From assembly GCF_006335115.1 (NCBI RefSeq), contig NZ_VDMJ01000031.1:1-64000 (forward strand): a DNA stretch of 64,000 bases, read 5' to 3'. The position numbers and the translations under genes were made by a program. The notes under the pieces were generated by a model. That model was not told the DNA's origin, did not search any database, and saw nothing but the letters and a program-made list of their open reading frames with translations. Positions 1 to 64,000 of this stretch are shown here, one piece after another; position 1 is the stretch's first letter, and each line of letters begins with the position of its first letter. The DNA comes from Streptomyces sp. NP160. Its GTDB lineage: Bacteria; Actinomycetota; Actinomycetes; Actinomycetales; Quadrisphaeraceae.

Positions 1-114
1 CTCGGCGGCGGCGGCGAGCACCACCAGCAGCGCCGCGACGGCGCAGCCGGTCACGAGCGCGCCCCGCCGCGCGGGCCGCGCGCTGGAGGGGGTGCCGGAC
101 AAGCTCCCAGACAA
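1..114 (-). CDS. N-terminal fragment of a predicted exported or membrane-anchored protein (runs off the window)
   Basis: Only the first 38 codons lie in the window. Read from a TTG at 114, the peptide starts with a short Ser/Arg/Pro-rich segment containing ARPARRG. It continues into a hydrophobic run of Ala, Leu and Val (roughly residues 20-36), which looks like a signal peptide or first membrane helix. A GAGG element lies about 6 nt before the TTG. A GTG at 118 in another frame gives an Arg-rich peptide without a hydrophobic core and is less likely. Function cannot be judged from this stub. The gene lies downstream of the thyA-dfrA-DUF1275 operon on the same strand, 50 nt after it. Confidence 0.4.
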   Translation of the reverse strand, partial: MSGSLSGTPSSARPARRGALVTGCAVAALLVVLAAAAE

Positions 115-164
115 GCACGTCCTCGCCCGAGCGGCCAGGGGCGGGGCTCGCGGCGCCCTCCCCC

Positions 165-857
165 TCAGCCGCGCTCGAGCCGCCGCGTCTCGACCACCAC
201 GAGCACCAGCACGGCCAGCAGGAGCGCGGTGCTCAGCCAGACCGCGCGCACCCCCCACGCGTCGGTGGCCAGGGCCCCGGCGAACGCCCCGACCACGAAG
301 GAGGCCAGCACCGCGGCGATGTCGCGGGCCTGGCGGCCGGTGCTGTCGGGGTCACCGCGGCGCCGCAGCACGGCGTAGGTCTTCTCCACGAAGCTGCGCA
401 GGTTGCCCGAGGCGAAGGTGGTCGCGTAGGTCAGGCCCCGCACCGACCTGAAGACGTTGAGCTGCATGGCGGCGGCGAAGGCCACGCCGGCCGAGGCGAC
501 GGACGTGGCGGTGGTGCCCGCGGGCGCACCGGGGACGAACCCCACCGCGACCAGCACCGCCACCTGCAGCAGCAGGACCGCCCGCACGGGTCGGCGCAGC
601 AGGCGCCGCCAGCGCGGGCCGCCGACCACCTCGGTGAGGAGCACCCCGGCGAGGAAGGCCAGGAGGCTGGGCACGTGGCCGAGGGCGCGGACCACGTCGC
701 CACCGGCAGCGGCGACGGCCAGCAGCACGACGTTGCCCGTCTGCGCCGCGGCGAGCACCCCGCCACGGGCGAGGTAGGTGTAGGCGTCGAGGAAGCCTCC
801 GGTCGCGGCGAGCAGCGAGGCCACGGCCAGGGACTCCGGCCGGCTGCGCAGGCCCAC
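165..857 (-). CDS. DUF1275 (YoaK-like) integral membrane protein
   Basis: The 230-residue protein opens with the family signature: GFLDAYTYLARGG at about residues 21-33, followed by AQTGNVVLL. About six hydrophobic segments follow. The family is widespread, membrane-embedded and of unproven function; a transport role is often guessed. The gene starts 7 nt after the dfrA stop, so it is probably the third gene of the thyA-dfrA operon. Nothing in the sequence links it directly to folate metabolism. Length matches the family's usual 200-240 residues. Confidence 0.85.
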   Translation of the reverse strand: MGLRSRPESLAVASLLAATGGFLDAYTYLARGGVLAAAQTGNVVLLAVAAAGGDVVRALGHVPSLLAFLAGVLLTEVVGGPRWRRLLRRPVRAVLLLQVAVLVAVGFVPGAPAGTTATSVASAGVAFAAAMQLNVFRSVRGLTYATTFASGNLRSFVEKTYAVLRRRGDPDSTGRQARDIAAVLASFVVGAFAGALATDAWGVRAVWLSTALLLAVLVLVVVETRRLERG

Positions 858-864
858 CGGGCCG

Positions 865-1416
865 TCAGCTCCGCTCGTACCAGGTGATGCGGTACCGGGT
901 GCCGTTCTCCGCGGTGGCCCACCCGCCGCCGTCCGGCTCGTGGCGCGACGGCACCCAGGTGGCCGGGTCGACCGCGGGGGCGAGCGCCAGCTGCTCGCGC
1001 TCCCCCGGGACCTCCACGTCGACCTCGGTCACCGCGAGCACGTCGAGGCGGCCCTCGGCCAGCGCGAGGGCGTACACCTGCGCGCCACCGATGACCCACA
1101 CCTCGCCGTCGGAACCCTCCCCCGGCTGCTTCGCGGCGTCCAGGGCCCCGCCCAGGGTGGTGGCGGTGACGGCGCCCGGCGCGGACCAGGCGGGGTCGCG
1201 GGTCAGCACCACGCAGCGCCGGCCCGGCAGCGGGCGCCAGCGCTCGGGCAGGGAGTCCCAGGTGGCGCGGCCCATGACCACGCCGTGGCCGCGCGTGGTG
1301 CGGCTGAAGTGCCTCATGTCCTCGGGGACGTCCCACGGGACGGCGCCGTCGGCGCCGATGACGCCGGTGCGGTCCTGCGCCCAGACGGCGCCGACCCTGC
1401 TGGCCGGGCCGGTCAC
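865..1416 (-). CDS. dfrA: Dihydrofolate reductase
   Basis: Reduces dihydrofolate to tetrahydrofolate with NADPH in the cytosol, regenerating the cofactor oxidised by the ThyA reaction. The 183-residue product carries the expected blocks: [20 protein letters not shown] at the N-terminus, PEDMRHF with the substrate-binding acidic residue, [20 protein letters not shown] (the conserved MGRxTW-PLPGR region), VVLTRD, and [15 protein letters not shown] (the GG-Y cofactor loop). The start overlaps the thyA stop by 4 nt (ATGA type), so the two are translationally coupled. Slightly longer than the usual 160 residues. The gene could also be named folA. Confidence 0.95.
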
Positions 1417-2252
1417 ACCGCCACCGGCGCCTTGATCGCGGGGTGGTGGGTGTAGCCGACCACCTCGACGTCCTCGTAGGCGTGCTCGAACAGCGGCGCG
1501 GGACGCAGGTGCAGCTGAGGGAAGGGGAACGGGTCGCGGGAGAGCTGCTCGCGGACCTGGTCGACGTGGTTGTCGTAGACGTGGCAGTCGCCGCCGGTCC
1601 AGATGAAGTCACCGACGCCCAGGCCCACCTCGGCGGCGACCATGTGCGTGAGCAGGGCGTAGCTGGCGATGTTGAACGGCACGCCCAGGAAGAGGTCGGC
1701 GCTGCGCTGGTACAGCTGGCAGGAGAGCCTGCCGTCGGCCACGTAGAACTGGAACAGGGCGTGGCACGGCGCCAGCGCCATCTTGTGCAGCTCGGCCACG
1801 TTCCACGCCGAGACGAGCATGCGGCGGGAGTCGGGGTCGCGCCGGAGGGTGTCGAGCACCTGCGCCAGCTGGTCCACGGTGCCGCCGTCGGGGGTGGGCC
1901 AGGAGCGCCACTGCACCCCGTAGACCGGACCGAGGTCCCCGTCGGGGGCCGCCCACTCGTCCCAGATGGTGACCCCGCGCTCCTGCAGCCAGCGGGCGTT
2001 GCCGTCACCGCGCAGGAACCACAGCAGCTCCAGCACGATCGAGCGCAGGTGCACGCGCTTGGTGGTGACCAGCGGGAAGCCCGCCGACAGGTCGTAGCGC
2101 AGCTGGGCGCCGAACACGCTGCGCGTGCCGGTGCCCGTCCTGTCGCTCTTGGCCGCGCCGTGGGCCATGACGTGCGCGAGGAGGTCCTCGTACTGCCGGT
2201 CGACGGGCCCGTCGCTCCGGTGGTCGGCGGGCGCGGGCTGCTCCGAGGTCAC
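1413..2252 (-). CDS. thyA: Thymidylate synthase (ThyA type)
   Basis: Methylates dUMP to dTMP using methylene-tetrahydrofolate, releasing dihydrofolate for the adjacent reductase. The 279-residue protein shows [14 protein letters not shown] near the N-terminus (dUMP phosphate-binding Arg), the catalytic Cys in [12 protein letters not shown] (Cys163), [20 protein letters not shown] and [12 protein letters not shown]. The start is GTG. No Shine-Dalgarno sequence precedes it, but a TAGCCT hexamer ends 6 nt upstream, suggesting a leaderless mRNA. First gene of the thyA-dfrA-DUF1275 operon, divergent from pcp. Confidence 0.96.
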
Positions 2253-2258
2253 CGCGGA

Positions 2259-2264
2259 AGGCTA
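2259..2264 (-). promoter_or_regulatory. Candidate -10 hexamer of a leaderless thyA promoter
   Basis: On the minus strand TAGCCT is followed by six bases and then the thyA GTG. This spacing fits a -10 element whose transcript begins at or next to the start codon. No convincing -35 was found. The same arrangement recurs before many genes in this window, for example gabT (TAGCCT, 7 nt) and the HAD phosphatase (TAGTCT, 7 nt). Confidence 0.45.
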
Positions 2265-2317
2265 GACCGCGCGGGCGACACCCCGCCGCCGCCGCTCCGC
2301 CGTCGCCCCCTCCTCGA

Positions 2318-2370
2318 TGGCACGGGGTGGCCCTGTGCCAGACCTACTGGCGCAGGGCCACCCCGTGCCA
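2318..2370. repeat. Long inverted repeat between divergent thyA and pcp
   Basis: The 18-nt arm beginning TGGCACGGGG (2318-2335) is perfectly complementary to 2353-2370. The inner bases TGCCAG/CTGGCG extend the stem by six more pairs (one mismatch or wobble) around the 5-nt loop ACCTA. The hairpin is therefore about 24 bp. It lies between two genes that point away from each other, so it cannot end either gene. It is more likely an intergenic repeat element, an operator or a 5' leader structure of pcp. No U-run follows. Confidence 0.75.
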
Positions 2371-2420
2371 GTGCGGGAGTGGCGCAGATCCACCCAGCGC
2401 GGGCGGTGGAGCATGGAGGG

Positions 2421-3095
2421 GTGGACGTCTGCGCGACCCGCGTGCTGCTCACGGGCTTCGAGCCCTTCGCCGGCGACGAGGCCAACCCCTCCTGGCCCGC
2501 GGCGCAGCGGGCGGCGGAACTGCTCGCCGCAGCGCCTCCGCGCCAGCTCGCGGTGACCACCCGGCTGCTGCCGGTGGAGTTCGGGCGCAGCGCCGAGCTG
2601 CTGCGCGCCGCCGTCCGGGAGGTGCGCCCCGCCGTCGTCGTCTGCGCCGGTCTGGCCGGCGGCACCGACGCCGTGCGCGTCGAGCGGGTGGCGGTCAACC
2701 TCGACGACGCCCGCATCCCCGACGCCGCTGGCCGCCAGCCCGTGGACGTCCCCGCGGTGCCCGGGGGTCCCGCCGCCTGGTTCGCGACGCTGCCGGTGAA
2801 GGCGGCGGTCCGCGCCGTCGCCGAGGCCGGCGTCCCGGTGCAGCTCTCGGCGAGCGCGGGCGGGTTCGTCTGCAACCACGTCTTCGCCGCGCTGATGGAC
2901 CACCTCGAGACCGAGGACGACGACGAGCGCGCCCGCGGCGGCTTCGTCCACCTGCCGTGGGCGAGCGAGCTGCCCCACCCGCCGGGGGTGCCGCACCTGC
3001 CGCTGGAGCAGCTGGCGCAGGCGCTGACGGCCGTGGTCCGCGCCGCGCTCGACCACACGGACGACCTGCGCGTCCCCGGCGGCGCCCTGCACTGA
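2421..3095 (+). CDS. pcp: Pyrrolidone-carboxylate peptidase (pyroglutamyl peptidase I)
   Basis: Cytosolic cysteine peptidase (family C15) that removes N-terminal pyroglutamate from peptides. Read from GTG 2421 it has 224 residues. It begins with VLLTGFEPFAGDEANPSW and carries the triad of the family: Glu88 in VERVAVNLDDARIPD, Cys151 in SASAGGFVCNHVF, and His177 in FVHLPW. GGAGGG directly abuts this GTG; in-frame alternatives are GTG 2406 and GTG 2442, so the exact start is uncertain. Monocistronic, followed by a terminator-like hairpin and a convergent gene. Confidence 0.9.
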   Translation: MDVCATRVLLTGFEPFAGDEANPSWPAAQRAAELLAAAPPRQLAVTTRLLPVEFGRSAELLRAAVREVRPAVVVCAGLAGGTDAVRVERVAVNLDDARIPDAAGRQPVDVPAVPGGPAAWFATLPVKAAVRAVAEAGVPVQLSASAGGFVCNHVFAALMDHLETEDDDERARGGFVHLPWASELPHPPGVPHLPLEQLAQALTAVVRAALDHTDDLRVPGGALH

Positions 3096-3141
3096 CCCCG
3101 CCCCTGCCGCACCCTCTGCGGGACGTGCGACGGAGGCGGGG
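3096..3141. terminator. Terminator-like hairpin between convergent pcp and HlyC-type gene
   Basis: Arms 3096-3112 and 3125-3141 pair at 14 of 17 positions, with a 12-nt loop. The hairpin begins right after the pcp stop and ends just before the stop of the convergent membrane-protein gene, so it could serve both directions. There is no U-tract, as is common in high-GC actinobacteria. Confidence 0.55.
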
Positions 3142-3147
3142 TGGGGC

Positions 3148-4239
3148 TCAGCGGGCGGGCGAGGCCGCAGCGGTCCCGAGGGCCCGGCGCGACGGCGACG
3201 GCGACCCGCCGGCCCGCGCCGGCTCCGCCATGCGCACGGTCTCGGGGAAGAGCCGGCCGATGATGTCGCTCACCGTCACCACGCCCTGGGCTGCGGAGCC
3301 CTCCGCGCGCACCAGCACGAGCTGGTTGCTGGTGCGGCGCATCGCCGCCAGCGCCGTGCCGAGCGGGGTGTCGGGCGCCATCTCCAGCACGCCGGCCGCA
3401 CGCTCGGTGACGGGTGCGTCGTCCGGGAGCAGCAGCGTGTCCCGGACGTGGACCACGCGGCGGGGGACGCCGTCGTCGTCCTGCAGCAGCACGCGCAGGT
3501 GCTGGGAGTCGCGGCTGACCTCGCGGACCCGTCGCGCCGGGGCGTCGGCCGGCACCGCGGTGAGGGTGGGCCGCTCGGGCAGGAGGTCCGCCAGGACCAT
3601 CCGCTCCAGGTCGAGCGCGCCGGTGATCCGCGCCCGGTGGCTGGCGTCGAGCGCCCCCACGCTGGCGGAGTGCTCCACCAGCTGGCGCAGGTCGTCGGAG
3701 TTCGAGCTGTCCTGCTTCTCGTTGACCGGCTCCACGCCGATGCGGCGCAGCAGGGCGTTGGCCATCTCGTTCATGAGCAGCAGCGCCGGCCGGGTGGCCA
3801 GCATGAACGCCCGCATCGGCAGGGCCAGGAGCGTCGCCGAGGTCTCGGGGTGGGCGATCGCCCACGACTTCGGCGCCATCTCCCCCACCACGAGGTGCAG
3901 GAACGTCACCACGACGAGCGCGAGGACGAACGCCACCACGTCGGCCACCCAGTACGGCAGCCCGGCGGACTCCAGCAGCGGCGTGATGGCGTAGTGCACC
4001 GCGGGCTTGGTGATGGCGCCGAGCGCCAGGGTGCAGGCGGTGATGCCCAGCTGGCAGCCGGCCAGCACCACGGTGAGCTCGTTGGACGACCGCAGCGCCG
4101 CGCGCGCCGAGCGGGAGCGCTGGGCGGCGTCCTCCAGGCGGTACGGCTTGGAGGCGAGCATCGCGAACTCGACCGCCACGAAGAAGGCCGACAGCGCGAT
4201 GATGACGGCGGTCCAGCTGGTGACCTCGAGCCAGCTCAT
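3148..4239 (-). CDS. CNNM/DUF21-CBS membrane protein (hemolysin-like), lacking the CorC C-terminal domain
   Basis: The 363-residue protein has an N-terminal DUF21/CNNM transmembrane domain (about residues 1-180, with AMLASKPYRLEDAA and GCQLGITACTLALGAI) and then a CBS-domain pair (about 200-340). It stops shortly after the CBS pair and lacks the C-terminal CorC_HlyC domain found in its upstream partner. Family members are linked to magnesium or cobalt homeostasis, and the hemolysin name is historical. Its ATG overlaps the stop of the 469-residue paralogue by 4 nt, so the two are coupled and may form a heteromer. No toxin function should be inferred. Confidence 0.88.
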   Translation of the reverse strand: MSWLEVTSWTAVIIALSAFFVAVEFAMLASKPYRLEDAAQRSRSARAALRSSNELTVVLAGCQLGITACTLALGAITKPAVHYAITPLLESAGLPYWVADVVAFVLALVVVTFLHLVVGEMAPKSWAIAHPETSATLLALPMRAFMLATRPALLLMNEMANALLRRIGVEPVNEKQDSSNSDDLRQLVEHSASVGALDASHRARITGALDLERMVLADLLPERPTLTAVPADAPARRVREVSRDSQHLRVLLQDDDGVPRRVVHVRDTLLLPDDAPVTERAAGVLEMAPDTPLGTALAAMRRTSNQLVLVRAEGSAAQGVVTVSDIIGRLFPETVRMAEPARAGGSPSPSRRALGTAAASPAR

Positions 4240-5645
4240 GCGGGCACCTCCTCGGTGCGCCCGCCGGAGCGCTGGCCGGCGCGGTCACCGGCGGGTCCCC
4301 CGGCCAGCTCGACCCGCACGAGGCTCGGCACGTGGCGCTCGACCGCGAGCACCTCCATCCGCAGCACCCAGGGGGCGTCGGGCTCGTCCTCCAGCACTGC
4401 GCCGGGGTCGGGCGGCAGCTCGACCTCCACGCGGTCGCCGACGGCCGGCAGGGTCCCGTGGGCGTGGATGACGAGCCCGGCGAGGGTCTCGGCGTCCTGG
4501 TCGGGGAAGTCGTGGCCGAGCAGCCGCTCCACCTCGTCGAGCGGCTCCTGGCCGGAGACCTCCCAGACGTCGCCGGCTGCCCGCAGCGGGCGCGCGGGGA
4601 CGTCGGCGGGGTCGTCGTGCTCGTCGGTCAGCTCACCGACCACCTCCTCGGCGATGTCCTCCACCGACAGCACCCCGGCCAGGCCGCCGTGCTCGTCGAT
4701 GACGCAGGCCAGCTGCGCGCGGGTGGCCGCCATGGAGCGCAGCGCCACGGGCAGCGGGGTGCTGGTGGCCACGAGGTGCGGCGGGCGCGCCAGGTCGGCC
4801 GCGGTGCGCACGCCCGGGCCGGCGGCGAGCAGGTCGGTCAGGTGCACCACGCCGACGACGCCCTCGTCGTCGTCGACCACCGGGTAGCGGGAGTGGCCGG
4901 TGGCCATGAGCTGGCGCAGCTCGTCCACCGCGGTGGTGGCGCGCACGACGTCGGTGCGGGGCCGCGGGATCATCGCGTGCTCGGCGTCGCGCTCGGGGAA
5001 GTCGAGGATGCGGTCCAGCAGCACCGACAGCTCCGCGGGCAGGTCGCCGCTGTCGCGGGAGGCGCTGACGATGTGGTCGAGGTCGCGCGCGGTGGCGGTG
5101 GAGTCGACGTCGTGGACGGGCTCGATGCGCAGCAGGCGCAGCAGCGCGTTGGACGCGGCGTCGAAGACCGTGATCACCCAGCCGAACAGCGCCAGGTAGA
5201 CCCTGGTGGAGGACGCGAGCACCGTGGCGGTCTGCTCGGGGCGGGCGATGGCGTAGTTCTTGGGGAACAGCTCGCCCAGGAGCATCTGCACGAAGGTGGC
5301 GAGCAGCAGGCCCGCGACGGTGCCGATGGCCAGGCCGACGCCGGAGGGGACGCTGGCGACGCCCAGCAGCTGGGACACCGCCTGCCCGATGAGCGGCTCG
5401 GCCGTGTAGCCGACGAGGAGGCCGGTCACGGTGATCCCCAGCTGCGCGCCGGAGAGCATGAAGGAGGTGCGCCGGGTGATGTCGAGGGCCCGCGTCGCCG
5501 CGGCGTCGCCCTTCTCGGCCCGGGCGCGCAGCCGCGACCTGTCGACCGACATGTAGCCGAACTCCTGGGCCACGAAGTAGGCGGTGCCGGCGGTGATGAC
5601 GAGCACCACGACGAGCCCGGCGAGCAGGAGCAGCACGGCGCTCAC
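4236..5645 (-). CDS. CNNM/DUF21-CBS-CorC_HlyC membrane protein
   Basis: A 469-residue full-length member: DUF21 membrane domain (about 1-190, with VAQEFGYMSVDRSRL and SGAQLGITVTGLLVGY), two CBS domains (about 210-335, ending in GVLSVEDIAEEVVGE), and a C-terminal CorC_HlyC domain (about 350-440, with GDTWEV-like and LAGLVIHAHGTLP segments). The family is associated with divalent-cation export or homeostasis at the plasma membrane. First gene of a two-gene operon with its shorter paralogue. The 148-nt upstream gap probably holds the promoter, but I could not assign elements with confidence. Confidence 0.9.
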   Translation of the reverse strand: MSAVLLLLAGLVVVLVITAGTAYFVAQEFGYMSVDRSRLRARAEKGDAAATRALDITRRTSFMLSGAQLGITVTGLLVGYTAEPLIGQAVSQLLGVASVPSGVGLAIGTVAGLLLATFVQMLLGELFPKNYAIARPEQTATVLASSTRVYLALFGWVITVFDAASNALLRLLRIEPVHDVDSTATARDLDHIVSASRDSGDLPAELSVLLDRILDFPERDAEHAMIPRPRTDVVRATTAVDELRQLMATGHSRYPVVDDDEGVVGVVHLTDLLAAGPGVRTAADLARPPHLVATSTPLPVALRSMAATRAQLACVIDEHGGLAGVLSVEDIAEEVVGELTDEHDDPADVPARPLRAAGDVWEVSGQEPLDEVERLLGHDFPDQDAETLAGLVIHAHGTLPAVGDRVEVELPPDPGAVLEDEPDAPWVLRMEVLAVERHVPSLVRVELAGGPAGDRAGQRSGGRTEEVPA

Positions 5646-5793
5646 CGCTCACCACCCGCCCTCAGGGAGGTGGGGCGGGGACTTCGAGGCTCCTTGGGGG
5701 ACCTCGGGGAGCGATCGCGCGAGGCGGTCATGACCTTCCGTGGGGGCTCGGGCGGCGTCCGTGGTGGGCGCCGCGGGAGCGCTCCATGGTGCC

Positions 5794-6498
5794 TCAGGCG
5801 GGCAGCACCCGCACGCCGTGATCGTCTCCCACCAGGCGGACGCCGGACAGGTCGACCACGATCGCGTCCGCAGCGGCCGCCTGCAGGTCCCCCACGCGGT
5901 GCGTGGAGGCGACCGCCAGCGTCGCGGCGCCGGCGGCCCGCCCGGCGGTGATGCCGGCGGGGGCGTCCTCCACCACGAGGCAGCGCGCCGGGTCCACCCC
6001 GAGCCGTTGCGCGGCGAGCAGGTAGGGGGCCGGGTCGGGCTTGCCGCGCTCGACGTCGGTGGCCGTCACGACGACGGCGGGCGCCGGCAGCCCCGTCGCC
6101 CCGATGCGCGCGGTCGCCAGCGGGCGGGTGCAGGAGGTGGCGATGGCCACCCGCCCGGCCGGCAGCGCCGCGAGCGCCTCGCGGGCGCCGGGCAGGACGA
6201 CGATGCCGTCGGTGTCGGCCACCTCGATGTCGTCGATGCGCTGCACGGCCGAGGCGCGCCGCTCCTCGGGCAGGAGCATGGCGACGATCTGGGCCGACGG
6301 GATGCCGTGCTTGCCGGCGAGCAGCGCCGGGTCGACGCCCTCCTCCTGCGCCCAGCGGAACCAGGAGCGCACCACCACCGGACCGGAGTCGATCAGCGTG
6401 CCGTCCATGTCGAACAGCACGGCGTCGAAGGTCCGTCCGGTGAGGGTCTCCAGGCCGAGGGGCAGGCCCTCGGGCGCGGGCAGGGGCTCGGTGTCCAC
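5794..6498 (-). CDS. HAD-family phosphatase (beta-phosphoglucomutase/sugar-phosphatase-like)
   Basis: A 234-residue HAD hydrolase. Motif I is FDMDGTLIDSGP, with nucleophile and general acid Asp. Motif II is the Ser/Thr in ATSCTRP. Motif III is the Lys in ERGKPDPAPYLLAAQRLG. Motif IV is VVEDAPAGITAGRAAG. The KPDP and EDA-GI pattern is typical of the sugar-phosphatase, phosphoglycolate phosphatase and beta-phosphoglucomutase branch; the substrate cannot be fixed. I chose the GTG at 6498 because a TAGTCT hexamer lies 7 nt upstream (leaderless pattern) and the protein then has normal length. The divergent neighbour starts only 19 nt away. Confidence 0.85.
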   Translation of the reverse strand: MDTEPLPAPEGLPLGLETLTGRTFDAVLFDMDGTLIDSGPVVVRSWFRWAQEEGVDPALLAGKHGIPSAQIVAMLLPEERRASAVQRIDDIEVADTDGIVVLPGAREALAALPAGRVAIATSCTRPLATARIGATGLPAPAVVVTATDVERGKPDPAPYLLAAQRLGVDPARCLVVEDAPAGITAGRAAGAATLAVASTHRVGDLQAAAADAIVVDLSGVRLVGDDHGVRVLPA

Positions 6499-6505
6499 GG
6501 CGGGC

Positions 6506-6511
6506 AGACTA
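6506..6511 (-). promoter_or_regulatory. Candidate -10 hexamer of a leaderless HAD phosphatase promoter
   Basis: TAGTCT on the minus strand ends 7 nt before the GTG at 6498, matching the spacing seen at thyA and gabT. The whole divergent gap is 19 nt, so two normal leader-containing promoters do not fit in it. Confidence 0.4.
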
Positions 6512-6517
6512 GAGGGG

Positions 6518-7741
6518 GTGAGCACCCACGCCGGTCCGCCCGCCCGCGCAGGGTCACCGGCCGTGGCCGCTCCGCGGCGTGCGCGCCTCGTGGGCGTCGA
6601 CGCGGCCCGCGGCCTGGCCCTGCTGGGGATGATGGGCACGCACCTGGTCTCCCGCACCACCGCCGACGGCGGCGTCAGCTGGGTGTACGAGGTGTTCAGC
6701 GGCCGCGCGTCGGCGCTGTTCGCGGTGCTGGCGGGGGTGGGCCTGGCGCTGGCCACCGGTCGCACCGACCCCCCGCGCGGCCTGGAGCTGCGGGCCGCGC
6801 GCGCCGGGGTGCTGGCCCGGGCCGGGGTGGTCGGGGCCGTCGGCCTGCTCGTGGGCCTGGCGCCCGGCTACATCTACGTGATCCTCGTCTACTACGCCCT
6901 GCTCTTCGCCGTCGGTGCGCTGTTCGTGGGGCTGCGCGTCCGCGCCCTGGCGGTGGCGGGCGGGCTGTGGCTGCTGGTCGGCCCCGTGGTGGCCAGGCTG
7001 GTGCGCCCGCTGGTGTCCGGCCCCGGTGGTGCGCCGACCTACGACGTCCCGGACCCGGCCTCGCTGCTGCACCCGCTGGAGCTGCTCGCGGGGCTGCTCG
7101 TGACGGGCGTCTACCCGGTGCTGACGTGGACCGGCTACCTGCTGGTGGGGATGGCCGTGGGCCGGCTGCCGCTGCAGCGCGCGGCGGTGGCGGGGTGGCT
7201 GCTGGCCACCGGTGCGGTGGTGGCCGTCGCGGCGCCGCTGGCGTCGGCGGCGGCGCTGGGCGCCGCCGGTGGCGAGCGGGCGCTCCAGGGCCAGGCACCG
7301 CCGTCGTGGGGCGTCACCGACCTGCCGCTGGCGCTGGACACCTTCCTGCCCGGCGCCACGCCGACGACGACGTGGGCCTGGCTGCTGGTCGACACCCCCC
7401 ACTCCGCCACCCCGTTCGACCTCGCCGGCACCACCGGCAGCGCGCTCGCCGTGCTGGGCGCCGCGCTGCTCGTGGGGAGGGCCGTGCCGTGGCTGCTGGC
7501 GCCGCTGGCGGGAGCGGGCGCCATGACGCTGACGCTGTACTCGCTGCACGTGGTGACCTCCCGCCCGACCGGCGAGGTGCTCGGCGGGGAGGCGGCCTGG
7601 CTGTTCCACGCCGCCGCCGCGGTGGTCATCGGCCTCGCGGTGCGCGAGGCGGGGGTGCGCGGACCGCTGGAGGCCGTGGCCGCCCGCGCCACGCGCGCCG
7701 CCCGCGCCGCGGTCCTGCGCCGCTCCCCCACCCCTCCGTGA
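6518..7741 (+). CDS. Multi-pass membrane protein, HGSNAT/DUF418-type acyltransferase-like
   Basis: The 407-residue protein begins with a short cytoplasmic tail, then VGVDAARGLALLGMMGTHL. This is the opening motif of the DUF1624/HGSNAT-catalytic and DUF418 membrane acyltransferase-like families. FSGRASALFAVLAGVGLAL follows. About ten hydrophobic helices are visible, and the C-terminal part has TLTLYSLHVV, as in DUF418. Substrate unknown; acetylation of a cell-envelope sugar is one possibility by family analogy. The GTG at 6518 is preceded by AGAGGGG, a possible Shine-Dalgarno site. It ends at a bidirectional hairpin facing the anti-sigma gene. Confidence 0.75.
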   Translation: MSTHAGPPARAGSPAVAAPRRARLVGVDAARGLALLGMMGTHLVSRTTADGGVSWVYEVFSGRASALFAVLAGVGLALATGRTDPPRGLELRAARAGVLARAGVVGAVGLLVGLAPGYIYVILVYYALLFAVGALFVGLRVRALAVAGGLWLLVGPVVARLVRPLVSGPGGAPTYDVPDPASLLHPLELLAGLLVTGVYPVLTWTGYLLVGMAVGRLPLQRAAVAGWLLATGAVVAVAAPLASAAALGAAGGERALQGQAPPSWGVTDLPLALDTFLPGATPTTTWAWLLVDTPHSATPFDLAGTTGSALAVLGAALLVGRAVPWLLAPLAGAGAMTLTLYSLHVVTSRPTGEVLGGEAAWLFHAAAAVVIGLAVREAGVRGPLEAVAARATRAARAAVLRRSPTPP

Positions 7742-7753
7742 TCGCGGGGTGGG
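7727..7753. terminator. Compact bidirectional terminator between two convergent stop codons
   Basis: CCCACCCC (7727-7734) pairs with GGGGTGGG (7746-7753) around an 11-nt loop that contains the stop of the membrane protein. The anti-sigma stop begins at 7754. The position between two convergent stops supports termination of both transcripts. Confidence 0.55.
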
Positions 7754-8506
7754 TCAGGCGGTGACGGGCGGGAGGTCGGCGTCCACGACGGCCGTGCCGT
7801 CGGCGTCGAGCACCTGCACCCGGGAGGCGTCGGCGCGCAGCACGGCCGCGTTCATCGTGCAGTCCACGGGACCGGCGGTGCCGATCAGCGTCCCGGCCAC
7901 CACGGCCCGCCCGGCCTCGTCGACGACCACCACGCTGTAGGTGCGGCCGGGCTCCAGGCCCGTGAGGTCGAGGAACGTCTCCGTGCCCCACGTGTGGGCC
8001 GTCACCGCGGCGGTCGCGCCCACCCCGGCGCTGGTGCGGGTCGAGACGCGCTCCACCGCCCCGAGCGCGCCCGGGGGGCCCGTGACGACGGCCGGCTGCC
8101 CGCGCCCGTCCAGGGCACCGCGCACCAGAGCCCCGCCCACCCCGCCGACGGCGAGGAGCAGGCAGGCCGCCAGCGCCAGGGCGGCGGTCCGCCGAGCCGG
8201 ACGGCGCTGCCGGGGCAGCTGGACCACCGGGTCGGCCGGGTCGGCCGGGGCTGGCAGGGCGACCGGGGCTGGCAGGGCGACCGGGGCAGCGGGCGCGGGA
8301 GGCTCCGGGACCCGCGGCGGGTCCTCCCGCCACGCCGCGGCGGGGTCGCGCAGCGGCTCCAGCTCGGCCAGCACCGCCCGCAGCTCCGCCAGCTCGTCCG
8401 CTGCGGCCCCGTCTCGGGCCAGCAGCGCGTCCAGGCGGGCGCGCTCGTCGTCGTCGAGGTGGCCGGTCGCCGCAGCGGCGAGCAGGGCGCGGTCAGCGTC
8501 GTCCAC
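7754..8506 (-). CDS. RskA-type anti-sigma factor
   Basis: A 250-residue predicted membrane-anchored anti-sigma factor. The N-terminal about 90 residues (ATGHLDDDERARLDALLARD) form the sigma-binding domain. A Pro/Ala-rich linker leads to one transmembrane helix (about residues 103-122, ALALAACLLLAVGGVGGALV). The C-terminal extracytoplasmic part has the RskA-domain features GLEPGRTYSVVVVDEAG and GPVDCTMNAAVLR. The N-terminus lacks an obvious HxxxCxxC zinc motif. Its start overlaps the end of the ECF sigma gene by 14 nt, so the two are co-translated as a partner pair. Confidence 0.82.
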   Translation of the reverse strand: MDDADRALLAAAATGHLDDDERARLDALLARDGAAADELAELRAVLAELEPLRDPAAAWREDPPRVPEPPAPAAPVALPAPVALPAPADPADPVVQLPRQRRPARRTAALALAACLLLAVGGVGGALVRGALDGRGQPAVVTGPPGALGAVERVSTRTSAGVGATAAVTAHTWGTETFLDLTGLEPGRTYSVVVVDEAGRAVVAGTLIGTAGPVDCTMNAAVLRADASRVQVLDADGTAVVDADLPPVTA

Positions 8507-9032
8507 GGTCGTCCACCCCCTCCTGGTCGGCTCTCCGGTCGGCCTCGAGCTCGGCCCGCAGGGCCTTGAGCGCGTAGAACATCCTCGTGCGCAGCGTGGC
8601 CACGGCCACGCCCGTCTCCAGTGATACGTCCGAGTAGTCGCGCCCGTTCAGGTGCACCTGCACCACCACCTGCCGGTGCTCGGGGCTGAGGGCCGCGAGC
8701 GCCTGCGCCAGCCGCATCCGCTCCACCACCGCCGCGTGGGCGTCGCGCGGGTCGGCGGCCTCCGGCACGGACCCGTCGGCGACCACCGGCGCCCGCCGCG
8801 CCCTGGCCCGGGCGGCGTCGACCACCACGTTGCGGGCGATGGCGAACAGCCACGTCCGCACCGACCCGCGGTCGGGGTCGTGGCGCTCGGAGGCCCGCCA
8901 GGCGCGGACGAAGACCTCCTGGACGCAGTCCTCGGCCAGGGCGCGGTCCCGCAGGGCGCTGGTGGCGAAGGCCACGAGCGTCGCGCCGTGCTCGGCGTAC
9001 GCCGCGCGCACGTCGAAGGCGCTGCGCCCCAC
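8493..9032 (-). CDS. ECF-family RNA polymerase sigma factor (SigK-like)
   Basis: A 179-residue sigma-70 family protein with region 2 (about 15-85: RALAEDCVQEVFVRAWRA, then TWLFAIARNVVVDAARARAR) and region 4 (about 115-170: ALSPEHRQVVVQVHLNGRDY, then VATLRTRMFYALKALRAEL). Region 1 and 3 are absent, as in ECF factors. The RskA-type anti-sigma directly downstream suggests the SigK/SigL group. I chose GTG 9032 because it gives normal ECF length. The divergent DUF4394 gene is the obvious candidate target, by analogy with SigK controlling secreted antigens in mycobacteria (inference). Confidence 0.87.
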   Translation of the reverse strand: MGRSAFDVRAAYAEHGATLVAFATSALRDRALAEDCVQEVFVRAWRASERHDPDRGSVRTWLFAIARNVVVDAARARARRAPVVADGSVPEAADPRDAHAAVVERMRLAQALAALSPEHRQVVVQVHLNGRDYSDVSLETGVAVATLRTRMFYALKALRAELEADRRADQEGVDDRGRR

Positions 9033-9180
9033 CCGTCCCCCGATCCCCGGCCCTCGGCCCCGTCGCCCGCGACCGACTCGCGAAAAGTACAGATCGCGGT
9101 GAACGCGGGCGAAGCGGCCTTCGTAGGACCGGGTGAACCCCTCCGCTCCAGGAGGGGCCGCGACCACAGAGGAGAACACC

Positions 9181-10047
9181 GTGGGACTCACCCGCACCGC
9201 CGCCGCAGCCGCCGCCGGAGCCCTCGTCCTGTCCGCCGTCGGCATCGGAGCCGCCCAGGCGCACGAGGGCAAGAGCAAGGGCCACGGGGGCGGCCAGTCC
9301 GTGGTCGGCCTCGCCTCCGAGGGCACCTCGCTGGTGCAGCTGACGGTGCGCAAGGGCGTGCAGGGCGGTGAGGCCAAGAAGGTCACCGGCCTGCAGGGCG
9401 ACGGCAAGCTCGTCGGCATCGACCACCGCGTGCAGGACGGCAAGCTCTACGGCGTCGGCGACAAGGGCGGCGTCTACACCCTCGACGCCGGCAGCGGCGC
9501 CGCCACCAAGGTCGCCCAGCTGACCGTCGCCCTCGAGGGCACGGCCTTCGGCGTGGACTTCAACCCCGCTGCCAACGCGCTGCGCATCATCAGCGACACC
9601 GGCCAGAACCTGCGCCACCCGTTCGCCACCCCGGGCGCGGCGACCGTGGCCGACAAGGCGCTCAACTCCCCCGCGGCCACCCCGCCCGTCGACCGCACGA
9701 ACGGCGTGACCGGTGCGGCGTACACGAACAACGACCTGAACGACAGCACGGGCACCGTGCTCTACGACATCTCCACCGCCAGCGACCAGCTGCTCCTGCA
9801 GTCCCCGGCCAACTCCGGCTCGCTGGTGCCCGTGGGCGGCCTCGGCGTGGACGCGCAGGGCGACGCCGGCTTCGACGTCCTCTCGGAGCTGCGCGACGGC
9901 AAGGCCGTCGGCGCCAAGGCGTGGGCCTCGCTCACGGTGGGCGGCAAGCAGGGCCTGTACGAGATCAACCTCGTCAACGGCTCGGCCTCCAAGGTCGGCG
10001 ACCTGCCCGCCGGTGTGACCGACATCGCGGTGCCGCTGGCCCGCTGA
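9181..10047 (+). CDS. Secreted DUF4394-domain protein
   Basis: The 288-residue protein begins with a signal peptide (about residues 1-26, ending near GAAQAHEGK), then a His/Lys/Gly-rich spacer and the DUF4394 region. That region has repeated beta-propeller-like strands such as LVGIDHRVQDGKLYGVGDKG, VDFNPAANALRIISDTGQN and VYTLDAG. Function of the family is unknown. GTG 9181 is favoured over GTG 9133 because AGGAG lies 8 nt upstream and the signal peptide then starts correctly. It is divergent from the ECF sigma/anti-sigma pair and is probably under its control, though I could not define a matching promoter pair with confidence. Confidence 0.82.
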   Translation: MGLTRTAAAAAAGALVLSAVGIGAAQAHEGKSKGHGGGQSVVGLASEGTSLVQLTVRKGVQGGEAKKVTGLQGDGKLVGIDHRVQDGKLYGVGDKGGVYTLDAGSGAATKVAQLTVALEGTAFGVDFNPAANALRIISDTGQNLRHPFATPGAATVADKALNSPAATPPVDRTNGVTGAAYTNNDLNDSTGTVLYDISTASDQLLLQSPANSGSLVPVGGLGVDAQGDAGFDVLSELRDGKAVGAKAWASLTVGGKQGLYEINLVNGSASKVGDLPAGVTDIAVPLAR

Positions 10048-10053
10048 CCCCGC

Positions 10054-10130
10054 GCGAGCGGGACGCGCGGACCGAGGACGTCGGGCCGGAGGAGGGGACC
10101 GGCCCGGCGTCCGCCGCGCGCCCCGCTCGC
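10054..10130. terminator. Long bidirectional terminator-like hairpin
   Basis: GCGAGCGGG-A-CGCGCGG (10054-10070) pairs with CCGCGCG-C-CCCGCTCGC (10114-10130) apart from one A/C mismatch. The enclosed bases contain a further GGGCCGG/CCGGCCC pairing. The structure sits between the convergent stops of the DUF4394 gene and the TPR-like gene. Confidence 0.55.
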
Positions 10131-10141
10131 AGGGACGGGTC

Positions 10142-10600
10142 TCACGAGCTCGCAGAGCTCGTGGAGGCCCGGTGCAGCGCGCCCGCCCGGCGCATCGCCG
10201 CGCGGGCGCGCTTGCGGTCCCCGGCGACGTCGTAGGCGCAGGCCAGCCGGAACCACGAGCCGAAGTCGTCGGGGGCGGCCTCGGTCTCGGCGCGGTAGCG
10301 CTCGAACGCGGCGTCAGCGGCGGACCTGTCGATGCGGCCCGCCTCGTTGCGCGGCAGGTCGTCCGGGGGCAGCCGCCCCTCGCGCTCGAGCTGGCGGGCC
10401 ATCTTCTCGGTGCGCACCCCGAACGCCAGCTCGCGGGCGATGGCCCACACCACCACCACCGGCAGGATGAGCACCCCCACCCCGAGCAGCGCGCCGGCGG
10501 GCGTGCCGTCGGCGATGAGCACCACCCCGCGCTGCCCCAGCAGCACGAGGTAGAGCAGCAGCATCGCCAGCAGCAGGCCGACGACGACCTTGGTCCTCAC
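10142..10600 (-). CDS. Small membrane protein with TPR-like C-terminal domain
   Basis: A 152-residue protein with two N-terminal hydrophobic helices (about 5-22 and 35-55) and a soluble C-terminal domain. The latter ends in GSWFRLACAYDVAGDRKRARAAMRRA, read as one TPR-like helix pair (residue pattern W-LA-AY--AGD---AR-A). Similar proteins follow dapB in other actinobacteria, but no function is established. It starts 1 nt after the dapB stop and is therefore in that operon. A short palindrome at 10143-10163 lies inside its last codons. Confidence 0.7.
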   Translation of the reverse strand: MRTKVVVGLLLAMLLLYLVLLGQRGVVLIADGTPAGALLGVGVLILPVVVVWAIARELAFGVRTEKMARQLEREGRLPPDDLPRNEAGRIDRSAADAAFERYRAETEAAPDDFGSWFRLACAYDVAGDRKRARAAMRRAGALHRASTSSASS

Positions 10601-10601
10601 C

Positions 10602-11351
10602 TCAGACGCCCAGCAGGTGCTCGAGGCCCACGGTCAGCCCGGGCCGGGAACCCACCTCGCGCACCGCGAGCAGCAGCCCGGGCGCGTAGGCGGCGCGGTC
10701 GCTCGCCTCGTGGCGCAGCGTGAGCACCTCCCCGTGGTTGCCGAGCCAGACCTCCTGCGCCGCCATGACGCCGGCCATGCGCAGGCTGTGCACGGGCACG
10801 CCGTCCACGTCGGCGCCGCGCGCCCCGTCGAGCGCCGAGCTCGTGGCGTCGGGCGCCCGGCCCGTCCCCGCCTCCCGCCGCGCGGCGGCCACGAGCTCCG
10901 CCGTGCGCACCGCGGTGCCGCTGGGGGCGTCGACCTTGGCGGGGTGGTGGGCCTCGAGGACCTCCACCGAGGTGAACCACCGGGCGGCCTGCTGCGCGAA
11001 GCGCACCATGAGCACCGCGCCGATCGCGAAGTTGGGGACGACGACGACGCCGGTCCCCTCCGGCGCGTCGTCCAGCTGCCCGCGCAGGCGGCCCAGCGCA
11101 GCCTCGTCCCAGCCGCTGGTGCCGACCACCACGTGCACGCCGGCGGCCACGAGGGCCTCGACGACGCCCGGCGAGGCGGACGGCACGGACAGGTCCACCG
11201 CCACCTGCGCGCCGGACTCCCGGGCGAGCGCCGCGGGGTCGTCGTCGCGGTGGGCGCGGGCCACGAGCTCGAGGTCGTCCGACGACTCCACGGCCTCGCA
11301 CGCCATCCGGCCCATCTTCCCGCCGGCGCCGACCACCAGCACGCGGGTCAC
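10602..11351 (-). CDS. dapB: 4-hydroxy-tetrahydrodipicolinate reductase
   Basis: Reduces the DapA product in the diaminopimelate/lysine pathway with NAD(P)H, supplying peptidoglycan and lysine synthesis. The 249-residue protein shows the nucleotide-binding loop VVGAGGKMGRMA, GTSGWDE, PNFAIGAVLMVRFA, and the active-site block EAHHPAKVDAPSGTA with His-His and Lys. The GTG at 11351 overlaps the M16 peptidase stop as GTGA, indicating translational coupling; this decides the start over upstream in-frame codons. Length is typical (245-270). Confidence 0.94.
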   Translation of the reverse strand: MTRVLVVGAGGKMGRMACEAVESSDDLELVARAHRDDDPAALARESGAQVAVDLSVPSASPGVVEALVAAGVHVVVGTSGWDEAALGRLRGQLDDAPEGTGVVVVPNFAIGAVLMVRFAQQAARWFTSVEVLEAHHPAKVDAPSGTAVRTAELVAAARREAGTGRAPDATSSALDGARGADVDGVPVHSLRMAGVMAAQEVWLGNHGEVLTLRHEASDRAAYAPGLLLAVREVGSRPGLTVGLEHLLGV

Positions 11352-12706
11352 GGGGCCACCGCCACGGGGTCGGCGTCGAACGGCCCGACCACCGTGAGGT
11401 GGTGCGGCGCTGCCCACAGCTCCGCGGCGAGCTGCTGCACGTCGTCAGCGGTCACCGACGCGGCCCGCGCGAGGGCGTCGTCGAGGGACAGGTACTCCCC
11501 GTGCACCAGCTCGGCCTTGCCCAGGCGCGACATCCGCGAGCCGGAGTCCTCCAAGGCCAGCACGGTGCCGCCGCTGACCTGCCCGACGGCGCGCTCCAGC
11601 TCGCCGTCGCGCAGGCCGCCGGTGGCCAGCTGCTCCCACTCGTGCGCCAGCAGCTCCACCACCTGCGGCACCCGCGACGGCGTGCAGCCCGCGTAGAGCC
11701 CGAAGAGCCCGGCGTCGGCGTACCCGGAGGAGAAGGAGTAGACGGAGTAGGCGAGTCCGCGGCGCTCGCGGACCTCCTGGAAGAGGCGGCTGCTCATGCC
11801 GCCGCCGAGGACCGCGTTGAGCACGGCGAGGACGTGCCGGCGCGGGTCGCCCGCGCGCAGCCCGGCACCGCCGAGCACCACGTTGGCCTGCTCGGTCGGC
11901 CGGTCCACGGTGAGCACCGAGCCGCCGGGCAGCCCGTCGGCGATGCCGCGGTCCCCGCGCCCGCCGGAGGAGCGCCGCGCCAGCGGCGTCCTGGCGTCCT
12001 GCGGCCAGCCCGCTCCCGCCAGCGCGGCGGACACCGCCGCGCACAGGGCGTCGTGGTCGAGCCCGCCGGCGGCGGTGACCACCAGTCCGGGTGCGGTGTA
12101 GTGCTGCTGGTAGTGCTCCCACACGGCGTCGCGCGGGACGTCGAGGATCGTCTGCGCGGTGCCCCCGATGGGGCGGCCCAGCGGGGTGCCCTCGCCGAAG
12201 ACCTGCTCGGTGAAGCGCTCGTGGGCGACGTCGACGGGGTCGTCGTCGTTCATCGCCAGCTCCTCGAGGATCACCTGGCGCTCCCCCTCGAGGTCGTCGG
12301 GGTCGAGGGTGGCGGAGGTGACCATGTCGGCGATGACGTCGACCGCCAGCGGCAGGTCGGTGTCGAGCACGCGCGCGTAGTAGGTGGTGTGCTCCTTGCC
12401 GGTGGCGGCGTTCGACTCCCCGCCCACGGCGTCGAAGGCCGAGGCGATGTCGAGCGCGGAGCGGTTGCGCGTGCCCTTGAACAGCAGGTGCTCGAGGAAG
12501 TGCGTGGAGCCGTGGTGGCCGTCCGCCTCGTCGCGCGACCCGACGCCCACCCAGGCGCCCAGGGTCGCCGAGCGCAGGCCGGGCACCGACTCGGTGAGCA
12601 CCCGGACGCCTCCGGCCAGGACGCTGCGGCGCACGGTGGCGCCGGCGTCCTGGCCGGAGAGGGTCAGGGTGCCCTCCTGCTCCAGGGGCAGGGGGACAGC
12701 CGTCAT
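11348..12706 (-). CDS. M16-family zinc peptidase (PepR-like processing peptidase)
   Basis: A 452-residue inverzincin. The HxxEH motif is in GSTHFLEHLLFKGT (about residues 66-79), with the third ligand Glu expected in ERQVILEELAMNDDDP (about 140-155). The C-terminal half has the inactive M16 repeat with GLAYSVYSFSSGYADAGLFG. Substrate unknown in actinobacteria; the gene conservatively lies between pnp and dapB. It starts 17 nt downstream of the pnp stop and its stop overlaps dapB by 4 nt, so pnp, this peptidase and dapB form one transcription unit. Confidence 0.9.
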   Translation of the reverse strand: MTAVPLPLEQEGTLTLSGQDAGATVRRSVLAGGVRVLTESVPGLRSATLGAWVGVGSRDEADGHHGSTHFLEHLLFKGTRNRSALDIASAFDAVGGESNAATGKEHTTYYARVLDTDLPLAVDVIADMVTSATLDPDDLEGERQVILEELAMNDDDPVDVAHERFTEQVFGEGTPLGRPIGGTAQTILDVPRDAVWEHYQQHYTAPGLVVTAAGGLDHDALCAAVSAALAGAGWPQDARTPLARRSSGGRGDRGIADGLPGGSVLTVDRPTEQANVVLGGAGLRAGDPRRHVLAVLNAVLGGGMSSRLFQEVRERRGLAYSVYSFSSGYADAGLFGLYAGCTPSRVPQVVELLAHEWEQLATGGLRDGELERAVGQVSGGTVLALEDSGSRMSRLGKAELVHGEYLSLDDALARAASVTADDVQQLAAELWAAPHHLTVVGPFDADPVAVAP

Positions 12707-12723
12707 GTCAGCGGGTCAGTCCC

Positions 12724-14955
12724 TCAGATCGCCGCGGCCGGGGCCGCATCGGCAGAGGCTGCGGAGCTGTCCGCGGAGTCCTCGGTGACCGGGGACAGGC
12801 TGAGCTTGCCGCGCGGGTCGATCTCGGTGATCTCCACCTGGATCTTCTGGCCCACGGAGACCACGTCGTCGACGGACTCCACGCGCTTGCCGCCGGCCAG
12901 CGCGCGCATCTTGGAGATGTGCAGCAGGCCGTCCTTGCCCGGCGTCAGCGAGACGAAGGCGCCGAACGCGGTCGTCTTGACGACGGTGCCGACGTAGCGC
13001 TCCCCCACCTCGGGCATCTGCGGGTTGGCGATGGCGTTGATCGCGCTGCGCGCGGCCTCCGCCGACGGGCCGTCGACGGCGCCGATGTACACGGTGCCGT
13101 CGTCCTCGATGGAGATGTCGGCGCCGGTGTCGTCCTGGATCTGGTTGATCATCTTGCCCTTGGGGCCGATGACCTCGCCGATCTTGTCGACCGGGACCTT
13201 CACCGAGATCACGCGCGGGGCGGTGTCCGCCATCTCGTCGGGGCTGTCGATGGCCTCGGCCATCACCGACAGGATGTGCAGGCGGGCCTCGCGGGCCTGG
13301 GTCAGCGCGGACGCCAGCACCGAGGCGGGGATGCCGTCGAGCTTGGTGTCGAGCTGGATGGCGGTGACGAACTCGGAGGTGCCGGCCACCTTGAAGTCCA
13401 TGTCACCGAACGCGTCCTCGGCGCCCAGGATGTCGGTGAGGGCCGCGTAGCGGGTCTCACCGTCCACCTCGGCGGAGACGAGGCCCATGGCGATGCCGGC
13501 GACGGGCGCGCGCAGCGGCACACCCGCGTTCAGCAGCGACATGGTGGACGCGCAGACCGAGCCCATCGAGGTGGAGCCGTTGGAGCCCAGCGCCTCGGAG
13601 ACCTGGCGGATCGCGTAGGGGAACTCCTCGCGGCTCGGCAGCACCGGCACGAGGGCCCGCTCCGCCAGGGCGCCGTGGCCGATCTCGCGGCGCTTCGGGG
13701 AGCCGACGCGGCCGGTCTCGCCGGTGGAGAACGGCGGGAAGTTGTAGTTGTGCATGTAGCGCTTGCGCGTCACCGGCGAGAGGGTGTCGAGCTGCTGCTC
13801 CATGCGGAGCATGTTCAGCGTGGTGACGCCCAGGATCTGGGTCTCGCCGCGCTCGAACAGCGCCGAGCCGTGCACGCGGGGCAGCACGTCGACCTCGGCC
13901 GAGAGCTGGCGGATGTCGCGCAGGCCGCGGCCGTCGATGCGGGTGCCGTCGCGCAGGATCGACTGGCGCACGAGCGACTTGTTCAGCGAGCGGAAGGCGG
14001 CCGAGACCTCCTTCTCACGCCCCTCGAACCGGCCGGCGAGGGCCTCCTGGACCTTCGCCTTGACGGCGTCGGTGGCGGCCTCGCGCTCCTGCTTGTCGGC
14101 GATCGACAGCGCAGCGGTCAGGTCGGTGGTGCCAGCGGCCCTGACGGCCTCGAGCACGTCGTCCTGGTAGTCCAGGAAGCGGGGGAACTCCACGGCCGGC
14201 TTCTGCGCGGCGGCGGCCAGCTCGGCCTGGGCGCGGCACAGCTCGGCGATGAAGGGCTTGGCGGCCTCGAGGCCCTGCGCGACGACCTCCTCGGTCGGCG
14301 CCGGGGCGCCGCCCTTGATGGCGTCCCAGGAGGTCTCGGTGGCCTCGGCCTCGACCATCATGATCGCGACGTCGTCACCGACGACGCGGCCGGCCACGAC
14401 CATGTCGAAGACGGCGCGCTCGATCTCGGAGTGGCGCGGGAAGGCGACCCACTGGCCGTCGATGAGGGCGACGCGGACGCCGCCGATCGGGCCGGAGAAC
14501 GGCAGGCCGCTCAGCTGGGTGGACGCCGAGGCGGCGTTGATGGCCAGCACGTCGTACGGGTCGTCCGGGTGCAGCGCGAGCACCGAGATGACGACCTGGA
14601 CCTCGTTGCGCAGGCCGCTCACGAAGGAGGGGCGCAGCGGGCGGTCGATGAGGCGGCAGGTGAGGATCGCGTCGGTGCCGGGACGGCCCTCGCGGCGGAA
14701 GAACGAGCCGGGGATCTTGCCCGCGGCGTACATCCGCTCCTCGACGTCGACGGTGAGCGGGAAGAAGTCGAAGCCGTCGCGCGGGTGCTTGCCGGCCGTG
14801 GTGGCGCTCAGCAGCATCGTCTCGCCGTCCAGGTAGGCGGCGACGGAGCCGGCGGCCTGCTTGGCGAGGCGGCCGGTCTCGAAGCGGACGGTGCGGGAGC
14901 CGAACGAGCCGTTGTCGAGGACGGCGGTGCTGGCGGAGATCTCGGGACCCTCCAC
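12724..14955 (-). CDS. pnp: Polyribonucleotide nucleotidyltransferase (PNPase)
   Basis: 3'-5' phosphorolytic exoribonuclease that can also synthesise 3' tails. In 743 residues it has two RNase PH domains with an alpha-helical linker, then KH (about 585-645: [20 protein letters not shown]) and S1 (about 655-720: [20 protein letters not shown]). Catalytic-core segments seen include [20 protein letters not shown] and [13 protein letters not shown] 14955 is chosen because GAGGGA lies 7 nt upstream. It follows rpsO with a strong hairpin between, the arrangement known from many bacteria where the leader is a control point. Confidence 0.96.
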
Positions 14956-15126
14956 GGGTTCCCTCTCTTTCTCTCGATGGCGGTGGACCACTCGGGTGCG
15001 AGCGGGCGCTGACCGGCCATCGATCGAAGCCGCCGGTCCGCCCCCGCCCTGCTGGACGGGGGTTCCGGCGGCCACTGTCGAGGACCGGGCCTCGCGCGCA
15101 CCACCCGGTGGGATCTGGGAAGTGCA

Positions 15127-15154
15127 GCGACCCCCGGCACCAGCCGGGGGTCGC
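15127..15154 (-). terminator. Perfect 12-bp hairpin after rpsO (terminator or rpsO-pnp processing site)
   Basis: GCGACCCCCGGC and its perfect complement surround a 4-nt loop, starting 6 nt after the rpsO stop on the minus strand. It could be the rpsO terminator with read-through into pnp, or a processing stem-loop. There is no U-tract. About 170 nt then separate it from pnp, enough for a second promoter. Confidence 0.7.
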
Positions 15155-15160
15155 GGTGGG

Positions 15161-15430
15161 TCAGCGGCGGATGCCGAGGCGCTCGATGAGCGTGCGGTAC
15201 CGGTTGATGTCCGTCTTGGTCAGGTACTGCAGCAGGCGACGGCGCTGGCCGACGAGCAGGAGCAGGCCACGACGGCTGTGGTGGTCGTGCGGGTGCTCCT
15301 TGAAGTGCTCGGTGAGGTCCTTGATGCGCTGCGTCAGCAGCGCGACCTGGACCTCGGGGGAGCCGGTGTCGCCCTCGGCCGTGGCGTACTCGGTCATGAT
15401 GCGCTGCTTGGTGGCGGCGTCCAGGGGCAT
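15161..15430 (-). CDS. rpsO: 30S ribosomal protein S15
   Basis: An 89-residue S15 protein of exactly the usual length. It binds the central domain of 16S rRNA. Diagnostic stretches are [59 protein letters not shown], and [21 protein letters not shown] in two parts. The upstream sequence carries GAGGAGTG about 7 nt before the ATG. It is followed by a perfect hairpin and then pnp. Confidence 0.98.
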
Positions 15431-15521
15431 GGGGCGGCACTCCTCTGAGTCTTCGTTGCGCGGCGCTCCGGGGCTGGTCCACCCGGGCTCTTCGGTCCGC
15501 GGCCGGTCTGACGGCACGTCC

Positions 15522-15527
15522 ATGCTA
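15522..15527 (-). promoter_or_regulatory. Possible rpsO promoter -10 element
   Basis: The 143-nt gap between ribF and rpsO contains TGTAGCAT on the minus strand, that is a TAGCAT hexamer with a TG extension, about 92 nt before the rpsO start. The upstream CTGACC is 20 nt away, too far for a standard -35, so this is only a candidate. Confidence 0.3.
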
Positions 15528-15573
15528 CAGCCGCGTGAACACCGCCCGGTCAGCCGCCGGGGTGGAAGGCCGC

Positions 15574-16605
15574 TCAGCACTCCACGGGGTGGGCGGCGAG
15601 CACCTCGCGGCAGCGGACCACGTCGGCGTCCATCTGCTCCACGAGCGCCTCGACCGAGTCGAAGCGCAGCGTGGGCCGCAGCATCTCCACGACGTCGACG
15701 CCCACCCGCTCGCCGTACAGGTCCAGCTCCGCGGAGGCCCGGCTGCCCACGAGGGCGTGCGCCTCCAGGCGGCGCTCCAGCCCGTCGAAGGTGGGGTTGG
15801 TGCCGATGGAGACCGCCGCCGGCAGCGTGCGCCCGCCCCGGGCCTCGGCCTCGGCGTCGGACAGGCCCGCGAGGTCGAGGCGCACCAGCCACCCGGCGTA
15901 GACGCCGTCGGCGGGGATGACCACCTCGACCTGGCCGAGGTTCGCCGTGGGGTAGCCCAGCTCGCGGCCGCGGTGGTCGCCGTGCACGACGACGCCCTCC
16001 ACGCGGTGGGGCCGCCCCAGCTGCTCCGCCGCACCCGCGACGTCGCCCTCGGCGAGCAGCTCGCGCACCCAGGACGAGCTCCAGCGGCGCTCGCCGTCGT
16101 CGTCCTGGGCGCCGTGGCGGGCGCCGTGCTCCCCGTGGACGTCCTCCAGGGCGACGGTCTCGAACGCGTGCTGCCCGCCCAGCTCCCGCAGGAGCTCGAG
16201 CGAGCCCGCGCCCCCCTGCCCGAACCTCGCGTCGCGGCCGGCGCAGACGACGTCCGCGCCCAGCGCCCCCACCAGGACGTCCGCCACGAAGCGCTCCGCC
16301 GACCACGACGCCAGCTCGGGGGTGAACGGCAGCACGAGGACGGCGTCGAGCCCGGTCTGCTCCAGCAGCTCCAGCTTGCGCCGCAGCGTGGTCAGCAGCG
16401 GCGGGGCGGCCTGCGGGCGCAGCACGGCGAGCGGGTGCGGGTCGAAGGTCACGGCCACGGCCTGGGCGCCGCGCGCGCGGGCGCGGGCCACGACGGCCCG
16501 CAGCACGCTCGCGTGCCCGCGGTGCACGCCGTCGAAGTTGCCGAGCGCCACCACGGACGGGCCGAAGCCCGCCGGGACCTCCTCGAGGCCTGACCACCGC
16601 TGCAC
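15574..16605 (-). CDS. ribF: Bifunctional riboflavin kinase / FAD synthetase
   Basis: Makes FMN from riboflavin and then FAD. The 343-residue protein has an N-terminal adenylyltransferase domain with [10 protein letters not shown] (about residues 22-31), [10 protein letters not shown], and [13 protein letters not shown]. The C-terminal kinase domain has [15 protein letters not shown], and [10 protein letters not shown]. The loop between [10 protein letters not shown] and SSSWVREL contains an acidic insertion (AQDDDGERR). Upstream of rpsO on the same strand; in many actinobacteria it directly follows truB, but here about 5.5 kb of accessory genes lie between. Confidence 0.95.
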
Positions 16606-16700
16606 GACGCACAGTCTGACCGCCGCCGCGGGCAGGGCGCCGAGGGGGGCCGCCCAGCCGTCGGCGTGCGAGCGCGGCGGCCCCGCCCGATCATGGGGAG

Positions 16701-16880
16701 ATGGCCGGCATCCTCGACAAGCTCACCCGCTTCGCCCGCAGCCCGAAGGGCCAGCGCGCCATCAGCACCGCGAGCCGCAAGGCGCAGGAGTACGCCCGCG
16801 ACCCGAAGAACCGCTCCAAGATCGAGGGGCTGCGCTCGCGGCTCAGCGGTCGCGGCGGCTCGGGCGGCACCACCCGCTGA
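16701..16880 (+). CDS. Small basic protein of unknown function (59 residues)
   Basis: A 59-residue, Lys/Arg-rich soluble peptide beginning MAGILDKLTRFARSPKGQR, with a low-complexity SGRGGSGG segment near the end. It resembles short conserved actinobacterial proteins of unknown function found as single genes. A GATCAT hexamer lies 6 nt before the ATG (leaderless pattern), though GGGGAG directly abutting the ATG could also be read as a close Shine-Dalgarno site. Codon third positions are strongly G/C, supporting coding. Lies convergent with the S49 peptidase gene. Confidence 0.6.
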   Translation: MAGILDKLTRFARSPKGQRAISTASRKAQEYARDPKNRSKIEGLRSRLSGRGGSGGTTR

Positions 16881-16892
16881 CCGCCCCCGGCC

Positions 16893-18137
16893 TCACCGCG
16901 GCTCGCACGCCGCGGCGAGGTCGCCGTGGTAGGCGAGCACCACCGGGCCGCCGGCGCAGACCGCGCTGCGGCCCGGCTCCAGGGCGCTGCGCGCCTCGCG
17001 CCCGTGGTCGGGCGCGGCCAGGCCCAGCAGCGACTCCAGCGCCCCGGGCCCCGTGATGCGGTCCACCCGGGTGTCGGCCGGGTCCAGCCCCGCGCCCTCG
17101 GCGACGCGCCGGTAGGTCTCGTCGTAGCCCAGGACGGCGTCGGCCAGCCCCACGTCCACGGCCGTCTGCGCGTCGTACAGGTACGCGCCGAGCTGGTCGC
17201 GGACGGTGGCCTCGGGGATCCCGCGGCCCTGCGAGACCCAGGCGACGAAGGCGTCGTACTCGCGCGCCAGCCCCCTGGTCCAGACGTCCCTCTCCTCGGC
17301 GGTCATGTCGCGGTAGGGGTTGCCGAAGTCCTTGCCCCGCCCCTGCGACAGGTACTCCTGGGTGATGCCGCCCTCGGTGGTCACGCCGGGCGCCAGGAGC
17401 GACCCGGGGATGCCGGTGACGTCCCGGTAGCGCTCGAAGGGCCCGGAGATGACGCCGATGCTCCCGACCAGGCTGCCGTGGTCCACCACCACCTCGTCCG
17501 CCCCGGCCATGGCGTACATCCCGCCGGAGGCCGACAGGCCCTGCACGAACGCGGTGACCCGGTGGCCGGTGCGCTGCTGGTAGCGCTCGACGGCGTCGGC
17601 GATCGCACGCGAGCCGTGGATGGTGCCGCCGGGGGTGTTCATCTCCAGCACCAGGCCGTCGGCGTCGCCGGGACCGAGGGCGTCGATGGCCTGCGCCACC
17701 TCGTAGCCGTAGGTCGCGGCGCCGAAGGTGGCGCCGTCGCCGGTACCGCCCAGGATCGTGCCGGTCACGGGCACGGCCAGCAGGCGGCCGCTGGCGGCGG
17801 GGTCTCCCCAGACGGTCTCGGTGGGCGCCCCGGCGGCGGTCTCCCCGCCGCTGCCGGCGACCCCGGCCACGCCCGCGACCAGCCCGGCCACCAGGACACC
17901 GCCCACCAGCAGCGACACACCGCCCAGGACGACGCCGGCGCCGAGGCTGGCGCCGAGCCCGAGGCCGAACCCGCGGCGGAAGCCTCCCCGCTGGCGCTGC
18001 TGCTGGACCGGTGGGAGGGCCGGCGCGGAACCCGGTGCCCAGGCGGGCGTCGCCTCGTAGCGCTGTGGGGGCGGGGACTGCGGGACGCCGTGCGGCGGAG
18101 GCGGTCCGTAGGGGTCGTGCGGGGGCGGGGTGCTCAC
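16893..18137 (-). CDS. S49-family signal peptide peptidase-like serine protease (SppA-like)
   Basis: A 414-residue membrane protein: a Pro-rich cytoplasmic N-terminus of about 50 residues (with PPPHDPYGPPPPHG), a hydrophobic helix (about 65-95), then an extracytoplasmic S49 domain. Visible are EMNTPGGTIHGSRAIADAVE and the probable nucleophile Ser in GLSASGGMYAMAGADE, followed by VGSIGVISG. A Lys partner is not obvious, so the dyad should be checked. The family digests leftover signal peptides or membrane protein fragments. It is separated from the upstream DUF779 gene by an inverted repeat and is likely its own unit. Confidence 0.85.
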   Translation of the reverse strand: MSTPPPHDPYGPPPPHGVPQSPPPQRYEATPAWAPGSAPALPPVQQQRQRGGFRRGFGLGLGASLGAGVVLGGVSLLVGGVLVAGLVAGVAGVAGSGGETAAGAPTETVWGDPAASGRLLAVPVTGTILGGTGDGATFGAATYGYEVAQAIDALGPGDADGLVLEMNTPGGTIHGSRAIADAVERYQQRTGHRVTAFVQGLSASGGMYAMAGADEVVVDHGSLVGSIGVISGPFERYRDVTGIPGSLLAPGVTTEGGITQEYLSQGRGKDFGNPYRDMTAEERDVWTRGLAREYDAFVAWVSQGRGIPEATVRDQLGAYLYDAQTAVDVGLADAVLGYDETYRRVAEGAGLDPADTRVDRITGPGALESLLGLAAPDHGREARSALEPGRSAVCAGGPVVLAYHGDLAAACEPR

Positions 18138-18214
18138 GGTGGCGCTCCGTCATGGCTCGGTGGCAGTGCGTCGACCGTATCCCGCCGGGCGCGAACGACC
18201 GGCCAGCCGATCAT

Positions 18215-18257
18215 GCAGAAGACCCGCACCCCGGGCGCCGGAGTGCGGGTCTTCTGC
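18215..18257. repeat. Inverted repeat with GCAGAAG arms, possible terminator of the ald operon
   Basis: GCAGAAGACCCGCAC (18215-18229) is perfectly complementary to 18243-18257, with a 13-nt GC-rich loop. It lies after the DUF779 stop on the minus strand and before the S49 peptidase start. Its CATGCAGAAG edge is shared with the repeats at 34824-34882 and 35803-35881, so it may be one of a repeat family rather than only a terminator. Confidence 0.7.
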
Positions 18258-18275
18258 TCGGTCACGAGCGGAGGG

Positions 18276-18671
18276 TCAGCGGCTGCCGCGCGCCGGCTCG
18301 GCCAGGGCCACCTCGTCGTCGGTGAGCAGCCGCGACCGGATGAGGAACCTCACCCCCTCGGGGGCCTCGAGGCTGAAGCCCGCTCCCCTGCCCTTCACGA
18401 CGTCGACGGTGAGGTGGGTGTGCCGCCAGTACTCGTACTGCGACGCCGACATCCAGAACGGCGCCCCGGCCACCTCCCCCAGCAGCACGTCGGCCTCGGA
18501 GGTGATGAAGTCGCCGTCGGGGAAGCACATCGGCGACGACCCGTCGCAGCAGCCGCCGGACTGGTGGAACATCACCGGCCCGTGCTGCTCGACCAGCTGC
18601 GCCACCAGGGCCGCCGCCTCGGGGGTGATGTCCACCCTCGACGCGGCGACCCCTGCTGGACCCGTGGTCAT
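18276..18671 (-). CDS. DUF779 protein associated with aldehyde dehydrogenase
   Basis: A 131-residue soluble protein with the DUF779 signature: FHQSGGCCDGSSPMCFPDGD (Cys-rich, possible metal site) and MSASQYEYWRHTHLTVDVV. Family members are found next to acetaldehyde/aldehyde dehydrogenase genes; their role is not established. The ATG is 10 nt after the aldehyde dehydrogenase stop, so it is the second gene of that operon. The paired Cys residues and His suggest metal binding or a redox role (inference). Confidence 0.9.
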   Translation of the reverse strand: MTTGPAGVAASRVDITPEAAALVAQLVEQHGPVMFHQSGGCCDGSSPMCFPDGDFITSEADVLLGEVAGAPFWMSASQYEYWRHTHLTVDVVKGRGAGFSLEAPEGVRFLIRSRLLTDDEVALAEPARGSR

Positions 18672-18681
18672 GATCCGCCCG

Positions 18682-20199
<1,518 letters not shown>

Positions 20200-20323
20200 C
20201 GCGAACCTCCTGCTCGACCACTGTGTCGTGCTCCCCGGAAGGGGTGGCCCGATGCTGCGGCGCCGGCGGTTGGCGGGTGGTTGGTCGTTGACGGGGCCGG
20301 GGACCCGGAGGAGCATCGCCGCC

Positions 20324-20851
20324 ATGGCCGGCGGGGTCCCCGAGGTGCTGTCGGTGCCCGGTGAGCAGTACGAGGTGCGGTTGGTCGAGCCCGGGAGCGG
20401 CAGCTCCGGGCGCCTGGTCTCGGAGTGGAGCGTGGCCTCCTTCGCCGGGCCTCCCCCGCACCGCCACCCGGCGATGACGGAGTCCTGGGAGGTGCTCGCG
20501 GGCCGGATGCGAGTGACGCTGGACGGGGTCACCACGGAGATCGGGCCCGGGGAGCGCGCCTCTGCCGCGCCCGGCGTGGTGCACAGCTTCGAGAAGGCCG
20601 GCGGCGGCGTGCTGAGCTGGCGCCAGACCAACGAGCCGCCCCTGCAGCACGAGCTGCTCTACCGGCTGGAGGTGCGACGCGCGCTGCGCCGCGGTGCCAC
20701 GGGACAGCCGGGGCCGCTGCTGCTGGCGCGGATGCTCGCCGCCAGCGACGCGGTGTTCGTGGGGCCGCCGGTCGCTGCCCAGCGGGTGCTCGTCGCGCTC
20801 GGCCGGTGGCTCAACCGGCGCGACGGGACCACCGCGCACCTGGCCGCCTGA
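20324..20851 (+). CDS. Cupin-domain protein
   Basis: A 175-residue protein with a single cupin fold: [20 protein letters not shown] (first metal-binding motif with H-x-H and E) and [13 protein letters not shown] (second motif with H). A C-terminal helical region of about 60 residues follows. Function unknown; small metal-binding cupins are often sensors or isomerases. ATG 20324 is chosen because GGAGGA lies 11 nt upstream. It is divergent from the ald operon with a 124-nt shared gap and convergent with the GAF regulator, so it may belong to the same response. Confidence 0.75.
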
Positions 20852-20908
20852 GGTGCGGCCGGCAGGCCCCGCGGCGGCGTGCGCCTCAGCGGCTCACGTG
20901 TCGGCGGC

Positions 20909-22138
20909 TCACAGGTCGGCGGCGGCCAGGCGCGCGGCCAGCAGCGCCCGGGACGGCTCCCCCGCGGGCACCGCGGCCAGCGCGGCGGCGAGCACCTCGG
21001 CGTCCCACGGGCAGGTGCGCGCCCAGCGCAGCGCCGCCTCCGCGGCCGGCGCGGCGAGCAGCGCCTCCCGGACGGCGCACGTGACGTAGCTGGCGGTCTG
21101 GCGCAGCTCCGGCGACTCCGTGCCGGCCAGGAGGTCACCGCCGTAGTGCTCGGCGGCCGCGGTCGGCTCGCCCTGGGCGACGGCGTCGAGGACGGCGTCG
21201 ACGTCCGTGCGCACGGGCAGCGCCAGGCGGTAGGGCCGGGAGGTCAGCGCACCGCCGAGCGCGGCGCGCACGTGGCTGACCTCCGCCTTCAGCGTGGAGG
21301 TGGTGACGGGGGCGTCACCGTAGAGCGAGGCGTGCAGCTCCGGCAGCGAGAGGCCCTCGGGGTGCAGCGCCAGGAGTGCGAGCACCTCCAGCTGGCGCCG
21401 CGTCAGGGACAGGCGGCGACCGCCCAGGCGCGCCTCCCCCGCCCCGAGCAGTCGCAGCTCCAGCACGGGCTGCCCGGCGGGTCCGGACGCGCCGGGCGAG
21501 GACGGCTGGGCCGTGGACGCCGCGTGCTGCACCAGCTGGGCCAGCGCCCCGGCCGTGGCCGGCCCCAGGGGCTGCGCGCGGTCCCAGGTGGTGGACAGGT
21601 CGACGACGCCGAGGGCGCGGCCCGTGCGCTCGTCGTAGACCGGCGCCGCCCAGCAGACCCACCCCTCGACGGCGTGCGCGAAGTGCTCGGCGGACCACAC
21701 CGTGGACAGCTGCCCGGTCCGCAGGGCCAGGTCGAGGGCGTTGGTGCCGACGCTGGCCTCGTCCCAGCGACCCCCGGGCGCGAAGCCGACGGACTCGGCG
21801 CGCCGTCGCATCACCCGCCCGGCGGAGGTCCACAGGATGCGGGCGGAGGCGTCGGTGACGGCGACGACGAGGTCGCCGTCCTCCGCGGCGCGAGCCAGCT
21901 GCGGCCCCATGACGCGCACGGCGTGCTGCAGCGGCGAGCCGCGCCACGCGCGCTCGACGTCCTGGGGGTCCGCCATGGGCGCCACGTCCAGGTCGGGTGC
22001 CACGGTGGCGGCCGACCGCGCCCAGCTGGCGCGGATCTCCTCGCGCACCGCGTCCGGGCCGGAGGTCCGGGCTCGCAGCGCTCCGCGCGCCGAGGCGATC
22101 TCGGCGCGGCGTCGCCGCGCCTCCACCGTCACCGTCAC
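20909..22138 (-). CDS. GAF-domain transcriptional regulator with C-terminal winged helix
   Basis: A 409-residue regulator. Residues about 30-210 form an AcoR-type N-terminal region with a GAF domain (EIRASWARSAA, WDEASVGTNALDLALRTGQ, VWSAEHFAHAVEGWVCWAAP, VVDLSTTWD). After a Ser/Pro/Gly linker comes an OmpR/BTAD-like winged helix (LTRRQLEVLALLALHPEGLS, TLKAEVSHVRAALGG). It lacks the AAA+ sigma-54 domain of true AcoR. In actinobacteria this architecture is repeatedly found beside ald-DUF779, so control of the aldehyde dehydrogenase operon is likely. GGGGAGG lies about 6 nt before the GTG. Confidence 0.82.
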   Translation of the reverse strand: MTVTVEARRRRAEIASARGALRARTSGPDAVREEIRASWARSAATVAPDLDVAPMADPQDVERAWRGSPLQHAVRVMGPQLARAAEDGDLVVAVTDASARILWTSAGRVMRRRAESVGFAPGGRWDEASVGTNALDLALRTGQLSTVWSAEHFAHAVEGWVCWAAPVYDERTGRALGVVDLSTTWDRAQPLGPATAGALAQLVQHAASTAQPSSPGASGPAGQPVLELRLLGAGEARLGGRRLSLTRRQLEVLALLALHPEGLSLPELHASLYGDAPVTTSTLKAEVSHVRAALGGALTSRPYRLALPVRTDVDAVLDAVAQGEPTAAAEHYGGDLLAGTESPELRQTASYVTCAVREALLAAPAAEAALRWARTCPWDAEVLAAALAAVPAGEPSRALLAARLAAADL

Positions 22139-22185
22139 AGGGCCTCCCCCGCCGCTCGGCCCGGCGTCGTCGCGCGGGCCTGCGG

Positions 22186-23154
22186 TCAGGGTAGGTCGGA
22201 GGGGTCCGTGAGCACCAGGAGCGGCCTGACGGCCCCGTCGCGCTCCTCCACGAGGGCGACCAGCTGCTCACCGGGACCGAGCACCGCCACCGGCCCGGCC
22301 GGGTCGGCGCCGGGGACGGCGGGCGCGGGGTCGAGGGAGCCCGCCGCCAGCCGCTGCCCCATCGCCAGCCGCCGGGCCAGGACGGCGTCCACGTGGCTGA
22401 CGGGGAAGACCCGCCGCGCGGCGTCCGCCATCCCCAGCAGGTGCGCCGCGGCGCCGTCCTCGACGAGGCGGTCGAGGGCCACGGCGCCCTCCACGCCGAA
22501 GGTGCCCACGCGGGAGCGCCGCAGCGCGGTGAGCGACCCGCCGACCCCGAGCGCCGCCCCGGCGTCGCGCGCCAGCGCCCTCACGTAGGTCCCGGAGCTG
22601 ACCACCACGCGGACGTCGGCGTCCAGGGCGGCGACGTCCGGGGCCCGCTCGTCGCGGGCGGGACGGACGTCGAGCACCTCGAAGGCGCTGACCACCACGG
22701 GGCGCGCCTGCAGCACCACCTCCTGGCCGGCCCGGACCAGGGCGTGCGCGCGCTGCCCGTCCACCTTCTTGGCGCTGACGGTGCTGGGCACCTGGTCGAA
22801 GGCACCGGTGAGGGCCGCGGCAGCCCGCTCGACGTCGGCCCTGCCCAGGTGGGACGCGTCCGCGCGCGAGAGCACGTCGCCCTCGGCGTCGTCGGTGTGG
22901 GTGGCCACCCCGAAGCGCACCGTGGCCAGGTACTCCTTCTCCGCGCCCACGAGGTGGGTCAGCAGCCGCGTGGCCCGCTCGACGCCCACGAGCAGCACGC
23001 CCGTGGCCGCGGGGTCGAGCGTGCCGGCGTGCCCGACGCGGCGGGTGCCGGCGGCACGGCGGACGCGGGAGACGACGTCGTGGCTGGTCATCCCCGACGG
23101 CTTGTCGACGACGACGAGACCGCTGGGGGCCGGGCCGGATCGGCGCTGCTGCAC
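22186..23154 (-). CDS. truB: tRNA pseudouridine(55) synthase
   Basis: Converts U55 of the tRNA T-loop to pseudouridine. The 322-residue protein has the TruB signature VVDKPSGMTSHDVVSRVRRA, the catalytic Asp in VGHAGTLDPAATGVLLVGV, TVSAKKVDGQRAHALVRAGQ, and VSSGTYVRALARDAGAALG. A C-terminal extension of about 60 residues (PUA-like) ends in VLTDPSD. GGGAGGG lies about 8 nt before the GTG. It is the last gene of the rbfA-truB part of the operon order, with a GGDEF-EAL gene on the other strand between it and rbfA. Confidence 0.95.
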   Translation of the reverse strand: MQQRRSGPAPSGLVVVDKPSGMTSHDVVSRVRRAAGTRRVGHAGTLDPAATGVLLVGVERATRLLTHLVGAEKEYLATVRFGVATHTDDAEGDVLSRADASHLGRADVERAAAALTGAFDQVPSTVSAKKVDGQRAHALVRAGQEVVLQARPVVVSAFEVLDVRPARDERAPDVAALDADVRVVVSSGTYVRALARDAGAALGVGGSLTALRRSRVGTFGVEGAVALDRLVEDGAAAHLLGMADAARRVFPVSHVDAVLARRLAMGQRLAAGSLDPAPAVPGADPAGPVAVLGPGEQLVALVEERDGAVRPLLVLTDPSDLP

Positions 23155-23267
23155 GCGGCCACCCTCCCAGGCGCTGCGAGGGGTCCCCCGGACGGGTGCA
23201 CCCGCGCGTGCGCGCCGACACCCACCCCCTCGAGGCCAGCCCGCGGGGGACCGATGAGGGGGACGTG

Positions 23268-25055
23268 ATGCGGCGCTCGGCAGCGAGCCGCCCCGGGATG
23301 CCCGTGGCGGTCGCCCCCCACGTGCTCGCCCGCACGACGGGGGCGCTCTACGCCGCCGGCGGACTCGCCACGCTGCTCGCCGCGCTCGCCGACCCGGCGA
23401 GCAGCGCCGCGCTCTTCGCCGTCGCCGCGACGGCCCTCGCGACGGGTGGCGTCGTGCTGCGCTGGGGCTCGCGCATCCCGCACGGCGCGTTCCACGTCCT
23501 CGTCGCGGCCGGCAGCACTCTGATCGCCACCGCGGTGTCCACCGCCCCCAGCAGCCTCACGGCGGTGGTGCTGGCGAGCGTCTACACGTTCGTGGCGATC
23601 GACGTCTTCTACTACTTCCGAGGTGGTGCTGCCCTCGCGCAGCTGGCCCTCCTGCTCGCCCTGGCCGCGTGGTCGAGCCTGGAGCGCGGCGTCGCTCCGC
23701 TCGTGGTGACGGCGCTGGAGGTGGTGGTGCTGGCGGTGGCCTTCGTCATCGGCGACCTGGCCGCGCGCGCGTCGTTCGCGCGCCGGGACCACCTCACCGG
23801 CCTCCTCAACCGCCGCAGCTTCGAGGAGGCGGTCGACGAGGCCGTCGCGGACGCCGAGCGGACCGGCTCCCCGGTGGTGCTCGCGCTCTTGGACGTCGAC
23901 CACTTCAAGGGCGTCAACGACAGCCGCGGGCACGCCGTCGGTGACGAGCTGCTGCGCCACCTGGCGAGCCACCTGGTCGAGCACCTGCCGGGCGAGGCAC
24001 GGGTCGCCCGGCTCGGTGGCGACGAGTTCGCGGTGCTGCTGGTGCGCACGCCCGAGGAGAAGGCGCTGGAGGTGCTCGAGCGCGCACGGACCGCCGCAGG
24101 GCACCCCCTCTCCCTCGGCGCGGCGGGCCGGCTGCCGCAGGAGCCGACGAGCGAGCTGGCGCGCCGGGCCGACGCTGCCCTGTACCGGGCCAAGCAGCTG
24201 GGCCGCGACAGGTCCGAGCTGGCCGACGCGGCCAGCGGACACCTGGCGCGAGACCTCGCCGCGGCACTGGCCGACCCCGCCGGCGGTGGGCTGCACGTCG
24301 TCCTGCAGCCGGTGGTGGCCGTGGCGAGCGGGGAGGCGCTGGGCGTCGAGGCGCTGCTGCGGTGGGACCACCCGGCGCGCGGCGCGGTGCCGCCCGCGGA
24401 GTTCGTCCACGTCGCCGAGCGCGCGGGGCTCGTCCGCTCGCTCGGCGCGTTCGCGCGGCGCAGCGCCTTCCGCGAGGTGGCGCTGCTGCGCACCCACCGC
24501 CCGGACCTCGTGCTGACGGTGAACGCCTCCGGTCACGAGCTGGTCGACGACGGGTACGCCGCAGCGCTGCTCGCTGAGCTGTCCGCCGCGGGTCTGCCCC
24601 CGGAGTCGCTCGTGGTGGAGGTCACCGAGAGCGTCGTCGAGGGCAGCTCAGCGGCAGCGCTGACCACCCTGGAGGGCCTGCGCACGAGGGGGGTGCGGGT
24701 CGCCGTCGACGACTTCGGCGCCGGCTACTCCACCTTCTCCCGGCTGACCGAGGTGCCTGCCGACTACCTCAAGCTCGACGGCGCCCTGCTGGCCGCGGCC
24801 AGCACCTCGGAGCGTCACCGGAGGCTGTTCGAGGCGGCCCTCGGTGTCGGCGCGGCCCTGGGGATGGACGTGGTGGCCGAGGGCGTCGAGACGCCCGAGC
24901 ACGCTCGCCTGCTCGCCCAGCTGGGCTGCCGGTACGCCCAGGGGTACCACTACGGGCGCCCGGAGCGCGCTGGGCAGCTCCTCGCCCGGTGGTCGGCTGC
25001 GGGGTCCACCGCCGAGGCCGGGCCGGCCTCTGCCCTCGACGCGGTGACCGCCTAG
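23268..25055 (+). CDS. Membrane-bound GGDEF-EAL protein (cyclic di-GMP turnover)
   Basis: A 595-residue protein. About six N-terminal hydrophobic helices (residues about 15-170) form a membrane sensor. The GGDEF domain follows ([16 protein letters not shown], then [11 protein letters not shown] at about residue 249), then an EAL domain. EAL motifs present are [11 protein letters not shown], the Asn in [31 protein letters not shown] and AEGVETPEH. Both catalytic sites therefore look intact. It can make or degrade c-di-GMP; the net direction is not predictable. ATG 23268 has GAGGGGG upstream. Its stop overlaps that of convergent rbfA. Confidence 0.93.
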
Positions 25056-25528
25056 CGGCGGTCTTCCCCGTCCTCGGCGTCGTCCTCGGTCTCGGCCTCG
25101 TCGTCGTGCTCGACGGGCTTGCGGTACGGGTACTCGTCGCCGGCGTAGGTGGCGCCGGACGCGAGGGCCGCGACCTCGGCGTCGCGGGCCGCGGTCTTCA
25201 CGAGCACGTCGTCGAAGTGCGCTGAGGTCTCTGGGAGCGCGTCGGCGATGAACTCCAGCGTCGGGGTGAGCCGGACGCCGGTGCGACGGCCCACCTCCGA
25301 GCGCAGCACGCCCTTGGCGCTGGCGAGGGCGGCGGCCGTGCCGGCGCGCGCCTCGTCGTCGCCGTAGACGGTGTAGAAGACCGTCGCGTGCTGCAGGTCG
25401 CCGGTGACGCGCGCGTCGGTGACGGTGATGAAGCCCAGGCGCGGGTCCTTGATGCGGCGCTCGAGGGTCTCGGCGACGACGACCTTGATGCGGTCGGCGA
25501 GCTTGCGGGCGCGTGCCGGGTCGGCCAC
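25052..25528 (-). CDS. rbfA: 30S ribosome-binding factor A
   Basis: Assists 16S rRNA 5'-end maturation and cold adaptation. The 158-residue protein begins with [20 protein letters not shown] and has the family core [30 protein letters not shown] and [20 protein letters not shown] charged, acidic C-terminal tail rich in Glu and Asp follows, longer than in E. coli but usual in actinobacteria. It lies 17 nt after the DUF503 gene, in the infB operon. Confidence 0.95.
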
Positions 25529-25545
25529 GGCTTCCTCCAGGTGGT

Positions 25546-25836
25546 TCAGTCGTCGTCGCTGTGGATCATGGTGTGGGCGGAGAGCAGCTGCACCTCGGGG
25601 TCGTCGAGGACGACCCGCTCGGCGGCGTCCAGGACGCGCTGCACGTGGGAGACGTCACCGGCGACCACGCCGACCGACAGCTCGGCCCGGCGGTGCAGGT
25701 CCTGGTGGCCGGTCTCCGCGGCGCTCACCTCCAGCCGCCTGAGCTGGGCCAGCAGCGGGCGCACCACGGCCCGCTTGTGCTTGAGGGAGTGGACGTCGCC
25801 CAGGAGCAGGTCGACGACGAGGGCGCCTACGTACAC
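25546..25836 (-). CDS. DUF503 (YlxP-like) protein
   Basis: A 96-residue ferredoxin-like fold protein with the signature [20 protein letters not shown], followed by KRAVVRPLL and a C-terminal [12 protein letters not shown]. It is conserved between infB and rbfA in actinobacteria and Firmicutes. A role in ribosome biogenesis is suspected but unproven. The GTG at 25836 is chosen because the family begins exactly here. A long inverted repeat lies between infB and this gene. Confidence 0.85.
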
Positions 25837-25866
25837 GGTGGTCGGCTCCGCACGGAGGACCCCCCG

Positions 25867-25916
25867 GTGATCACGGGCGTCCGCCACGGGTGAGGGTGGC
25901 GGACGCCCATGATCAC
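25867..25916. repeat. 21-bp inverted repeat between infB and DUF503
   Basis: Arms 25867-25887 and 25896-25916 contain GGCGTCCGCCAC and its complement and end in GTGATCAC. There is one non-pairing position on the plus strand, which is a G-U pair in the minus-strand (operon) RNA. The loop is 8 nt. It lies within the infB operon, so it is either a partial terminator that tunes downstream expression or a repeat element. It shares the ATGATCAC arm core with the repeat at 53863-53945. Confidence 0.75.
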
Positions 25917-25928
25917 GGTCGGGAGGGG

Positions 25929-28883
<2,955 letters not shown>

Positions 28884-28943
28884 ATCTCTCCTCATCCGGT
28901 CCGGGCCGGAGAGGCCTGGACCGTCGTCAGTGCTGGGGGGTGC

Positions 28944-29360
28944 TCATCGCTGGAGGCTCATCGGGTGCCCATCAGGTGATGACCCGCTCTCGGTTCTCGT
29001 CGGACGGTCGGACTGGTGGTGCTGGTCGTGCTGTGGTGCTGGTGCCTCCGCCTGCTGCTGCAGGTGCTCCCGGACGGCGCCGGCGTCGAGCGGCCCCGCC
29101 AGGCGGAGGGCCCGGGGGAACGCGCGCCGGCGCTCCGCGAGGTCCAGGCAGGCCGGTGAGGGGTGCAACCAGGCTCCCCGCCCCGGCAGCCGGGCACCGG
29201 GATCGGGGAGGAGGACCGATGGGCCCCCGCTCCGGTCCGCGACGACGCGCAGCAACCGCGACCGGTCACCCCGCTGGCGGCAGCCCACGCACGTCCGCTG
29301 CGGCTCGAGGCGAGCTGCGCGCGGGGTGGTCGGATGCACGGCGGAGGGGCCGGCGCTCAC
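28944..29360 (-). CDS. rnpM: RNase P modulator RnpM (YlxR, DUF448)
   Basis: A 138-residue protein with the YlxR motif RTCVGCRQRGDRSRLLRVV near residues 22-40 and GRGAWLHPSPACLDLAERRR further on. The family binds RNA; YlxR was shown in other bacteria to modulate RNase P. The C-terminal about 40 residues are Gln/His/Ser/Asp-rich and poorly conserved. It starts 4 nt after the nusA stop and precedes infB, the standard nusA-rnpM-infB order. Confidence 0.88.
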   Translation of the reverse strand: MSAGPSAVHPTTPRAARLEPQRTCVGCRQRGDRSRLLRVVADRSGGPSVLLPDPGARLPGRGAWLHPSPACLDLAERRRAFPRALRLAGPLDAGAVREHLQQQAEAPAPQHDQHHQSDRPTRTESGSSPDGHPMSLQR

Positions 29361-29364
29361 CAGT

Positions 29365-30378
29365 CTAACGCTCCCGGCGTCCGGAGGCTTCCGCCCGGTT
29401 CCCGCCCTGGTCGACCTCGGCGTCGGAGCGGATGTCGATGCGCCACCCCGTCAGGCGCGCGGCCAGGCGGGCGTTCTGCCCCTCCTTGCCGATCGCCAGC
29501 GACAGCTGGAAGTCGGGGACGACGACGCGAGCGGCGCGAGCGGCGGCGTCGACCACCTCCACCGACACCACGCGGGAGGGCGACAGCGCGTTGCCGACGA
29601 AGCGGGCCGGGTCGTCGTCCCAGTCCACGATGTCGATCTTCTCGCCGTGCAGCTCGGTCATGACCGCCCGCACGCGCGCGCCCATCGGGCCGATGCAGGC
29701 GCCCTTGGGGTTGACGCCCGAGCGGGTGGCGCGCACGGCCACCTTGGTGCGGTGCCCGGCCTCGCGGGCCAGCGCCATGATCTCCACGGTGCCGTCGGCG
29801 ACCTCCGGGACCTCCAGCGCGAACAGCGCGCGCACCAGGTCCGGGTGGGTCCGCGAGACGGTGATGGAGGGGCCCTTGGGAGTGCGGCGCACCGAGACCA
29901 CGAAGGCCCGCAGGCGCTGGCCGTGCACGTACCGCTCCCCCGGCACCTGCTCGCTGGGCGGCATGACCGCCTCGACGCCGCCCACCTCCAGGTGCACCAG
30001 GCGCGGGTCGTGGCCCTGCTGGACGATCCCGCTGATGACGTCGCCCTCGCGGCCCGCGAAGGCGCCCAGCACCTGCTCGTCCTCGGCGGCCCGCAGCCGC
30101 TGCAGGATCACCTGGCGCGCGGTGCCGGCGGCCACGCGGCCGAAGCCCTTGGGGGTGTCGTCGAACTCGCGCAGCACCTGCCCGGACTCGTCCACCTCCG
30201 CGGCGAGCACCACGACGTGGCCGGTCTTCCGGTCGAGCTCCACCCGGGCGCGGGGCTCGGACCCCTCGGTGCGGTGGTAGGCCACGAGCAGCGCCTGCTC
30301 GATGGCCGTCACCAGCACGTCGAGGGGGATCTCCCGCTCGCGCTCCACGGCGCGCAGCGCCGCCATGTCGATGTCCAC
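29365..30378 (-). CDS. nusA: Transcription termination/antitermination factor NusA
   Basis: Binds RNA polymerase and nascent RNA to control pausing and termination. The 337-residue protein has an N-terminal RNAP-binding domain, an S1 domain (about 115-180, [20 protein letters not shown]), and two KH domains (with [20 protein letters not shown] and [20 protein letters not shown]). It lacks C-terminal acidic repeats, as usual in actinobacteria. The GTG at 30378 comes 1 nt after the rimP stop, with GAGGACGAGGA inside the rimP end acting as ribosome-binding site. Confidence 0.95.
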
Positions 30379-30379
30379 G

Positions 30380-30919
30380 TCAGTCCTCGTCCTCGTCCAG
30401 CTCGTCGATCTCGTCGTCGGCGTCGTCGTCGGCGGCGGCCCCGGCCGCACGGCCGAACTCCACCTGCACGCGGCCGGTGCCCAGCTCGTCCCAGGCGGCG
30501 CGGCGCTGCTCGCCGTCCACGTCGAGCACGACCCCGCCGTCGTCCACGGCCACGACGCGGCCGGTGGTGGCGACGCCCGCCACGGGCACCGCCACGAGGC
30601 GCGTGCGCGCCCGGGACCAGTGCCGGCGCTCGGTGAGGGGGCGGGAGACGCCCGGGGACCCGACCTCGAGGACGTAGGGGCGGTCACCGAGGACGCCGTC
30701 CACGGAGTCCATCGCGGCGCTCACGGCGCGGGAGACCGCGGCGAGCTGGTCGGAGGACACCGCGCCGACGGCGTCGTCGGGGAGGTCCACGACCACGCGG
30801 ACCACCGTGCGGGCACCGGCGCGGGCCAGCTCGACCTCCTCCAGCACGAGGCCGCTGCTGGTGACGGCGGGCTGGACGGCGGCGACGACGCGGTCGTGCA
30901 CGGCCTGGGGGGCTGGCAC
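30380..30919 (-). CDS. rimP: Ribosome maturation factor RimP
   Basis: Required for 30S subunit maturation. The 179-residue protein shows [26 protein letters not shown], and [19 protein letters not shown], all typical of RimP/YhbC. The C-terminal tail is strongly acidic ([14 protein letters not shown]). CAGGAG lies about 6 nt before the GTG at 30919, which fixes the start. It is the first gene of the rimP-nusA-rnpM-infB-DUF503-rbfA operon; the 163-nt gap to the divergent lipoprotein gene holds the promoter. Confidence 0.92.
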
Positions 30920-30930
30920 CGGGGCTCCTG

Positions 30931-31017
30931 GGGTTCTCGAGGACTGAGCAGCGATCGCGCGGACCGGCTCGGGCGGGGCGCGGACGCGGCCCGGGCGCAG
31001 CGGCGACCCGAGAACCC
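30931..31017 (-). promoter_or_regulatory. Spaced inverted repeat in the rimP-nusA operon leader region
   Basis: In the minus-strand direction GGGTTCTCG (31017-31009) is complementary to CGAGAACCC (30939-30931), 69 nt later. The second arm directly precedes the AGGAG of rimP. If transcription starts upstream, for example after the CTAGGGT at about 31020, the RNA could pair and approach the ribosome-binding site. This is a weak candidate leader element. Confidence 0.3.
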
Positions 31018-31082
31018 TAGTCGCCGCGCGGGGGTGCCCGGAGCGCCTCGAGCGGCGGGCGCCGGTGGCAGGATCACCAGGC

Positions 31083-32162
31083 GTGCCGACCTCCCCCTCG
31101 CGGCGCGCCGTGCTGGCTGCCCTGTCCGCCTCCGCCGCGGTGGCGGTGGCCGGCTGTTCGACCCCGTGGGGCCGGCTGCGCGTGCAGCCGCTGGGGGGCG
31201 ACCCTCCGCCGACCCCGGCGCCGCCGGGCCCCGACGAGCTGGCGGTGGCGACCGCCGCGACGGCGGTCGGCGCGGCGCTGGCGCAGGTCGGGGCGCTCGA
31301 GGCCCCGCTCGCCGGGCCTCTGCGCTCAGCGCTGGGCGAGCAGCTGACCGCCCTCGGCGAGCCCGCGCCGTCCACCTCCGGCTCGCCGTCCGCCACCCCC
31401 GGGTCCACGACGACGACGGGCGGCCCGTCCGCCGGCGCAGCGCCGAGCGCCAGCCGCTCCTCCGGCGGGACCGACCCGCTGGAGGCGGTCCAGCGGGTGG
31501 CCGACCTGCTCGAGGACGCCGCCGCCACGGCCTCCACCGACCTCGCCGCCGTGGCCGGGGGCACCGCGCGGCTGCTGGCGTGCCTGTCCGCCGGGTGCGG
31601 CGTCGCGGCCGGGTGGACGCGTGCCGCCCTCGCGCCCCCGCAGGGCGGCGCGGCTGCTGCCCCGCCCTCGTCGCAGGCCTCCTCGCCGTCGTCGTCCTCC
31701 GCACCCGCGACCGCCCCCACGGCGGCGGCGGCGTCCGGGGAGCAGGAGGCGCTCGTCGCGGCCCTCGCCGTGGAGGAGGCCGCCCAGTACGGCTACGGCG
31801 TGCTCGCCGTCCGGCTGGCCGGCGAGCAGCGCGACGCCGCCACCGCCGACCTGGCCACCCACACCGACCTCGTCGGGCTGCTGCGCGAGGAGCTGCTCGC
31901 CCAGGGCGCCGCGCCGCCCGCCCCGCGGCCCGCGTGGGCGCTGCCGACGCCGGTGGGTGACGCCGCTGGTGCGCTGGCGCTCGCCCAGCAGCTGGAGGCC
32001 GCATCGGCCGCGGCCTGGGCCGACGTGGTGGCCGCCGCGGACCGGGGGCGACGGGCCGCCGCCGCCGTGCAGCTGCGGCTCGCCGCCCAGCGGTGGCAGG
32101 CGTGGCGGACCGCGGCGGGGACGGCGGGGCTGGTGGCCCTGCCGGGGCTGTCCGGCCGCTGA
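31083..32162 (+). CDS. DUF4439 ferritin-like lipoprotein
   Basis: A 359-residue exported lipoprotein. The signal peptide has RRAVLAALSASAAVAVAGC with a lipobox Cys at about residue 19. Helical segments follow, then two Ser/Thr/Pro/Ala low-complexity linkers (about 95-125 and 190-215). The C-terminal part is the DUF4439 ferritin-like four-helix region (EEAAQYGYGVLAVRLAGEQ, LLREELLAQGA). The gene is characteristically placed beside rimP and proS in actinobacteria, but its function is unknown. GTG 31083 is chosen; a GTG at 31065 is possible but weaker. Confidence 0.82.
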   Translation: MPTSPSRRAVLAALSASAAVAVAGCSTPWGRLRVQPLGGDPPPTPAPPGPDELAVATAATAVGAALAQVGALEAPLAGPLRSALGEQLTALGEPAPSTSGSPSATPGSTTTTGGPSAGAAPSASRSSGGTDPLEAVQRVADLLEDAAATASTDLAAVAGGTARLLACLSAGCGVAAGWTRAALAPPQGGAAAAPPSSQASSPSSSSAPATAPTAAAASGEQEALVAALAVEEAAQYGYGVLAVRLAGEQRDAATADLATHTDLVGLLREELLAQGAAPPAPRPAWALPTPVGDAAGALALAQQLEAASAAAWADVVAAADRGRRAAAAVQLRLAAQRWQAWRTAAGTAGLVALPGLSGR

Positions 32163-32174
32163 GCGGACCGGCGG

Positions 32175-32963
32175 TCAGCCGACCAGCGGCGCCAGCACCT
32201 GCCACCCGAGCCGCAGCACCAGCGCGCCGACCACCACGAGGAAGACCACCCGCACGAAGCCGCTGCCGCGGGCGACGGCGGTGCGGGCGCCGAGGTAGCC
32301 GCCGAGGACGTTCGCGGCGGCCATCGGCAGCCCCAGGCCCCACACCACGGAGCCGGCCAGGGTGAACACCGCCAGCGCCCCGAGGTTGGTGGCGGCGTTG
32401 ACGACCTTGGCCACGGCGCTGGCCGGCAGGAAGGCGTACCCGAGCCCGACGAGCCCGGCCACGAGGAACGAGCCGGTGCCGGGGCCGAGCGCGCCGTCGT
32501 ACAGGCCGACCAGCCCGCCCAGCGCCGCGGCGGCCGCGGCGTGCCGGCGCCCGTCGAAGCGCAGCGCCGCCGCCTCGGCGGGTGGCGGCCGCAGCAGGGT
32601 CCACGCCGCCACGGCCACCAGCGCCACGAGCACCACCGGGCGCAGCGCACCGGCCGGCACCCAGTGCGCCAGCGCGGCTCCCCCGGCCGCGGCCAGGCCG
32701 GCCACCAGCGCCATGGGCACGGCGGTGCGCAGGTCGACGCGCACGCGGCGGGCGTACGTGACCGCGCTCGTCGTCGTCCCCGCGAACCCGGCCAGCTTGT
32801 TGGTGGCCAGGGCCTGGACGGGGCTGATCCCGGGGACGAGCAGCAGGGCCGGCAGCTGGACCAGGCCTCCGCCCCCGACCACCGCGTCGACCCAGCCCGC
32901 CGCGAGCGCGGCGAGCAGGAGCAGCGCGAAGACCTCGGCGGTCAGCCCCTCGAGCCCGAGCAG
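32175..32963 (-). CDS. TSUP-family membrane transporter (TauE/SafE, DUF81)
   Basis: Predicted exporter of sulfite or a sulfur-containing organic anion, with about seven to eight helices. Signature segments are DAVVGGGGLVQLPALLLVPG, ATNKLAGFAGTTTSAVTYAR, and GGLVGLYDGALGPGTGSFLV. Start choice is difficult. The first ATG/GTG/TTG in frame (GTG 32882) would remove the first helix and cut the conserved AAGWVDAVVGGGG motif. Extending upstream in frame gives LLLLAALAAGW and possible CTG starts at 32963 or 32945. I give 32963 as the outer limit (262 residues). It lies 19 nt after the proS stop, so it may be cotranscribed with proS. Confidence 0.78.
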   Translation of the reverse strand: MLGLEGLTAEVFALLLLAALAAGWVDAVVGGGGLVQLPALLLVPGISPVQALATNKLAGFAGTTTSAVTYARRVRVDLRTAVPMALVAGLAAAGGAALAHWVPAGALRPVVLVALVAVAAWTLLRPPPAEAAALRFDGRRHAAAAAALGGLVGLYDGALGPGTGSFLVAGLVGLGYAFLPASAVAKVVNAATNLGALAVFTLAGSVVWGLGLPMAAANVLGGYLGARTAVARGSGFVRVVFLVVVGALVLRLGWQVLAPLVG

Positions 32964-32982
32964 GACCTGTCCGACCCGGGGC

Positions 32983-34776
32983 TCAGCCGCGCACGAGCGC
33001 GACGAGGTGGTGCGCGGCGGCCTCCACCGGCACGTCGGTGCGCTCGCCGGTGGCGCGGTCGCGGACCTCGACCACGCCCTCGGACAGGCGCTTGCCCACC
33101 GTGACGATGGTGGGCACGCCGACGAGCTCGGCGTCCTTGAACTTCACGCCCGGGCTGACGCGGGGGCGGTCGTCCAGCAGGACGTCGAGGCCGGCGGCCA
33201 CGAGCTCCGCGGCGAGGCGCTCACCGCCCTCGACCACCGCGGCGTCCTTGCCGGCCACGACCACGTGCACGTCGACCGGGGAGACCGAGCGCGGCCAGAC
33301 CAGCCCCAGCTCGTCGTGGCCGGCCTCGGCGATGGCGGCGACGGCGCGGGAGACGCCCACGCCGTAGGAGCCCATGGTGACCGTGACGAGCTTGCCGTTC
33401 TCGTCGAGGACCTGCAGGCCGAGGGCCTCGGCGTACTTGCGGCCCAGCTGGAAGATGTGGCCCATCTCCATGCCGCGGGCGGTCTCCAGCGGGCCGGAGC
33501 CGTCGGGCGCGGGGTCGCCGTCGCGGACCTCGGCGGCGTCGATGGTGCCGTCGCCGGTGAAGTCGCGACCGGCCACCAGGCCGAAGACGTGCTTGCCGGG
33601 CTGGTCGGCGCCGGTGACCCAGGCGGTGCCGGGCGCGACGCGCGGGTCGAGCAGGTAGCGGATGCCGGTGGTGACCGGCGTCCCGTCGGCACCGGTCTCA
33701 CCGGTGGGACGCAGGCCGAGCGCGCCGGGGCCGATGTAGCCCTTGACCAGCTCGGGGTGCTTGGCGAACTCCGCCTCGTCGAAGGGCTCCACGGCGGCCG
33801 GGGAGACGGCGGCCTCCAGGCGCTTGGCGTCGACCTCGCGGTCACCGGGCACGCCGACGGCCAGCGGCTCGCTGGAGCCGTCGGGGTGGCGCAGCAGCAC
33901 GATGACGTTCTTCAGCGTGTCCGCGGCCTCCCACGGGCGGTCCTCGCGGGGGTGCAGCCGGTTGGAGACCGCCACGAGCGTGTCGATGGTGGGGGTGTCC
34001 GGGGTGTCGCGGACGACGGCGGGCGGGGCGTCGTCCCAGCTCACGGGATCGGGAGCGACCGTGGTGACGGCCTCCACGTTGGCCGCGTACCCGCCCGCGG
34101 AACGGACGTAGGTGTCCTCGCCCTGGGGGCTGGGGTGGAGGAACTCCTCGCTGGCCGAGCCGCCCATGGCGCCCGAGACGGCGGAGACGATGACGTACTC
34201 CAGGCCGAGCCGGTCGAAGATGCGCACGTACGCCTCGCGGTGGCGCTGGTAGGCCTTCTCGAGGCCGGCGTCGTCGACGTCGAAGGAGTAGCTGTCCTTC
34301 ATGACGAACTCGCGGCCGCGCAGCAGGCCCGCGCGGGGCCGCGCCTCGTCGCGGTACTTCGTCTGGACCTGGTAGAGGCTCAGCGGCAGGTCCTTGTAGG
34401 ACGAGCACTGGTCCTTCACGAGGAGCGTGAACATCTCCTCGTGGGTGGGCGCCAGGAGGAAGTCGGCGCCGCGGCGGTCCTGCAGGCGGAAGAGGTTGGG
34501 GCCGTACTCCTCCCAGCGGCCGGTGGCCTCGTAGGGCTCCTTCGGCAGCAGCGCGGGGAAGTGGACCTCCTGGGCGCCGATGGCGTCCATCTCCTCGCGG
34601 ACGATCCGCTCGACCTTCTTGAGCACCCGCAGGCCCAGGGGCAGCCAGGAGAAGCCGCCGGGGGCGGCGCGGCGGATGTAGCCGGCGCGCACGAGCAGCT
34701 TGTGGCTGGCCAGCTCGGCGTCGGCCGGGTCCTCGCGCAGGGTGCGCAGGAGCAGCGTGGAGGTCCTCAACAGCAC
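32983..34776 (-). CDS. proS: Prolyl-tRNA synthetase (bacterial type with editing domain)
   Basis: Class II synthetase charging tRNA-Pro. The 597-residue protein starts [20 protein letters not shown]. It has motif 2 ([20 protein letters not shown]), a roughly 180-residue INS editing domain between motifs 2 and 3 (about 225-405), motif 3 ([20 protein letters not shown]), and a C-terminal anticodon-binding domain. The insertion marks the bacterial ProS type. The gene stands alone after a divergent DUF559 gene; a repeat element lies in the gap. Confidence 0.96.
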
Positions 34777-34823
34777 CCCCCGACCTTAGTGCCGCCCCTC
34801 CCCCGCCCCCGCGCGTCCCACCG

Positions 34824-34882
34824 AGCATGCAGAAGTCGCCCCAGAGCCCCTCGGACGGCCTTGTCGCCCACTTCTGCATGCT
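34824..34882. repeat. Inverted repeat with AGCATGCAGAAGT arms, left of the DUF559 gene
   Basis: AGCATGCAGAAGT (34824-34836) is perfectly complementary to ACTTCTGCATGCT (34870-34882), with a 33-nt spacer. It lies between divergent proS and the DUF559 gene, so it is not a terminator for either. AGCATGCAGAAGTCG is repeated identically at 35813-35827 on the other side of the DUF559 gene. Confidence 0.8.
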
Positions 34883-34942
34883 GGACGGGACGCCTGTGGA
34901 CAAGATCCACATCCGAGGTCCCCCTCGCGCCACCGTCGGGGC

Positions 34943-35833
34943 GTGGAGATCACCGAGGTGTGCCGCGAGCTCTGGCGTCGAGGCGGAACGGCGCTGAGCG
35001 GCGAGCTGGCCGTCGACCGCCGCTCGATGCGCCGCGCGCTGGACAGCGGCCGCGTGCTGCGGCTGTCACGGGGCGTCTACGCCCTCTCCAGCCAGCACCC
35101 CCCGCTGCTGGCGGCCGCGCGTGCCCGAGGGACCGCCTCCCACAGCAGCGCCGCGCAGCTGTGGTTGATGGACCTCGTGACAGCGCCTGCCCTCCCGCAC
35201 GTCACGGTCCGCCGCAACCGGCGCCTGCAGGACCCGGGGCTCGTCCCCCACTGGTGCGACCTGCCGGAGAGCGACGTCGACGGCATGGTCACCACCCCCC
35301 TCCGGACGGTGGTGGACTGCGCCCGCACGCTCCCGTTCCCGGAGGGACTGGCGGTCGGGGACTCGGCGGTGCGCCGCGGGCTGGTGACGAAGGAGCAGCT
35401 GCTGGCCCGGGCGGACGCCACCCGCGGCGCCGGGCGCGCGGCGGTGCAGAGGGTTGCCGAGCACGCCAGCCCCGACGCCGCCAACCCCTTCGAGTCCGCG
35501 CTGCGCGGCATCGCGATCGAGGCCGGGGTCAGCGGACTGCGCCCGCAGGTGCTGGTCGAGGTCCGCAGCGGCCTCGTCCGACCGGACCTCGTCGACTGGC
35601 GCCTGAAGCTGGTCAGCGAGGCCGACAGCTTCGAGTGGCACGGCAAGCGGGCCGCGCTGGCGGCCGACTGCCGTCGCTACGACGAGCTCGTGGCTGACGG
35701 GTGGACGGTCCTGCGCTTCGCGTGGGAGCAGGTCATGTTCGACCAGGGGTGGGTGTCGGGCGTGCTGCGCGACACCCAGGCGCTCCTCACGCGGTCAGCA
35801 TCCGTCCCGCCCAGCATGCAGAAGTCGGCTTGA
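34943..35833 (+). CDS. AbiEi-like winged-helix plus DUF559 endonuclease-like protein
   Basis: A 296-residue protein of a family found in variable numbers in actinobacterial genomes. The N-terminal about 60 residues look like the AbiEi antitoxin-type winged helix (SMRRALDSGRVLRLSRGVYA). The C-terminal about 100 residues match DUF559, a very-short-patch-repair-like PD-(D/E)XK fold: VRPDLVDWRLKLVSEADSFE, WHGKRA, RRYDELVADGWTVLRFAWEQ. The expected acidic residues (Asp in RPDLVD, Glu in SEAD) are there. No toxin partner is adjacent. The last codons (PPSMQKSA) are encoded by the left arm of an inverted repeat, and a related repeat precedes the gene. Function unknown. Confidence 0.78.
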   Translation: MEITEVCRELWRRGGTALSGELAVDRRSMRRALDSGRVLRLSRGVYALSSQHPPLLAAARARGTASHSSAAQLWLMDLVTAPALPHVTVRRNRRLQDPGLVPHWCDLPESDVDGMVTTPLRTVVDCARTLPFPEGLAVGDSAVRRGLVTKEQLLARADATRGAGRAAVQRVAEHASPDAANPFESALRGIAIEAGVSGLRPQVLVEVRSGLVRPDLVDWRLKLVSEADSFEWHGKRAALAADCRRYDELVADGWTVLRFAWEQVMFDQGWVSGVLRDTQALLTRSASVPPSMQKSA

Positions 35834-35881
35834 GCCCCCAGCAGGGCCGCCGGCGGGTGCTTCTGCATGCTGGGCCGGACG
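35803..35881. repeat. Inverted repeat at the 3' end of the DUF559 gene, also a bidirectional terminator candidate
   Basis: A perfect 16-bp pairing (35809-35824 with 35860-35875, core CCCAGCATGCAGAAG) extends to 22 positions with one mismatch (35803-35881). The DUF559 stop codon (35831-35833) lies in the loop and the convergent permease stop begins right after the element. The position fits termination, but the arms share 15 identical bases with the repeat at 34824, which cannot be a terminator. Confidence 0.8.
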
Positions 35882-35882
35882 T

Positions 35883-37196
35883 TCAGGGGCGGTAGGCGGG
35901 AGTGGCGGGCTCGCTGCCCGGCCCAGCGCCGGGGTCGGTGCCGCGCCAGCGGCCCAGCGCGGCCATGAGGTGGTAGAGCCCGACGGCGGCGACGGTGCCG
36001 AGCGCGATGCCGGTGAGCGTCAGGTCCCCGACGGTCAGCGTGTAGTCCGCGATCCCGATGACGAGCGCCACCCCGGCGCTGGTCAGCACGGCCGGGCGGG
36101 AGAAGTCGACCCGGGCCTGCACCCAGATCCGCGCGCCCAGCACGCCGATGAGCCCGTACAGCACCGTGCCCGCGCCGCCGAGCACGCCGACGGGGACGCT
36201 GGCGATGACCGCGCCGAACTTCGGGCACAGGCTGAGCACCAGCGCGGCGCCGGCGGCCACGGCGTAGGCCGCGGTGGAGTAGACGCGGCTCGCGGCCATG
36301 ACGCCGATGTTCTCCGCGTACGTGGTGGTGCCGGAGCCGCCGCCGAGACCGGCGAGGGTGGTGGCGAGGCCGTCGGCCACGAGCGCCCGCCCGGTGAGGG
36401 GGTCGAGGTCGCGCCCGGTGAGCGCGGCGACGGAGCGGACGTGACCGACGTTCTCCGCCACGAGCACCAGCACCACCGGGACGAAGACGGCGATGACCGC
36501 GAGGTCGAACGCCGGGGTGGAGAACGTCGGCAGGCCCACCCAGTCGGCGGCCCGCACCGCCGAGAAGTCGACCTCGCCGCGCACGACGGCCACGAGGTAG
36601 CCGACCAGCACCCCGAGCAGGATCGACAGCCGCCCCAGCAGACCGCGCAGCAGCACCGACGCCAGCACGATCGCGGCGATCGTCACGACGGCGGTGACCG
36701 GTCCGCCCTTGACGTTGTTCCACGCCGCGGGGGCGAGGTTCAGGCCGATGAGGGCCACGATCGTGCCGGTGACGGCCGGCGGCAGCAGCCTCTCGATCCA
36801 CCCCGGCCCGGCACGGTGCACCAGCAGGCCGACCAGCGCCAGGAGCACGCCGGTCACGACGACGCCGCCCAGCGCCGCGCCCGGGCCGCCCGAGGCCTGC
36901 GCGGCGCTGATCGGCGCGATGAACGCGAAGCTCGAACCGAGGTAGCTGGGCAGGCGCCCGCGCGTCAGCAGCAGGAACAGCGCCGTGCCGACGGCCGAGA
37001 AGAACAGCGTGGTCGACGGCGGGAAGCCGGTGATGAGCGGCACGAGGAAGGTCGCGCCGAACATCGCCACGACGTGCTGCAGCCCGATGCCGACCGTGCG
37101 CGGCCAGCTCAGCCGCTCCTCGGGCGCCACCACGGCCCCCGGCGCGACGGTGCGCCCGTCCCCGTGCAGCTGCCAGAACCCGCCCGTGCGCGCCAC
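35883..37196 (-). CDS. NCS2-family nucleobase permease (uracil/xanthine type)
   Basis: A 437-residue transporter with about 14 helices. Family motifs are GLQHVVAMFGATFLVPLITG (QH motif in helix 1), SSFAFIAPI, and the substrate-site region GRALVADGLATTLAGLGGG followed by SGTTTYAENIGVMAASRVYS. The ENVGHV and AENIGV Glu residues match UraA-type uracil symporters more than xanthine permeases, but the substrate is inferred. No pyrimidine genes are adjacent. It ends against the inverted repeat that separates it from the DUF559 gene. Confidence 0.9.
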   Translation of the reverse strand: MARTGGFWQLHGDGRTVAPGAVVAPEERLSWPRTVGIGLQHVVAMFGATFLVPLITGFPPSTTLFFSAVGTALFLLLTRGRLPSYLGSSFAFIAPISAAQASGGPGAALGGVVVTGVLLALVGLLVHRAGPGWIERLLPPAVTGTIVALIGLNLAPAAWNNVKGGPVTAVVTIAAIVLASVLLRGLLGRLSILLGVLVGYLVAVVRGEVDFSAVRAADWVGLPTFSTPAFDLAVIAVFVPVVLVLVAENVGHVRSVAALTGRDLDPLTGRALVADGLATTLAGLGGGSGTTTYAENIGVMAASRVYSTAAYAVAAGAALVLSLCPKFGAVIASVPVGVLGGAGTVLYGLIGVLGARIWVQARVDFSRPAVLTSAGVALVIGIADYTLTVGDLTLTGIALGTVAAVGLYHLMAALGRWRGTDPGAGPGSEPATPAYRP

Positions 37197-37285
37197 GAAC
37201 CCTCACCCTCACCCGTGCTGTGCCGCCGCCCGTGCTGCGCGGCCAGCAGACGCTAGTGGGTCGGCGGGAGCGGGCTGGACGGGCC

Positions 37286-38158
37286 TCAGAACAGGACGGT
37301 CGCGAAGGTGCCCACGCGCTCGAACCCCACGGCCTCGTAGGCCCTGACCGCCCGCGTGTTGTAGTCGTTCACGTAGAGGCTGACCACGGGGTACCCGGCA
37401 GCCTGGGTCGACAGGACGACGGCGGCCATGCCCGGCTCCGCGATGCCGCGCCCGCGGTGCTCGGGGTGCACCCACACGCCCTGCACCTGCGCGACCCCGG
37501 GCGCGACGGCCCCGAGCTCGGCCTTGAAGACCACCTCGCGCGAGCTCCCGGTGCCCTCGATGCGCACGTAGGAGCGGCCGGCGGTCACCAGCTCCTCCAC
37601 CCGGCGGCGGTACGTGGCGCCGCCGTCGCCGACCGTCGGCGAGTAGCCGACCTCCTCGGTGAACATGGCGATGCAGGCGGGGACCAGGACGTCGAGGTCC
37701 TCGGCGGTGGCGCGACGCACCTCGGTGTCGGGCGCGACCAGCGGCGGGGTGCGGATGGCCATGAGCGGCTGGTCGGGCCGAACGTCGCGGGCCGGTCCCC
37801 AGCTGCCCTGCAGCCGGTCCCACAGCCCCAGGACCGCGGGTGCCGAGCCGACCAGGGACGAGCACCGGCGGCCGGCGCGCCGTGCGCGCGCGGCGAAGGC
37901 GTCCAGGGCCTGCGCCTGCTCGGCCGGCGGCATCGAGGTGCTCAGCACGGGCACGAGGTTGGCGCCGTCCCAGCAGATGCCGGTCAGGCGGCCCGGGCCG
38001 CCCCAGCCCCACAGCTGCCCGCCCAGCCGGGCGGGTGCAGCGCCCACGGCGGCCACGCGGCTCGTGACGAAGATGCTCGCCACCGGGTCCTGCGCGCACA
38101 GCGCGAGGACGTCGGCGCGGTCGGCGTCGTCGAGGACGCGCAGCGGGCTGCGGAACAC
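37286..38158 (-). CDS. GNAT acetyltransferase with DUF4081 N-terminal domain (Rv2867c-like)
   Basis: A 290-residue two-domain protein. The N-terminal half matches the DUF4081 type (DDADRADVLALCAQDPVASI, GQLWGWGG). The C-terminal half is a GNAT fold with acetyl-CoA loop VWVHPEHRGRGIAEPGMAAV and SLYVNDYNTRAVRAYEAVGF. Its mycobacterial counterpart likewise follows ispG, rip1 and dxr. Substrate unknown. GTG 38158 has a CAGGAT hexamer 6 nt upstream (leaderless pattern) and gives the normal length of about 285 residues. Confidence 0.85.
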   Translation of the reverse strand: MFRSPLRVLDDADRADVLALCAQDPVASIFVTSRVAAVGAAPARLGGQLWGWGGPGRLTGICWDGANLVPVLSTSMPPAEQAQALDAFAARARRAGRRCSSLVGSAPAVLGLWDRLQGSWGPARDVRPDQPLMAIRTPPLVAPDTEVRRATAEDLDVLVPACIAMFTEEVGYSPTVGDGGATYRRRVEELVTAGRSYVRIEGTGSSREVVFKAELGAVAPGVAQVQGVWVHPEHRGRGIAEPGMAAVVLSTQAAGYPVVSLYVNDYNTRAVRAYEAVGFERVGTFATVLF

Positions 38159-38272
38159 AGCGGCATCCTGCCGGTCCGCGCGGAGCCCGCGACCGGGGAG
38201 GTTCCCGATCGGCCCGCCCAGCGCGCCGCCGGCCCGGCGACCGACCACGTCCAGCCGGCCCTCAGCGCACCG

Positions 38273-39436
38273 TCAGCCGACGGAGACGGAGGGAGCGGCG
38301 CCCTCGACCTCGCCCATCTCGGCGGCCAGGCGGTTGGCCTCCTCGATGAGGGTGGCGACGATGTCGTGCTCGGGGACGGTCTTGATGACCTGCCCCTTGA
38401 CGAAGATCTGCCCCTTGCCGTTGCCGGAGGCGACGCCGAGGTCGGCCTCGCGGGCCTCGCCGGGACCGTTGACGACGCAGCCCATGACGGCCACGCGCAG
38501 CGGCACGCTCATGCCCTCCAGGCCGGCGGTGACCTCGTCGGCGAGGGTGTAGACGTCCACCTGGGCCCGCCCGCAGGAGGGGCAGGACACGATCTCGAGC
38601 TTGCGCTCGCGCAGGTTCAGCGACTGCAGGATCTGGATGCCGACCTTGACCTCCTCGACCGGAGGCGCGGACAGCGAGACGCGGATGGTGTCGCCGATGC
38701 CCTTGCTCAGCAGCGCGCCGAAGGCCGTGGCCGACTTGATGGTGCCCTGGAAGGCGGGGCCGGCCTCCGTCACGCCGAGGTGCAGCGGCCAGTCGCCCTT
38801 CTCGGCGAGGAGCTCGTAGGCCCGCACCATGACCACGGGGTCGTTGTGCTTGACGGAGATCTTGAAGTCGTGGAAGTCGTGCTCCTCGAACAGCGAGGCC
38901 TCCCACACCGCGGACTCCACGAGGGCCTCCGGGGTGGGCTTGCCGTACTTGTCCAGGAGGCGCTTGTCGAGGGAGCCGGCGTTGACGCCGATCCGGATCG
39001 AGGTGCCGTGGTCCTTCGCCGCGCGGGCGATCTCCTTGACCTGGTCGTCGAACTTGCGGATGTTGCCCGGGTTCACGCGGACCGCGGCGCATCCGGCCTC
39101 GATGGCCGTGAAGACGTACTTCGGCTGGAAGTGGATGTCGGCGATCACGGGGATCTGCGACTTCTTGGCGATGATGTGCAGCACGTCGGCGTCGTCCTGG
39201 CTGGGGCAGGCGACGCGCACGATGTCGCACCCGGACGCGGTCAGCTCGGCGATCTGCTGCAGCGTGGCGTTGATGTTCGTCGTCGGCGTCGTCGTCATGG
39301 ACTGCACGCTCACCGGCGACTCGCTGCCGACCCCGACGGAGCCGACCTTGATCTGCCGGGTGGGACGACGGGGCGCCAGGACGGGCGGCGCCTCCTTGAC
39401 GCTCGGCATGCCGAGGCTGACCGGGACCGATGCCAT
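38273..39436 (-). CDS. ispG: 4-hydroxy-3-methylbut-2-enyl diphosphate synthase (GcpE)
   Basis: Penultimate MEP-pathway enzyme, converting MEcPP to HMBPP using a [4Fe-4S] cluster. The 387-residue protein has [19 protein letters not shown] near the start, [22 protein letters not shown], and the cluster ligands in [12 protein letters not shown] (about residues 284-290) and [17 protein letters not shown] (about 318-335). It lies in the conserved dxr-M50 protease-ispG-GNAT gene row, with short gaps of 30-115 nt. Confidence 0.97.
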
Positions 39437-39466
39437 GCGACCAGTATCCCCCGCCGCCCGCGGGCC

Positions 39467-40870
39467 TCATCCCAGGGTGATCGGCCTCACGACGTCGGCG
39501 TAGAGCAGCAGCCCGGACATGGCGATGATCACCAGCGTGACCGCGTAGGTGACGGGCAGCAGCTTGGCGAGGTCGAACGGCCCGGGGTCGGGGCGGCCGC
39601 GCCAGGAGGCCACCTTCCGGCGGGCGCCCTCCCACAGCGCCCCGGCCACGTGGCCGCCGTCCAGCGGCAGCAGCGGCACGAGGTTGAAGACGAACAGCGC
39701 GAGGTTCAGCGACCCGAGCACCGACACGATGGCGGCCACCCGCTGGCCGGTGGAGGTGAAGAGGTCGCTGCTGGCGATCTCCCCCGAGAGCCGCCCGACG
39801 CCCACGATGCCGATCGGGCCGTTGGGGTCCCGCGGCCCGTCGCCGAAGGCGGCCTGCGCCACCCCGACCATGCGCTGCGGCAGCGTCAGCACGATCTTGG
39901 CGACGCTCCAGGTCTGCTCCGCCACGAACCCGGGGACCGCGGTGACGGGCTGGGCCACCACCTCGGTGGTGGGCGTGACGCCCAGGAAGCCGACCCGGTC
40001 GGTGAGCACCTGCCCGTCGGCGCCGGTCTCCACCGCGCCCGAGGAGGAGACCCGCGCCACCTCGTTGGGGATGATCGGCGCCTGCAGGGTGAGCTGCTGC
40101 CCGCCGCGCTCGACGACGATCGGGACGGTCCTGTCGGCCGAGGCCCGGATGGCCTGCTGGACGCGGGTCCAGTCGCCGTCCGCGGCGACGCCGTCCACGG
40201 AGACGATGCGGTCGCCCTGCTGCAGCCCGGCCTGCGCGGCGGGGCTGGCGGGGTCGTCGGCGGCGCACTCGGTCTGCGTGCTGCCCGCGGGCAGCACGCA
40301 CTGGGAGACCGAGCTCACCACGGGCGTGGTCTCGGGCAGGCCGGTGGTGGTGGTGTAGGCGCCGAGCAGCACCGTGGCGATGACGAGGTTGACCACCGGA
40401 CCGCCGAGCATGATGACGATGCGCTTGCGCACGGGCAGGCGGTGGAAGGAGCGGTGCTCCTCCCCGGGCACCACCTCCTCGGCGGCCTGGGCGCGCGCGT
40501 CGGCGGCCATCTGCGCGAACGGGCCCTGGCGCCGCTCGCGGCGCACGCGGTCCGCGGCGGCCCGGTCGCCCTCCAGGGCGCGGGCCTCGTCGTCGACGCG
40601 CTCCTCCACCACGGCGGTGAGCGGGGCGTACATGCCGACCATGCGCACGTAGCCGCCCAGCGGGACGGCCTTGACGCCGTACTCGGTCTCACCGCGCCGG
40701 CGCGACCACAGGGTGGGCCCGAAGCCCACCATGTACTGCGTCACCTTCACGCCGAACCGCTTGGCCGGCAGCAGGTGCCCGACCTCGTGCAGCGCGATGG
40801 AGACCCCCAGGCCGAGGACGAACACCCCGACCCCGACGACCCACGCCACGACCTCGCCCACCGAGCCCAC
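39467..40870 (-). CDS. M50 site-2 zinc metalloprotease (RseP/Rip1-like)
   Basis: Intramembrane protease that cleaves membrane-bound anti-sigma factors and similar substrates. In 467 residues: HEVGH in the first helix (residues 28-32), a PDZ domain (about 215-290: GLQQGDRIVSVDGVAADGDW), further membrane helices, and the third-ligand motif LDGGHVAGALWEG at about residues 402-415. An Ala/Arg/Glu-rich loop (about 85-125) is an actinobacterial feature. It starts 3 nt after the dxr stop. A link with the RskA-type anti-sigma at 7754-8506 is plausible, because Rip1 cleaves such proteins in mycobacteria. Confidence 0.93.
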   Translation of the reverse strand: MGSVGEVVAWVVGVGVFVLGLGVSIALHEVGHLLPAKRFGVKVTQYMVGFGPTLWSRRRGETEYGVKAVPLGGYVRMVGMYAPLTAVVEERVDDEARALEGDRAAADRVRRERRQGPFAQMAADARAQAAEEVVPGEEHRSFHRLPVRKRIVIMLGGPVVNLVIATVLLGAYTTTTGLPETTPVVSSVSQCVLPAGSTQTECAADDPASPAAQAGLQQGDRIVSVDGVAADGDWTRVQQAIRASADRTVPIVVERGGQQLTLQAPIIPNEVARVSSSGAVETGADGQVLTDRVGFLGVTPTTEVVAQPVTAVPGFVAEQTWSVAKIVLTLPQRMVGVAQAAFGDGPRDPNGPIGIVGVGRLSGEIASSDLFTSTGQRVAAIVSVLGSLNLALFVFNLVPLLPLDGGHVAGALWEGARRKVASWRGRPDPGPFDLAKLLPVTYAVTLVIIAMSGLLLYADVVRPITLG

Positions 40871-40873
40871 CCC

Positions 40874-42070
40874 TCAGACCCCCACCAGCTCGCGGGCGCG
40901 CGTGCGCGCCCAGTCCTCCGCCGCCAGCACGTCGTCCACCGTCAGCCCCTCACCTGGGAGCGCGCTGTGCTCCCCCACCACGGCGGTGACGGTGTCCACG
41001 ATGCCCAGGAAGGGCAGCCTCCGTGCGAGGAACGCCGCCACGCACTCCTCGTTGGCGGCGTTGAACACCGCCGGTGCGGTCCCGCCCGCGGTCGCGGCCG
41101 ACCGGGCGAGGGCCACGGCGGGGAACGCCTGCTCGTCGAGCGGCTCGAAGGTCCACGCGGTCGCCTGCGTCCAGTCGATGCCGTAGTCGGCGCGCTCCAC
41201 GCGGTCGGGCCACCCCATGCCCAGGGATATCGGCAGGCGCATGTCCGGGGGTGAGCACTGGGCGAGGGTCGAGCCGTCGGTGAACTCCACCATCGAGTGC
41301 ACCACCGACTGCGGGTGGACGACGACGTCGATGCGCTCCAGCGGGAGGTCGAAGAGCAGGTGCGCCTCCACCACCTCCAGGGCCTTGTTGACCATGGTCG
41401 CGGAGTTGGTGGTGACCACCGGGCCCATCGCCCACGTGGGGTGGGCCAGCGCCTGCTCCGGGGTGACGCCGGCCAGCGACTCCCGCGAGCGCCCGCGGAA
41501 CGGCCCGCCCGACGCCGTGAGCACCAGCCGGCGCACCTCGTCGGGGCTGCCGCCGCGCAGGCACTGGGCGAGGGCGGAGTGCTCGGAGTCGACCGGCACC
41601 ACCTGGCCGGGCGCGGCGAGGGCCTTGACCAGCGGTCCGCCCACCACCAGCGACTCCTTGTTGGCCAGCGCGAGGGTGGTGCCCGCCTCCAGGGCGGCGA
41701 GCGTGGGCCGCAGGCCCACCGAGCCCGTCATGCCGTTGAGGACGACGTCGGCGGGCCGGCGGGCCAGCTCGACCGCGGCCTCCGGCCCCGCCAGCACCTC
41801 CGGCGCCCAGCCGGGGCGCCCGGCCTCGCGGGCGGCGGTGGACAGGTGCTCGCGCAGCACGGGCTCCGCGGTGGGGTCGGCCACGCCGACGGCCTGCACG
41901 TCCAGGCGCGCCGCCTGCTCGGCCAGCTGCCGCAGCCGCGCGGGGTCGGACCCGCCGGCGGCCACGGCCACCACGCGGAAGCGCTCGGGTGCGCTGACGA
42001 CGACGTCCTCGGCCTGCGTGCCGATCGACCCGGTGGAACCGAGGAGGACGACGTCGCGCGTGCTGCTCAC
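40874..42070 (-). CDS. dxr: 1-deoxy-D-xylulose 5-phosphate reductoisomerase
   Basis: Second MEP-pathway enzyme, NADPH-dependent, target of fosmidomycin. The 398-residue protein has [13 protein letters not shown] (nucleotide binding), [29 protein letters not shown] (metal-binding Asp and Glu), [32 protein letters not shown], and [12 protein letters not shown]. The GTG at 42070 has GAGGAT 6 nt upstream and only a 31-nt gap to a divergent gene whose first codons mirror its own. First gene of the dxr-M50-ispG row. Confidence 0.97.
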
Positions 42071-42101
42071 GCACCCATCCTCGCGCGCCCATGATGGGGC
42101 C

Positions 42102-43136
42102 GTGAGCAGCACGGCCGTCGCGGCGAGACCGGCCCCCTCGTGGTGGCGCCTCACGCGCTGGGCGCTCGTGGTGCTGCTGCTGGGCGTGGTCGTGGTCGAG
42201 CTGGTGGCCGGTCGCCGCGACGTGCTGCGGGCGCTGCGCGCCGTGAGCGACCCGGTCTGGTGGGCGCTGGGGCTGGCGGCCGTGGTCGACCTGGCCTCCA
42301 TGCTGGCGTACGCGGTGATGCAGCGGCGGCTGCTGCTCGGTGCGGGCGTGCCGCGGCGCTCGGCCCGGCGGTGGCCCACCACCGCCCTCGCCTTCGAGGC
42401 GCACTCGCTGAGCATCTCCCTGCCCGGCGGCCCGGTGTTCTCCACCGCGCACAACTTCGCGCGGATGACCGCGCTCGGTGCCCCGCGCCCGACGGCGACC
42501 TGGGTGATCGCCGTCAGCGGGGTGCTCTCGTCGGCGGCGCTGGCCCTGCTCGGCGCGGCCGCCGGCGTCTGGACCGGCGCGCGCGGAGACCTCGGGCACC
42601 TGCTGGCGGCGGCCGCGGTCTTCGTCGTCGTCGTGGTGGCGGCGCGGCTGCTGGGCGCCCACCGGGGGTGGGCGTCGACGGTCCACGACGTCACCACCGC
42701 GGGGCTCGCGCGCCTCTCGGGACGCCGTCCCCGCACGGGCGCCGCGCTACACCGGGTGCACGAGGGGGTCCACGGCCTGGCGGCGGTGAGGGTCCGCCCG
42801 GTCACGTGGGTCTGGGCGGGCGCGGGGGCGCTGGCCAACTGGATGCTGGACGCGGCGGCGCTGTGGCTGTGCTGCACGGCTGCGGGCCTCGACGACCTGA
42901 GGCCCGAGCACGTGCTGCTGGCCTACACCGCGGCCATGGCTGCGGCGTCCTTCCCGCTGGTGCCGGCGGGGCTGGGCGTGGTGGACGCCGCGCTCACGGT
43001 GGGGCTGGTCACGGCCGGTGCGACGCCCGGCGAGGCCCTGGCCGCCGACGTGCTCTACCGGGCGGTCAGCCTGGGTCTGGTCGGGGGCAGCGGCTGGGTG
43101 CTCTGGGGGCTGCACCGGAGGCGCCGACCGGCCTAG
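42102..43136 (+). CDS. Lysylphosphatidylglycerol synthase TM-region/YbhN-like membrane protein (UPF0104)
   Basis: A 344-residue protein with about eight helices and the flippase-like segments [20 protein letters not shown] (E/S-x-x-x-P-G-G pattern) and [21 protein letters not shown], both typical of UPF0104. There is no soluble MprF synthase domain, so it is more likely a lipid flippase-like protein than a full aminoacyl-PG synthase. CATGAT lies 6 nt before the GTG (leaderless pattern). It overlaps regulatory space with dxr. Its TAG stop is part of the TAGCCT hexamer of the downstream gabT gene. Confidence 0.82.
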
Positions 43137-43139
43137 CCT
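43134..43139 (+). promoter_or_regulatory. Candidate -10 hexamer of a leaderless gabT promoter
   Basis: TAGCCT ends 7 nt before the gabT ATG, and the flippase-like gene's stop codon TAG forms its first three bases. Same hexamer and almost the same spacing as at thyA. Confidence 0.45.
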
Positions 43140-43146
43140 GGCCGCC

Positions 43147-44535
43147 ATGACCACCACGGCCGACCCCCGCTCGTCCACCGGGACCTCCCGCGAGCCGCTC
43201 GAGCAGGTCCGCAGGCTCGTCACCGAGGTCCCCGGCCCGCGCTCGAGGGCGCTGCAGGAGCGGCGCCTCGCCGCGGTGAGCAGGGGCGTCGGCTCGACGC
43301 TGCCGGTGTTCGTGGAGCGCGGCGAGGGCGCCGTGCTGCTCGACGCGGACGGCAACCAGCTCATCGACCTGGGCGCCGGCATCGCGGTGGTGAACGTCGG
43401 CCACGCCCAGCCGCGCGTGGTGGACCGCGTGCAGCAGCAGGTGGCCGACTTCACCCACACCTGCTTCATGGTCACCCCCTACGAGGAGTACGTGGCCGTG
43501 TGCGAGGCGCTCGTGCGGCTGGCCCCGGTCGACGGGCCCGCCAAGGCCGCGCTGTTCAACACCGGCTCCGAGGCCGTTGAGAACGCCGTGAAGATCGCCC
43601 GGCACGCCACCGGCCGCGACGCCGTCGTCGTCTTCGACCACGCCTACCACGGCCGCACCAACCTCACGATGGCCATGACCGCCAAGGCCATGCCCTACAA
43701 GAAGGGCTTCGGGCCGTTCGCGGGCGAGGTCTACCGCGCCCCCATGAGCTACCCCTTCCGCGACCCGGAGGGCATGACCGGCGAGCAGGCCGCGGCCCGC
43801 GCGATCGCCGTCATCGAGGCGCAGGTGGGCGCCGACCAGGTGGCGTGCGTCGTCATCGAGCCCGTCCAGGGCGAGGGCGGCTTCGTCGAGCCCGCCCCCG
43901 GCTTCCTCCCCGCCCTGGCCGCCTGGTGCCGCGAGAACGGCGCGCTGTTCGTCGCGGACGAGGTGCAGACCGGCTTCGCGCGCACGGGCGACGTCTTCGC
44001 CTGCGAGCGCGAGGGCGTCCGCCCGGACCTGGTCACCATCGCCAAGGGCGTGGCCGGAGGGCTGCCGCTGGCCGGCGTGGTGGGGCGCGCCGACGCCATG
44101 GACGCCGTGCACACCGGTGGCCTCGGCGGCACCTACGGCGGCAACCCGGTGGCGTGCGCCGCGGCGCTGGGCGCGCTGGAGGCGATGGCCGACCTCGACC
44201 TCGTGGGCGCGGCCCGCAGCATCGAGGAGCGGATGGTGCCGCGGCTGCTCGCGCTGAAGGCGCAGCGCCCCGGCATCGGCGACGTGCGCGGGCGCGGCGC
44301 CATGCTGGCGATCGAGGTGGTGCAGACCGAGGGCGGCGTCGCCACGCTCGCGCCCGACGCCGCCGGCGCCGCCGCCATCAGCGCCGCGTGCCACGCGGCC
44401 GGCGTGGTCACGCTGACCTGCGGCACGTACGGCAACGTGCTGCGGTTCCTGCCGCCGCTGACCATCGAGCCGGCCCTCCTCGACGACGCCCTCGACGTCC
44501 TCGAGACGGCGGTGCTGTCAGCGCTGGCGGGCTGA
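43147..44535 (+). CDS. gabT: 4-aminobutyrate aminotransferase (class III)
   Basis: PLP enzyme moving the amino group of GABA (or a similar omega-amino acid) to 2-oxoglutarate. The 462-residue protein has FNTGSEAVENAVKIARHATG, FDHAYHGRTNLTMAMTAK, VIEPVQGEGGFVEPAPGFL, the cofactor Asp in FVADEVQTGFARTG, and the Schiff-base Lys in VTIAKGVAGGLPLAGVVGR. The specific combination with SYPFRDPEGM matches actinobacterial GabT. No gabD succinate-semialdehyde dehydrogenase is adjacent. It starts 10 nt after the flippase-like gene. Confidence 0.9.
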   Translation: MTTTADPRSSTGTSREPLEQVRRLVTEVPGPRSRALQERRLAAVSRGVGSTLPVFVERGEGAVLLDADGNQLIDLGAGIAVVNVGHAQPRVVDRVQQQVADFTHTCFMVTPYEEYVAVCEALVRLAPVDGPAKAALFNTGSEAVENAVKIARHATGRDAVVVFDHAYHGRTNLTMAMTAKAMPYKKGFGPFAGEVYRAPMSYPFRDPEGMTGEQAAARAIAVIEAQVGADQVACVVIEPVQGEGGFVEPAPGFLPALAAWCRENGALFVADEVQTGFARTGDVFACEREGVRPDLVTIAKGVAGGLPLAGVVGRADAMDAVHTGGLGGTYGGNPVACAAALGALEAMADLDLVGAARSIEERMVPRLLALKAQRPGIGDVRGRGAMLAIEVVQTEGGVATLAPDAAGAAAISAACHAAGVVTLTCGTYGNVLRFLPPLTIEPALLDDALDVLETAVLSALAG

Positions 44536-44559
44536 CCCGGTCGGGTCCACGCTGCCGGG

Positions 44560-45453
44560 GTGACGTTCGACCCCGGCGGCAGGATCGACCCCGGCCGCGC
44601 ATCGCGCGGCGGTGGCGGTGGGAGGCGCGGCGTCGCCGTGGGGGGCGGCATCGGCGGCCTGCTGCTCCTGCTGGTGGGCGCCTACTTCGGCGTGGACCTG
44701 TCCGGCATCACCGGCGGCCAGCAGGCCAGCTCCGGCGGGGGCCAGCAGGGCCAGGCCGTCAGCGGTGACGAGGCCTTCCAGGACTGCACGTCCGGGCAGG
44801 CGGCCAACGAGGACGTCGACTGCCGCGTCATCGCCACCGCCGAGTCGCTCGACGCCGTGTGGGGGCAGCTGCTGCCCGGTGAGTACGCACCGCCGCAGCT
44901 CACGCTCTTCACCGGCGCCGTCAGCACGGCCTGCGGGGACGCCACGAGCGAGGTGGGCCCGTTCTACTGCCCAGGCGACCGGACGGCGTACTTCGACACG
45001 GCCTTCTTCCAGGAGCTGACCGACAGGTTCGGCGCCAGCGGCGGGCCGCTCGCGCAGGAGTACGTGGTGGCGCACGAGTTCGGGCACGCCGTGCAGGACC
45101 AGCAGGGCCTGCTCGCCGCCGTCCAGGGCGACCGGGCCGGGGCGGACTCGGCCGCGGTGCGCAGCGAGCTGCAGGCCGACTGCTTCGCCGGGGTGTGGGC
45201 GCACCACGCCGCGTCCACGCCCGACCCGGACACCGGCCGGCCGCTGCTGCAGCCGCTGACGCAGACCGACGTCTCCGACGCGCTGTCAGCGGCGGCGTCC
45301 GTCGGTGACGACCGGATCCAGGAGGCGGCCACCGGCCGCACCGACCCGGAGACGTACACGCACGGCACCGCCGAGCAGCGCCAGCGGTGGTTCTCCACCG
45401 GCTACGACTCGGGCGACCCCGGCACCTGCGACACCAGCGCCGCCCAGCTCTGA
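44560..45453 (+). CDS. Neutral zinc metallopeptidase of the YpfJ family, membrane anchored
   Basis: A 297-residue protein with a Gly/Arg-rich N-terminus, one transmembrane helix (about residues 28-48), and an extracytoplasmic zincin-like domain. The HExxH motif is in VVAHEFGHAVQDQQG; RSELQADCFAGVWAHHA follows, as in the YpfJ/DUF (zinc metallopeptidase) family. SGDEAFQDCTSGQAANEDVD and GPFYCPGDRTAYFDTAFFQE are also conserved. Physiological substrate unknown. CACGCT lies 6 nt before the GTG. Gap to gabT is 24 nt. Confidence 0.88.
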   Translation: MTFDPGGRIDPGRASRGGGGGRRGVAVGGGIGGLLLLLVGAYFGVDLSGITGGQQASSGGGQQGQAVSGDEAFQDCTSGQAANEDVDCRVIATAESLDAVWGQLLPGEYAPPQLTLFTGAVSTACGDATSEVGPFYCPGDRTAYFDTAFFQELTDRFGASGGPLAQEYVVAHEFGHAVQDQQGLLAAVQGDRAGADSAAVRSELQADCFAGVWAHHAASTPDPDTGRPLLQPLTQTDVSDALSAAASVGDDRIQEAATGRTDPETYTHGTAEQRQRWFSTGYDSGDPGTCDTSAAQL

Positions 45454-45463
45454 GGGCCGGCGG

Positions 45464-46615
45464 CTACGGGGCGGGCGCGCCCGACGGGGCGAAGCCCGGC
45501 ACCGTCCTGCCCAGCCACGCCAGCGCCTGCGGCATCTGCGCGGCCCACACCGCGCTGCGGTGGCCGCCGGTCTTGGCGACGAGCGAGGTCACCGACATCG
45601 GCGCCCTGACGGCGGCGAGGAACGCCTTGGTGCTGGGCCAGCTCTCGGGGTCGTCCCTGCTGGAGGCCACGAACAGGGAGGCGGCGGGCGGTGCCTCCGC
45701 GGCCACGGCCACGAGGTCGTGCGCCCGCGCCTGCGGGCTGTCCGGGGAGAACGGCACGTAGTCGCTGCTCGGGTCGTAGCGGAAGTAGCCGCCCATGACG
45801 ATGCCCGCGCCGTACTGCTGCGGGTGCAGCACCGCCATCTCCGCGGCGCACCAGCCGCCCATGGAGAAGCCCATGGCCGCCCAGGCCTGCGGGCTGGTCC
45901 GGGCGCGGTAGCTGGCCTCGACCGCCTTCGGCAGAGCGCTGCTCAGCCAGGTCTCCACCTGGGGCTGCCCCGGAGGGCCGTCGAGGCACTCGGTGTCGCG
46001 GCCGGCGGGGATCTCCAGGTCCGGGATGACGACGATCAGGTCGGCCATCTGGCCCGACTTCACCGCCACCTCCACGGCGGGCCGCACGTCCAGCGCGGTG
46101 AGCCACTGCCGGGGGTCGCCCGGGTAGCCGTGCAGCGCCACCACGACGGGGTAGGTGGTGCTGGCCTGGGAGGGGTCGTCGTAGCCGTGCGGCAGCACGA
46201 CGAGCACGGTGCCGGTGGTGCCGTCCGCACCGGTGACGGTGAGCTGCTGGACGCGGTCCCCGTAGCCCTCCACGGGGGTGCCCCGAGGGCTCGTGGGGTG
46301 GGTGGTGCCGGCCTGCAGGGCGTCCTGCTGGGCGGCCGTCTCGGTGCCGCGGACGGCCCCCCTGGTGCGCACCACGGCGTCGGCGTTCGCGCCGAGCAGG
46401 TCGTTCCAGCCGCTGTAGAACGCGAAGTGGTCGTTGGCGGAGACGAGCATCGCGAAGACCACGAGCAGGTTGACCCCCACGAGCGCTGTTCCGCGCGCCA
46501 CCACCGCCAGCACCCCGCGCCGCGCCAGGCGCGCCCAGAGGGCGACGACGACGACGAAGGCCGCGGCGGCGACGGCGATGCTCCCCCACTGCACGAGGGG
46601 CCCGGTCAGGCTCAC
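45464..46615 (-). CDS. Membrane-anchored alpha/beta-hydrolase esterase (antigen 85/esterase D-like)
   Basis: A 383-residue protein. The N-terminal about 80 residues carry two to three hydrophobic helices. The extracellular part has an alpha/beta hydrolase fold: YPVVVALHGYPGDPRQWLTA (oxyanion region), the nucleophile Ser in AAMGFSMGGWCAAEMAVLHP, and the His in KTGGHRSAVWAAQMPQAL. This layout matches the alpha/beta hydrolase-fold esterases related to antigen 85 mycolyltransferases. Substrate unknown. The GTG at 46615 is chosen with GAGGA about 8 nt upstream. A FemAB-like fragment lies directly upstream. Confidence 0.8.
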   Translation of the reverse strand: MSLTGPLVQWGSIAVAAAAFVVVVALWARLARRGVLAVVARGTALVGVNLLVVFAMLVSANDHFAFYSGWNDLLGANADAVVRTRGAVRGTETAAQQDALQAGTTHPTSPRGTPVEGYGDRVQQLTVTGADGTTGTVLVVLPHGYDDPSQASTTYPVVVALHGYPGDPRQWLTALDVRPAVEVAVKSGQMADLIVVIPDLEIPAGRDTECLDGPPGQPQVETWLSSALPKAVEASYRARTSPQAWAAMGFSMGGWCAAEMAVLHPQQYGAGIVMGGYFRYDPSSDYVPFSPDSPQARAHDLVAVAAEAPPAASLFVASSRDDPESWPSTKAFLAAVRAPMSVTSLVAKTGGHRSAVWAAQMPQALAWLGRTVPGFAPSGAPAP

Positions 46616-46655
46616 GGGGCCATCCTCGTGAGCGCGCTGAGAGGGTGCTGGATCT

Positions 46656-47078
46656 TCAGCGGTGATCCGCTGGGAGCCACCCGTCCGGCTCACCGGCGCT
46701 GGCCAGCTCCGGCACGGCGTGCGAGGCCGACGGCGCCCCGAGGCCGATCCGCACGGCGAACGCCCCCAGCGCCCTCAGCAGCGCGACCGCCGGCGGGCGC
46801 CACAGGGAGGCCTCGCGCTCCAGCCCGCCCAGCCGCGGGGGCTCGGGCAGCAGCGCCAGGAAGCGCCGGCTGCCGGGGACGCGGCGGCGCAGCACCAGCG
46901 CGTCCCCCACGGGCTCGCCGCTGGGGTCGCTCCAGCCGAGCACCAGCGGCGACCACGCCGGGTCCGCCTGGGCCCAGCCCGGCAGGTCCGGCTCGCGCTC
47001 GAGCACGCTGACGCGCAGCGAGCTCGCGGCCTCGTCGGGCCGCGGTCCGCTGCCGGCTTCCTGGCGCAGGTCGACCAC
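46656..47078 (-). pseudogene. Truncated FemAB/FemX-like aminoacyltransferase N-terminus
   Basis: A 140-residue open frame whose middle resembles the first third of actinobacterial FemA/FemB/FemX peptidoglycan interpeptide-bridge transferases: QADPAWSPLVLGWSDPSG, VGDALVLRRRVPGSRRFLAL, LPEPPRL and LGAFAVRIG (compare family pattern PAWGxxK, LVLYRQxPxxKRYLAYLPEGP, GAFAVRMGP). Full proteins have about 350 residues; this one stops after about 140, just before the esterase start. I saw no continuation in the other frames. Either a degraded remnant or a short stand-alone derivative. Identification is by recalled family motifs and needs a profile search. Confidence 0.5.
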
Positions 47079-47196
47079 GACGACGACCCTGCCGGGGCGC
47101 TGCGCGCCCGCGCGACCGACCCGGGGAGGGTCCGGGCCGGTGCCCGCGTCATCCCGTGGTCGGACGGCCCGGGCGTCCGCGCCGGTGGACCGCCGG

Positions 47197-47667
47197 TCAG
47201 CCGACGGGGCCGAGGGCCTTGCCGAGGTGGATGCTGTGCGGGGAGTCCGCGTAGTGGCCGTAGGGCGCGATCGGCTCGTACCCCGCGCTGCGGTAGAGCG
47301 CCACGGCCTCGGGCTGCATCTGCCCCGTCTCCAGCACCAGCCGCCGGTGGCCGAGCGCCCGCGCCCGCTCCTCGACCTCCGCGAGCAGCCGGCGCGCGTG
47401 GCCCCGACGCCGGTGGGCGGCGCGCACGTACATCCGCTTGAGCTCGACGTCGCCGTCGCCGTGGTCGCGCAGACCCGCCGTGCCGACGGCCTCGCCGTCG
47501 AGCAGCGCCACGAGGAAGGCGCCCCCGGGCGGGGCGAACTCGGCCGGGCTGAGGGGCGTGTCGTCGGGGCCCCCGTAGCGCTGGACGTACTCCGCCTGCA
47601 CCTCCGCCACGAGGTCCTGCACCAGCGGGCTGTCGTAGGCGGCCTCCACCAGCACGAGCTGCGTCAC
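47197..47667 (-). CDS. GNAT-family N-acetyltransferase
   Basis: A 156-residue single-domain GNAT. Motif A is [20 protein letters not shown] (acetyl-CoA pyrophosphate loop R-x-x-G-x-A), preceded by VGTAGLRDHGDGDVELKRMY and followed by LVLETGQMQPEAVALYRSAG. The layout suggests acetylation of a small molecule or antibiotic-like amine; the substrate cannot be told. CACCCT lies 6 nt before the GTG at 47667 (leaderless pattern), which decides against the longer frame. A 118-nt gap with no clear elements separates it from the FemAB-like remnant. Confidence 0.82.
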   Translation of the reverse strand: MTQLVLVEAAYDSPLVQDLVAEVQAEYVQRYGGPDDTPLSPAEFAPPGGAFLVALLDGEAVGTAGLRDHGDGDVELKRMYVRAAHRRRGHARRLLAEVEERARALGHRRLVLETGQMQPEAVALYRSAGYEPIAPYGHYADSPHSIHLGKALGPVG

Positions 47668-47762
47668 CGCGCCAGGGTGCCAGGCGCCCCCTCTCGCGGT
47701 AGACACGTGGTCCACCTGGAGAACACCGGGACAGCAGCCCTCTTCACTCCTGGAGGAACCCC

Positions 47763-48158
47763 GTGGGCAAGAAGTCGCTCCTCGTCGGCGCCGCGATCGG
47801 CTACGTGCTCGGCGCCCGGGCGGGCCGTGAGCGCTACGACCAGATCGCCGCGCAGGTCTCGCGCCTCTGGAACGACCCGAAGGTGAAGTCCAAGGTCGAC
47901 CAGGCCCAGACCGCCGCCGTCGACACCGCCAAGAGCGCCGCGGCCAGCGCCAAGGACGCCGCGGCGAACAGCTCCACCGTGCAGTCGGTGAAGGACAAGC
48001 TGCCCGGCTCCGGCTCCGGCACGACCGGCACCTCCACCACCAGCACGACCACCACCGCCGGGACGGCGGGCACCTCCCAGCCGGGGTCGACCACCCCGCT
48101 CACCCCGACCACCCCGACCACCCCGACCACCGGGAGCAACGCCGGAGGGCGTCCCTGA
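47763..48158 (+). CDS. Small YtxH-like membrane-associated protein with a Thr/Pro tail
   Basis: A 131-residue protein. It begins GKKSLLVGAAIGYVLGARAG (hydrophobic helix followed by Arg/Gly), a pattern seen in actinobacterial YtxH-like small proteins. A helical segment rich in Ala/Lys/Asp follows (about 35-75). The tail is low complexity, Gly/Ser/Thr and then TPTTPTTPTT. GGAGGA lies 8 nt before the GTG. Function unknown. The tail is coded by a 9-bp tandem repeat and may vary in length between strains. Confidence 0.7.
   Translation: MGKKSLLVGAAIGYVLGARAGRERYDQIAAQVSRLWNDPKVKSKVDQAQTAAVDTAKSAAASAKDAAANSSTVQSVKDKLPGSGSGTTGTSTTSTTTTAGTAGTSQPGSTTPLTPTTPTTPTTGSNAGGRP
48101..48131 (+). repeat. Tandem 9-bp repeat coding for Thr-Pro-Thr
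   Basis: The unit CACCCCGAC occurs three full times plus a partial copy and encodes the TPT repeats in the tail of the YtxH-like protein. Tandem 9-bp units keep frame when copy number changes. Confidence 0.75.
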
Positions 48159-48178
48159 CCCAGCCCGCCGGGCGCCCG

Positions 48179-48907
48179 TCACAGGTGGCGCAGGTAGCGG
48201 CGGGGGTCGTCCATGAACGCCCGCCAGTGCGCCACCAGTGGAAGGGAGTCCCAGGGGACGTCGGTCAGCCCGTCGTCATCGACCAGCAGCACCCGGGCGC
48301 CCGGCAGGGCGGCCAGCAGCGGTGAGTGGGTCGCCACCAGCACCTGGGCGGTGCCGGTGGCGGCCAGGTCGGCAAGCTGCGCGACCAGCGCCAGCTGGCT
48401 CGTGAACGAGAGCGCGCTCTCGGGCTCGTCGAAGCAGTAGAACCCGGGACCGAGGTAGCGCTGGGTGCCCAGCAGGGCGTTGAACGCCTCGCCGTGGCTC
48501 ATGGCGTGGAAGTCGTCGGGGTCGTCGCGGCTCCCCCCGACGGTGTCGAACACCTGGTGCATGGTCTCGGCGCGCAGGAAGAACCCCCACCGCCCTGCGC
48601 CGTGCCCGCGTCGCACCCGCAGCACCCGCCCCACGGGGTCGGGGTCGTCCTGGGTGACCATCGCGCGGGTGTTGGCCGAGCCGCCGCGGCTGTCCAGACC
48701 GCAGGCCCAGGCGATCCCCTCGAGCACGGTGGACTTGCCCGCGCCGTTCTCCCCCACGAGCACGGTGGCCGGGCCCAGGTCGAGCCCTTCCTCCACCAGC
48801 TGCGCGACCGCGGGCACCGTCATGGGCCACGACCCGGGAGGCAGCGGTGCGGCGCGGGGGTTGCGCTCCACGCGCTCGACCGGCAGGCCCCATCGGGAGG
48901 TGTCCAC
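48179..48907 (-). CDS. AAA/ABC-type ATPase (COG3910-like)
   Basis: A 242-residue single-domain ATPase. Walker A is VLVGENGAGKSTVLEG (about residues 48-63), the signature-like motif is AMSHGEAFNALL, Walker B is GFYCFDEPESALSF, and the switch His is in VLVATHSPLLAALPG. It has no membrane partner nearby and the layout (RecF/SMC-like, short insertion) matches predicted ATPases of the COG3910 group, not a transporter. Function unknown; possible role in nucleic-acid or stress handling. Starts 21 nt after the saccharopine dehydrogenase-like stop. Confidence 0.83.
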   Translation of the reverse strand: MDTSRWGLPVERVERNPRAAPLPPGSWPMTVPAVAQLVEEGLDLGPATVLVGENGAGKSTVLEGIAWACGLDSRGGSANTRAMVTQDDPDPVGRVLRVRRGHGAGRWGFFLRAETMHQVFDTVGGSRDDPDDFHAMSHGEAFNALLGTQRYLGPGFYCFDEPESALSFTSQLALVAQLADLAATGTAQVLVATHSPLLAALPGARVLLVDDDGLTDVPWDSLPLVAHWRAFMDDPRRYLRHL

Positions 48908-48928
48908 GACGAGCAGGCTGCCCGAGGC

Positions 48929-50200
48929 TCAGGACGACGAGGGGGTCCGCTCCTGCATCCCCCACGGGCTGGCGTAGCCGTCGTCCGCGGCGAGCAGGTC
49001 AAGGAAGGGCCGGTGCGGCAGCGCCTCCGGCCCGAGCACCCCCGCGCCGGACCAGCGGCCGTCAGCGAGCAGCTCCAGCGCCACGGCGGGGTTCACGGCG
49101 GTCTGCCAGACCACGCACTGGGCGCCGAACTCCTCCATCGACCACGCGTTGTCGACCACGTGGTGCAGGTAGACCTCGCGGGGGCGCCCCGCGAAGCCCT
49201 CGCCCTTCCCGGTGCCGGTGACGAGCAGCCCTGCGCAGGTGGCGCCCCTCATGAGCGGCCCGAGGGTGGCCGGGTCGGGCAGGGAGGCCGCGACCACGTC
49301 GCGCGGGCTCACCTGCACGCCCTTGACGCTGAGGGGCTCGGTGCGGTCCAGGCCGAGCTTGCGCAGGGTCTTGAGGACGTCGATGAACTCCTCGCCCAGC
49401 CCGTACTTGAAGGTCACGCGGTCTGCCTGCAGCCACCGCGGCATGAGGAGCACCTCCTCGTGCTCCACGTGCACGCACTCGACCGGCCCGATGCCGCCGG
49501 GGAAGTCGAACACCTCCGGCTCGCTGAACGGGGGCAGCGTGCTCCACGCGCCGTCCTGCCAGACCACGGGCGGGTTCAGGCACTCCTCGATGGTGGTCCA
49601 GATCGAGAAGGAGGGGGCGAACTCGTAGCCGTCCACGGTGAGGTTCGCGCCGTCGCGCACGCCCAGCTCGGTGACGGTCTCGAAGAGGTCCTCGCAGGCG
49701 TGGCGGGCGAAGACGTCGGCCAGGCCGGGCTCCACGCCGATGCCGACCAGGGCGAGCCGGCCAGCGTCCTCCCACTGCTGCGCGAGGGCGAACTGCTCGT
49801 CGCCCAGCTTCACGCCGGTCTTCGCGTACGGCTCGGTCGGGTGCGGACGCGACAGCGACATCGCCATGTCGAGGTAGTCGGCGCCGGCGGCGAGAGCACC
49901 GGTGAAGATCGGCATGACGAAGCGCGGGTCCACCGCGTTCATGACGTGGGTGGCGCCGACCTCGCGGGCCAGGGCCTCCACGGAGGCGGCGTCGGAGGCG
50001 TCGACGCGCGCGGCGCTGAAGGAGCGGGCGGCGGCTGCACCCTCGCGCTGGCGGACGGCGTCCGCGGTGCGCTGGGCGCGGGCCAGGTCGTAGTCGGCCA
50101 CGACGACGGCGTCGGCGAAGGGCGCGGTGCGGAACCGGCGCGCGAGGATCCGCACCAGCGCGTCCCCCACACCTCCGGAACCGACGATCAGGATCCTCAT
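48929..50200 (-). CDS. Saccharopine dehydrogenase-like oxidoreductase
   Basis: A 423-residue NAD(P)-binding protein with ILIVGSGGVGDALVRILARR at the N-terminus, VVVADYDLARAQRTADAV, GVEPGLADVFARHA (typical of saccharopine reductase/carboxynorspermidine synthase-like proteins), and FKYGLGEEFIDVLKTLRKLG near residue 250. Related enzymes act in lysine or polyamine metabolism. The divergent permease-Lrp-aminotransferase row suggests an amine or lysine catabolic pathway. TAACCT lies 6 nt before the ATG, and no Shine-Dalgarno sequence is present. Confidence 0.85.
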   Translation of the reverse strand: MRILIVGSGGVGDALVRILARRFRTAPFADAVVVADYDLARAQRTADAVRQREGAAAARSFSAARVDASDAASVEALAREVGATHVMNAVDPRFVMPIFTGALAAGADYLDMAMSLSRPHPTEPYAKTGVKLGDEQFALAQQWEDAGRLALVGIGVEPGLADVFARHACEDLFETVTELGVRDGANLTVDGYEFAPSFSIWTTIEECLNPPVVWQDGAWSTLPPFSEPEVFDFPGGIGPVECVHVEHEEVLLMPRWLQADRVTFKYGLGEEFIDVLKTLRKLGLDRTEPLSVKGVQVSPRDVVAASLPDPATLGPLMRGATCAGLLVTGTGKGEGFAGRPREVYLHHVVDNAWSMEEFGAQCVVWQTAVNPAVALELLADGRWSGAGVLGPEALPHRPFLDLLAADDGYASPWGMQERTPSSS

Positions 50201-50206
50201 CGGCGG

Positions 50207-50242
50207 AGGTTATCGCTGTTCTGGGGCTCGACCGCTATCGCT
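50207..50242. promoter_or_regulatory. Divergent promoter/operator region with a repeated AGCGATA motif
   Basis: On the minus strand TAACCT (50212-50207) lies 6 nt before the saccharopine dehydrogenase-like ATG. AGCGATA occurs twice on that strand (at 50242-50236 and 50217-50211), 25 bp apart, which is about two and a half helical turns. The Lrp/AsnC regulator encoded in this locus could bind here. Low confidence: no symmetry within each site. Confidence 0.35.
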
Positions 50243-50316
50243 TCCGGCCGTCCGGGGGCCATGATGCCGCCTCAGGCCGGTGAACCCAGGCCGCGAAGGG
50301 CGACCCGGAGGTGGAC

Positions 50317-51852
50317 GTGGCATCGGAAGTCAGCGCAGGGGCCTCGGCTGCGAGGAGCACGGGCGAGGGCAAGGGCCTGGCGACCGGCACGCTCGGGCTG
50401 TGGGGCAACACCGTCATCGGGCTCGCCTCGACCGCCCCGGCGTACGGCCTGGCGGCCACGCTCGGGTACCTGGGGGTGGGCGAGAAGGCGCCGGCCATGT
50501 TCATCGTGGCCTTCATCCCCATGGTGCTCACCGCCATCGCCTACCAGCAGCTCAACAGGGCGGTGCCCGACTGCGGCACCACCTTCACGTGGGCGACCAA
50601 GGCCTTCGGCCCGGTCGTCGGGTGGATGGGCGGCTGGGGCGTGGCCGTCTCGGCCATCATCGTGCTGGCCAACGTCGCCGAGATCGCCGCCATCTACACG
50701 CTGCAGGTGGTCGGCCTGGGCGGTGTCGCGGAGAGCCAGTGGGGCCGGATGGCCTTCGCGGTCGCGTTCATCGCGGCCATGACCTACGTGAGCTACCGCG
50801 GCATCCTCCTGTCCGAGCGGATGCAGAACGTGCTGGTGGCCTGGCAGTTCCTCTTCCTCGTGGTGCTCGCGGCGTGGGCCCTCGTCGCCGTGTACAGCGG
50901 CTCCGCGGGCCCGCAGGCGGTGCGCCCGGAGATCGGCTGGTTCATCCCCACCGGCATCGGCTTCGGCGACGCGGTGGCCGCCATCGTGCTGTGCATCTTC
51001 CTGTACTGGGGCTGGGACGCCTGCCTGGCCGTCAACGAGGAGAGCAAGGACCCCGACCGCATCCCCGGTCGCGCCGCCACCCTCGCCACGATCATCCTCG
51101 TGGTGACGTTCACCGCCGTCGCCACGGCCATCCAGGCCTACAGCGGCTTCGGCGACGCGGGCATCGGCCTGAACAACCCCGAGAACGCCGACGACACCAT
51201 CACGGTGCTCGGCGACCCCCTCGGCGGTTCCGTCCTCGCCGTCCTGCTGATGATCACCATCGCCGTCTCGGCGGCGGCCTCGACCCAGTCGACGATCCTC
51301 CCCACCGCCCGCGGCACGCTGGCGATGGCGGTCTACGAGGCGCTGCCGGCGCGCTTCGGCACCGTCCACCCGCGCTTCAAGACCCCCAGCTTCTCCACCC
51401 TCGTCATGGGGGCCACCGCCATCGGCTTCTACGTGCTGCTCTCGCTCATCAGCACCAACGCGCTGGCCGACTCCATCGCCAGCCTCGGCCTCGCGGTGGC
51501 GTTCTACTACGGCATCACGAGCTTCGCGTGCGTCTGGTTCTTCCGCGGCACGCTGCGGCAGTCGGCGGCCCACCTGTGGCTGCGGGGGGTCCTGCCCTTC
51601 CTGGGCGGCCTGTTCATGCTGGTGATCTTCGGCTACAGCGTCTACGACATGGCCCACCGCGACTACGGCGAGACGGTCATCGGCGGCGTCGGCGGCGTCT
51701 TCGTCCTGGGGGTCGGCATGCTCGCGCTCGGCGTGCCGCTGATGCTGCTCTGCGCCATCCGGCTCCGGGCCTTCTTCCGCGGCGAGACCCTCAACGAGAG
51801 GACCGAGGTGCTCGTCCCCGAGACGGGTGCGCCGCCCGTGGGCGGCCTCTGA
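50317..51852 (+). CDS. APC-superfamily amino acid/amine permease
   Basis: A 511-residue transporter with about 12 helices, beginning TGTLGLWGNTVIGLASTAPA and continuing with PDCGTTFTWATKAFGPVVGW, a typical APC helix 1-3 pattern (family motif PxxGGxYxWxxxxFG). Substrate is likely a basic amino acid, GABA or a polyamine, judged only from the neighbours. GTG 50317 is favoured because GGAG lies 6 nt upstream; GTG 50311 abuts the GGAG. First gene of the row permease-Lrp-aminotransferase, divergent from the saccharopine dehydrogenase-like gene. Confidence 0.88.
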   Translation: MASEVSAGASAARSTGEGKGLATGTLGLWGNTVIGLASTAPAYGLAATLGYLGVGEKAPAMFIVAFIPMVLTAIAYQQLNRAVPDCGTTFTWATKAFGPVVGWMGGWGVAVSAIIVLANVAEIAAIYTLQVVGLGGVAESQWGRMAFAVAFIAAMTYVSYRGILLSERMQNVLVAWQFLFLVVLAAWALVAVYSGSAGPQAVRPEIGWFIPTGIGFGDAVAAIVLCIFLYWGWDACLAVNEESKDPDRIPGRAATLATIILVVTFTAVATAIQAYSGFGDAGIGLNNPENADDTITVLGDPLGGSVLAVLLMITIAVSAAASTQSTILPTARGTLAMAVYEALPARFGTVHPRFKTPSFSTLVMGATAIGFYVLLSLISTNALADSIASLGLAVAFYYGITSFACVWFFRGTLRQSAAHLWLRGVLPFLGGLFMLVIFGYSVYDMAHRDYGETVIGGVGGVFVLGVGMLALGVPLMLLCAIRLRAFFRGETLNERTEVLVPETGAPPVGGL

Positions 51853-51869
51853 CAGTCCTGGACCCCCGG

Positions 51870-51923
51870 CGGGCGACGGTTTCCGTGGCGAACAGCACTC
51901 AATGCCACGGAAACCGTCGCCCG
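51870..51923. terminator. Perfect 20-bp inverted repeat between permease and Lrp gene
   Basis: CGGGCGACGGTTTCCGTGGC (51870-51889) is perfectly complementary to 51904-51923 with a 14-nt loop. It starts 17 nt after the permease stop and ends 40 nt before the Lrp gene. It can act as a terminator or, like the other long repeats in this window, be an intergenic element. It contains an AT-richer GGTTTCC core unusual for this DNA. Confidence 0.65.
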
Positions 51924-51963
51924 ACCTTGTGCGGGCGCCCGTGAGCGGGCATGCTCCAGCGGC

Positions 51964-52428
51964 ATGGCGGCCCGCTCCACCCCTGTGCTCGACGAGATCT
52001 CCAAGCGCATCGTCGAGCACCTCCAGGCCGACGGGCGGCGCTCCTACGCCGCCATCGCCGCTGACGTCGGGCTGTCCGAGGCCGCCGTCCGGCAGCGCGT
52101 GGCCAAGCTCCTCGAGGCCGGCGTCATGCAGATCGTCGCGGTCACCGACCCCCTGCAGGTCGGCTTCCCGCGCCAGGCGATGGTCGGCGTCCGCTGCTCC
52201 GGTGACACCCGTGACGTGGCCGCGGCACTGGCCGAGCTCGACGAGGTCACCTACGTGGTGGTGACGGCCGGCAGCTTCGACGTCCTGCTCGAGGTGGTCT
52301 GCGAGGACGACGACCGCCTGCTCGACCTCCTCTCGCGGCGCATCCGCGCCGTCCCGGGCGTCCTGTCCACCGAGACGCTCGTCTACCTGCAGCTCATCAA
52401 GCAGCGCTACGACTGGGGAACCCGATGA
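51964..52428 (+). CDS. Lrp/AsnC-family transcriptional regulator
   Basis: A 154-residue regulator: an N-terminal helix-turn-helix (DEISKRIVEHLQADGRRSYA, DVGLSEAAVRQRVAKLLEAG) and a C-terminal RAM ligand-binding domain (about 65-145, MVGVRCSGDTRDVAAALAEL). It probably senses an amino acid and controls the permease/aminotransferase/saccharopine dehydrogenase-like genes around it. Its stop overlaps the aminotransferase start (ATGA), so the two are coupled. CATGCT lies 8 nt before the ATG. Confidence 0.92.
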   Translation: MAARSTPVLDEISKRIVEHLQADGRRSYAAIAADVGLSEAAVRQRVAKLLEAGVMQIVAVTDPLQVGFPRQAMVGVRCSGDTRDVAAALAELDEVTYVVVTAGSFDVLLEVVCEDDDRLLDLLSRRIRAVPGVLSTETLVYLQLIKQRYDWGTR

Positions 52429-53855
52429 CGACGACACCGCTCGACCGCACGCCCTCCACCGGCACCGCGACGTCCAGCGGGGGCCTCACGCCCGCGGGCA
52501 CCCTGCGGGCCCGGGCCGCGCGGGACCACCTGTGGGGGCACTTCACCCGCCAGTCCGCCTGGGAGCACAGCGTCCCGGTGATCACCCGGGGCGAGGGCTG
52601 CTGGATCTACGACGACGCCGGCAAGCGCTACTTCGACGGCCTGGCCGGCCTGTTCACGGTGCAGGCGGGCCACGGCCGCCGCGAGCTGGCCGAGGCCGCC
52701 GCGAAGCAGGCGGGCGAGCTGGCGTTCTTCCCGCTGTGGTCCTACGCCACCCCGCCGGCCATCGACCTCGCCGAGCGCCTGGCCTCCTACACCCCGGGCG
52801 ACCTCGACCGCGTCTTCTTCACGACCGGCGGCGGCGAGGCGGTCGAGACGGCGTGGAAGCTGGCCAAGAACCACTTCAAGCTGGTGGGCAAGCCGCTGAA
52901 GACCAAGGTCATCAGCCGCTCGGTGGCCTACCACGGCACCCCGCAGGGCGCGCTGGCCATCACGGGCATCCCCGCCGCCAAGGCCGTCTTCGAGCCGCTG
53001 GTCCCGGGCGGGTTCCGCGTGCCCAACACCAACGCCTACCGGGCGCCGGAGCACCTGCGGGACGACCCGGAGGCCTTCGGCCGCTGGGCCGCGGACCGCA
53101 TCGAGGAGGCCATCGAGTTCGAGGGACCCGAGACGGTCGCCGCGGTCTTCCTGGAGCCGGTGCAGAACTCCGGCGGGTGCTTCCCGCCGCCGCCCGGCTA
53201 CTTCCAGCGGGTGCGGGAGATCTGCGACCGCCACGACGTGCTGCTGGTCTCCGACGAGGTCATCTGCGCCTTCGGCCGGATCGGGTCGATGTTCGCCTGC
53301 ACCGACCTCGGCTACACCCCGGACATCATCACCTGCGCCAAGGGCATGACCAGCGGCTACTCCCCCATCGGTGCGTGCATCGCCTCCGAGCGGGTCTACG
53401 AGCCGTTCGCGCAGGGCCACACCTCCTTCGCGCACGGCTACACCTTCGGCGGGCACCCGGTCTCGGCCGCCGTGGCCATGGCCAACCTCGACCTCTTCGA
53501 GCGCGAGGGCCTCAACGCCCACGTGCACGAGAAGGCGCCGGCGTTCCGCGCGACGCTGGAGAAGCTGCTCGACCTGCCGATCGTCGGAGACGTGCGCGGC
53601 GAGGGCTTCTTCTACGGGATCGAGCTGGTCAAGGACAAGGCCACCCGGGAGACGTTCACCGGTGAGGAGGCCGAGCGGCTGCTGCGCGGGTTCCTGTCCG
53701 CGGCGCTGTTCGAGGCGGGCCTGTACTGCCGCGCCGACGACCGCGGCGACCCCGTCATCCAGCTCTCGCCGCCGCTCATCGCCGACCAGGCCGACTTCGA
53801 CCTCATCGAGGCCACCCTGCGCGACGTGCTCACCCGCGCCTGGTCGCTCCTGTGA
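52425..53855 (+). CDS. Class III omega-aminotransferase (amine/beta-alanine pyruvate type)
   Basis: A 476-residue PLP enzyme. Visible are FTTGGGEAVETAWKLAKNHF, SRSVAYHGTPQGALAITG, VFLEPVQNSGGCFPPPPGYF, cofactor Asp in LLVSDEVICAFGRIGS, and the Schiff-base Lys in ITCAKGMTSGYSPIGACIAS. The pattern fits aspartate-aminotransferase-family omega-transaminases acting on beta-alanine, putrescine or similar amines with pyruvate. It starts inside the Lrp stop (4-nt overlap). It may give a semialdehyde from the substrate imported by the permease upstream. Confidence 0.9.
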   Translation: MTTTPLDRTPSTGTATSSGGLTPAGTLRARAARDHLWGHFTRQSAWEHSVPVITRGEGCWIYDDAGKRYFDGLAGLFTVQAGHGRRELAEAAAKQAGELAFFPLWSYATPPAIDLAERLASYTPGDLDRVFFTTGGGEAVETAWKLAKNHFKLVGKPLKTKVISRSVAYHGTPQGALAITGIPAAKAVFEPLVPGGFRVPNTNAYRAPEHLRDDPEAFGRWAADRIEEAIEFEGPETVAAVFLEPVQNSGGCFPPPPGYFQRVREICDRHDVLLVSDEVICAFGRIGSMFACTDLGYTPDIITCAKGMTSGYSPIGACIASERVYEPFAQGHTSFAHGYTFGGHPVSAAVAMANLDLFEREGLNAHVHEKAPAFRATLEKLLDLPIVGDVRGEGFFYGIELVKDKATRETFTGEEAERLLRGFLSAALFEAGLYCRADDRGDPVIQLSPPLIADQADFDLIEATLRDVLTRAWSLL

Positions 53856-53862
53856 CCTGAGG

Positions 53863-53945
53863 GGGTGGCCAACCGCCCATGATCACGGCGGTGATGAGGG
53901 GTCGGCCACCCCACCCCGTCCGTGATCATGGGCGGTCGGCCACCC
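53863..53945. repeat. 26-bp inverted repeat with CCCATGATCACGG arms
   Basis: Arms 53863-53888 and 53920-53945 match at 25 of 26 positions; the core is CGCCCATGATCACGG. The 31-nt spacer holds an extra copy of GGTCGGCCACCC (53900-53911), identical to the end of the right arm, so two alternative foldings are possible. It begins 7 nt after the aminotransferase stop and ends 8 nt before the next gene on the same strand. Confidence 0.8.
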
Positions 53946-53953
53946 TGGACGGC

Positions 53954-54352
53954 GTGGAGCTCACCCCGGCAGCGCTGGCCTTCGTCACCGAGCGGCGCCT
54001 CGCGACCCTCACCACCCACAGGCCCGACGGCACCGCGCACGTCGTGCCGGTGGGCTTCACCTGGGACGCCGAGGCCGGCGTCGCCCGCGTCACCGCGCGG
54101 TCGACCTCCCGCAAGGTGCGCAACGCCCGGCTCGCCGAGACCTCCGGCGGCCGGGCGGTGCTGTGCTCCTTCGAGCGGGCGCAGTGGCTCACGCTCGAGG
54201 GGCCCGTGCGCGTCCGGGACGAGCCGGACGTCGTGGCCGACGCTGTGGCCCGCTACGCCGTGCGCTACGAGCGCGAGCCCCGGGAGGACCCGCTGCGCGT
54301 GGTCGTCGAGGTCGCGGTGGACCGGGTCATGAGCTCCTCCCACCTGCGCTGA
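53954..54352 (+). CDS. PPOX-class flavin/F420-binding family protein
   Basis: A 132-residue split-barrel protein of the pyridoxamine 5'-phosphate oxidase-like class: ALAFVTERRLATLTTHRPDG near the start, VVPVGFTWDAEAGVARVTAR, SRKVRNARLAETSGGRAVLC, and VTLEGPVRV-like strand WLTLEGPVRVRDEPD. Small members of this class in actinobacteria are commonly F420-dependent reductases, but cofactor choice cannot be decided. CACCCT lies 7 nt before the GTG. The 3' end overlaps a convergent membrane-protein gene by 26 nt. Confidence 0.82.
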   Translation: MELTPAALAFVTERRLATLTTHRPDGTAHVVPVGFTWDAEAGVARVTARSTSRKVRNARLAETSGGRAVLCSFERAQWLTLEGPVRVRDEPDVVADAVARYAVRYEREPREDPLRVVVEVAVDRVMSSSHLR

Positions 54353-54839
54353 GGCGCTGCGCCCTCCGGCGCCCCACCAGCCCGCTCACCGCGATCGCCA
54401 CGGCCGCCAGGACCCCGCCCACGACGAAGCCGGTGGCCATGCCCCCGGCGAAGCCGTCGCCGCCCCCCTGGGCCCGCACGACGCCGGCGCACAGGGCGAT
54501 GCCCAGCGCGAGCCACGCCAGGACGCGCCACCGCAGCGGCTTCACGCCGCGGGTGTCCTCCCCGAGCACCCCGTGGGCCCTGGCGTAGCCGAAGACCACC
54601 CACGACGCCGCACCCGGCGCGACGAACATGAGCAGTGCGTACGGCACCGCGGTCGCGCCCCCCACCCACACCGACACCACCGCGGTGAGCGGCAGCAGCC
54701 ACAGCAGCAGCTGGAACCCGATGGCGCTGGCCTCGTTCCAGACGTCGCGCTGGTGCTCCTCGTCGTAGAAGGGGCTCCCCAGGTCTCCCACGCGCGCCGC
54801 CGCCCGCACGAACCAGCCGTCACGCACCTGCTCGCTCAC
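54327..54839 (-). CDS. Four-helix membrane protein paired with a small HTH regulator
   Basis: A 170-residue protein with four hydrophobic segments (about residues 40-60, 64-86, 105-122, 130-155) and a charged C-terminus. It resembles membrane proteins commonly encoded after a small XRE-type regulator in Gram-positive bacteria (function unknown). Its ATG overlaps the regulator's stop by 4 nt (ATGA). The last 26 nt overlap the PPOX-class gene on the opposite strand. Confidence 0.7.
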   Translation of the reverse strand: MSEQVRDGWFVRAAARVGDLGSPFYDEEHQRDVWNEASAIGFQLLLWLLPLTAVVSVWVGGATAVPYALLMFVAPGAASWVVFGYARAHGVLGEDTRGVKPLRWRVLAWLALGIALCAGVVRAQGGGDGFAGGMATGFVVGGVLAAVAIAVSGLVGRRRAQRLSAGGRSS

Positions 54840-55087
54840 CGCTGCTCCCTCCCTGCTGCCGCACCGGCAGCCCCCTGCGCCTCGTGCTCGCCGAACAGCT
54901 CCTCGACGGTCCGGCCCAGCCGGTCCGCGATCGCCAGGGCCAGGTACACCGACGGGGCGTAGTCGCCCGCCTCGACCGCGACGACGGTCTGCCGGGTCAC
55001 GCCCGCCGCCGCCGCGAGGTCCGCCTGGGTCAGCCCCAGCACCGCCCGCGCGGCGCGGACTCCGTTGCTGCGGCCTCGCGCCGACAT
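54836..55087 (-). CDS. Small XRE/HTH transcriptional regulator
   Basis: An 83-residue protein that is essentially one HTH_3 domain: RAARAVLGLTQADLAAAAGV, TRQTVVAVEAGDYAPSVYLA, and LAIADRLGRTVEELF. This type (YozG-like) usually represses its own operon. ATG 55087 is chosen since the preceding gap contains a TTGACA-like element and the family starts near here. Codes with the following membrane protein as a two-gene operon. A clear operator precedes it. Confidence 0.87.
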   Translation of the reverse strand: MSARGRSNGVRAARAVLGLTQADLAAAAGVTRQTVVAVEAGDYAPSVYLALAIADRLGRTVEELFGEHEAQGAAGAAAGREQR

Positions 55088-55104
55088 CCTGCCCACCCCC
55101 CTAA

Positions 55105-55138
55105 TGTCGAGTAGACCTGACACGGTGTCAAGTAGACA
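55105..55138. promoter_or_regulatory. Operator/promoter with TGTCRAGTAGAC direct repeats and a palindrome
   Basis: TGTCGAGTAGACC (55105-55117) and TGTCAAGTAGACA (55126-55138) are direct repeats 21 bp apart, two helical turns. Between them lies the perfect palindrome TGACAC-G-GTGTCA (55118-55130). On the minus strand TTGACA (55131-55126) is followed after 17 bp by GACATT, a plausible -35/-10 pair for the HTH operon, so the sites overlap the promoter. This is a strong candidate operator for the HTH regulator; it may also affect the divergent YdeI-like gene. Confidence 0.65.
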
Positions 55139-55202
55139 CGACAAGAAGTCAGGGGAACCCGACACGCTTCCTCTGGTCGGCCCCGCGCGGCACACTCCTG
55201 CC

Positions 55203-55772
55203 GTGGCCCTTCCGCTCCCCGACCTCGTGGTCACCGACGCCGCCGCGTGGGGCGCCTGGCTCGACGAGCACGCGACCACCTCCGCGGGCGTCCGCCTGGC
55301 CCTCGCCAAGGGCGGCGCCACCGAGCCCACCGCGCTCGTCTACGAGGAGGCCGTGCTCGAGGCGCTCTGCCACGGCTGGATCGACGGGCAGGTGACCAAG
55401 CGCGACGACGTCAGCTACGCCATCCGCATGACCCCGCGCCGTCCCCGCTCGAACTGGTCCGCGGTGAACGTGCGGCGCGTCGCCGCGCTGGAGGCCGCGG
55501 GCCGGATGCGGCCCCGAGGCGCCGCCGAGGTGGCCGCCGCCCAGGCCGACGGCCGCTGGGAGCGCGCCTACGCCGGGTCGGCCACCATCGAGCCGCCGCC
55601 CGAGCTGGCGCAGGCGCTGGCCGCGGACCCGGCGTCCGCCGCCGCGTGGGAGGCGATGTCCCGGGGCGACCGGTACCCGTGGCTGTACCGCATGCACACC
55701 GTCAAGCGCCCCGAGACGCGCGCCCGCCACGTGGCCGCCCTCCTGGACCACCTGCGCTCAGCGGGCTCCTGA
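55203..55772 (+). CDS. YdeI/OmpD-associated family protein
   Basis: A 189-residue soluble protein with the YdeI pattern: FTDAAAWGAWLDEHA-like start, VYEEAVLEALCHGWIDGQVT (E-A-x-C-x-G-W-I-D-G), RMTPRRPRSNWSAVNVRRV, and the C-terminal ALLDHL. The family was linked to bacteriocin protection in E. coli; the actinobacterial role is unknown. CACACT lies 6 nt before the GTG (leaderless pattern). Divergent from the HTH operon and convergent with the VTT-like membrane gene (15-nt overlap). Confidence 0.85.
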   Translation: MALPLPDLVVTDAAAWGAWLDEHATTSAGVRLALAKGGATEPTALVYEEAVLEALCHGWIDGQVTKRDDVSYAIRMTPRRPRSNWSAVNVRRVAALEAAGRMRPRGAAEVAAAQADGRWERAYAGSATIEPPPELAQALAADPASAAAWEAMSRGDRYPWLYRMHTVKRPETRARHVAALLDHLRSAGS

Positions 55773-56282
55773 GCCGCGCCGGCCCCTGCGCACCGCTCTC
55801 ACCACCAGGACGACGACGACGAGCGCGACCCCGGTCAGCGCTGCTGCGCCCCACACCGACCCCGTCGCGGCCGAGAGCGCCGCCGTCCACGCCGCCCAGC
55901 CGACCGTGGCGTAGATCGCCGCGTGCAGCGCGCAGCCGACGAGCATCGCGGCGGTGTAGCGCCCGAACGGCATCCTCAGCAGCCCCGCGGCGCCGTTGAC
56001 GGCCGTCTTGGTGCCGGTGGCGAGGAAGGACGCCGGCACGGCGAGCAGCCCCCAGCGCTCCACCGCCCGCAGGCCCGTCCCCTCGGAGGCCCGGCGCAGC
56101 CACCCGCCGGCGCGCAGCAGCCAGCGGGGGCGGCGGGTGGCGGGGCCGCGCCGGCGGTCGTCGGCCGACCACGCGGCCACCAGCCGGGCCAGCCAGTACG
56201 TCGCCTGGGTGCGGACGAGGACCACGGCGAAGAAGAAGGCGAACAGCCCCCAGAACGGAGCGCCGTCGGTCCAGGCCGGCAC
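55758..56282 (-). CDS. Small VTT/DedA-like membrane protein
   Basis: A 174-residue protein with three to four helices: WGLFAFFFAVVLVRTQATYW near the start, then a charged loop and PASFLATGTKTAVNGAAGLL, MPFGRYTAAMLVGCALHAAI. The order P-[ST]-x-x-x-x-T-V-N-x-A-A-G-x-x-x-M-P resembles the C-terminal half of DedA/VTT proteins (R-x-x-P-G-x-R-T-x-x-x-x-x-A-G). It is shorter than DedA (about 200) and lacks the N-terminal re-entrant part. GTG 56282 is the plausible start; the divergent pabBC gene starts 70 nt away. Confidence 0.6.
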   Translation of the reverse strand: MPAWTDGAPFWGLFAFFFAVVLVRTQATYWLARLVAAWSADDRRRGPATRRPRWLLRAGGWLRRASEGTGLRAVERWGLLAVPASFLATGTKTAVNGAAGLLRMPFGRYTAAMLVGCALHAAIYATVGWAAWTAALSAATGSVWGAAALTGVALVVVVLVVRAVRRGRRGSGAR

Positions 56283-56351
56283 CCCGTCGACGCTACCCGG
56301 CCAGCCGGCGAGCGACCGGGCCGCGGGCGGCGGTCGGGCAGAATCCCCGGC

Positions 56352-58205
56352 GTGCTGCGCACCGACGACCTCCAGGCCGGTCGCGCGCTGCTCTTCGCCG
56401 ACGCCGCGCACCCACCCCGCCGCGTGGTCGCCGCCCACGAGCTCGACCAGGTGGTCCCGGCCCTGCAGGAGGTGCAGGCGGCCGTGGCGGCGGGCAGCTG
56501 GGCCGTGGGCCTGGTGGCCTACGAGGCCGGTGCGGCGCTGGACCGGGCGCTCGTCGCGCGGGCACCGGACCGGCGGCTGCCGCTGGTGTGGTTCGCGCTG
56601 GTCGACGCGCCGGTGGAGGTGCCCGTCGTCGGCCAGCCGGACCCCGCCGCCGGTCCGCCGGGGTGGTCGGCCGGTCCCTGGGCGCCGAGCACCACGGCCG
56701 AGGAGCACGCCGCCGCCGTAGCGGGGGTGCGCGAGCGCATCGCGCGCGGGGAGACCTACCAGGTGAACCTCACGCTGCAGCTGTCGGCGCCCTTCTCGGG
56801 GGACCCCGAGGCGCTCTACGCGGACCTCGTGCACGCACAGCGCGGCGACCACGGGGCGCTGCTCGACCTGCGGCCGCACGGCGTGGACGCGGTGGTGGCC
56901 AGCGCCAGCCCCGAGGCGTTCTTCAGCGTCGTCGAGGACCACGACGGGGACGACGGCCCCGACGGCCGGCTGCGCCGGCGGGTGGTGACCCGGCCGATGA
57001 AGGGCACGGCGCCCCGGGGCCGGTCGGCGGCGGAGGACGCGCTGGCGCTGGGCCGCCTGACCTCCAGCGCCAAGGAGCGCGCCGAGAACGTCATGATCGT
57101 CGACCTGCTCCGCAACGACCTGCACCGCGTGTGCGACGCGGGGTCGGTGGAGGTCACCGAGCTGCTGGCCGCGCAGACCTACCCCACGGTCCACCAGGTG
57201 GTCTCCACGGTCGAGGGCCGGCTGCGGGAGGGCACCTCGACGCTGGACCTCTTCCGCGCGCTGTTCCCCTGCGGGTCGGTGACCGGTGCGCCCAAGGCGT
57301 CGACGGCGCGGGCGATCGCGGAGCTGGAGCGCACCCCCCGCGGGGTGTACTGCGGAGCGGTCGGGTGGCTGGCGCCCCCGGGAGAGCCGGTGGCGGCGCG
57401 GTTCTCCGTGGCCATCCGCACCGCCGTGGTCACGGGCGGCACGCAGGGCCCGACGGTCTCCTACGGCACCGGCAGCGGCGTGACCTGGGGCTCGCGAGCC
57501 GGTGCTGAGCACCGCGAGGTGCTGGCCAAGGCGGCGGTGCTGGGCCGGCGCGAGGAGCCGCACGGCCTGCTGGAGACCCTCGCGCACCACCCCGGGGCAG
57601 GGCTGGTGGACGTCGAGCGCCACCTGCGCCGGCTGGCGGCGTCCGCGGCCTTCTGCGGGCTGCCGCTCGACCCGGCCGCGGCGCGAGCCGCGCTGGACGG
57701 CGCCGTGACCGGTGCCGCCGCGGGGGGCGCTACGAGCGGCCCGCTGCGCGTGCGCCTCGAGCTCGGCCCGGACGGAGCGCTGTCCGCGACCGCCGTCCCG
57801 CTGCCGCGGTCGTCGTCGTCGACCGTGAGGCTGGTGGTGGACGACGTGCCGCGGGTGCGCAGCGAGGACTGGTGGCCCCGCCACAAGACCACGCGCCGCG
57901 GGTGGATCGACGCGCTGCGCGCTCAGCACCGGGTGGGCGCCGCCGGTGGCCCCGACGAGGTGGTGTGGACCAACGAGCGCGGCGAGGTCTGCGAGGCGAG
58001 CACGGCCAACCTCGCGGTGCGCCTGGACGGGCGGTGGTGGACGCCGCCGGTGGAGTGCGGCCTGCTGCCCGGCGTGCTGCGCGAGCGGCTGCTGGACTCC
58101 GGGCAGCTCGAGCTGCGCGTGCTGCACCCCGACGACCTGCGCCGCGCCGACGGGCTCGCCGTGCTCAGCTCGCTGCGCGGCTGGCGCCCGGCTCGTCTGG
58201 CCTGA
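56352..58205 (+). CDS. pabB: Fused aminodeoxychorismate synthase component I and 4-amino-4-deoxychorismate lyase (PabB-PabC)
   Basis: A 617-residue fusion making p-aminobenzoate for folate. The N-terminal PabB part (about 1-360) is a chorismate-binding enzyme: VNLTLQLSAPFSGDPEALYA, RPMKGTAPRGRSAAED, SAKERAENVMIVDLLRNDLH, and SVTGAPKASTARAIAELERT. The C-terminal PabC part (about 390-617) is a class IV PLP enzyme: the Lys in WPRHKTTRRGWIDALR, and VVWTNERGEVCEASTANLAV. CAGAAT lies 7 nt before the GTG. No glutamine amidotransferase PabA gene is in the window. Its presence fits the thyA-dfrA folate genes but at distance. Confidence 0.92.
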   Translation: MLRTDDLQAGRALLFADAAHPPRRVVAAHELDQVVPALQEVQAAVAAGSWAVGLVAYEAGAALDRALVARAPDRRLPLVWFALVDAPVEVPVVGQPDPAAGPPGWSAGPWAPSTTAEEHAAAVAGVRERIARGETYQVNLTLQLSAPFSGDPEALYADLVHAQRGDHGALLDLRPHGVDAVVASASPEAFFSVVEDHDGDDGPDGRLRRRVVTRPMKGTAPRGRSAAEDALALGRLTSSAKERAENVMIVDLLRNDLHRVCDAGSVEVTELLAAQTYPTVHQVVSTVEGRLREGTSTLDLFRALFPCGSVTGAPKASTARAIAELERTPRGVYCGAVGWLAPPGEPVAARFSVAIRTAVVTGGTQGPTVSYGTGSGVTWGSRAGAEHREVLAKAAVLGRREEPHGLLETLAHHPGAGLVDVERHLRRLAASAAFCGLPLDPAAARAALDGAVTGAAAGGATSGPLRVRLELGPDGALSATAVPLPRSSSSTVRLVVDDVPRVRSEDWWPRHKTTRRGWIDALRAQHRVGAAGGPDEVVWTNERGEVCEASTANLAVRLDGRWWTPPVECGLLPGVLRERLLDSGQLELRVLHPDDLRRADGLAVLSSLRGWRPARLA

Positions 58206-58209
58206 GCGG

Positions 58210-59661
58210 CTACTTCTTCTTGGCCGACGCCTTGGCGGGCTTCTGGGCGGCGGGCTTCTTCGCCGCGGGCTTCTTGGCCGCCGGCTTCTTGGCCGCCGGC
58301 TTCTTGGCGGACGCCTTCGCCGGGGCCTTCGCGGCCGGGGGCTTGGCCGCCGGCGCGGCCGTCGGGGGCCGGGGCGCGGGCACCGAGGTCGTGGCGGGGG
58401 TGAACGGGCCCACGGGCGCCGTCCCCGGGACCACGGACAGGCGCCCGTCGGAGACCCGGGTCAGCGTGCCGATGCTCAGGCGGCGCGGGTGGCGGATGGC
58501 CTCGCCCACCCGGTCCTCGCCGAGGAAGTACGTGGCGGAGGCGATGCGGAGGTTCCCGGCGGCGTCGAGGAAGGCCGCGGACCCGCCGGGGCCCTGCGCC
58601 GTGCCGCTGCTCGAGAGCAGCGGCCGCTCGTCGGGCCGGGCGCACGGGGCGGTCGGGCCCTGCGGGCAGATCGCGTAGCCGGTGGCGTAGGCGCTGCGGC
58701 CGGCGGCGTCCGTGGTGCCCCAGTGGTTGGCCGAGTAGAAGAGGTAGGTGGTGCCGCCGTAGCTGACCATGGAGGGGTTCTCGATGGTGGTGCCCTCCCA
58801 CCCGCCCTCGTGGGTGGTGAGCAGGGTGGTCCACGGGGCGCCCGGCCTCGGCTTCCCGTCGGCGCCGAGCTCCACGGACATCAGCGCGCTCGGGTGGCTG
58901 TCCACCTTCCCCAGCGCCTTCCACAGCAGGTAGTCCTTGCCGGTGGCGGGGTCGTGGTAGCCGGCGGGGTCGATGGAGCCGTCGGGGTCGGTGGCCACCG
59001 GCTGGCACTGGACGGGGCCGGTGGAGTCGTCGCGGAACGGCCCGAGGGGGCCGGGACCGCTGGCCACGGTGAGGCAGAAGCGCGTCGGGCCCACGCGCAC
59101 CGCGGAGTACAGGTACCAGGTGTCGCCGATCTGGAACGCCGACGGCGCCCAGTACTCGGTGCGGACCCACGGGCCGTCGGAGGTCTTGAGGCCCCAGGAG
59201 GCGGGCTTCACGAGCACGTCGTTGTTGTTGTACTTGTCCCAGTCCGACCAGCTCTGCGACCGGAACTCCGCGGGGACCGCGGGGTCGGCCGCCACGGAGT
59301 ACCCCGGCTTCCCGGGCGGACCGGCCTGGCTGTAGGTGGGCCGCGCGCGCCAGGTGACGAGGTCGGTGCTCGTCAGGGCGGGGACGTACCGGCCCGCGGT
59401 GTTGGTGGCGTAGGCGTAGTAGACGTCACCCACGCGCACGACCGCCGGGTCGGCGAAGTCGCCCTGCCAGACCTCGCCGGGGACGGTCCAGTTGTTCTTG
59501 ATCTCCGGTGCCCGCGTCTCGGTGCCGTCCACCGCGGCGGCCGTCCCGGCGGGCAGCAGCACCAGACCGCTGAGCAGGCCGGCGAGCGCGAGCGACGCGG
59601 TCGCCCGCAGGCGGGTCAGCCGTGCCGGCCGGGTCGGGCGAGGGGGGCGGGGGTGGTCCAC
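58210..59661 (-). CDS. Secreted GH43-like glycoside hydrolase with a Lys/Ala/Pro-rich C-terminal tail
   Basis: A 483-residue exported protein. A signal peptide (about 1-43, with ATASLALAGLLSGLVLLPAG) precedes a five-bladed propeller-like domain with GH43 traits: WQGDFADPAVVRVGDVYYAY (Asp in the first block), YWAPSAFQIGDTWYLYSAVR, and the Glu in GTTIENPSMVSYGGTTYLFY. Arabinan or xylan-type sugar removal is likely by family. The last about 45 residues are KPAAKKP-type repeats, like histone H1 or HupB tails. Such a tail on an exported hydrolase is unusual. It starts 126 nt after the DivIVA-domain gene's stop. Confidence 0.82.
   Translation of the reverse strand: MDHPRPPRPTRPARLTRLRATASLALAGLLSGLVLLPAGTAAAVDGTETRAPEIKNNWTVPGEVWQGDFADPAVVRVGDVYYAYATNTAGRYVPALTSTDLVTWRARPTYSQAGPPGKPGYSVAADPAVPAEFRSQSWSDWDKYNNNDVLVKPASWGLKTSDGPWVRTEYWAPSAFQIGDTWYLYSAVRVGPTRFCLTVASGPGPLGPFRDDSTGPVQCQPVATDPDGSIDPAGYHDPATGKDYLLWKALGKVDSHPSALMSVELGADGKPRPGAPWTTLLTTHEGGWEGTTIENPSMVSYGGTTYLFYSANHWGTTDAAGRSAYATGYAICPQGPTAPCARPDERPLLSSSGTAQGPGGSAAFLDAAGNLRIASATYFLGEDRVGEAIRHPRRLSIGTLTRVSDGRLSVVPGTAPVGPFTPATTSVPAPRPPTAAPAAKPPAAKAPAKASAKKPAAKKPAAKKPAAKKPAAQKPAKASAKKK
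58213..58311 (-). repeat. Tandem 15-bp repeat coding for AKKPA tail units
   Basis: The end of the GH43-like gene is built of near-identical units coding for AAKKP (roughly five copies), closed by KASAKKK. Unit length of 15 bp keeps frame, so copy number could vary between strains. Confidence 0.7.
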
Positions 59662-59787
59662 GGGGACGTGGTCGGCAGCGACCGTCGCCCGCCACAGGGC
59701 CGTTGCTCCGTCAGGTGGACCCCGCCGCGGTCGGTTCCCCCGTCCGCGCCGCCGGGCGGCGGATGGGGTGGCGGGTCAGGACAGGGG

Positions 59788-60357
59788 TCAGGCTGCGGTG
59801 ACCGAGGCCGCCATGACCTCGACGGCGCGGTCGATGAACGCGTCCACCTGGTGCTCGGCGTAGCCCTGCTCACCGCGGCGGGTGGTGAAGACGGCCCGGC
59901 GCAGGTCGTCGTGGCCCAGGCCGGGGGCGCCAGCGAGCCAGTCCGCGATGCGGTCGCACAGGGCGTCGACCTCGGACGGGTCGTAGGCGAGGTGGCCGGG
60001 CTCGGCCCTGTCGAACCTGTCGCCCTCGGGGCGGTCCAGGCGGGGGCGGAGGGTGGCGGCGCGGGCCGCCAGCTCGGCGTAGGCGCGGTCGGCGCCGAGG
60101 CGGCCGCGCACCACCTCCTGCTCGCGGCGCAGGAAGGCGTCCTCCATGCGGTCCAGGGCGGCGTCGACCATCTGCACGTCGTAGCCGCGGCGGACGAGGT
60201 CGAAGCCCACCTCGCGGACGTCCCGGCTGCTGACGCCGCCGCGCGGGCCGCCGGTCTCGTAGGACACGCGGGCCCGTGCGAAGAACTCCTCGACCTGCTC
60301 GACGGCGTAGCCGCGGCGGAAGCCGGTGGTGCGCTCGAACGTCGGGCCCTGGGTCAC
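59788..60357 (-). CDS. DivIVA-domain repeat protein
   Basis: A 189-residue protein with three spaced DivIVA-type short domains: FRRGYAVEQVEEFFARARVS (about residues 11-30), VGFDLVRRGYDVQMVDAALD (about 48-67) and FTTRRGEQGYAEHQVDAFID (about 160-179). Each has the pattern RRGY-x-x-x-V-D/E-x-F/A-x-D/A, known from TIGR03543/TIGR03544-type actinobacterial proteins. The long coiled-coil of true DivIVA/Wag31 is absent. Possible role at the cell pole or septum, unproven. GTG 60357 is chosen; an in-frame GTG at 60384 lacks any ribosome-binding site. Confidence 0.78.
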   Translation of the reverse strand: MTQGPTFERTTGFRRGYAVEQVEEFFARARVSYETGGPRGGVSSRDVREVGFDLVRRGYDVQMVDAALDRMEDAFLRREQEVVRGRLGADRAYAELAARAATLRPRLDRPEGDRFDRAEPGHLAYDPSEVDALCDRIADWLAGAPGLGHDDLRRAVFTTRRGEQGYAEHQVDAFIDRAVEVMAASVTAA

Positions 60358-60424
60358 CTCAGCATGGTGCCCCAGCAGCCCCACGGGGCGCAGGAGAACA
60401 CGCCCGCGCGCCAGCGCCGACGGC

Positions 60425-62128
60425 CTAGCGCACGCGCTGCACCCGAGGCTCGTCCCACACGGGCTCGGGGGTCTCGCGCGCTGCGCCGTCGGCGCCCAGC
60501 ACGAGGAACCTGTCGAAGCCGCGGGCGAACCACCGGTCGTGCGTCACGGCGACCACGGTCCCCTCGAAGCGCTCCAGCGCCGCCTCGAGCGCCTCGGCGG
60601 ACTCCAGGTCGAGGTTGTCGGTCGGCTCGTCGAGCAGCAGCAGCGTGGCTCCGGACAGCTCCAGCAGCAGCACGCCGAACCGCGCCCGCTGACCGCCGGA
60701 GAGCGTGTCGGCGCGCTGCTCGGCGGCCTTCGCCAGCCCGTAGCGGTCCAGTGCGCGGGTGGCGGGCTCGCGCGGCAGGCCCTGGCGGTGCCCGTCACCG
60801 CGGTGCAGCACCTCCAGCAGCGTCTTTCCGGCGTGGGGGTCGGCGCTGGTGGCGGCCTCCCCGTGCAGCGCGGAGGACTGGCGGAACCAGCCCGGGCGCA
60901 CCCGGGACCCGAGCTTCGCCGTCCCCGTGTGCTCCACGGGGGCCGGCGGCGGGCCCTCGCCCACGGGCTCGTGCTCGGCCTCGGGGTGCGTGCCCCCTCC
61001 GGCGAGCAGCCGCAGCAGGTGGCTCTTCCCGGAGCCGTTGGACCCGAGGACGGCGAGCCGGTCGCCCAGGTGCAGCTCCAGGTCGAAGGGGGCGACGAGC
61101 CCGGTCAGGCCCAGCTGCGTGCACGTGACCGCGCGCTTCGCCGTCCTGCCCCCGCGCAGCCGCATGCCGAGGCGCTGGGCCACCGGGGCGGCCTCCGGCG
61201 GGCCGGCGTCCTCGAAGCGCGCCAGCCGGGTCTGGGCGGCCTGGTAGCGGCTGGACATGCCGTCGTTGAAGGTGGCCTTCTGCTTGAGGGTGACCACGAG
61301 CTGCTTGAGGGCGGCGTGGTCCTCGTCCCAGCGGCGGCGCAGCTCCTCCAGGCGGGCGGCGCGGTCGGCACGGGCGTCGGCGTACCCGGCGAAGCCGCCG
61401 CCGTGGACCCACAGCCGCGCGCCGGCGGCGCTGGGCTCCAGGGTGGCGACGCGGGTGGCGGTGCGGGCCAGCAGCTCGCGGTCGTGGCTGATGAGCAGCA
61501 CCGTGCGGCCGCTGGCCACCAGCGCCTCCTCCAGCCACCGCTTGCCGGGGACGTCGAGGGCGTTGTCGGGCTCGTCCAGCAGCAGCACGCCGTCCGGACC
61601 ACGCAGGAGCGACTCCAGCAGGAGCCGCTTGCGCTCCCCGCCGGACAGGGTGGCCACGTCGCGCCAGCGGGCACGGTCCCACGGGATCCCCAGTGCGGCG
61701 TCGCAGACGACGTCCCACGCGACCTCGGCCTCGTAGCCGCCGGCGTCGCCCCAGGCGGTGATCGCGGTGGCGTAGCGCATCTGGGTGGGCTCGTCGTCGA
61801 GCTCCATCATCGCCAGCTCGGCGGCGTCGAGCTCGGCGGCGGCGGCGCGCAGCGCGGGCGGGGCCACCGACAGCAGCAGGTCGCGGACCTCGGCGGTGCC
61901 GGCCCCGGCGGACTGCTGCATGACCTGCAGCTCGCCGGAGCGGGTGACGGACCCGGCGGTCGGGGCGAGCTCTCCGGTGACGATGCGCAGCAGCGTCGTC
62001 TTGCCGGTGCCGTTGGGCCCGACGAGGGCGGTGCGCTGGCCGTCACCCACCCGCAGGTCCACCTCGCGCAGGAGGGGACGGCCGTCGGGGAGGTCGTAGG
62101 AGATCCCGCTGACCTCGAGGTGCGCCAC
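60425..62128 (-). CDS. ABC-F family ATPase
   Basis: A 567-residue soluble protein with two ABC nucleotide-binding domains and no membrane segments, as in ABC-F translation or antibiotic-protection factors. NBD1: Walker A VGPNGTGKTTLLR, signature LSGGERKRLLLES, Walker B LLLDEPDNALD. NBD2: Walker A LGSNGSGKSHLLR, signature LSGGQRARFGVLLLE, Walker B LLLDEPTDNLDLESA. A helical linker with RYQAAQTRLARFEDAG lies between. Whether it confers resistance or acts as a housekeeping EttA-like factor cannot be told. GTG 62128 is the family-consistent start. Stacked hairpins precede it. Confidence 0.9.
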   Translation of the reverse strand: MAHLEVSGISYDLPDGRPLLREVDLRVGDGQRTALVGPNGTGKTTLLRIVTGELAPTAGSVTRSGELQVMQQSAGAGTAEVRDLLLSVAPPALRAAAAELDAAELAMMELDDEPTQMRYATAITAWGDAGGYEAEVAWDVVCDAALGIPWDRARWRDVATLSGGERKRLLLESLLRGPDGVLLLDEPDNALDVPGKRWLEEALVASGRTVLLISHDRELLARTATRVATLEPSAAGARLWVHGGGFAGYADARADRAARLEELRRRWDEDHAALKQLVVTLKQKATFNDGMSSRYQAAQTRLARFEDAGPPEAAPVAQRLGMRLRGGRTAKRAVTCTQLGLTGLVAPFDLELHLGDRLAVLGSNGSGKSHLLRLLAGGGTHPEAEHEPVGEGPPPAPVEHTGTAKLGSRVRPGWFRQSSALHGEAATSADPHAGKTLLEVLHRGDGHRQGLPREPATRALDRYGLAKAAEQRADTLSGGQRARFGVLLLELSGATLLLLDEPTDNLDLESAEALEAALERFEGTVVAVTHDRWFARGFDRFLVLGADGAARETPEPVWDEPRVQRVR

Positions 62129-62185
62129 GGGCGTCGATCCTCCCCGACGCCCCGCGCCGCCGTCACGCGGGTTTCCCCGCCTCCC

Positions 62186-62254
62186 GGCGCACTCGGTCAC
62201 CCGAGTGCGCCTTCCCGGGGCGCTCACCGAGCACTCGGTCACCCGAGTGCGCCT
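62186..62254. repeat. Two direct copies of a GCACTCGG-TCAC-CCGAGTGC palindrome
   Basis: The 24-bp string GCACTCGGTCACCCGAGTGC plus GCCT occurs at 62189-62212 and again at 62231-62254, 42 bp apart. Each copy folds into a hairpin of 8-11 bp with a 4-nt TCAC loop. They lie 60-125 nt upstream of the ABC-F start on the minus strand. Confidence 0.85.
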
Positions 62255-62285
62255 CCAGGCGGCCCTGGAGCAGCACTGGGGTGCG

Positions 62286-62340
62286 CGAGTGCGGGATGAG
62301 ACGACGTCGTCCCCGCACTCGACGACGCGAGTGCGGGGAC
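62286..62340. repeat. Overlapping alternative hairpins with CGAGTGCGGG arms
   Basis: CGAGTGCGGG (62286-62295) can pair with CCCGCACTCG (62312-62321), and the same central arm extended to GTCCCCGCACTCG (62309-62321) can instead pair perfectly over 13 bp with CGAGTGCGGGGAC (62328-62340). The two foldings exclude each other. The set lies just after the stop of the LLM gene and upstream of the ABC-F gene in minus-strand direction. Confidence 0.8.
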
Positions 62341-62348
62341 GGGCGCCC

Positions 62349-63413
62349 TCAGACGGCGGCGGGCTGCTGACCGGCGCCGGAGTCCGTGCGCCGGTGCGCC
62401 GGGGTCCAGCCGAGCGCCGGGGCCACGTGCTCGGCGACGGTCGCCAGCAGCCGGGTGTTGTAGTCCACCCCCAGCATGTTGGGGATGGTCAGCAGCAGCG
62501 TGTCCGCCTCCTGGACGGCCACGTCGCGGGCCAGCTGCTCGGCGACGGCGGCGGGGTCGCCGGCGTAGTGCCGGCCGAAGCGGGCCAGCCCGCCGTCGAG
62601 GAAGCCGACCTGGTCGGTGCTGTCGACGTCGCCGCCGAAGTACAGCCGGTCCTCGTCGGTGGTGATGGGCATGACGCTGCGCGAGACCGAGACCCGCGGG
62701 ACGCCCGACCAGCCGGCCTGCGCCCATGCCTCGCGGAAGCCGGCGATCTGCTCGGCCTGCAGCTGGTCGAAGGGCACGCCGGTGTCCTCGGTGAGCAGCG
62801 TCGAGCTCATGAGGTTCATGCCCTGCTCGCCGGCCCAGCGGGCGGTGGCGCGCGTGCCAGCGCCCCACCAGATCCGGTCGGCCAGGCCGGGCGCCTGCGG
62901 CTGCACGGACAGCAGGCCCTGCCGGCCCGTCATCTGCGGGTCCATCGGCGCGACGCCCGCCCCCGCGACGGCGGCGCGGAACCGCCTGGTGTGGTCGCGG
63001 GCGAGGTCGGCGTCCGTGCGCCCCTCGGGCGCGACGTGGCCGAAGGCCTCGGCGCCGCGCAGCGCGGGCTCGGGTGATCCCCGGCTCACGCCCAGCTGGA
63101 GCCTGCCGCCGCTGATGAGGTCGGTGGAGGCGGCCAGCTCGGCCATGGCCAGCGGCTCCTCGTAGCGCATGTCGATGACGCCGGTGCCCAGCTCGATCCG
63201 CGAGGTGCGGGCGGCCATGGCGGCGAGCAGCGGCCACGGCGAGGACAGCTGCGGGGCGAAGTGGTGGACCCGGATGAACGCGCCGTCCAGCCCGAGCTCC
63301 TCGGCGGCCACGGCCAGCTCGACGGTCTGCAGGAGGGCGTCGGCCCCCGTGCGCACGTGGGAGCCGCGGGCAGGACGCCAGCTGCCGAAGTTGAGGAACC
63401 CGATGTTCTTCAT
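62349..63413 (-). CDS. LLM-class flavin-dependent oxidoreductase (luciferase-like monooxygenase)
   Basis: A 354-residue TIM-barrel oxidoreductase: NIGFLNFGSW at the start, VAAEELGLDGAFIRVHHFAP, LLAAMAARTSRIELGTGVID, MRYEEPLAMAELAASTDLIS, GGRLQLGVSRGSPEP, typical of FMN-dependent LLM proteins. Electron donor and substrate unknown. ATG 63413 stands 49 nt after the rlmN stop. The last residues are followed at once by the alternative hairpins described above, which may end its transcript. Confidence 0.9.
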   Translation of the reverse strand: MKNIGFLNFGSWRPARGSHVRTGADALLQTVELAVAAEELGLDGAFIRVHHFAPQLSSPWPLLAAMAARTSRIELGTGVIDMRYEEPLAMAELAASTDLISGGRLQLGVSRGSPEPALRGAEAFGHVAPEGRTDADLARDHTRRFRAAVAGAGVAPMDPQMTGRQGLLSVQPQAPGLADRIWWGAGTRATARWAGEQGMNLMSSTLLTEDTGVPFDQLQAEQIAGFREAWAQAGWSGVPRVSVSRSVMPITTDEDRLYFGGDVDSTDQVGFLDGGLARFGRHYAGDPAAVAEQLARDVAVQEADTLLLTIPNMLGVDYNTRLLATVAEHVAPALGWTPAHRRTDSGAGQQPAAV

Positions 63414-63462
63414 GTTTCAACCAACTGCGGCGGTCCGGCGTCTGTTCCCGACTGCTGGGCCG

Positions 63463-64000
63463 TCAGCCGGTGGGCTGGGCGATGTCCGACGCGGCCAGCT
63501 GGCCGCAGGCGCCGTCGATGTCGCGGCCGCGGGTGTCGCGCACCGTGGTGGGGATGCCCGCGTCGCGCAGTCGCCGGACGAACTCGGCCTCCACCCGCGG
63601 GTCCGACGCGGTCCACCGCGAACCGGGCGTGGGGTTGAGCGGGATGGGGTTGACGTGCACCCAGCCGCTCCCCCGGGCGAGCAGCTGCTCGGCGAGCAGG
63701 TCCGCGCGCCAGGCGTGGTCGTTGACGTCGCGGATGAGCGCGTACTCGATGCTCACGCGCCGGCCGGTGGCGTCGAAGTACCGCTTGGCGGAGTCGAGCA
63801 CGGCGGCCACGTCGAAGCGGCTGTTCAGCGGGACCAGCTCGTTGCGGAGCACGTCGTCCGGGGCGTGCAGGCTGAGCGCCAGCGTGACCGCGAGCCCCTC
63901 CCCGGCGAGCCTGTCGACGGCGGGGACGAGTCCCACGGTGGAGACGGTGATCCCGCGTGCGGACATGCCCAGGCCGTCGGGGGCCGGGTCCACCATGCGG
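63463..64000 (-). CDS. rlmN: 23S rRNA (adenine2503-C2)-methyltransferase, C-terminal part (start lies outside the window)
   Basis: The visible 179 residues are the C-terminal half of RlmN, a radical-SAM methyltransferase. They include [76 protein letters not shown] and the conserved C-terminal Cys in [12 protein letters not shown], the residue that forms the methyl-carrying or intermediate adduct. The radical-SAM CxxxCxxC motif lies upstream, beyond 64000. In other actinobacteria the gene is found close to the frr-dxr row, consistent with the order here. Confidence 0.93.

Follow-up and report, generated by a model that had tools for sequence, protein, structure and literature searches.

AbiEi-DUF559 genes and their scattered palindromes: a candidate enzyme-and-repeat partnership in actinobacteria

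DUF559 is a widespread protein family of unknown function. A gene of this family, lying between two related palindromes in the window (the whole 64-kb stretch of DNA analysed here), is one instance of a link between DUF559 genes and paired palindromes that recurs across the class, and this link suggests an unrecognised enzyme-and-repeat partnership in actinobacteria. In particular, we put at about 0.55 the probability that the protein is a site-specific nuclease acting on the double sites that flank its gene and are scattered in the genome, in a partnership resembling that of REP and RAYT but formed by an unrelated enzyme. The observations on which this reading is based are the linkage itself, the gene-specific arms of the palindromes, their dispersal and near-constant length, the intact candidate catalytic residues and the lack of RAYT genes. 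Within open-licence PubMed Central papers, no title or abstract opening was found that links DUF559/AbiEi-nuclease genes to scattered palindromes.

The gene, its product and the flanking palindromes

The gene (34943..35833, + strand; product of 296 aa) is the single open frame between the two repeats, which thus bracket one gene, as the first-pass annotation of this DNA had proposed; a gene call from codon usage agrees. The antitoxin-type and nuclease-like product described there is in keeping with the profile matches: an AbiEi-type part covers residues 21-167 (35003..35443, + strand; PADLOC AbiEi, E 3.6e-15; the Pfam AbiEi_4 profile gives 19.3 bits, below its cut-off of 25), and the DUF559 match, at residues 215-271 (35585..35755, + strand), is just over the cut-off (22.1 versus 20.6 bits). 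As judged from these matches, the protein is a putative fusion of an AbiEi-type DNA-binding part and a DUF559/Vsr-like nuclease part. A profile compared with solved structures retrieved 3hrl, endonuclease-like (E 5e-7), 3r3p, a mobile intron protein (3e-4), PvuRts1I (0.004) and, weakly, Vsr (0.2-0.35), and an AlphaFold model built from two sequences had a mean pLDDT of 42.5 and was not used.

In a hand-chosen alignment of 33 proteins with flanking repeats (26 scoring at least 12 in the arm-sharing test described below, and seven, L042, L052, L200, L207, L209, L211 and L218, included on the strength of related flanking repeats recognised by eye), E184 (codon 35492..35494), D215 (35585-35587) and E226 (35618-35620) are invariant, and D228 (35624-35626; all on the + strand) is near-invariant, being retained in at least 90% of the sequences. 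Identity to the window protein is below 30% in 22 of the 32 other relatives in this alignment, and AbiEi models match 27 of the 33 proteins. Going by the fold family, E184, D215 and E226 would form a PD-(D/E)XK-type active site. The loose E-D-ExD pattern is present at 37/37 loci above the threshold of the arm-sharing test, but also at 59/80 below it.

The palindromes, to which no strand is assigned, are 79 bp each and lie at 34814..34892 upstream (half-sites 34814-34836 and 34870-34892) and at 35803..35881 downstream (half-sites 35803-35825 and 35859-35881), each being made of two inverted half-sites of about 23 bp around a 33-bp spacer. A common 15-mer and a common right-arm core had already been recognised in the two repeats, and both words are indeed there, the identical 15-mer at 34824-34838 and 35813-35827 and the core CTTCTGCATGCTGG at 34871-34884 and 35860-35873; the repeat extents given with them hold as to their coordinates, but both copies are longer, their 79 bp having been set by comparison with scattered copies. 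It was also rightly seen that the second repeat encodes the last codons of the gene: the downstream palindrome overlaps the 3′ end, the stop codon included. The upstream one sits in the gap between the gene and the divergent proS. Their loops differ in sequence and agree in spacing and length. Comparison with scattered copies indicates that the 33-bp spacer is poorly conserved; the per-position information content increases at position 2 and drops beyond position 23, covariation in the inner stem is weak, and the loop is mostly free.

On single-stranded folding, both palindromes beat all of 200 shuffles (z −4.4 and −5.9). With one mismatch at most, CATGCAGAAG is matched 9 times in the window versus 1.06 expected, a number reached in 0/100 shuffles, and the exact pair GCATGCAGAAG...CTTCTGCATGC is found, in the whole assembly of the window, at these two flanking sites only. 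Chance as an explanation is rejected on the shuffles and on the shifted windows, swapped pairs and other-gene controls given below. A search of 34500-36200 against Rfam gave no match. Elsewhere in the window, a CATGCAGAAGACCC-type palindrome with one arm incomplete lies at 18212-18258 and two GTGATCATGG-type elements at 25860-25915 and 53862-53936, both types flanking other DUF559 genes in other Quadrisphaera genomes; additional strong inverted repeats, with arms of 14-23 bp, are found at 51870-51923, 2318-2370 and 62308-62341.

Paired palindromes at DUF559 genes and the specificity of their arms

In a sample of 60 genomes from the class, 45 have DUF559 matches. Outside the window's own genome there were 102 class hits, of which 13 (the 12 weakest and G019:C546) were not fetched; the own-family set consists of 38 PF04480 matches in two genera, with 23 from G003-G007 left out. 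Of 127 loci, 10 could not be scored because the fetched stretch ended, which leaves 117 scorable ones, 33 from the two own-family genera and 84 from elsewhere in the class. In the arm-sharing test, which looks for upstream and downstream inverted repeats with common arm sequence at a score of at least 11, 37 of these 117 loci were positive (15 in the own family and 22 elsewhere, the latter spanning 12 families), versus 1/111 other open frames, 0/216 shifted windows within the same loci and 8/1500 swapped pairs. At a score of 12 the counts become 36 for DUF559 loci, 0 for other genes, 0 for shifted windows and 5 for swapped pairs.

The first-pass annotation had suspected a link between the repeats and DUF559 genes and had suggested asking whether they flank these genes more often than others; they do, by the counts just given, and the link is far broader than the window locus. 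Repeats scattered with no tie to such genes were what it had set against its own proposal, and the repeats are scattered yet linked to DUF559 genes. Below the threshold stand 80 of the 117 scored loci, and inspection by eye adds pairs whose arms are imperfect at more loci (L208, L210, L211, L216, L218 and L200 among them). A clade formed by L204, L205, L206, L209, L212 and L213 has two or three GTGATCATGG repeats of 30-32 bp upstream and inverted copies downstream, in place of a single palindrome on each side.

The arms belong to the gene, not to the genome. Among the hairpins of 36 of 39 Quadrisphaera loci, similarity of the arms tracks similarity of the proteins (Mantel r 0.50, 0/2000 permutations), and arms are common to 24/80 pairs of Quadrisphaera DUF559 loci of the same clade in different genomes; when the clades differ, the fractions are 2/91 within a genome and 3/455 between genomes. 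Cores of the CGGG type, as at the proS locus of G011, number 6 in G011, 3 in G010, 4 in G009, 2 in G008 and 0 in four other genomes (controls 0); in a small test of drift, the outer arms matched in 2/5 CGGG-type stretches fetched from G011.

Other clades have scattered palindromes of their own. For the pair GATCATGGAGAA...TTCTCCATGATC, the count is 44 in G071, where every copy is 55 bp, 14 in G053, where the copies span 54-56 bp, and 0 in eight other genomes; in both G071 and G053 it flanks DUF559 genes. The pair ATCTTGGCGATC...GATCGCCAAGAT was counted 6, 3, 4 and 3 times in G008, G009, G011 and G012 and not at all in nine other genomes, one exact copy flanking the DUF559 gene of that clade in G008, G009 and G011. 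Finally, CGAGTGGCCA...TGGCCACTCG is present 6 times in G061 and twice in G015 (all 57 bp), with 3/8 copies at DUF559 genes and none in eight other genomes. Reversed-pattern controls gave 0 for the GATCATGGAGAA, ATCTTGGCGATC and CGAGTGGCCA scans.

Seven DUF559 relatives from PLSDB records were scored as well. Strong matches between the palindromes at the two ends were seen for three, two of them (WP_139286304.1 and WP_170181047.1) in Tsukamurella tyrosinosolvens NCTC13231 and one (WP_054009319.1) in Arthrobacter sp. ERGS1:01; a fourth gave a borderline score of 9, and the remaining three scored 0. Over 91-100% of their length, the palindromes of the two Tsukamurella genes are matched in 8 and 9 records, all from T. 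tyrosinosolvens, and the rest of the 72,556 PLSDB records gave no match at the search sensitivity used. The ‘plasmids’ NZ_LT559118.1, NZ_LR134451.1 and NZ_LR134464.1 look chromosomal (an 11.85-Mb Nonomuraea record, and Tsukamurella pieces with purB and gatA), and the plasmid label is therefore no evidence of mobility.

Scattered palindromes and a gene fixed in place at the loci examined

The 55-bp core of the window's palindrome, with up to 3 mismatches, is found 9, 39, 22, 10, 0 and 0 times in G000 (the window's own genome), G008, G009, G010, G011 and G012, with reversed-pattern controls of 2, 0, 1, 1, 2 and 1; G002 has 5 versus 0 in its control, and six other genomes of the family 0-1 versus 0-2. 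G011, which like G008 is of the same genus as G000, does hold 56-bp copies, missed by the fixed-length pattern, and G012 has zero matches to this core. When any total length of 40-70 bp is allowed, the window class is 55 bp in 16/19 copies and 56 bp in 3, and of the 16 copies of another class, CATGCAGAAGACCC, 13 are 49 bp and 3 are 50 bp.

A catalogue drawn from fetched stretches of five genomes holds 77 distinct copies with matching outer arms, one of which (L067 near 7030, also among the 64 placed copies below) is a chance match. They fall into three outer-arm subtypes, with labels wrong for a few copies (outer arm GTGACG labelled CGTCCC): the window gene and its relative in G008 have CGTCCCG-CATG, the relative in G009 has GTGACG-CGTG, and the paralogue in G000 has GGTCACAGCGG. 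Genes and palindromes do not pair off exactly: in G008, with 16 catalogued copies of the CGTG type, the window gene has a single close relative, and the palindromes beside it are of the CATG type, the reverse being true in G009. Elements of the two types are often paired in G008 and G009, about 94 bp apart, despite the one matching close gene found per genome.

The 64 Quadrisphaera copies that were placed lie mostly between genes: 59 have called genes on both sides, in 27 convergent, 24 co-directional and 8 divergent gaps, 2 are inside a gene (one of these being the chance match) and 3 are without a called gene on one side. Comparable Quadrisphaera stretches offer 4335 bp of convergent, 14462 bp of co-directional and 8734 bp of divergent intergenic DNA (27531 bp in all). 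In G071, 13 of 21 copies are in convergent, 5 in co-directional and 3 in divergent gaps, with 0 inside a gene; set against 6182, 2801 and 1551 bp available in the same stretches (10534 bp in all), this amounts to no preference there. Palindrome matches in Brachybacterium, Microbacterium and two metagenome assemblies were rejected as chance or terminators, their outer arms being absent by eye, and no DUF559 gene lies within the 6-8 kb around them.

Related genomes were compared for movement of the elements. At G008:C8, G008 and G000 share one palindrome of the GATCATGG family that G009, G010, G011 and G012 lack, with no target duplication visible at this polymorphic site, and a copy of the window family present in G008 and G000 is missing from G009 along with neighbouring sequence. 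At G008:C11 (L066:2074-10074), G009 lacks a block of about 7.9 kb in which FecCD-type transport genes lie, and one junction of the block coincides with the outer end of a palindrome common to both genomes. The elements are therefore polymorphic and located at breakpoints. More palindrome copies lie inside the G008:C11 block. Pfam searches of seven genes of this block and two of the G008:C8 block gave no transposase above the cut-off, and no clean empty site for the window's own palindrome family was found in the compared stretches, between species too diverged for exact junctions.

The gene, in turn, stays beside the same neighbour. Next to it on the − strand is a proS-like gene for a class II aminoacyl-tRNA synthetase with an editing domain (32983..34776) and, on the other side, also on the − strand, a xanthine/uracil-type permease gene (35883..37196). 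A relative of the gene adjoins proS in 5/5 other Quadrisphaera genomes and in both genomes of the next genus, g2, i.e. at 7/7 loci examined, with no empty site seen; the permease was not found in the fetched stretches of two of the seven (L036 and L063). In genus g4, three relatives of 51-52% identity all lie farther than about 2 kb from proS, and the comparison of proS neighbourhoods covers Quadrisphaera and g2, so that an older move of the gene may have occurred. Each Quadrisphaera genome has one to three close relatives or remnants of the window gene, including close paralogues in G000 (C143) and G011 (C4), a fragment in G010 and a decayed copy in G011. Decayed or stop-bearing relatives (G011:C5:412699-413286, L203, and G007:C4:136986-137810, L201) indicate that the gene can be lost. 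The window protein had no match in plasmid records, and a phage link was rejected, viral contigs yielding neither the palindrome nor a relative of the protein. The scattered unit is the palindrome, not the gene.

A proposed nuclease acting on its repeats, rival readings and known systems

These observations suggest that the protein acts on the repeats, the reading that we favour. Its target would be a double site, i.e. two inverted half-sites of about 23 bp at fixed spacing, whose size and near-constant spacing would meet the needs of two paired AbiEi-type monomers that carry nuclease domains. Two monomers would bind the two arms via their AbiEi parts, the paired nuclease domains would then nick or cut at the element, and repair or strand transfer would copy the element elsewhere or keep the copies alike. 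The gene would be inherited vertically in place, with the small palindromes as the multiplying or maintained units, hence a REP/RAYT-like way of working by an unrelated enzyme. Counting against this reading are the 80 scored loci below the threshold, the inexact pairing of genes and palindromes in G008 and G009, the 2/5 outcome of the small drift test, the zero core matches in G012, the missing preference for convergent gaps in G071 and the occurrence of the loose E-D-ExD pattern at loci below the threshold.

The main rival is regulation: the palindromes would be operators, the AbiEi part repressing its own gene via the upstream copy, with the other copies forming a regulon or nucleoid-binding sites and the nuclease part having another role. 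According to passages of PMC7319586, AbiEi antitoxins do autoregulate through 23-bp inverted repeats in their promoters, and here the half-sites are about 23 bp and the upstream copy is in the divergent gap towards proS. However, the second copy lies at the 3′ end of the gene, the nuclease residues are invariant, and only 8/59 Quadrisphaera copies are between divergent genes, which account for 8734/27531 bp of the intergenic DNA, although this dearth is not seen in G071 (3/21 versus 1551/10534 bp). On balance we consider the operator explanation unlikely.

More improbable still is a defence or policing role, in which a restriction-like enzyme would have its own island marked, or itself be regulated, by the palindromes; the AbiEi models do derive from a defence library and PvuRts1I is among the weak PDB matches, but the fixed neighbour, proS, is a housekeeping gene, the palindromes are scattered far from the gene, and viral contigs lack both palindrome and protein relative. 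That the palindromes are terminators or RNA hairpins adjoining these genes by accident would fit their strong hairpins and the many Quadrisphaera copies at gene 3′ ends (27/59 between convergent genes), but it is hardly credible with one copy upstream of the gene, arms that are clade-specific and conserved when the loops are not, no Rfam match, and matching palindromes at both ends of only 1/111 other genes. Just as implausible is the mobile cassette raised by the first-pass annotation, in which gene and flanking repeats would move as one unit: it would explain the two related flanking repeats, the close paralogues in G000 and G011 and the other location of the g4 relatives, but it is disfavoured because the gene is fixed beside proS at all seven loci in two genera, with no empty site seen there, few close copies per genome and no target duplication seen. 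A gene fixed at this place with no empty-site counterpart was what this annotation had itself named as a refutation.

The reading of a nuclease that acts on its repeats can be set against known systems. As PMC8266576 and PMC3733652 describe it, a REP/RAYT gene has palindromes on both sides that are also dispersed in the genome, chiefly in intergenic DNA; it has few copies, gives no indication of being mobile itself and diverges together with its repeat, and the spread or maintenance of a small element by a stationary gene has already been proposed for it. Here, too, the partner gene is flanked by its own palindromes, these are scattered and mostly intergenic, and the gene is vertically inherited and of few copies. 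However, the enzyme is an AbiEi-DUF559 nuclease, whereas RAYTs are HUH (Y1) tyrosine transposases, and since the HUH enzyme defines that group, the present system is not a member of it. Furthermore, there is no common GTAG/CGTC tag (one Quadrisphaera subtype starts with CGTC, others with GTGACG or GGTCAC, and other clades differ), the elements measure some 46-82 bp, a free spacer separating their two half-sites, and they number tens of copies rather than hundreds. A conventional RAYT as the spreader was rejected, the RAYT-type transposase profile (PF01797, Y1_Tnp) being matched in 0/11 genomes tested, with the control positive in 6/14.

The DNA-binding half of the proposal finds its parallel in type IV AbiE antitoxins and Rv2827c, which likewise combine an AbiEi part with paired inverted repeats of about 23 bp; passages of PMC7319586 report that the Streptococcus AbiEi binds two inverted repeats of 23 bp with 3 bp between them, and Rv2827c repeat pairs with 13 bp between them. 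Unlike in type IV AbiE systems, no AbiEii toxin is found here, where proS and the permease flank the gene on the opposite strand, and, unlike in AbiE antitoxins, a nuclease is fused and palindromes are present at both ends and scattered. With DUF559/Vsr-like nucleases (3r3p, 3hrl) the protein shares the profile match and the E-D-E-x-D residues, but it differs from them in the fused AbiEi part, the link to palindromes and a location outside introns. In insertion sequences with MITEs, too, inverted-repeat ends enclose a gene, and these ends have numerous small relatives without one; in the present case, however, the gene is fixed, neither a target duplication nor a classical transposase is seen, and the whole palindrome is repeated at each end, where an insertion sequence has one half per end.

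More broadly, though this is slightly less likely than not, AbiEi-DUF559 proteins could be a large unrecognised class of actinobacterial repeat-spreading nucleases, each with its own double palindrome of near-constant length, bound by an AbiEi-type pair and cut within or beside the free spacer. The link reported here already supplies many actinobacterial DUF559 members with a concrete, gene-specific candidate substrate, so that the function of the family becomes a simple test of binding and cutting, and it amounts to a natural collection of DNA-binding parts, each paired with its target site. If the proposed nuclease activity is real, it would account for scattered palindromes in genomes without RAYT genes, breaks and repair at the palindromes would seed new copies and reshape intergenic DNA, and the REP/RAYT lifestyle would have been invented a second time, independently, with an enzyme of the PD-(D/E)XK type.
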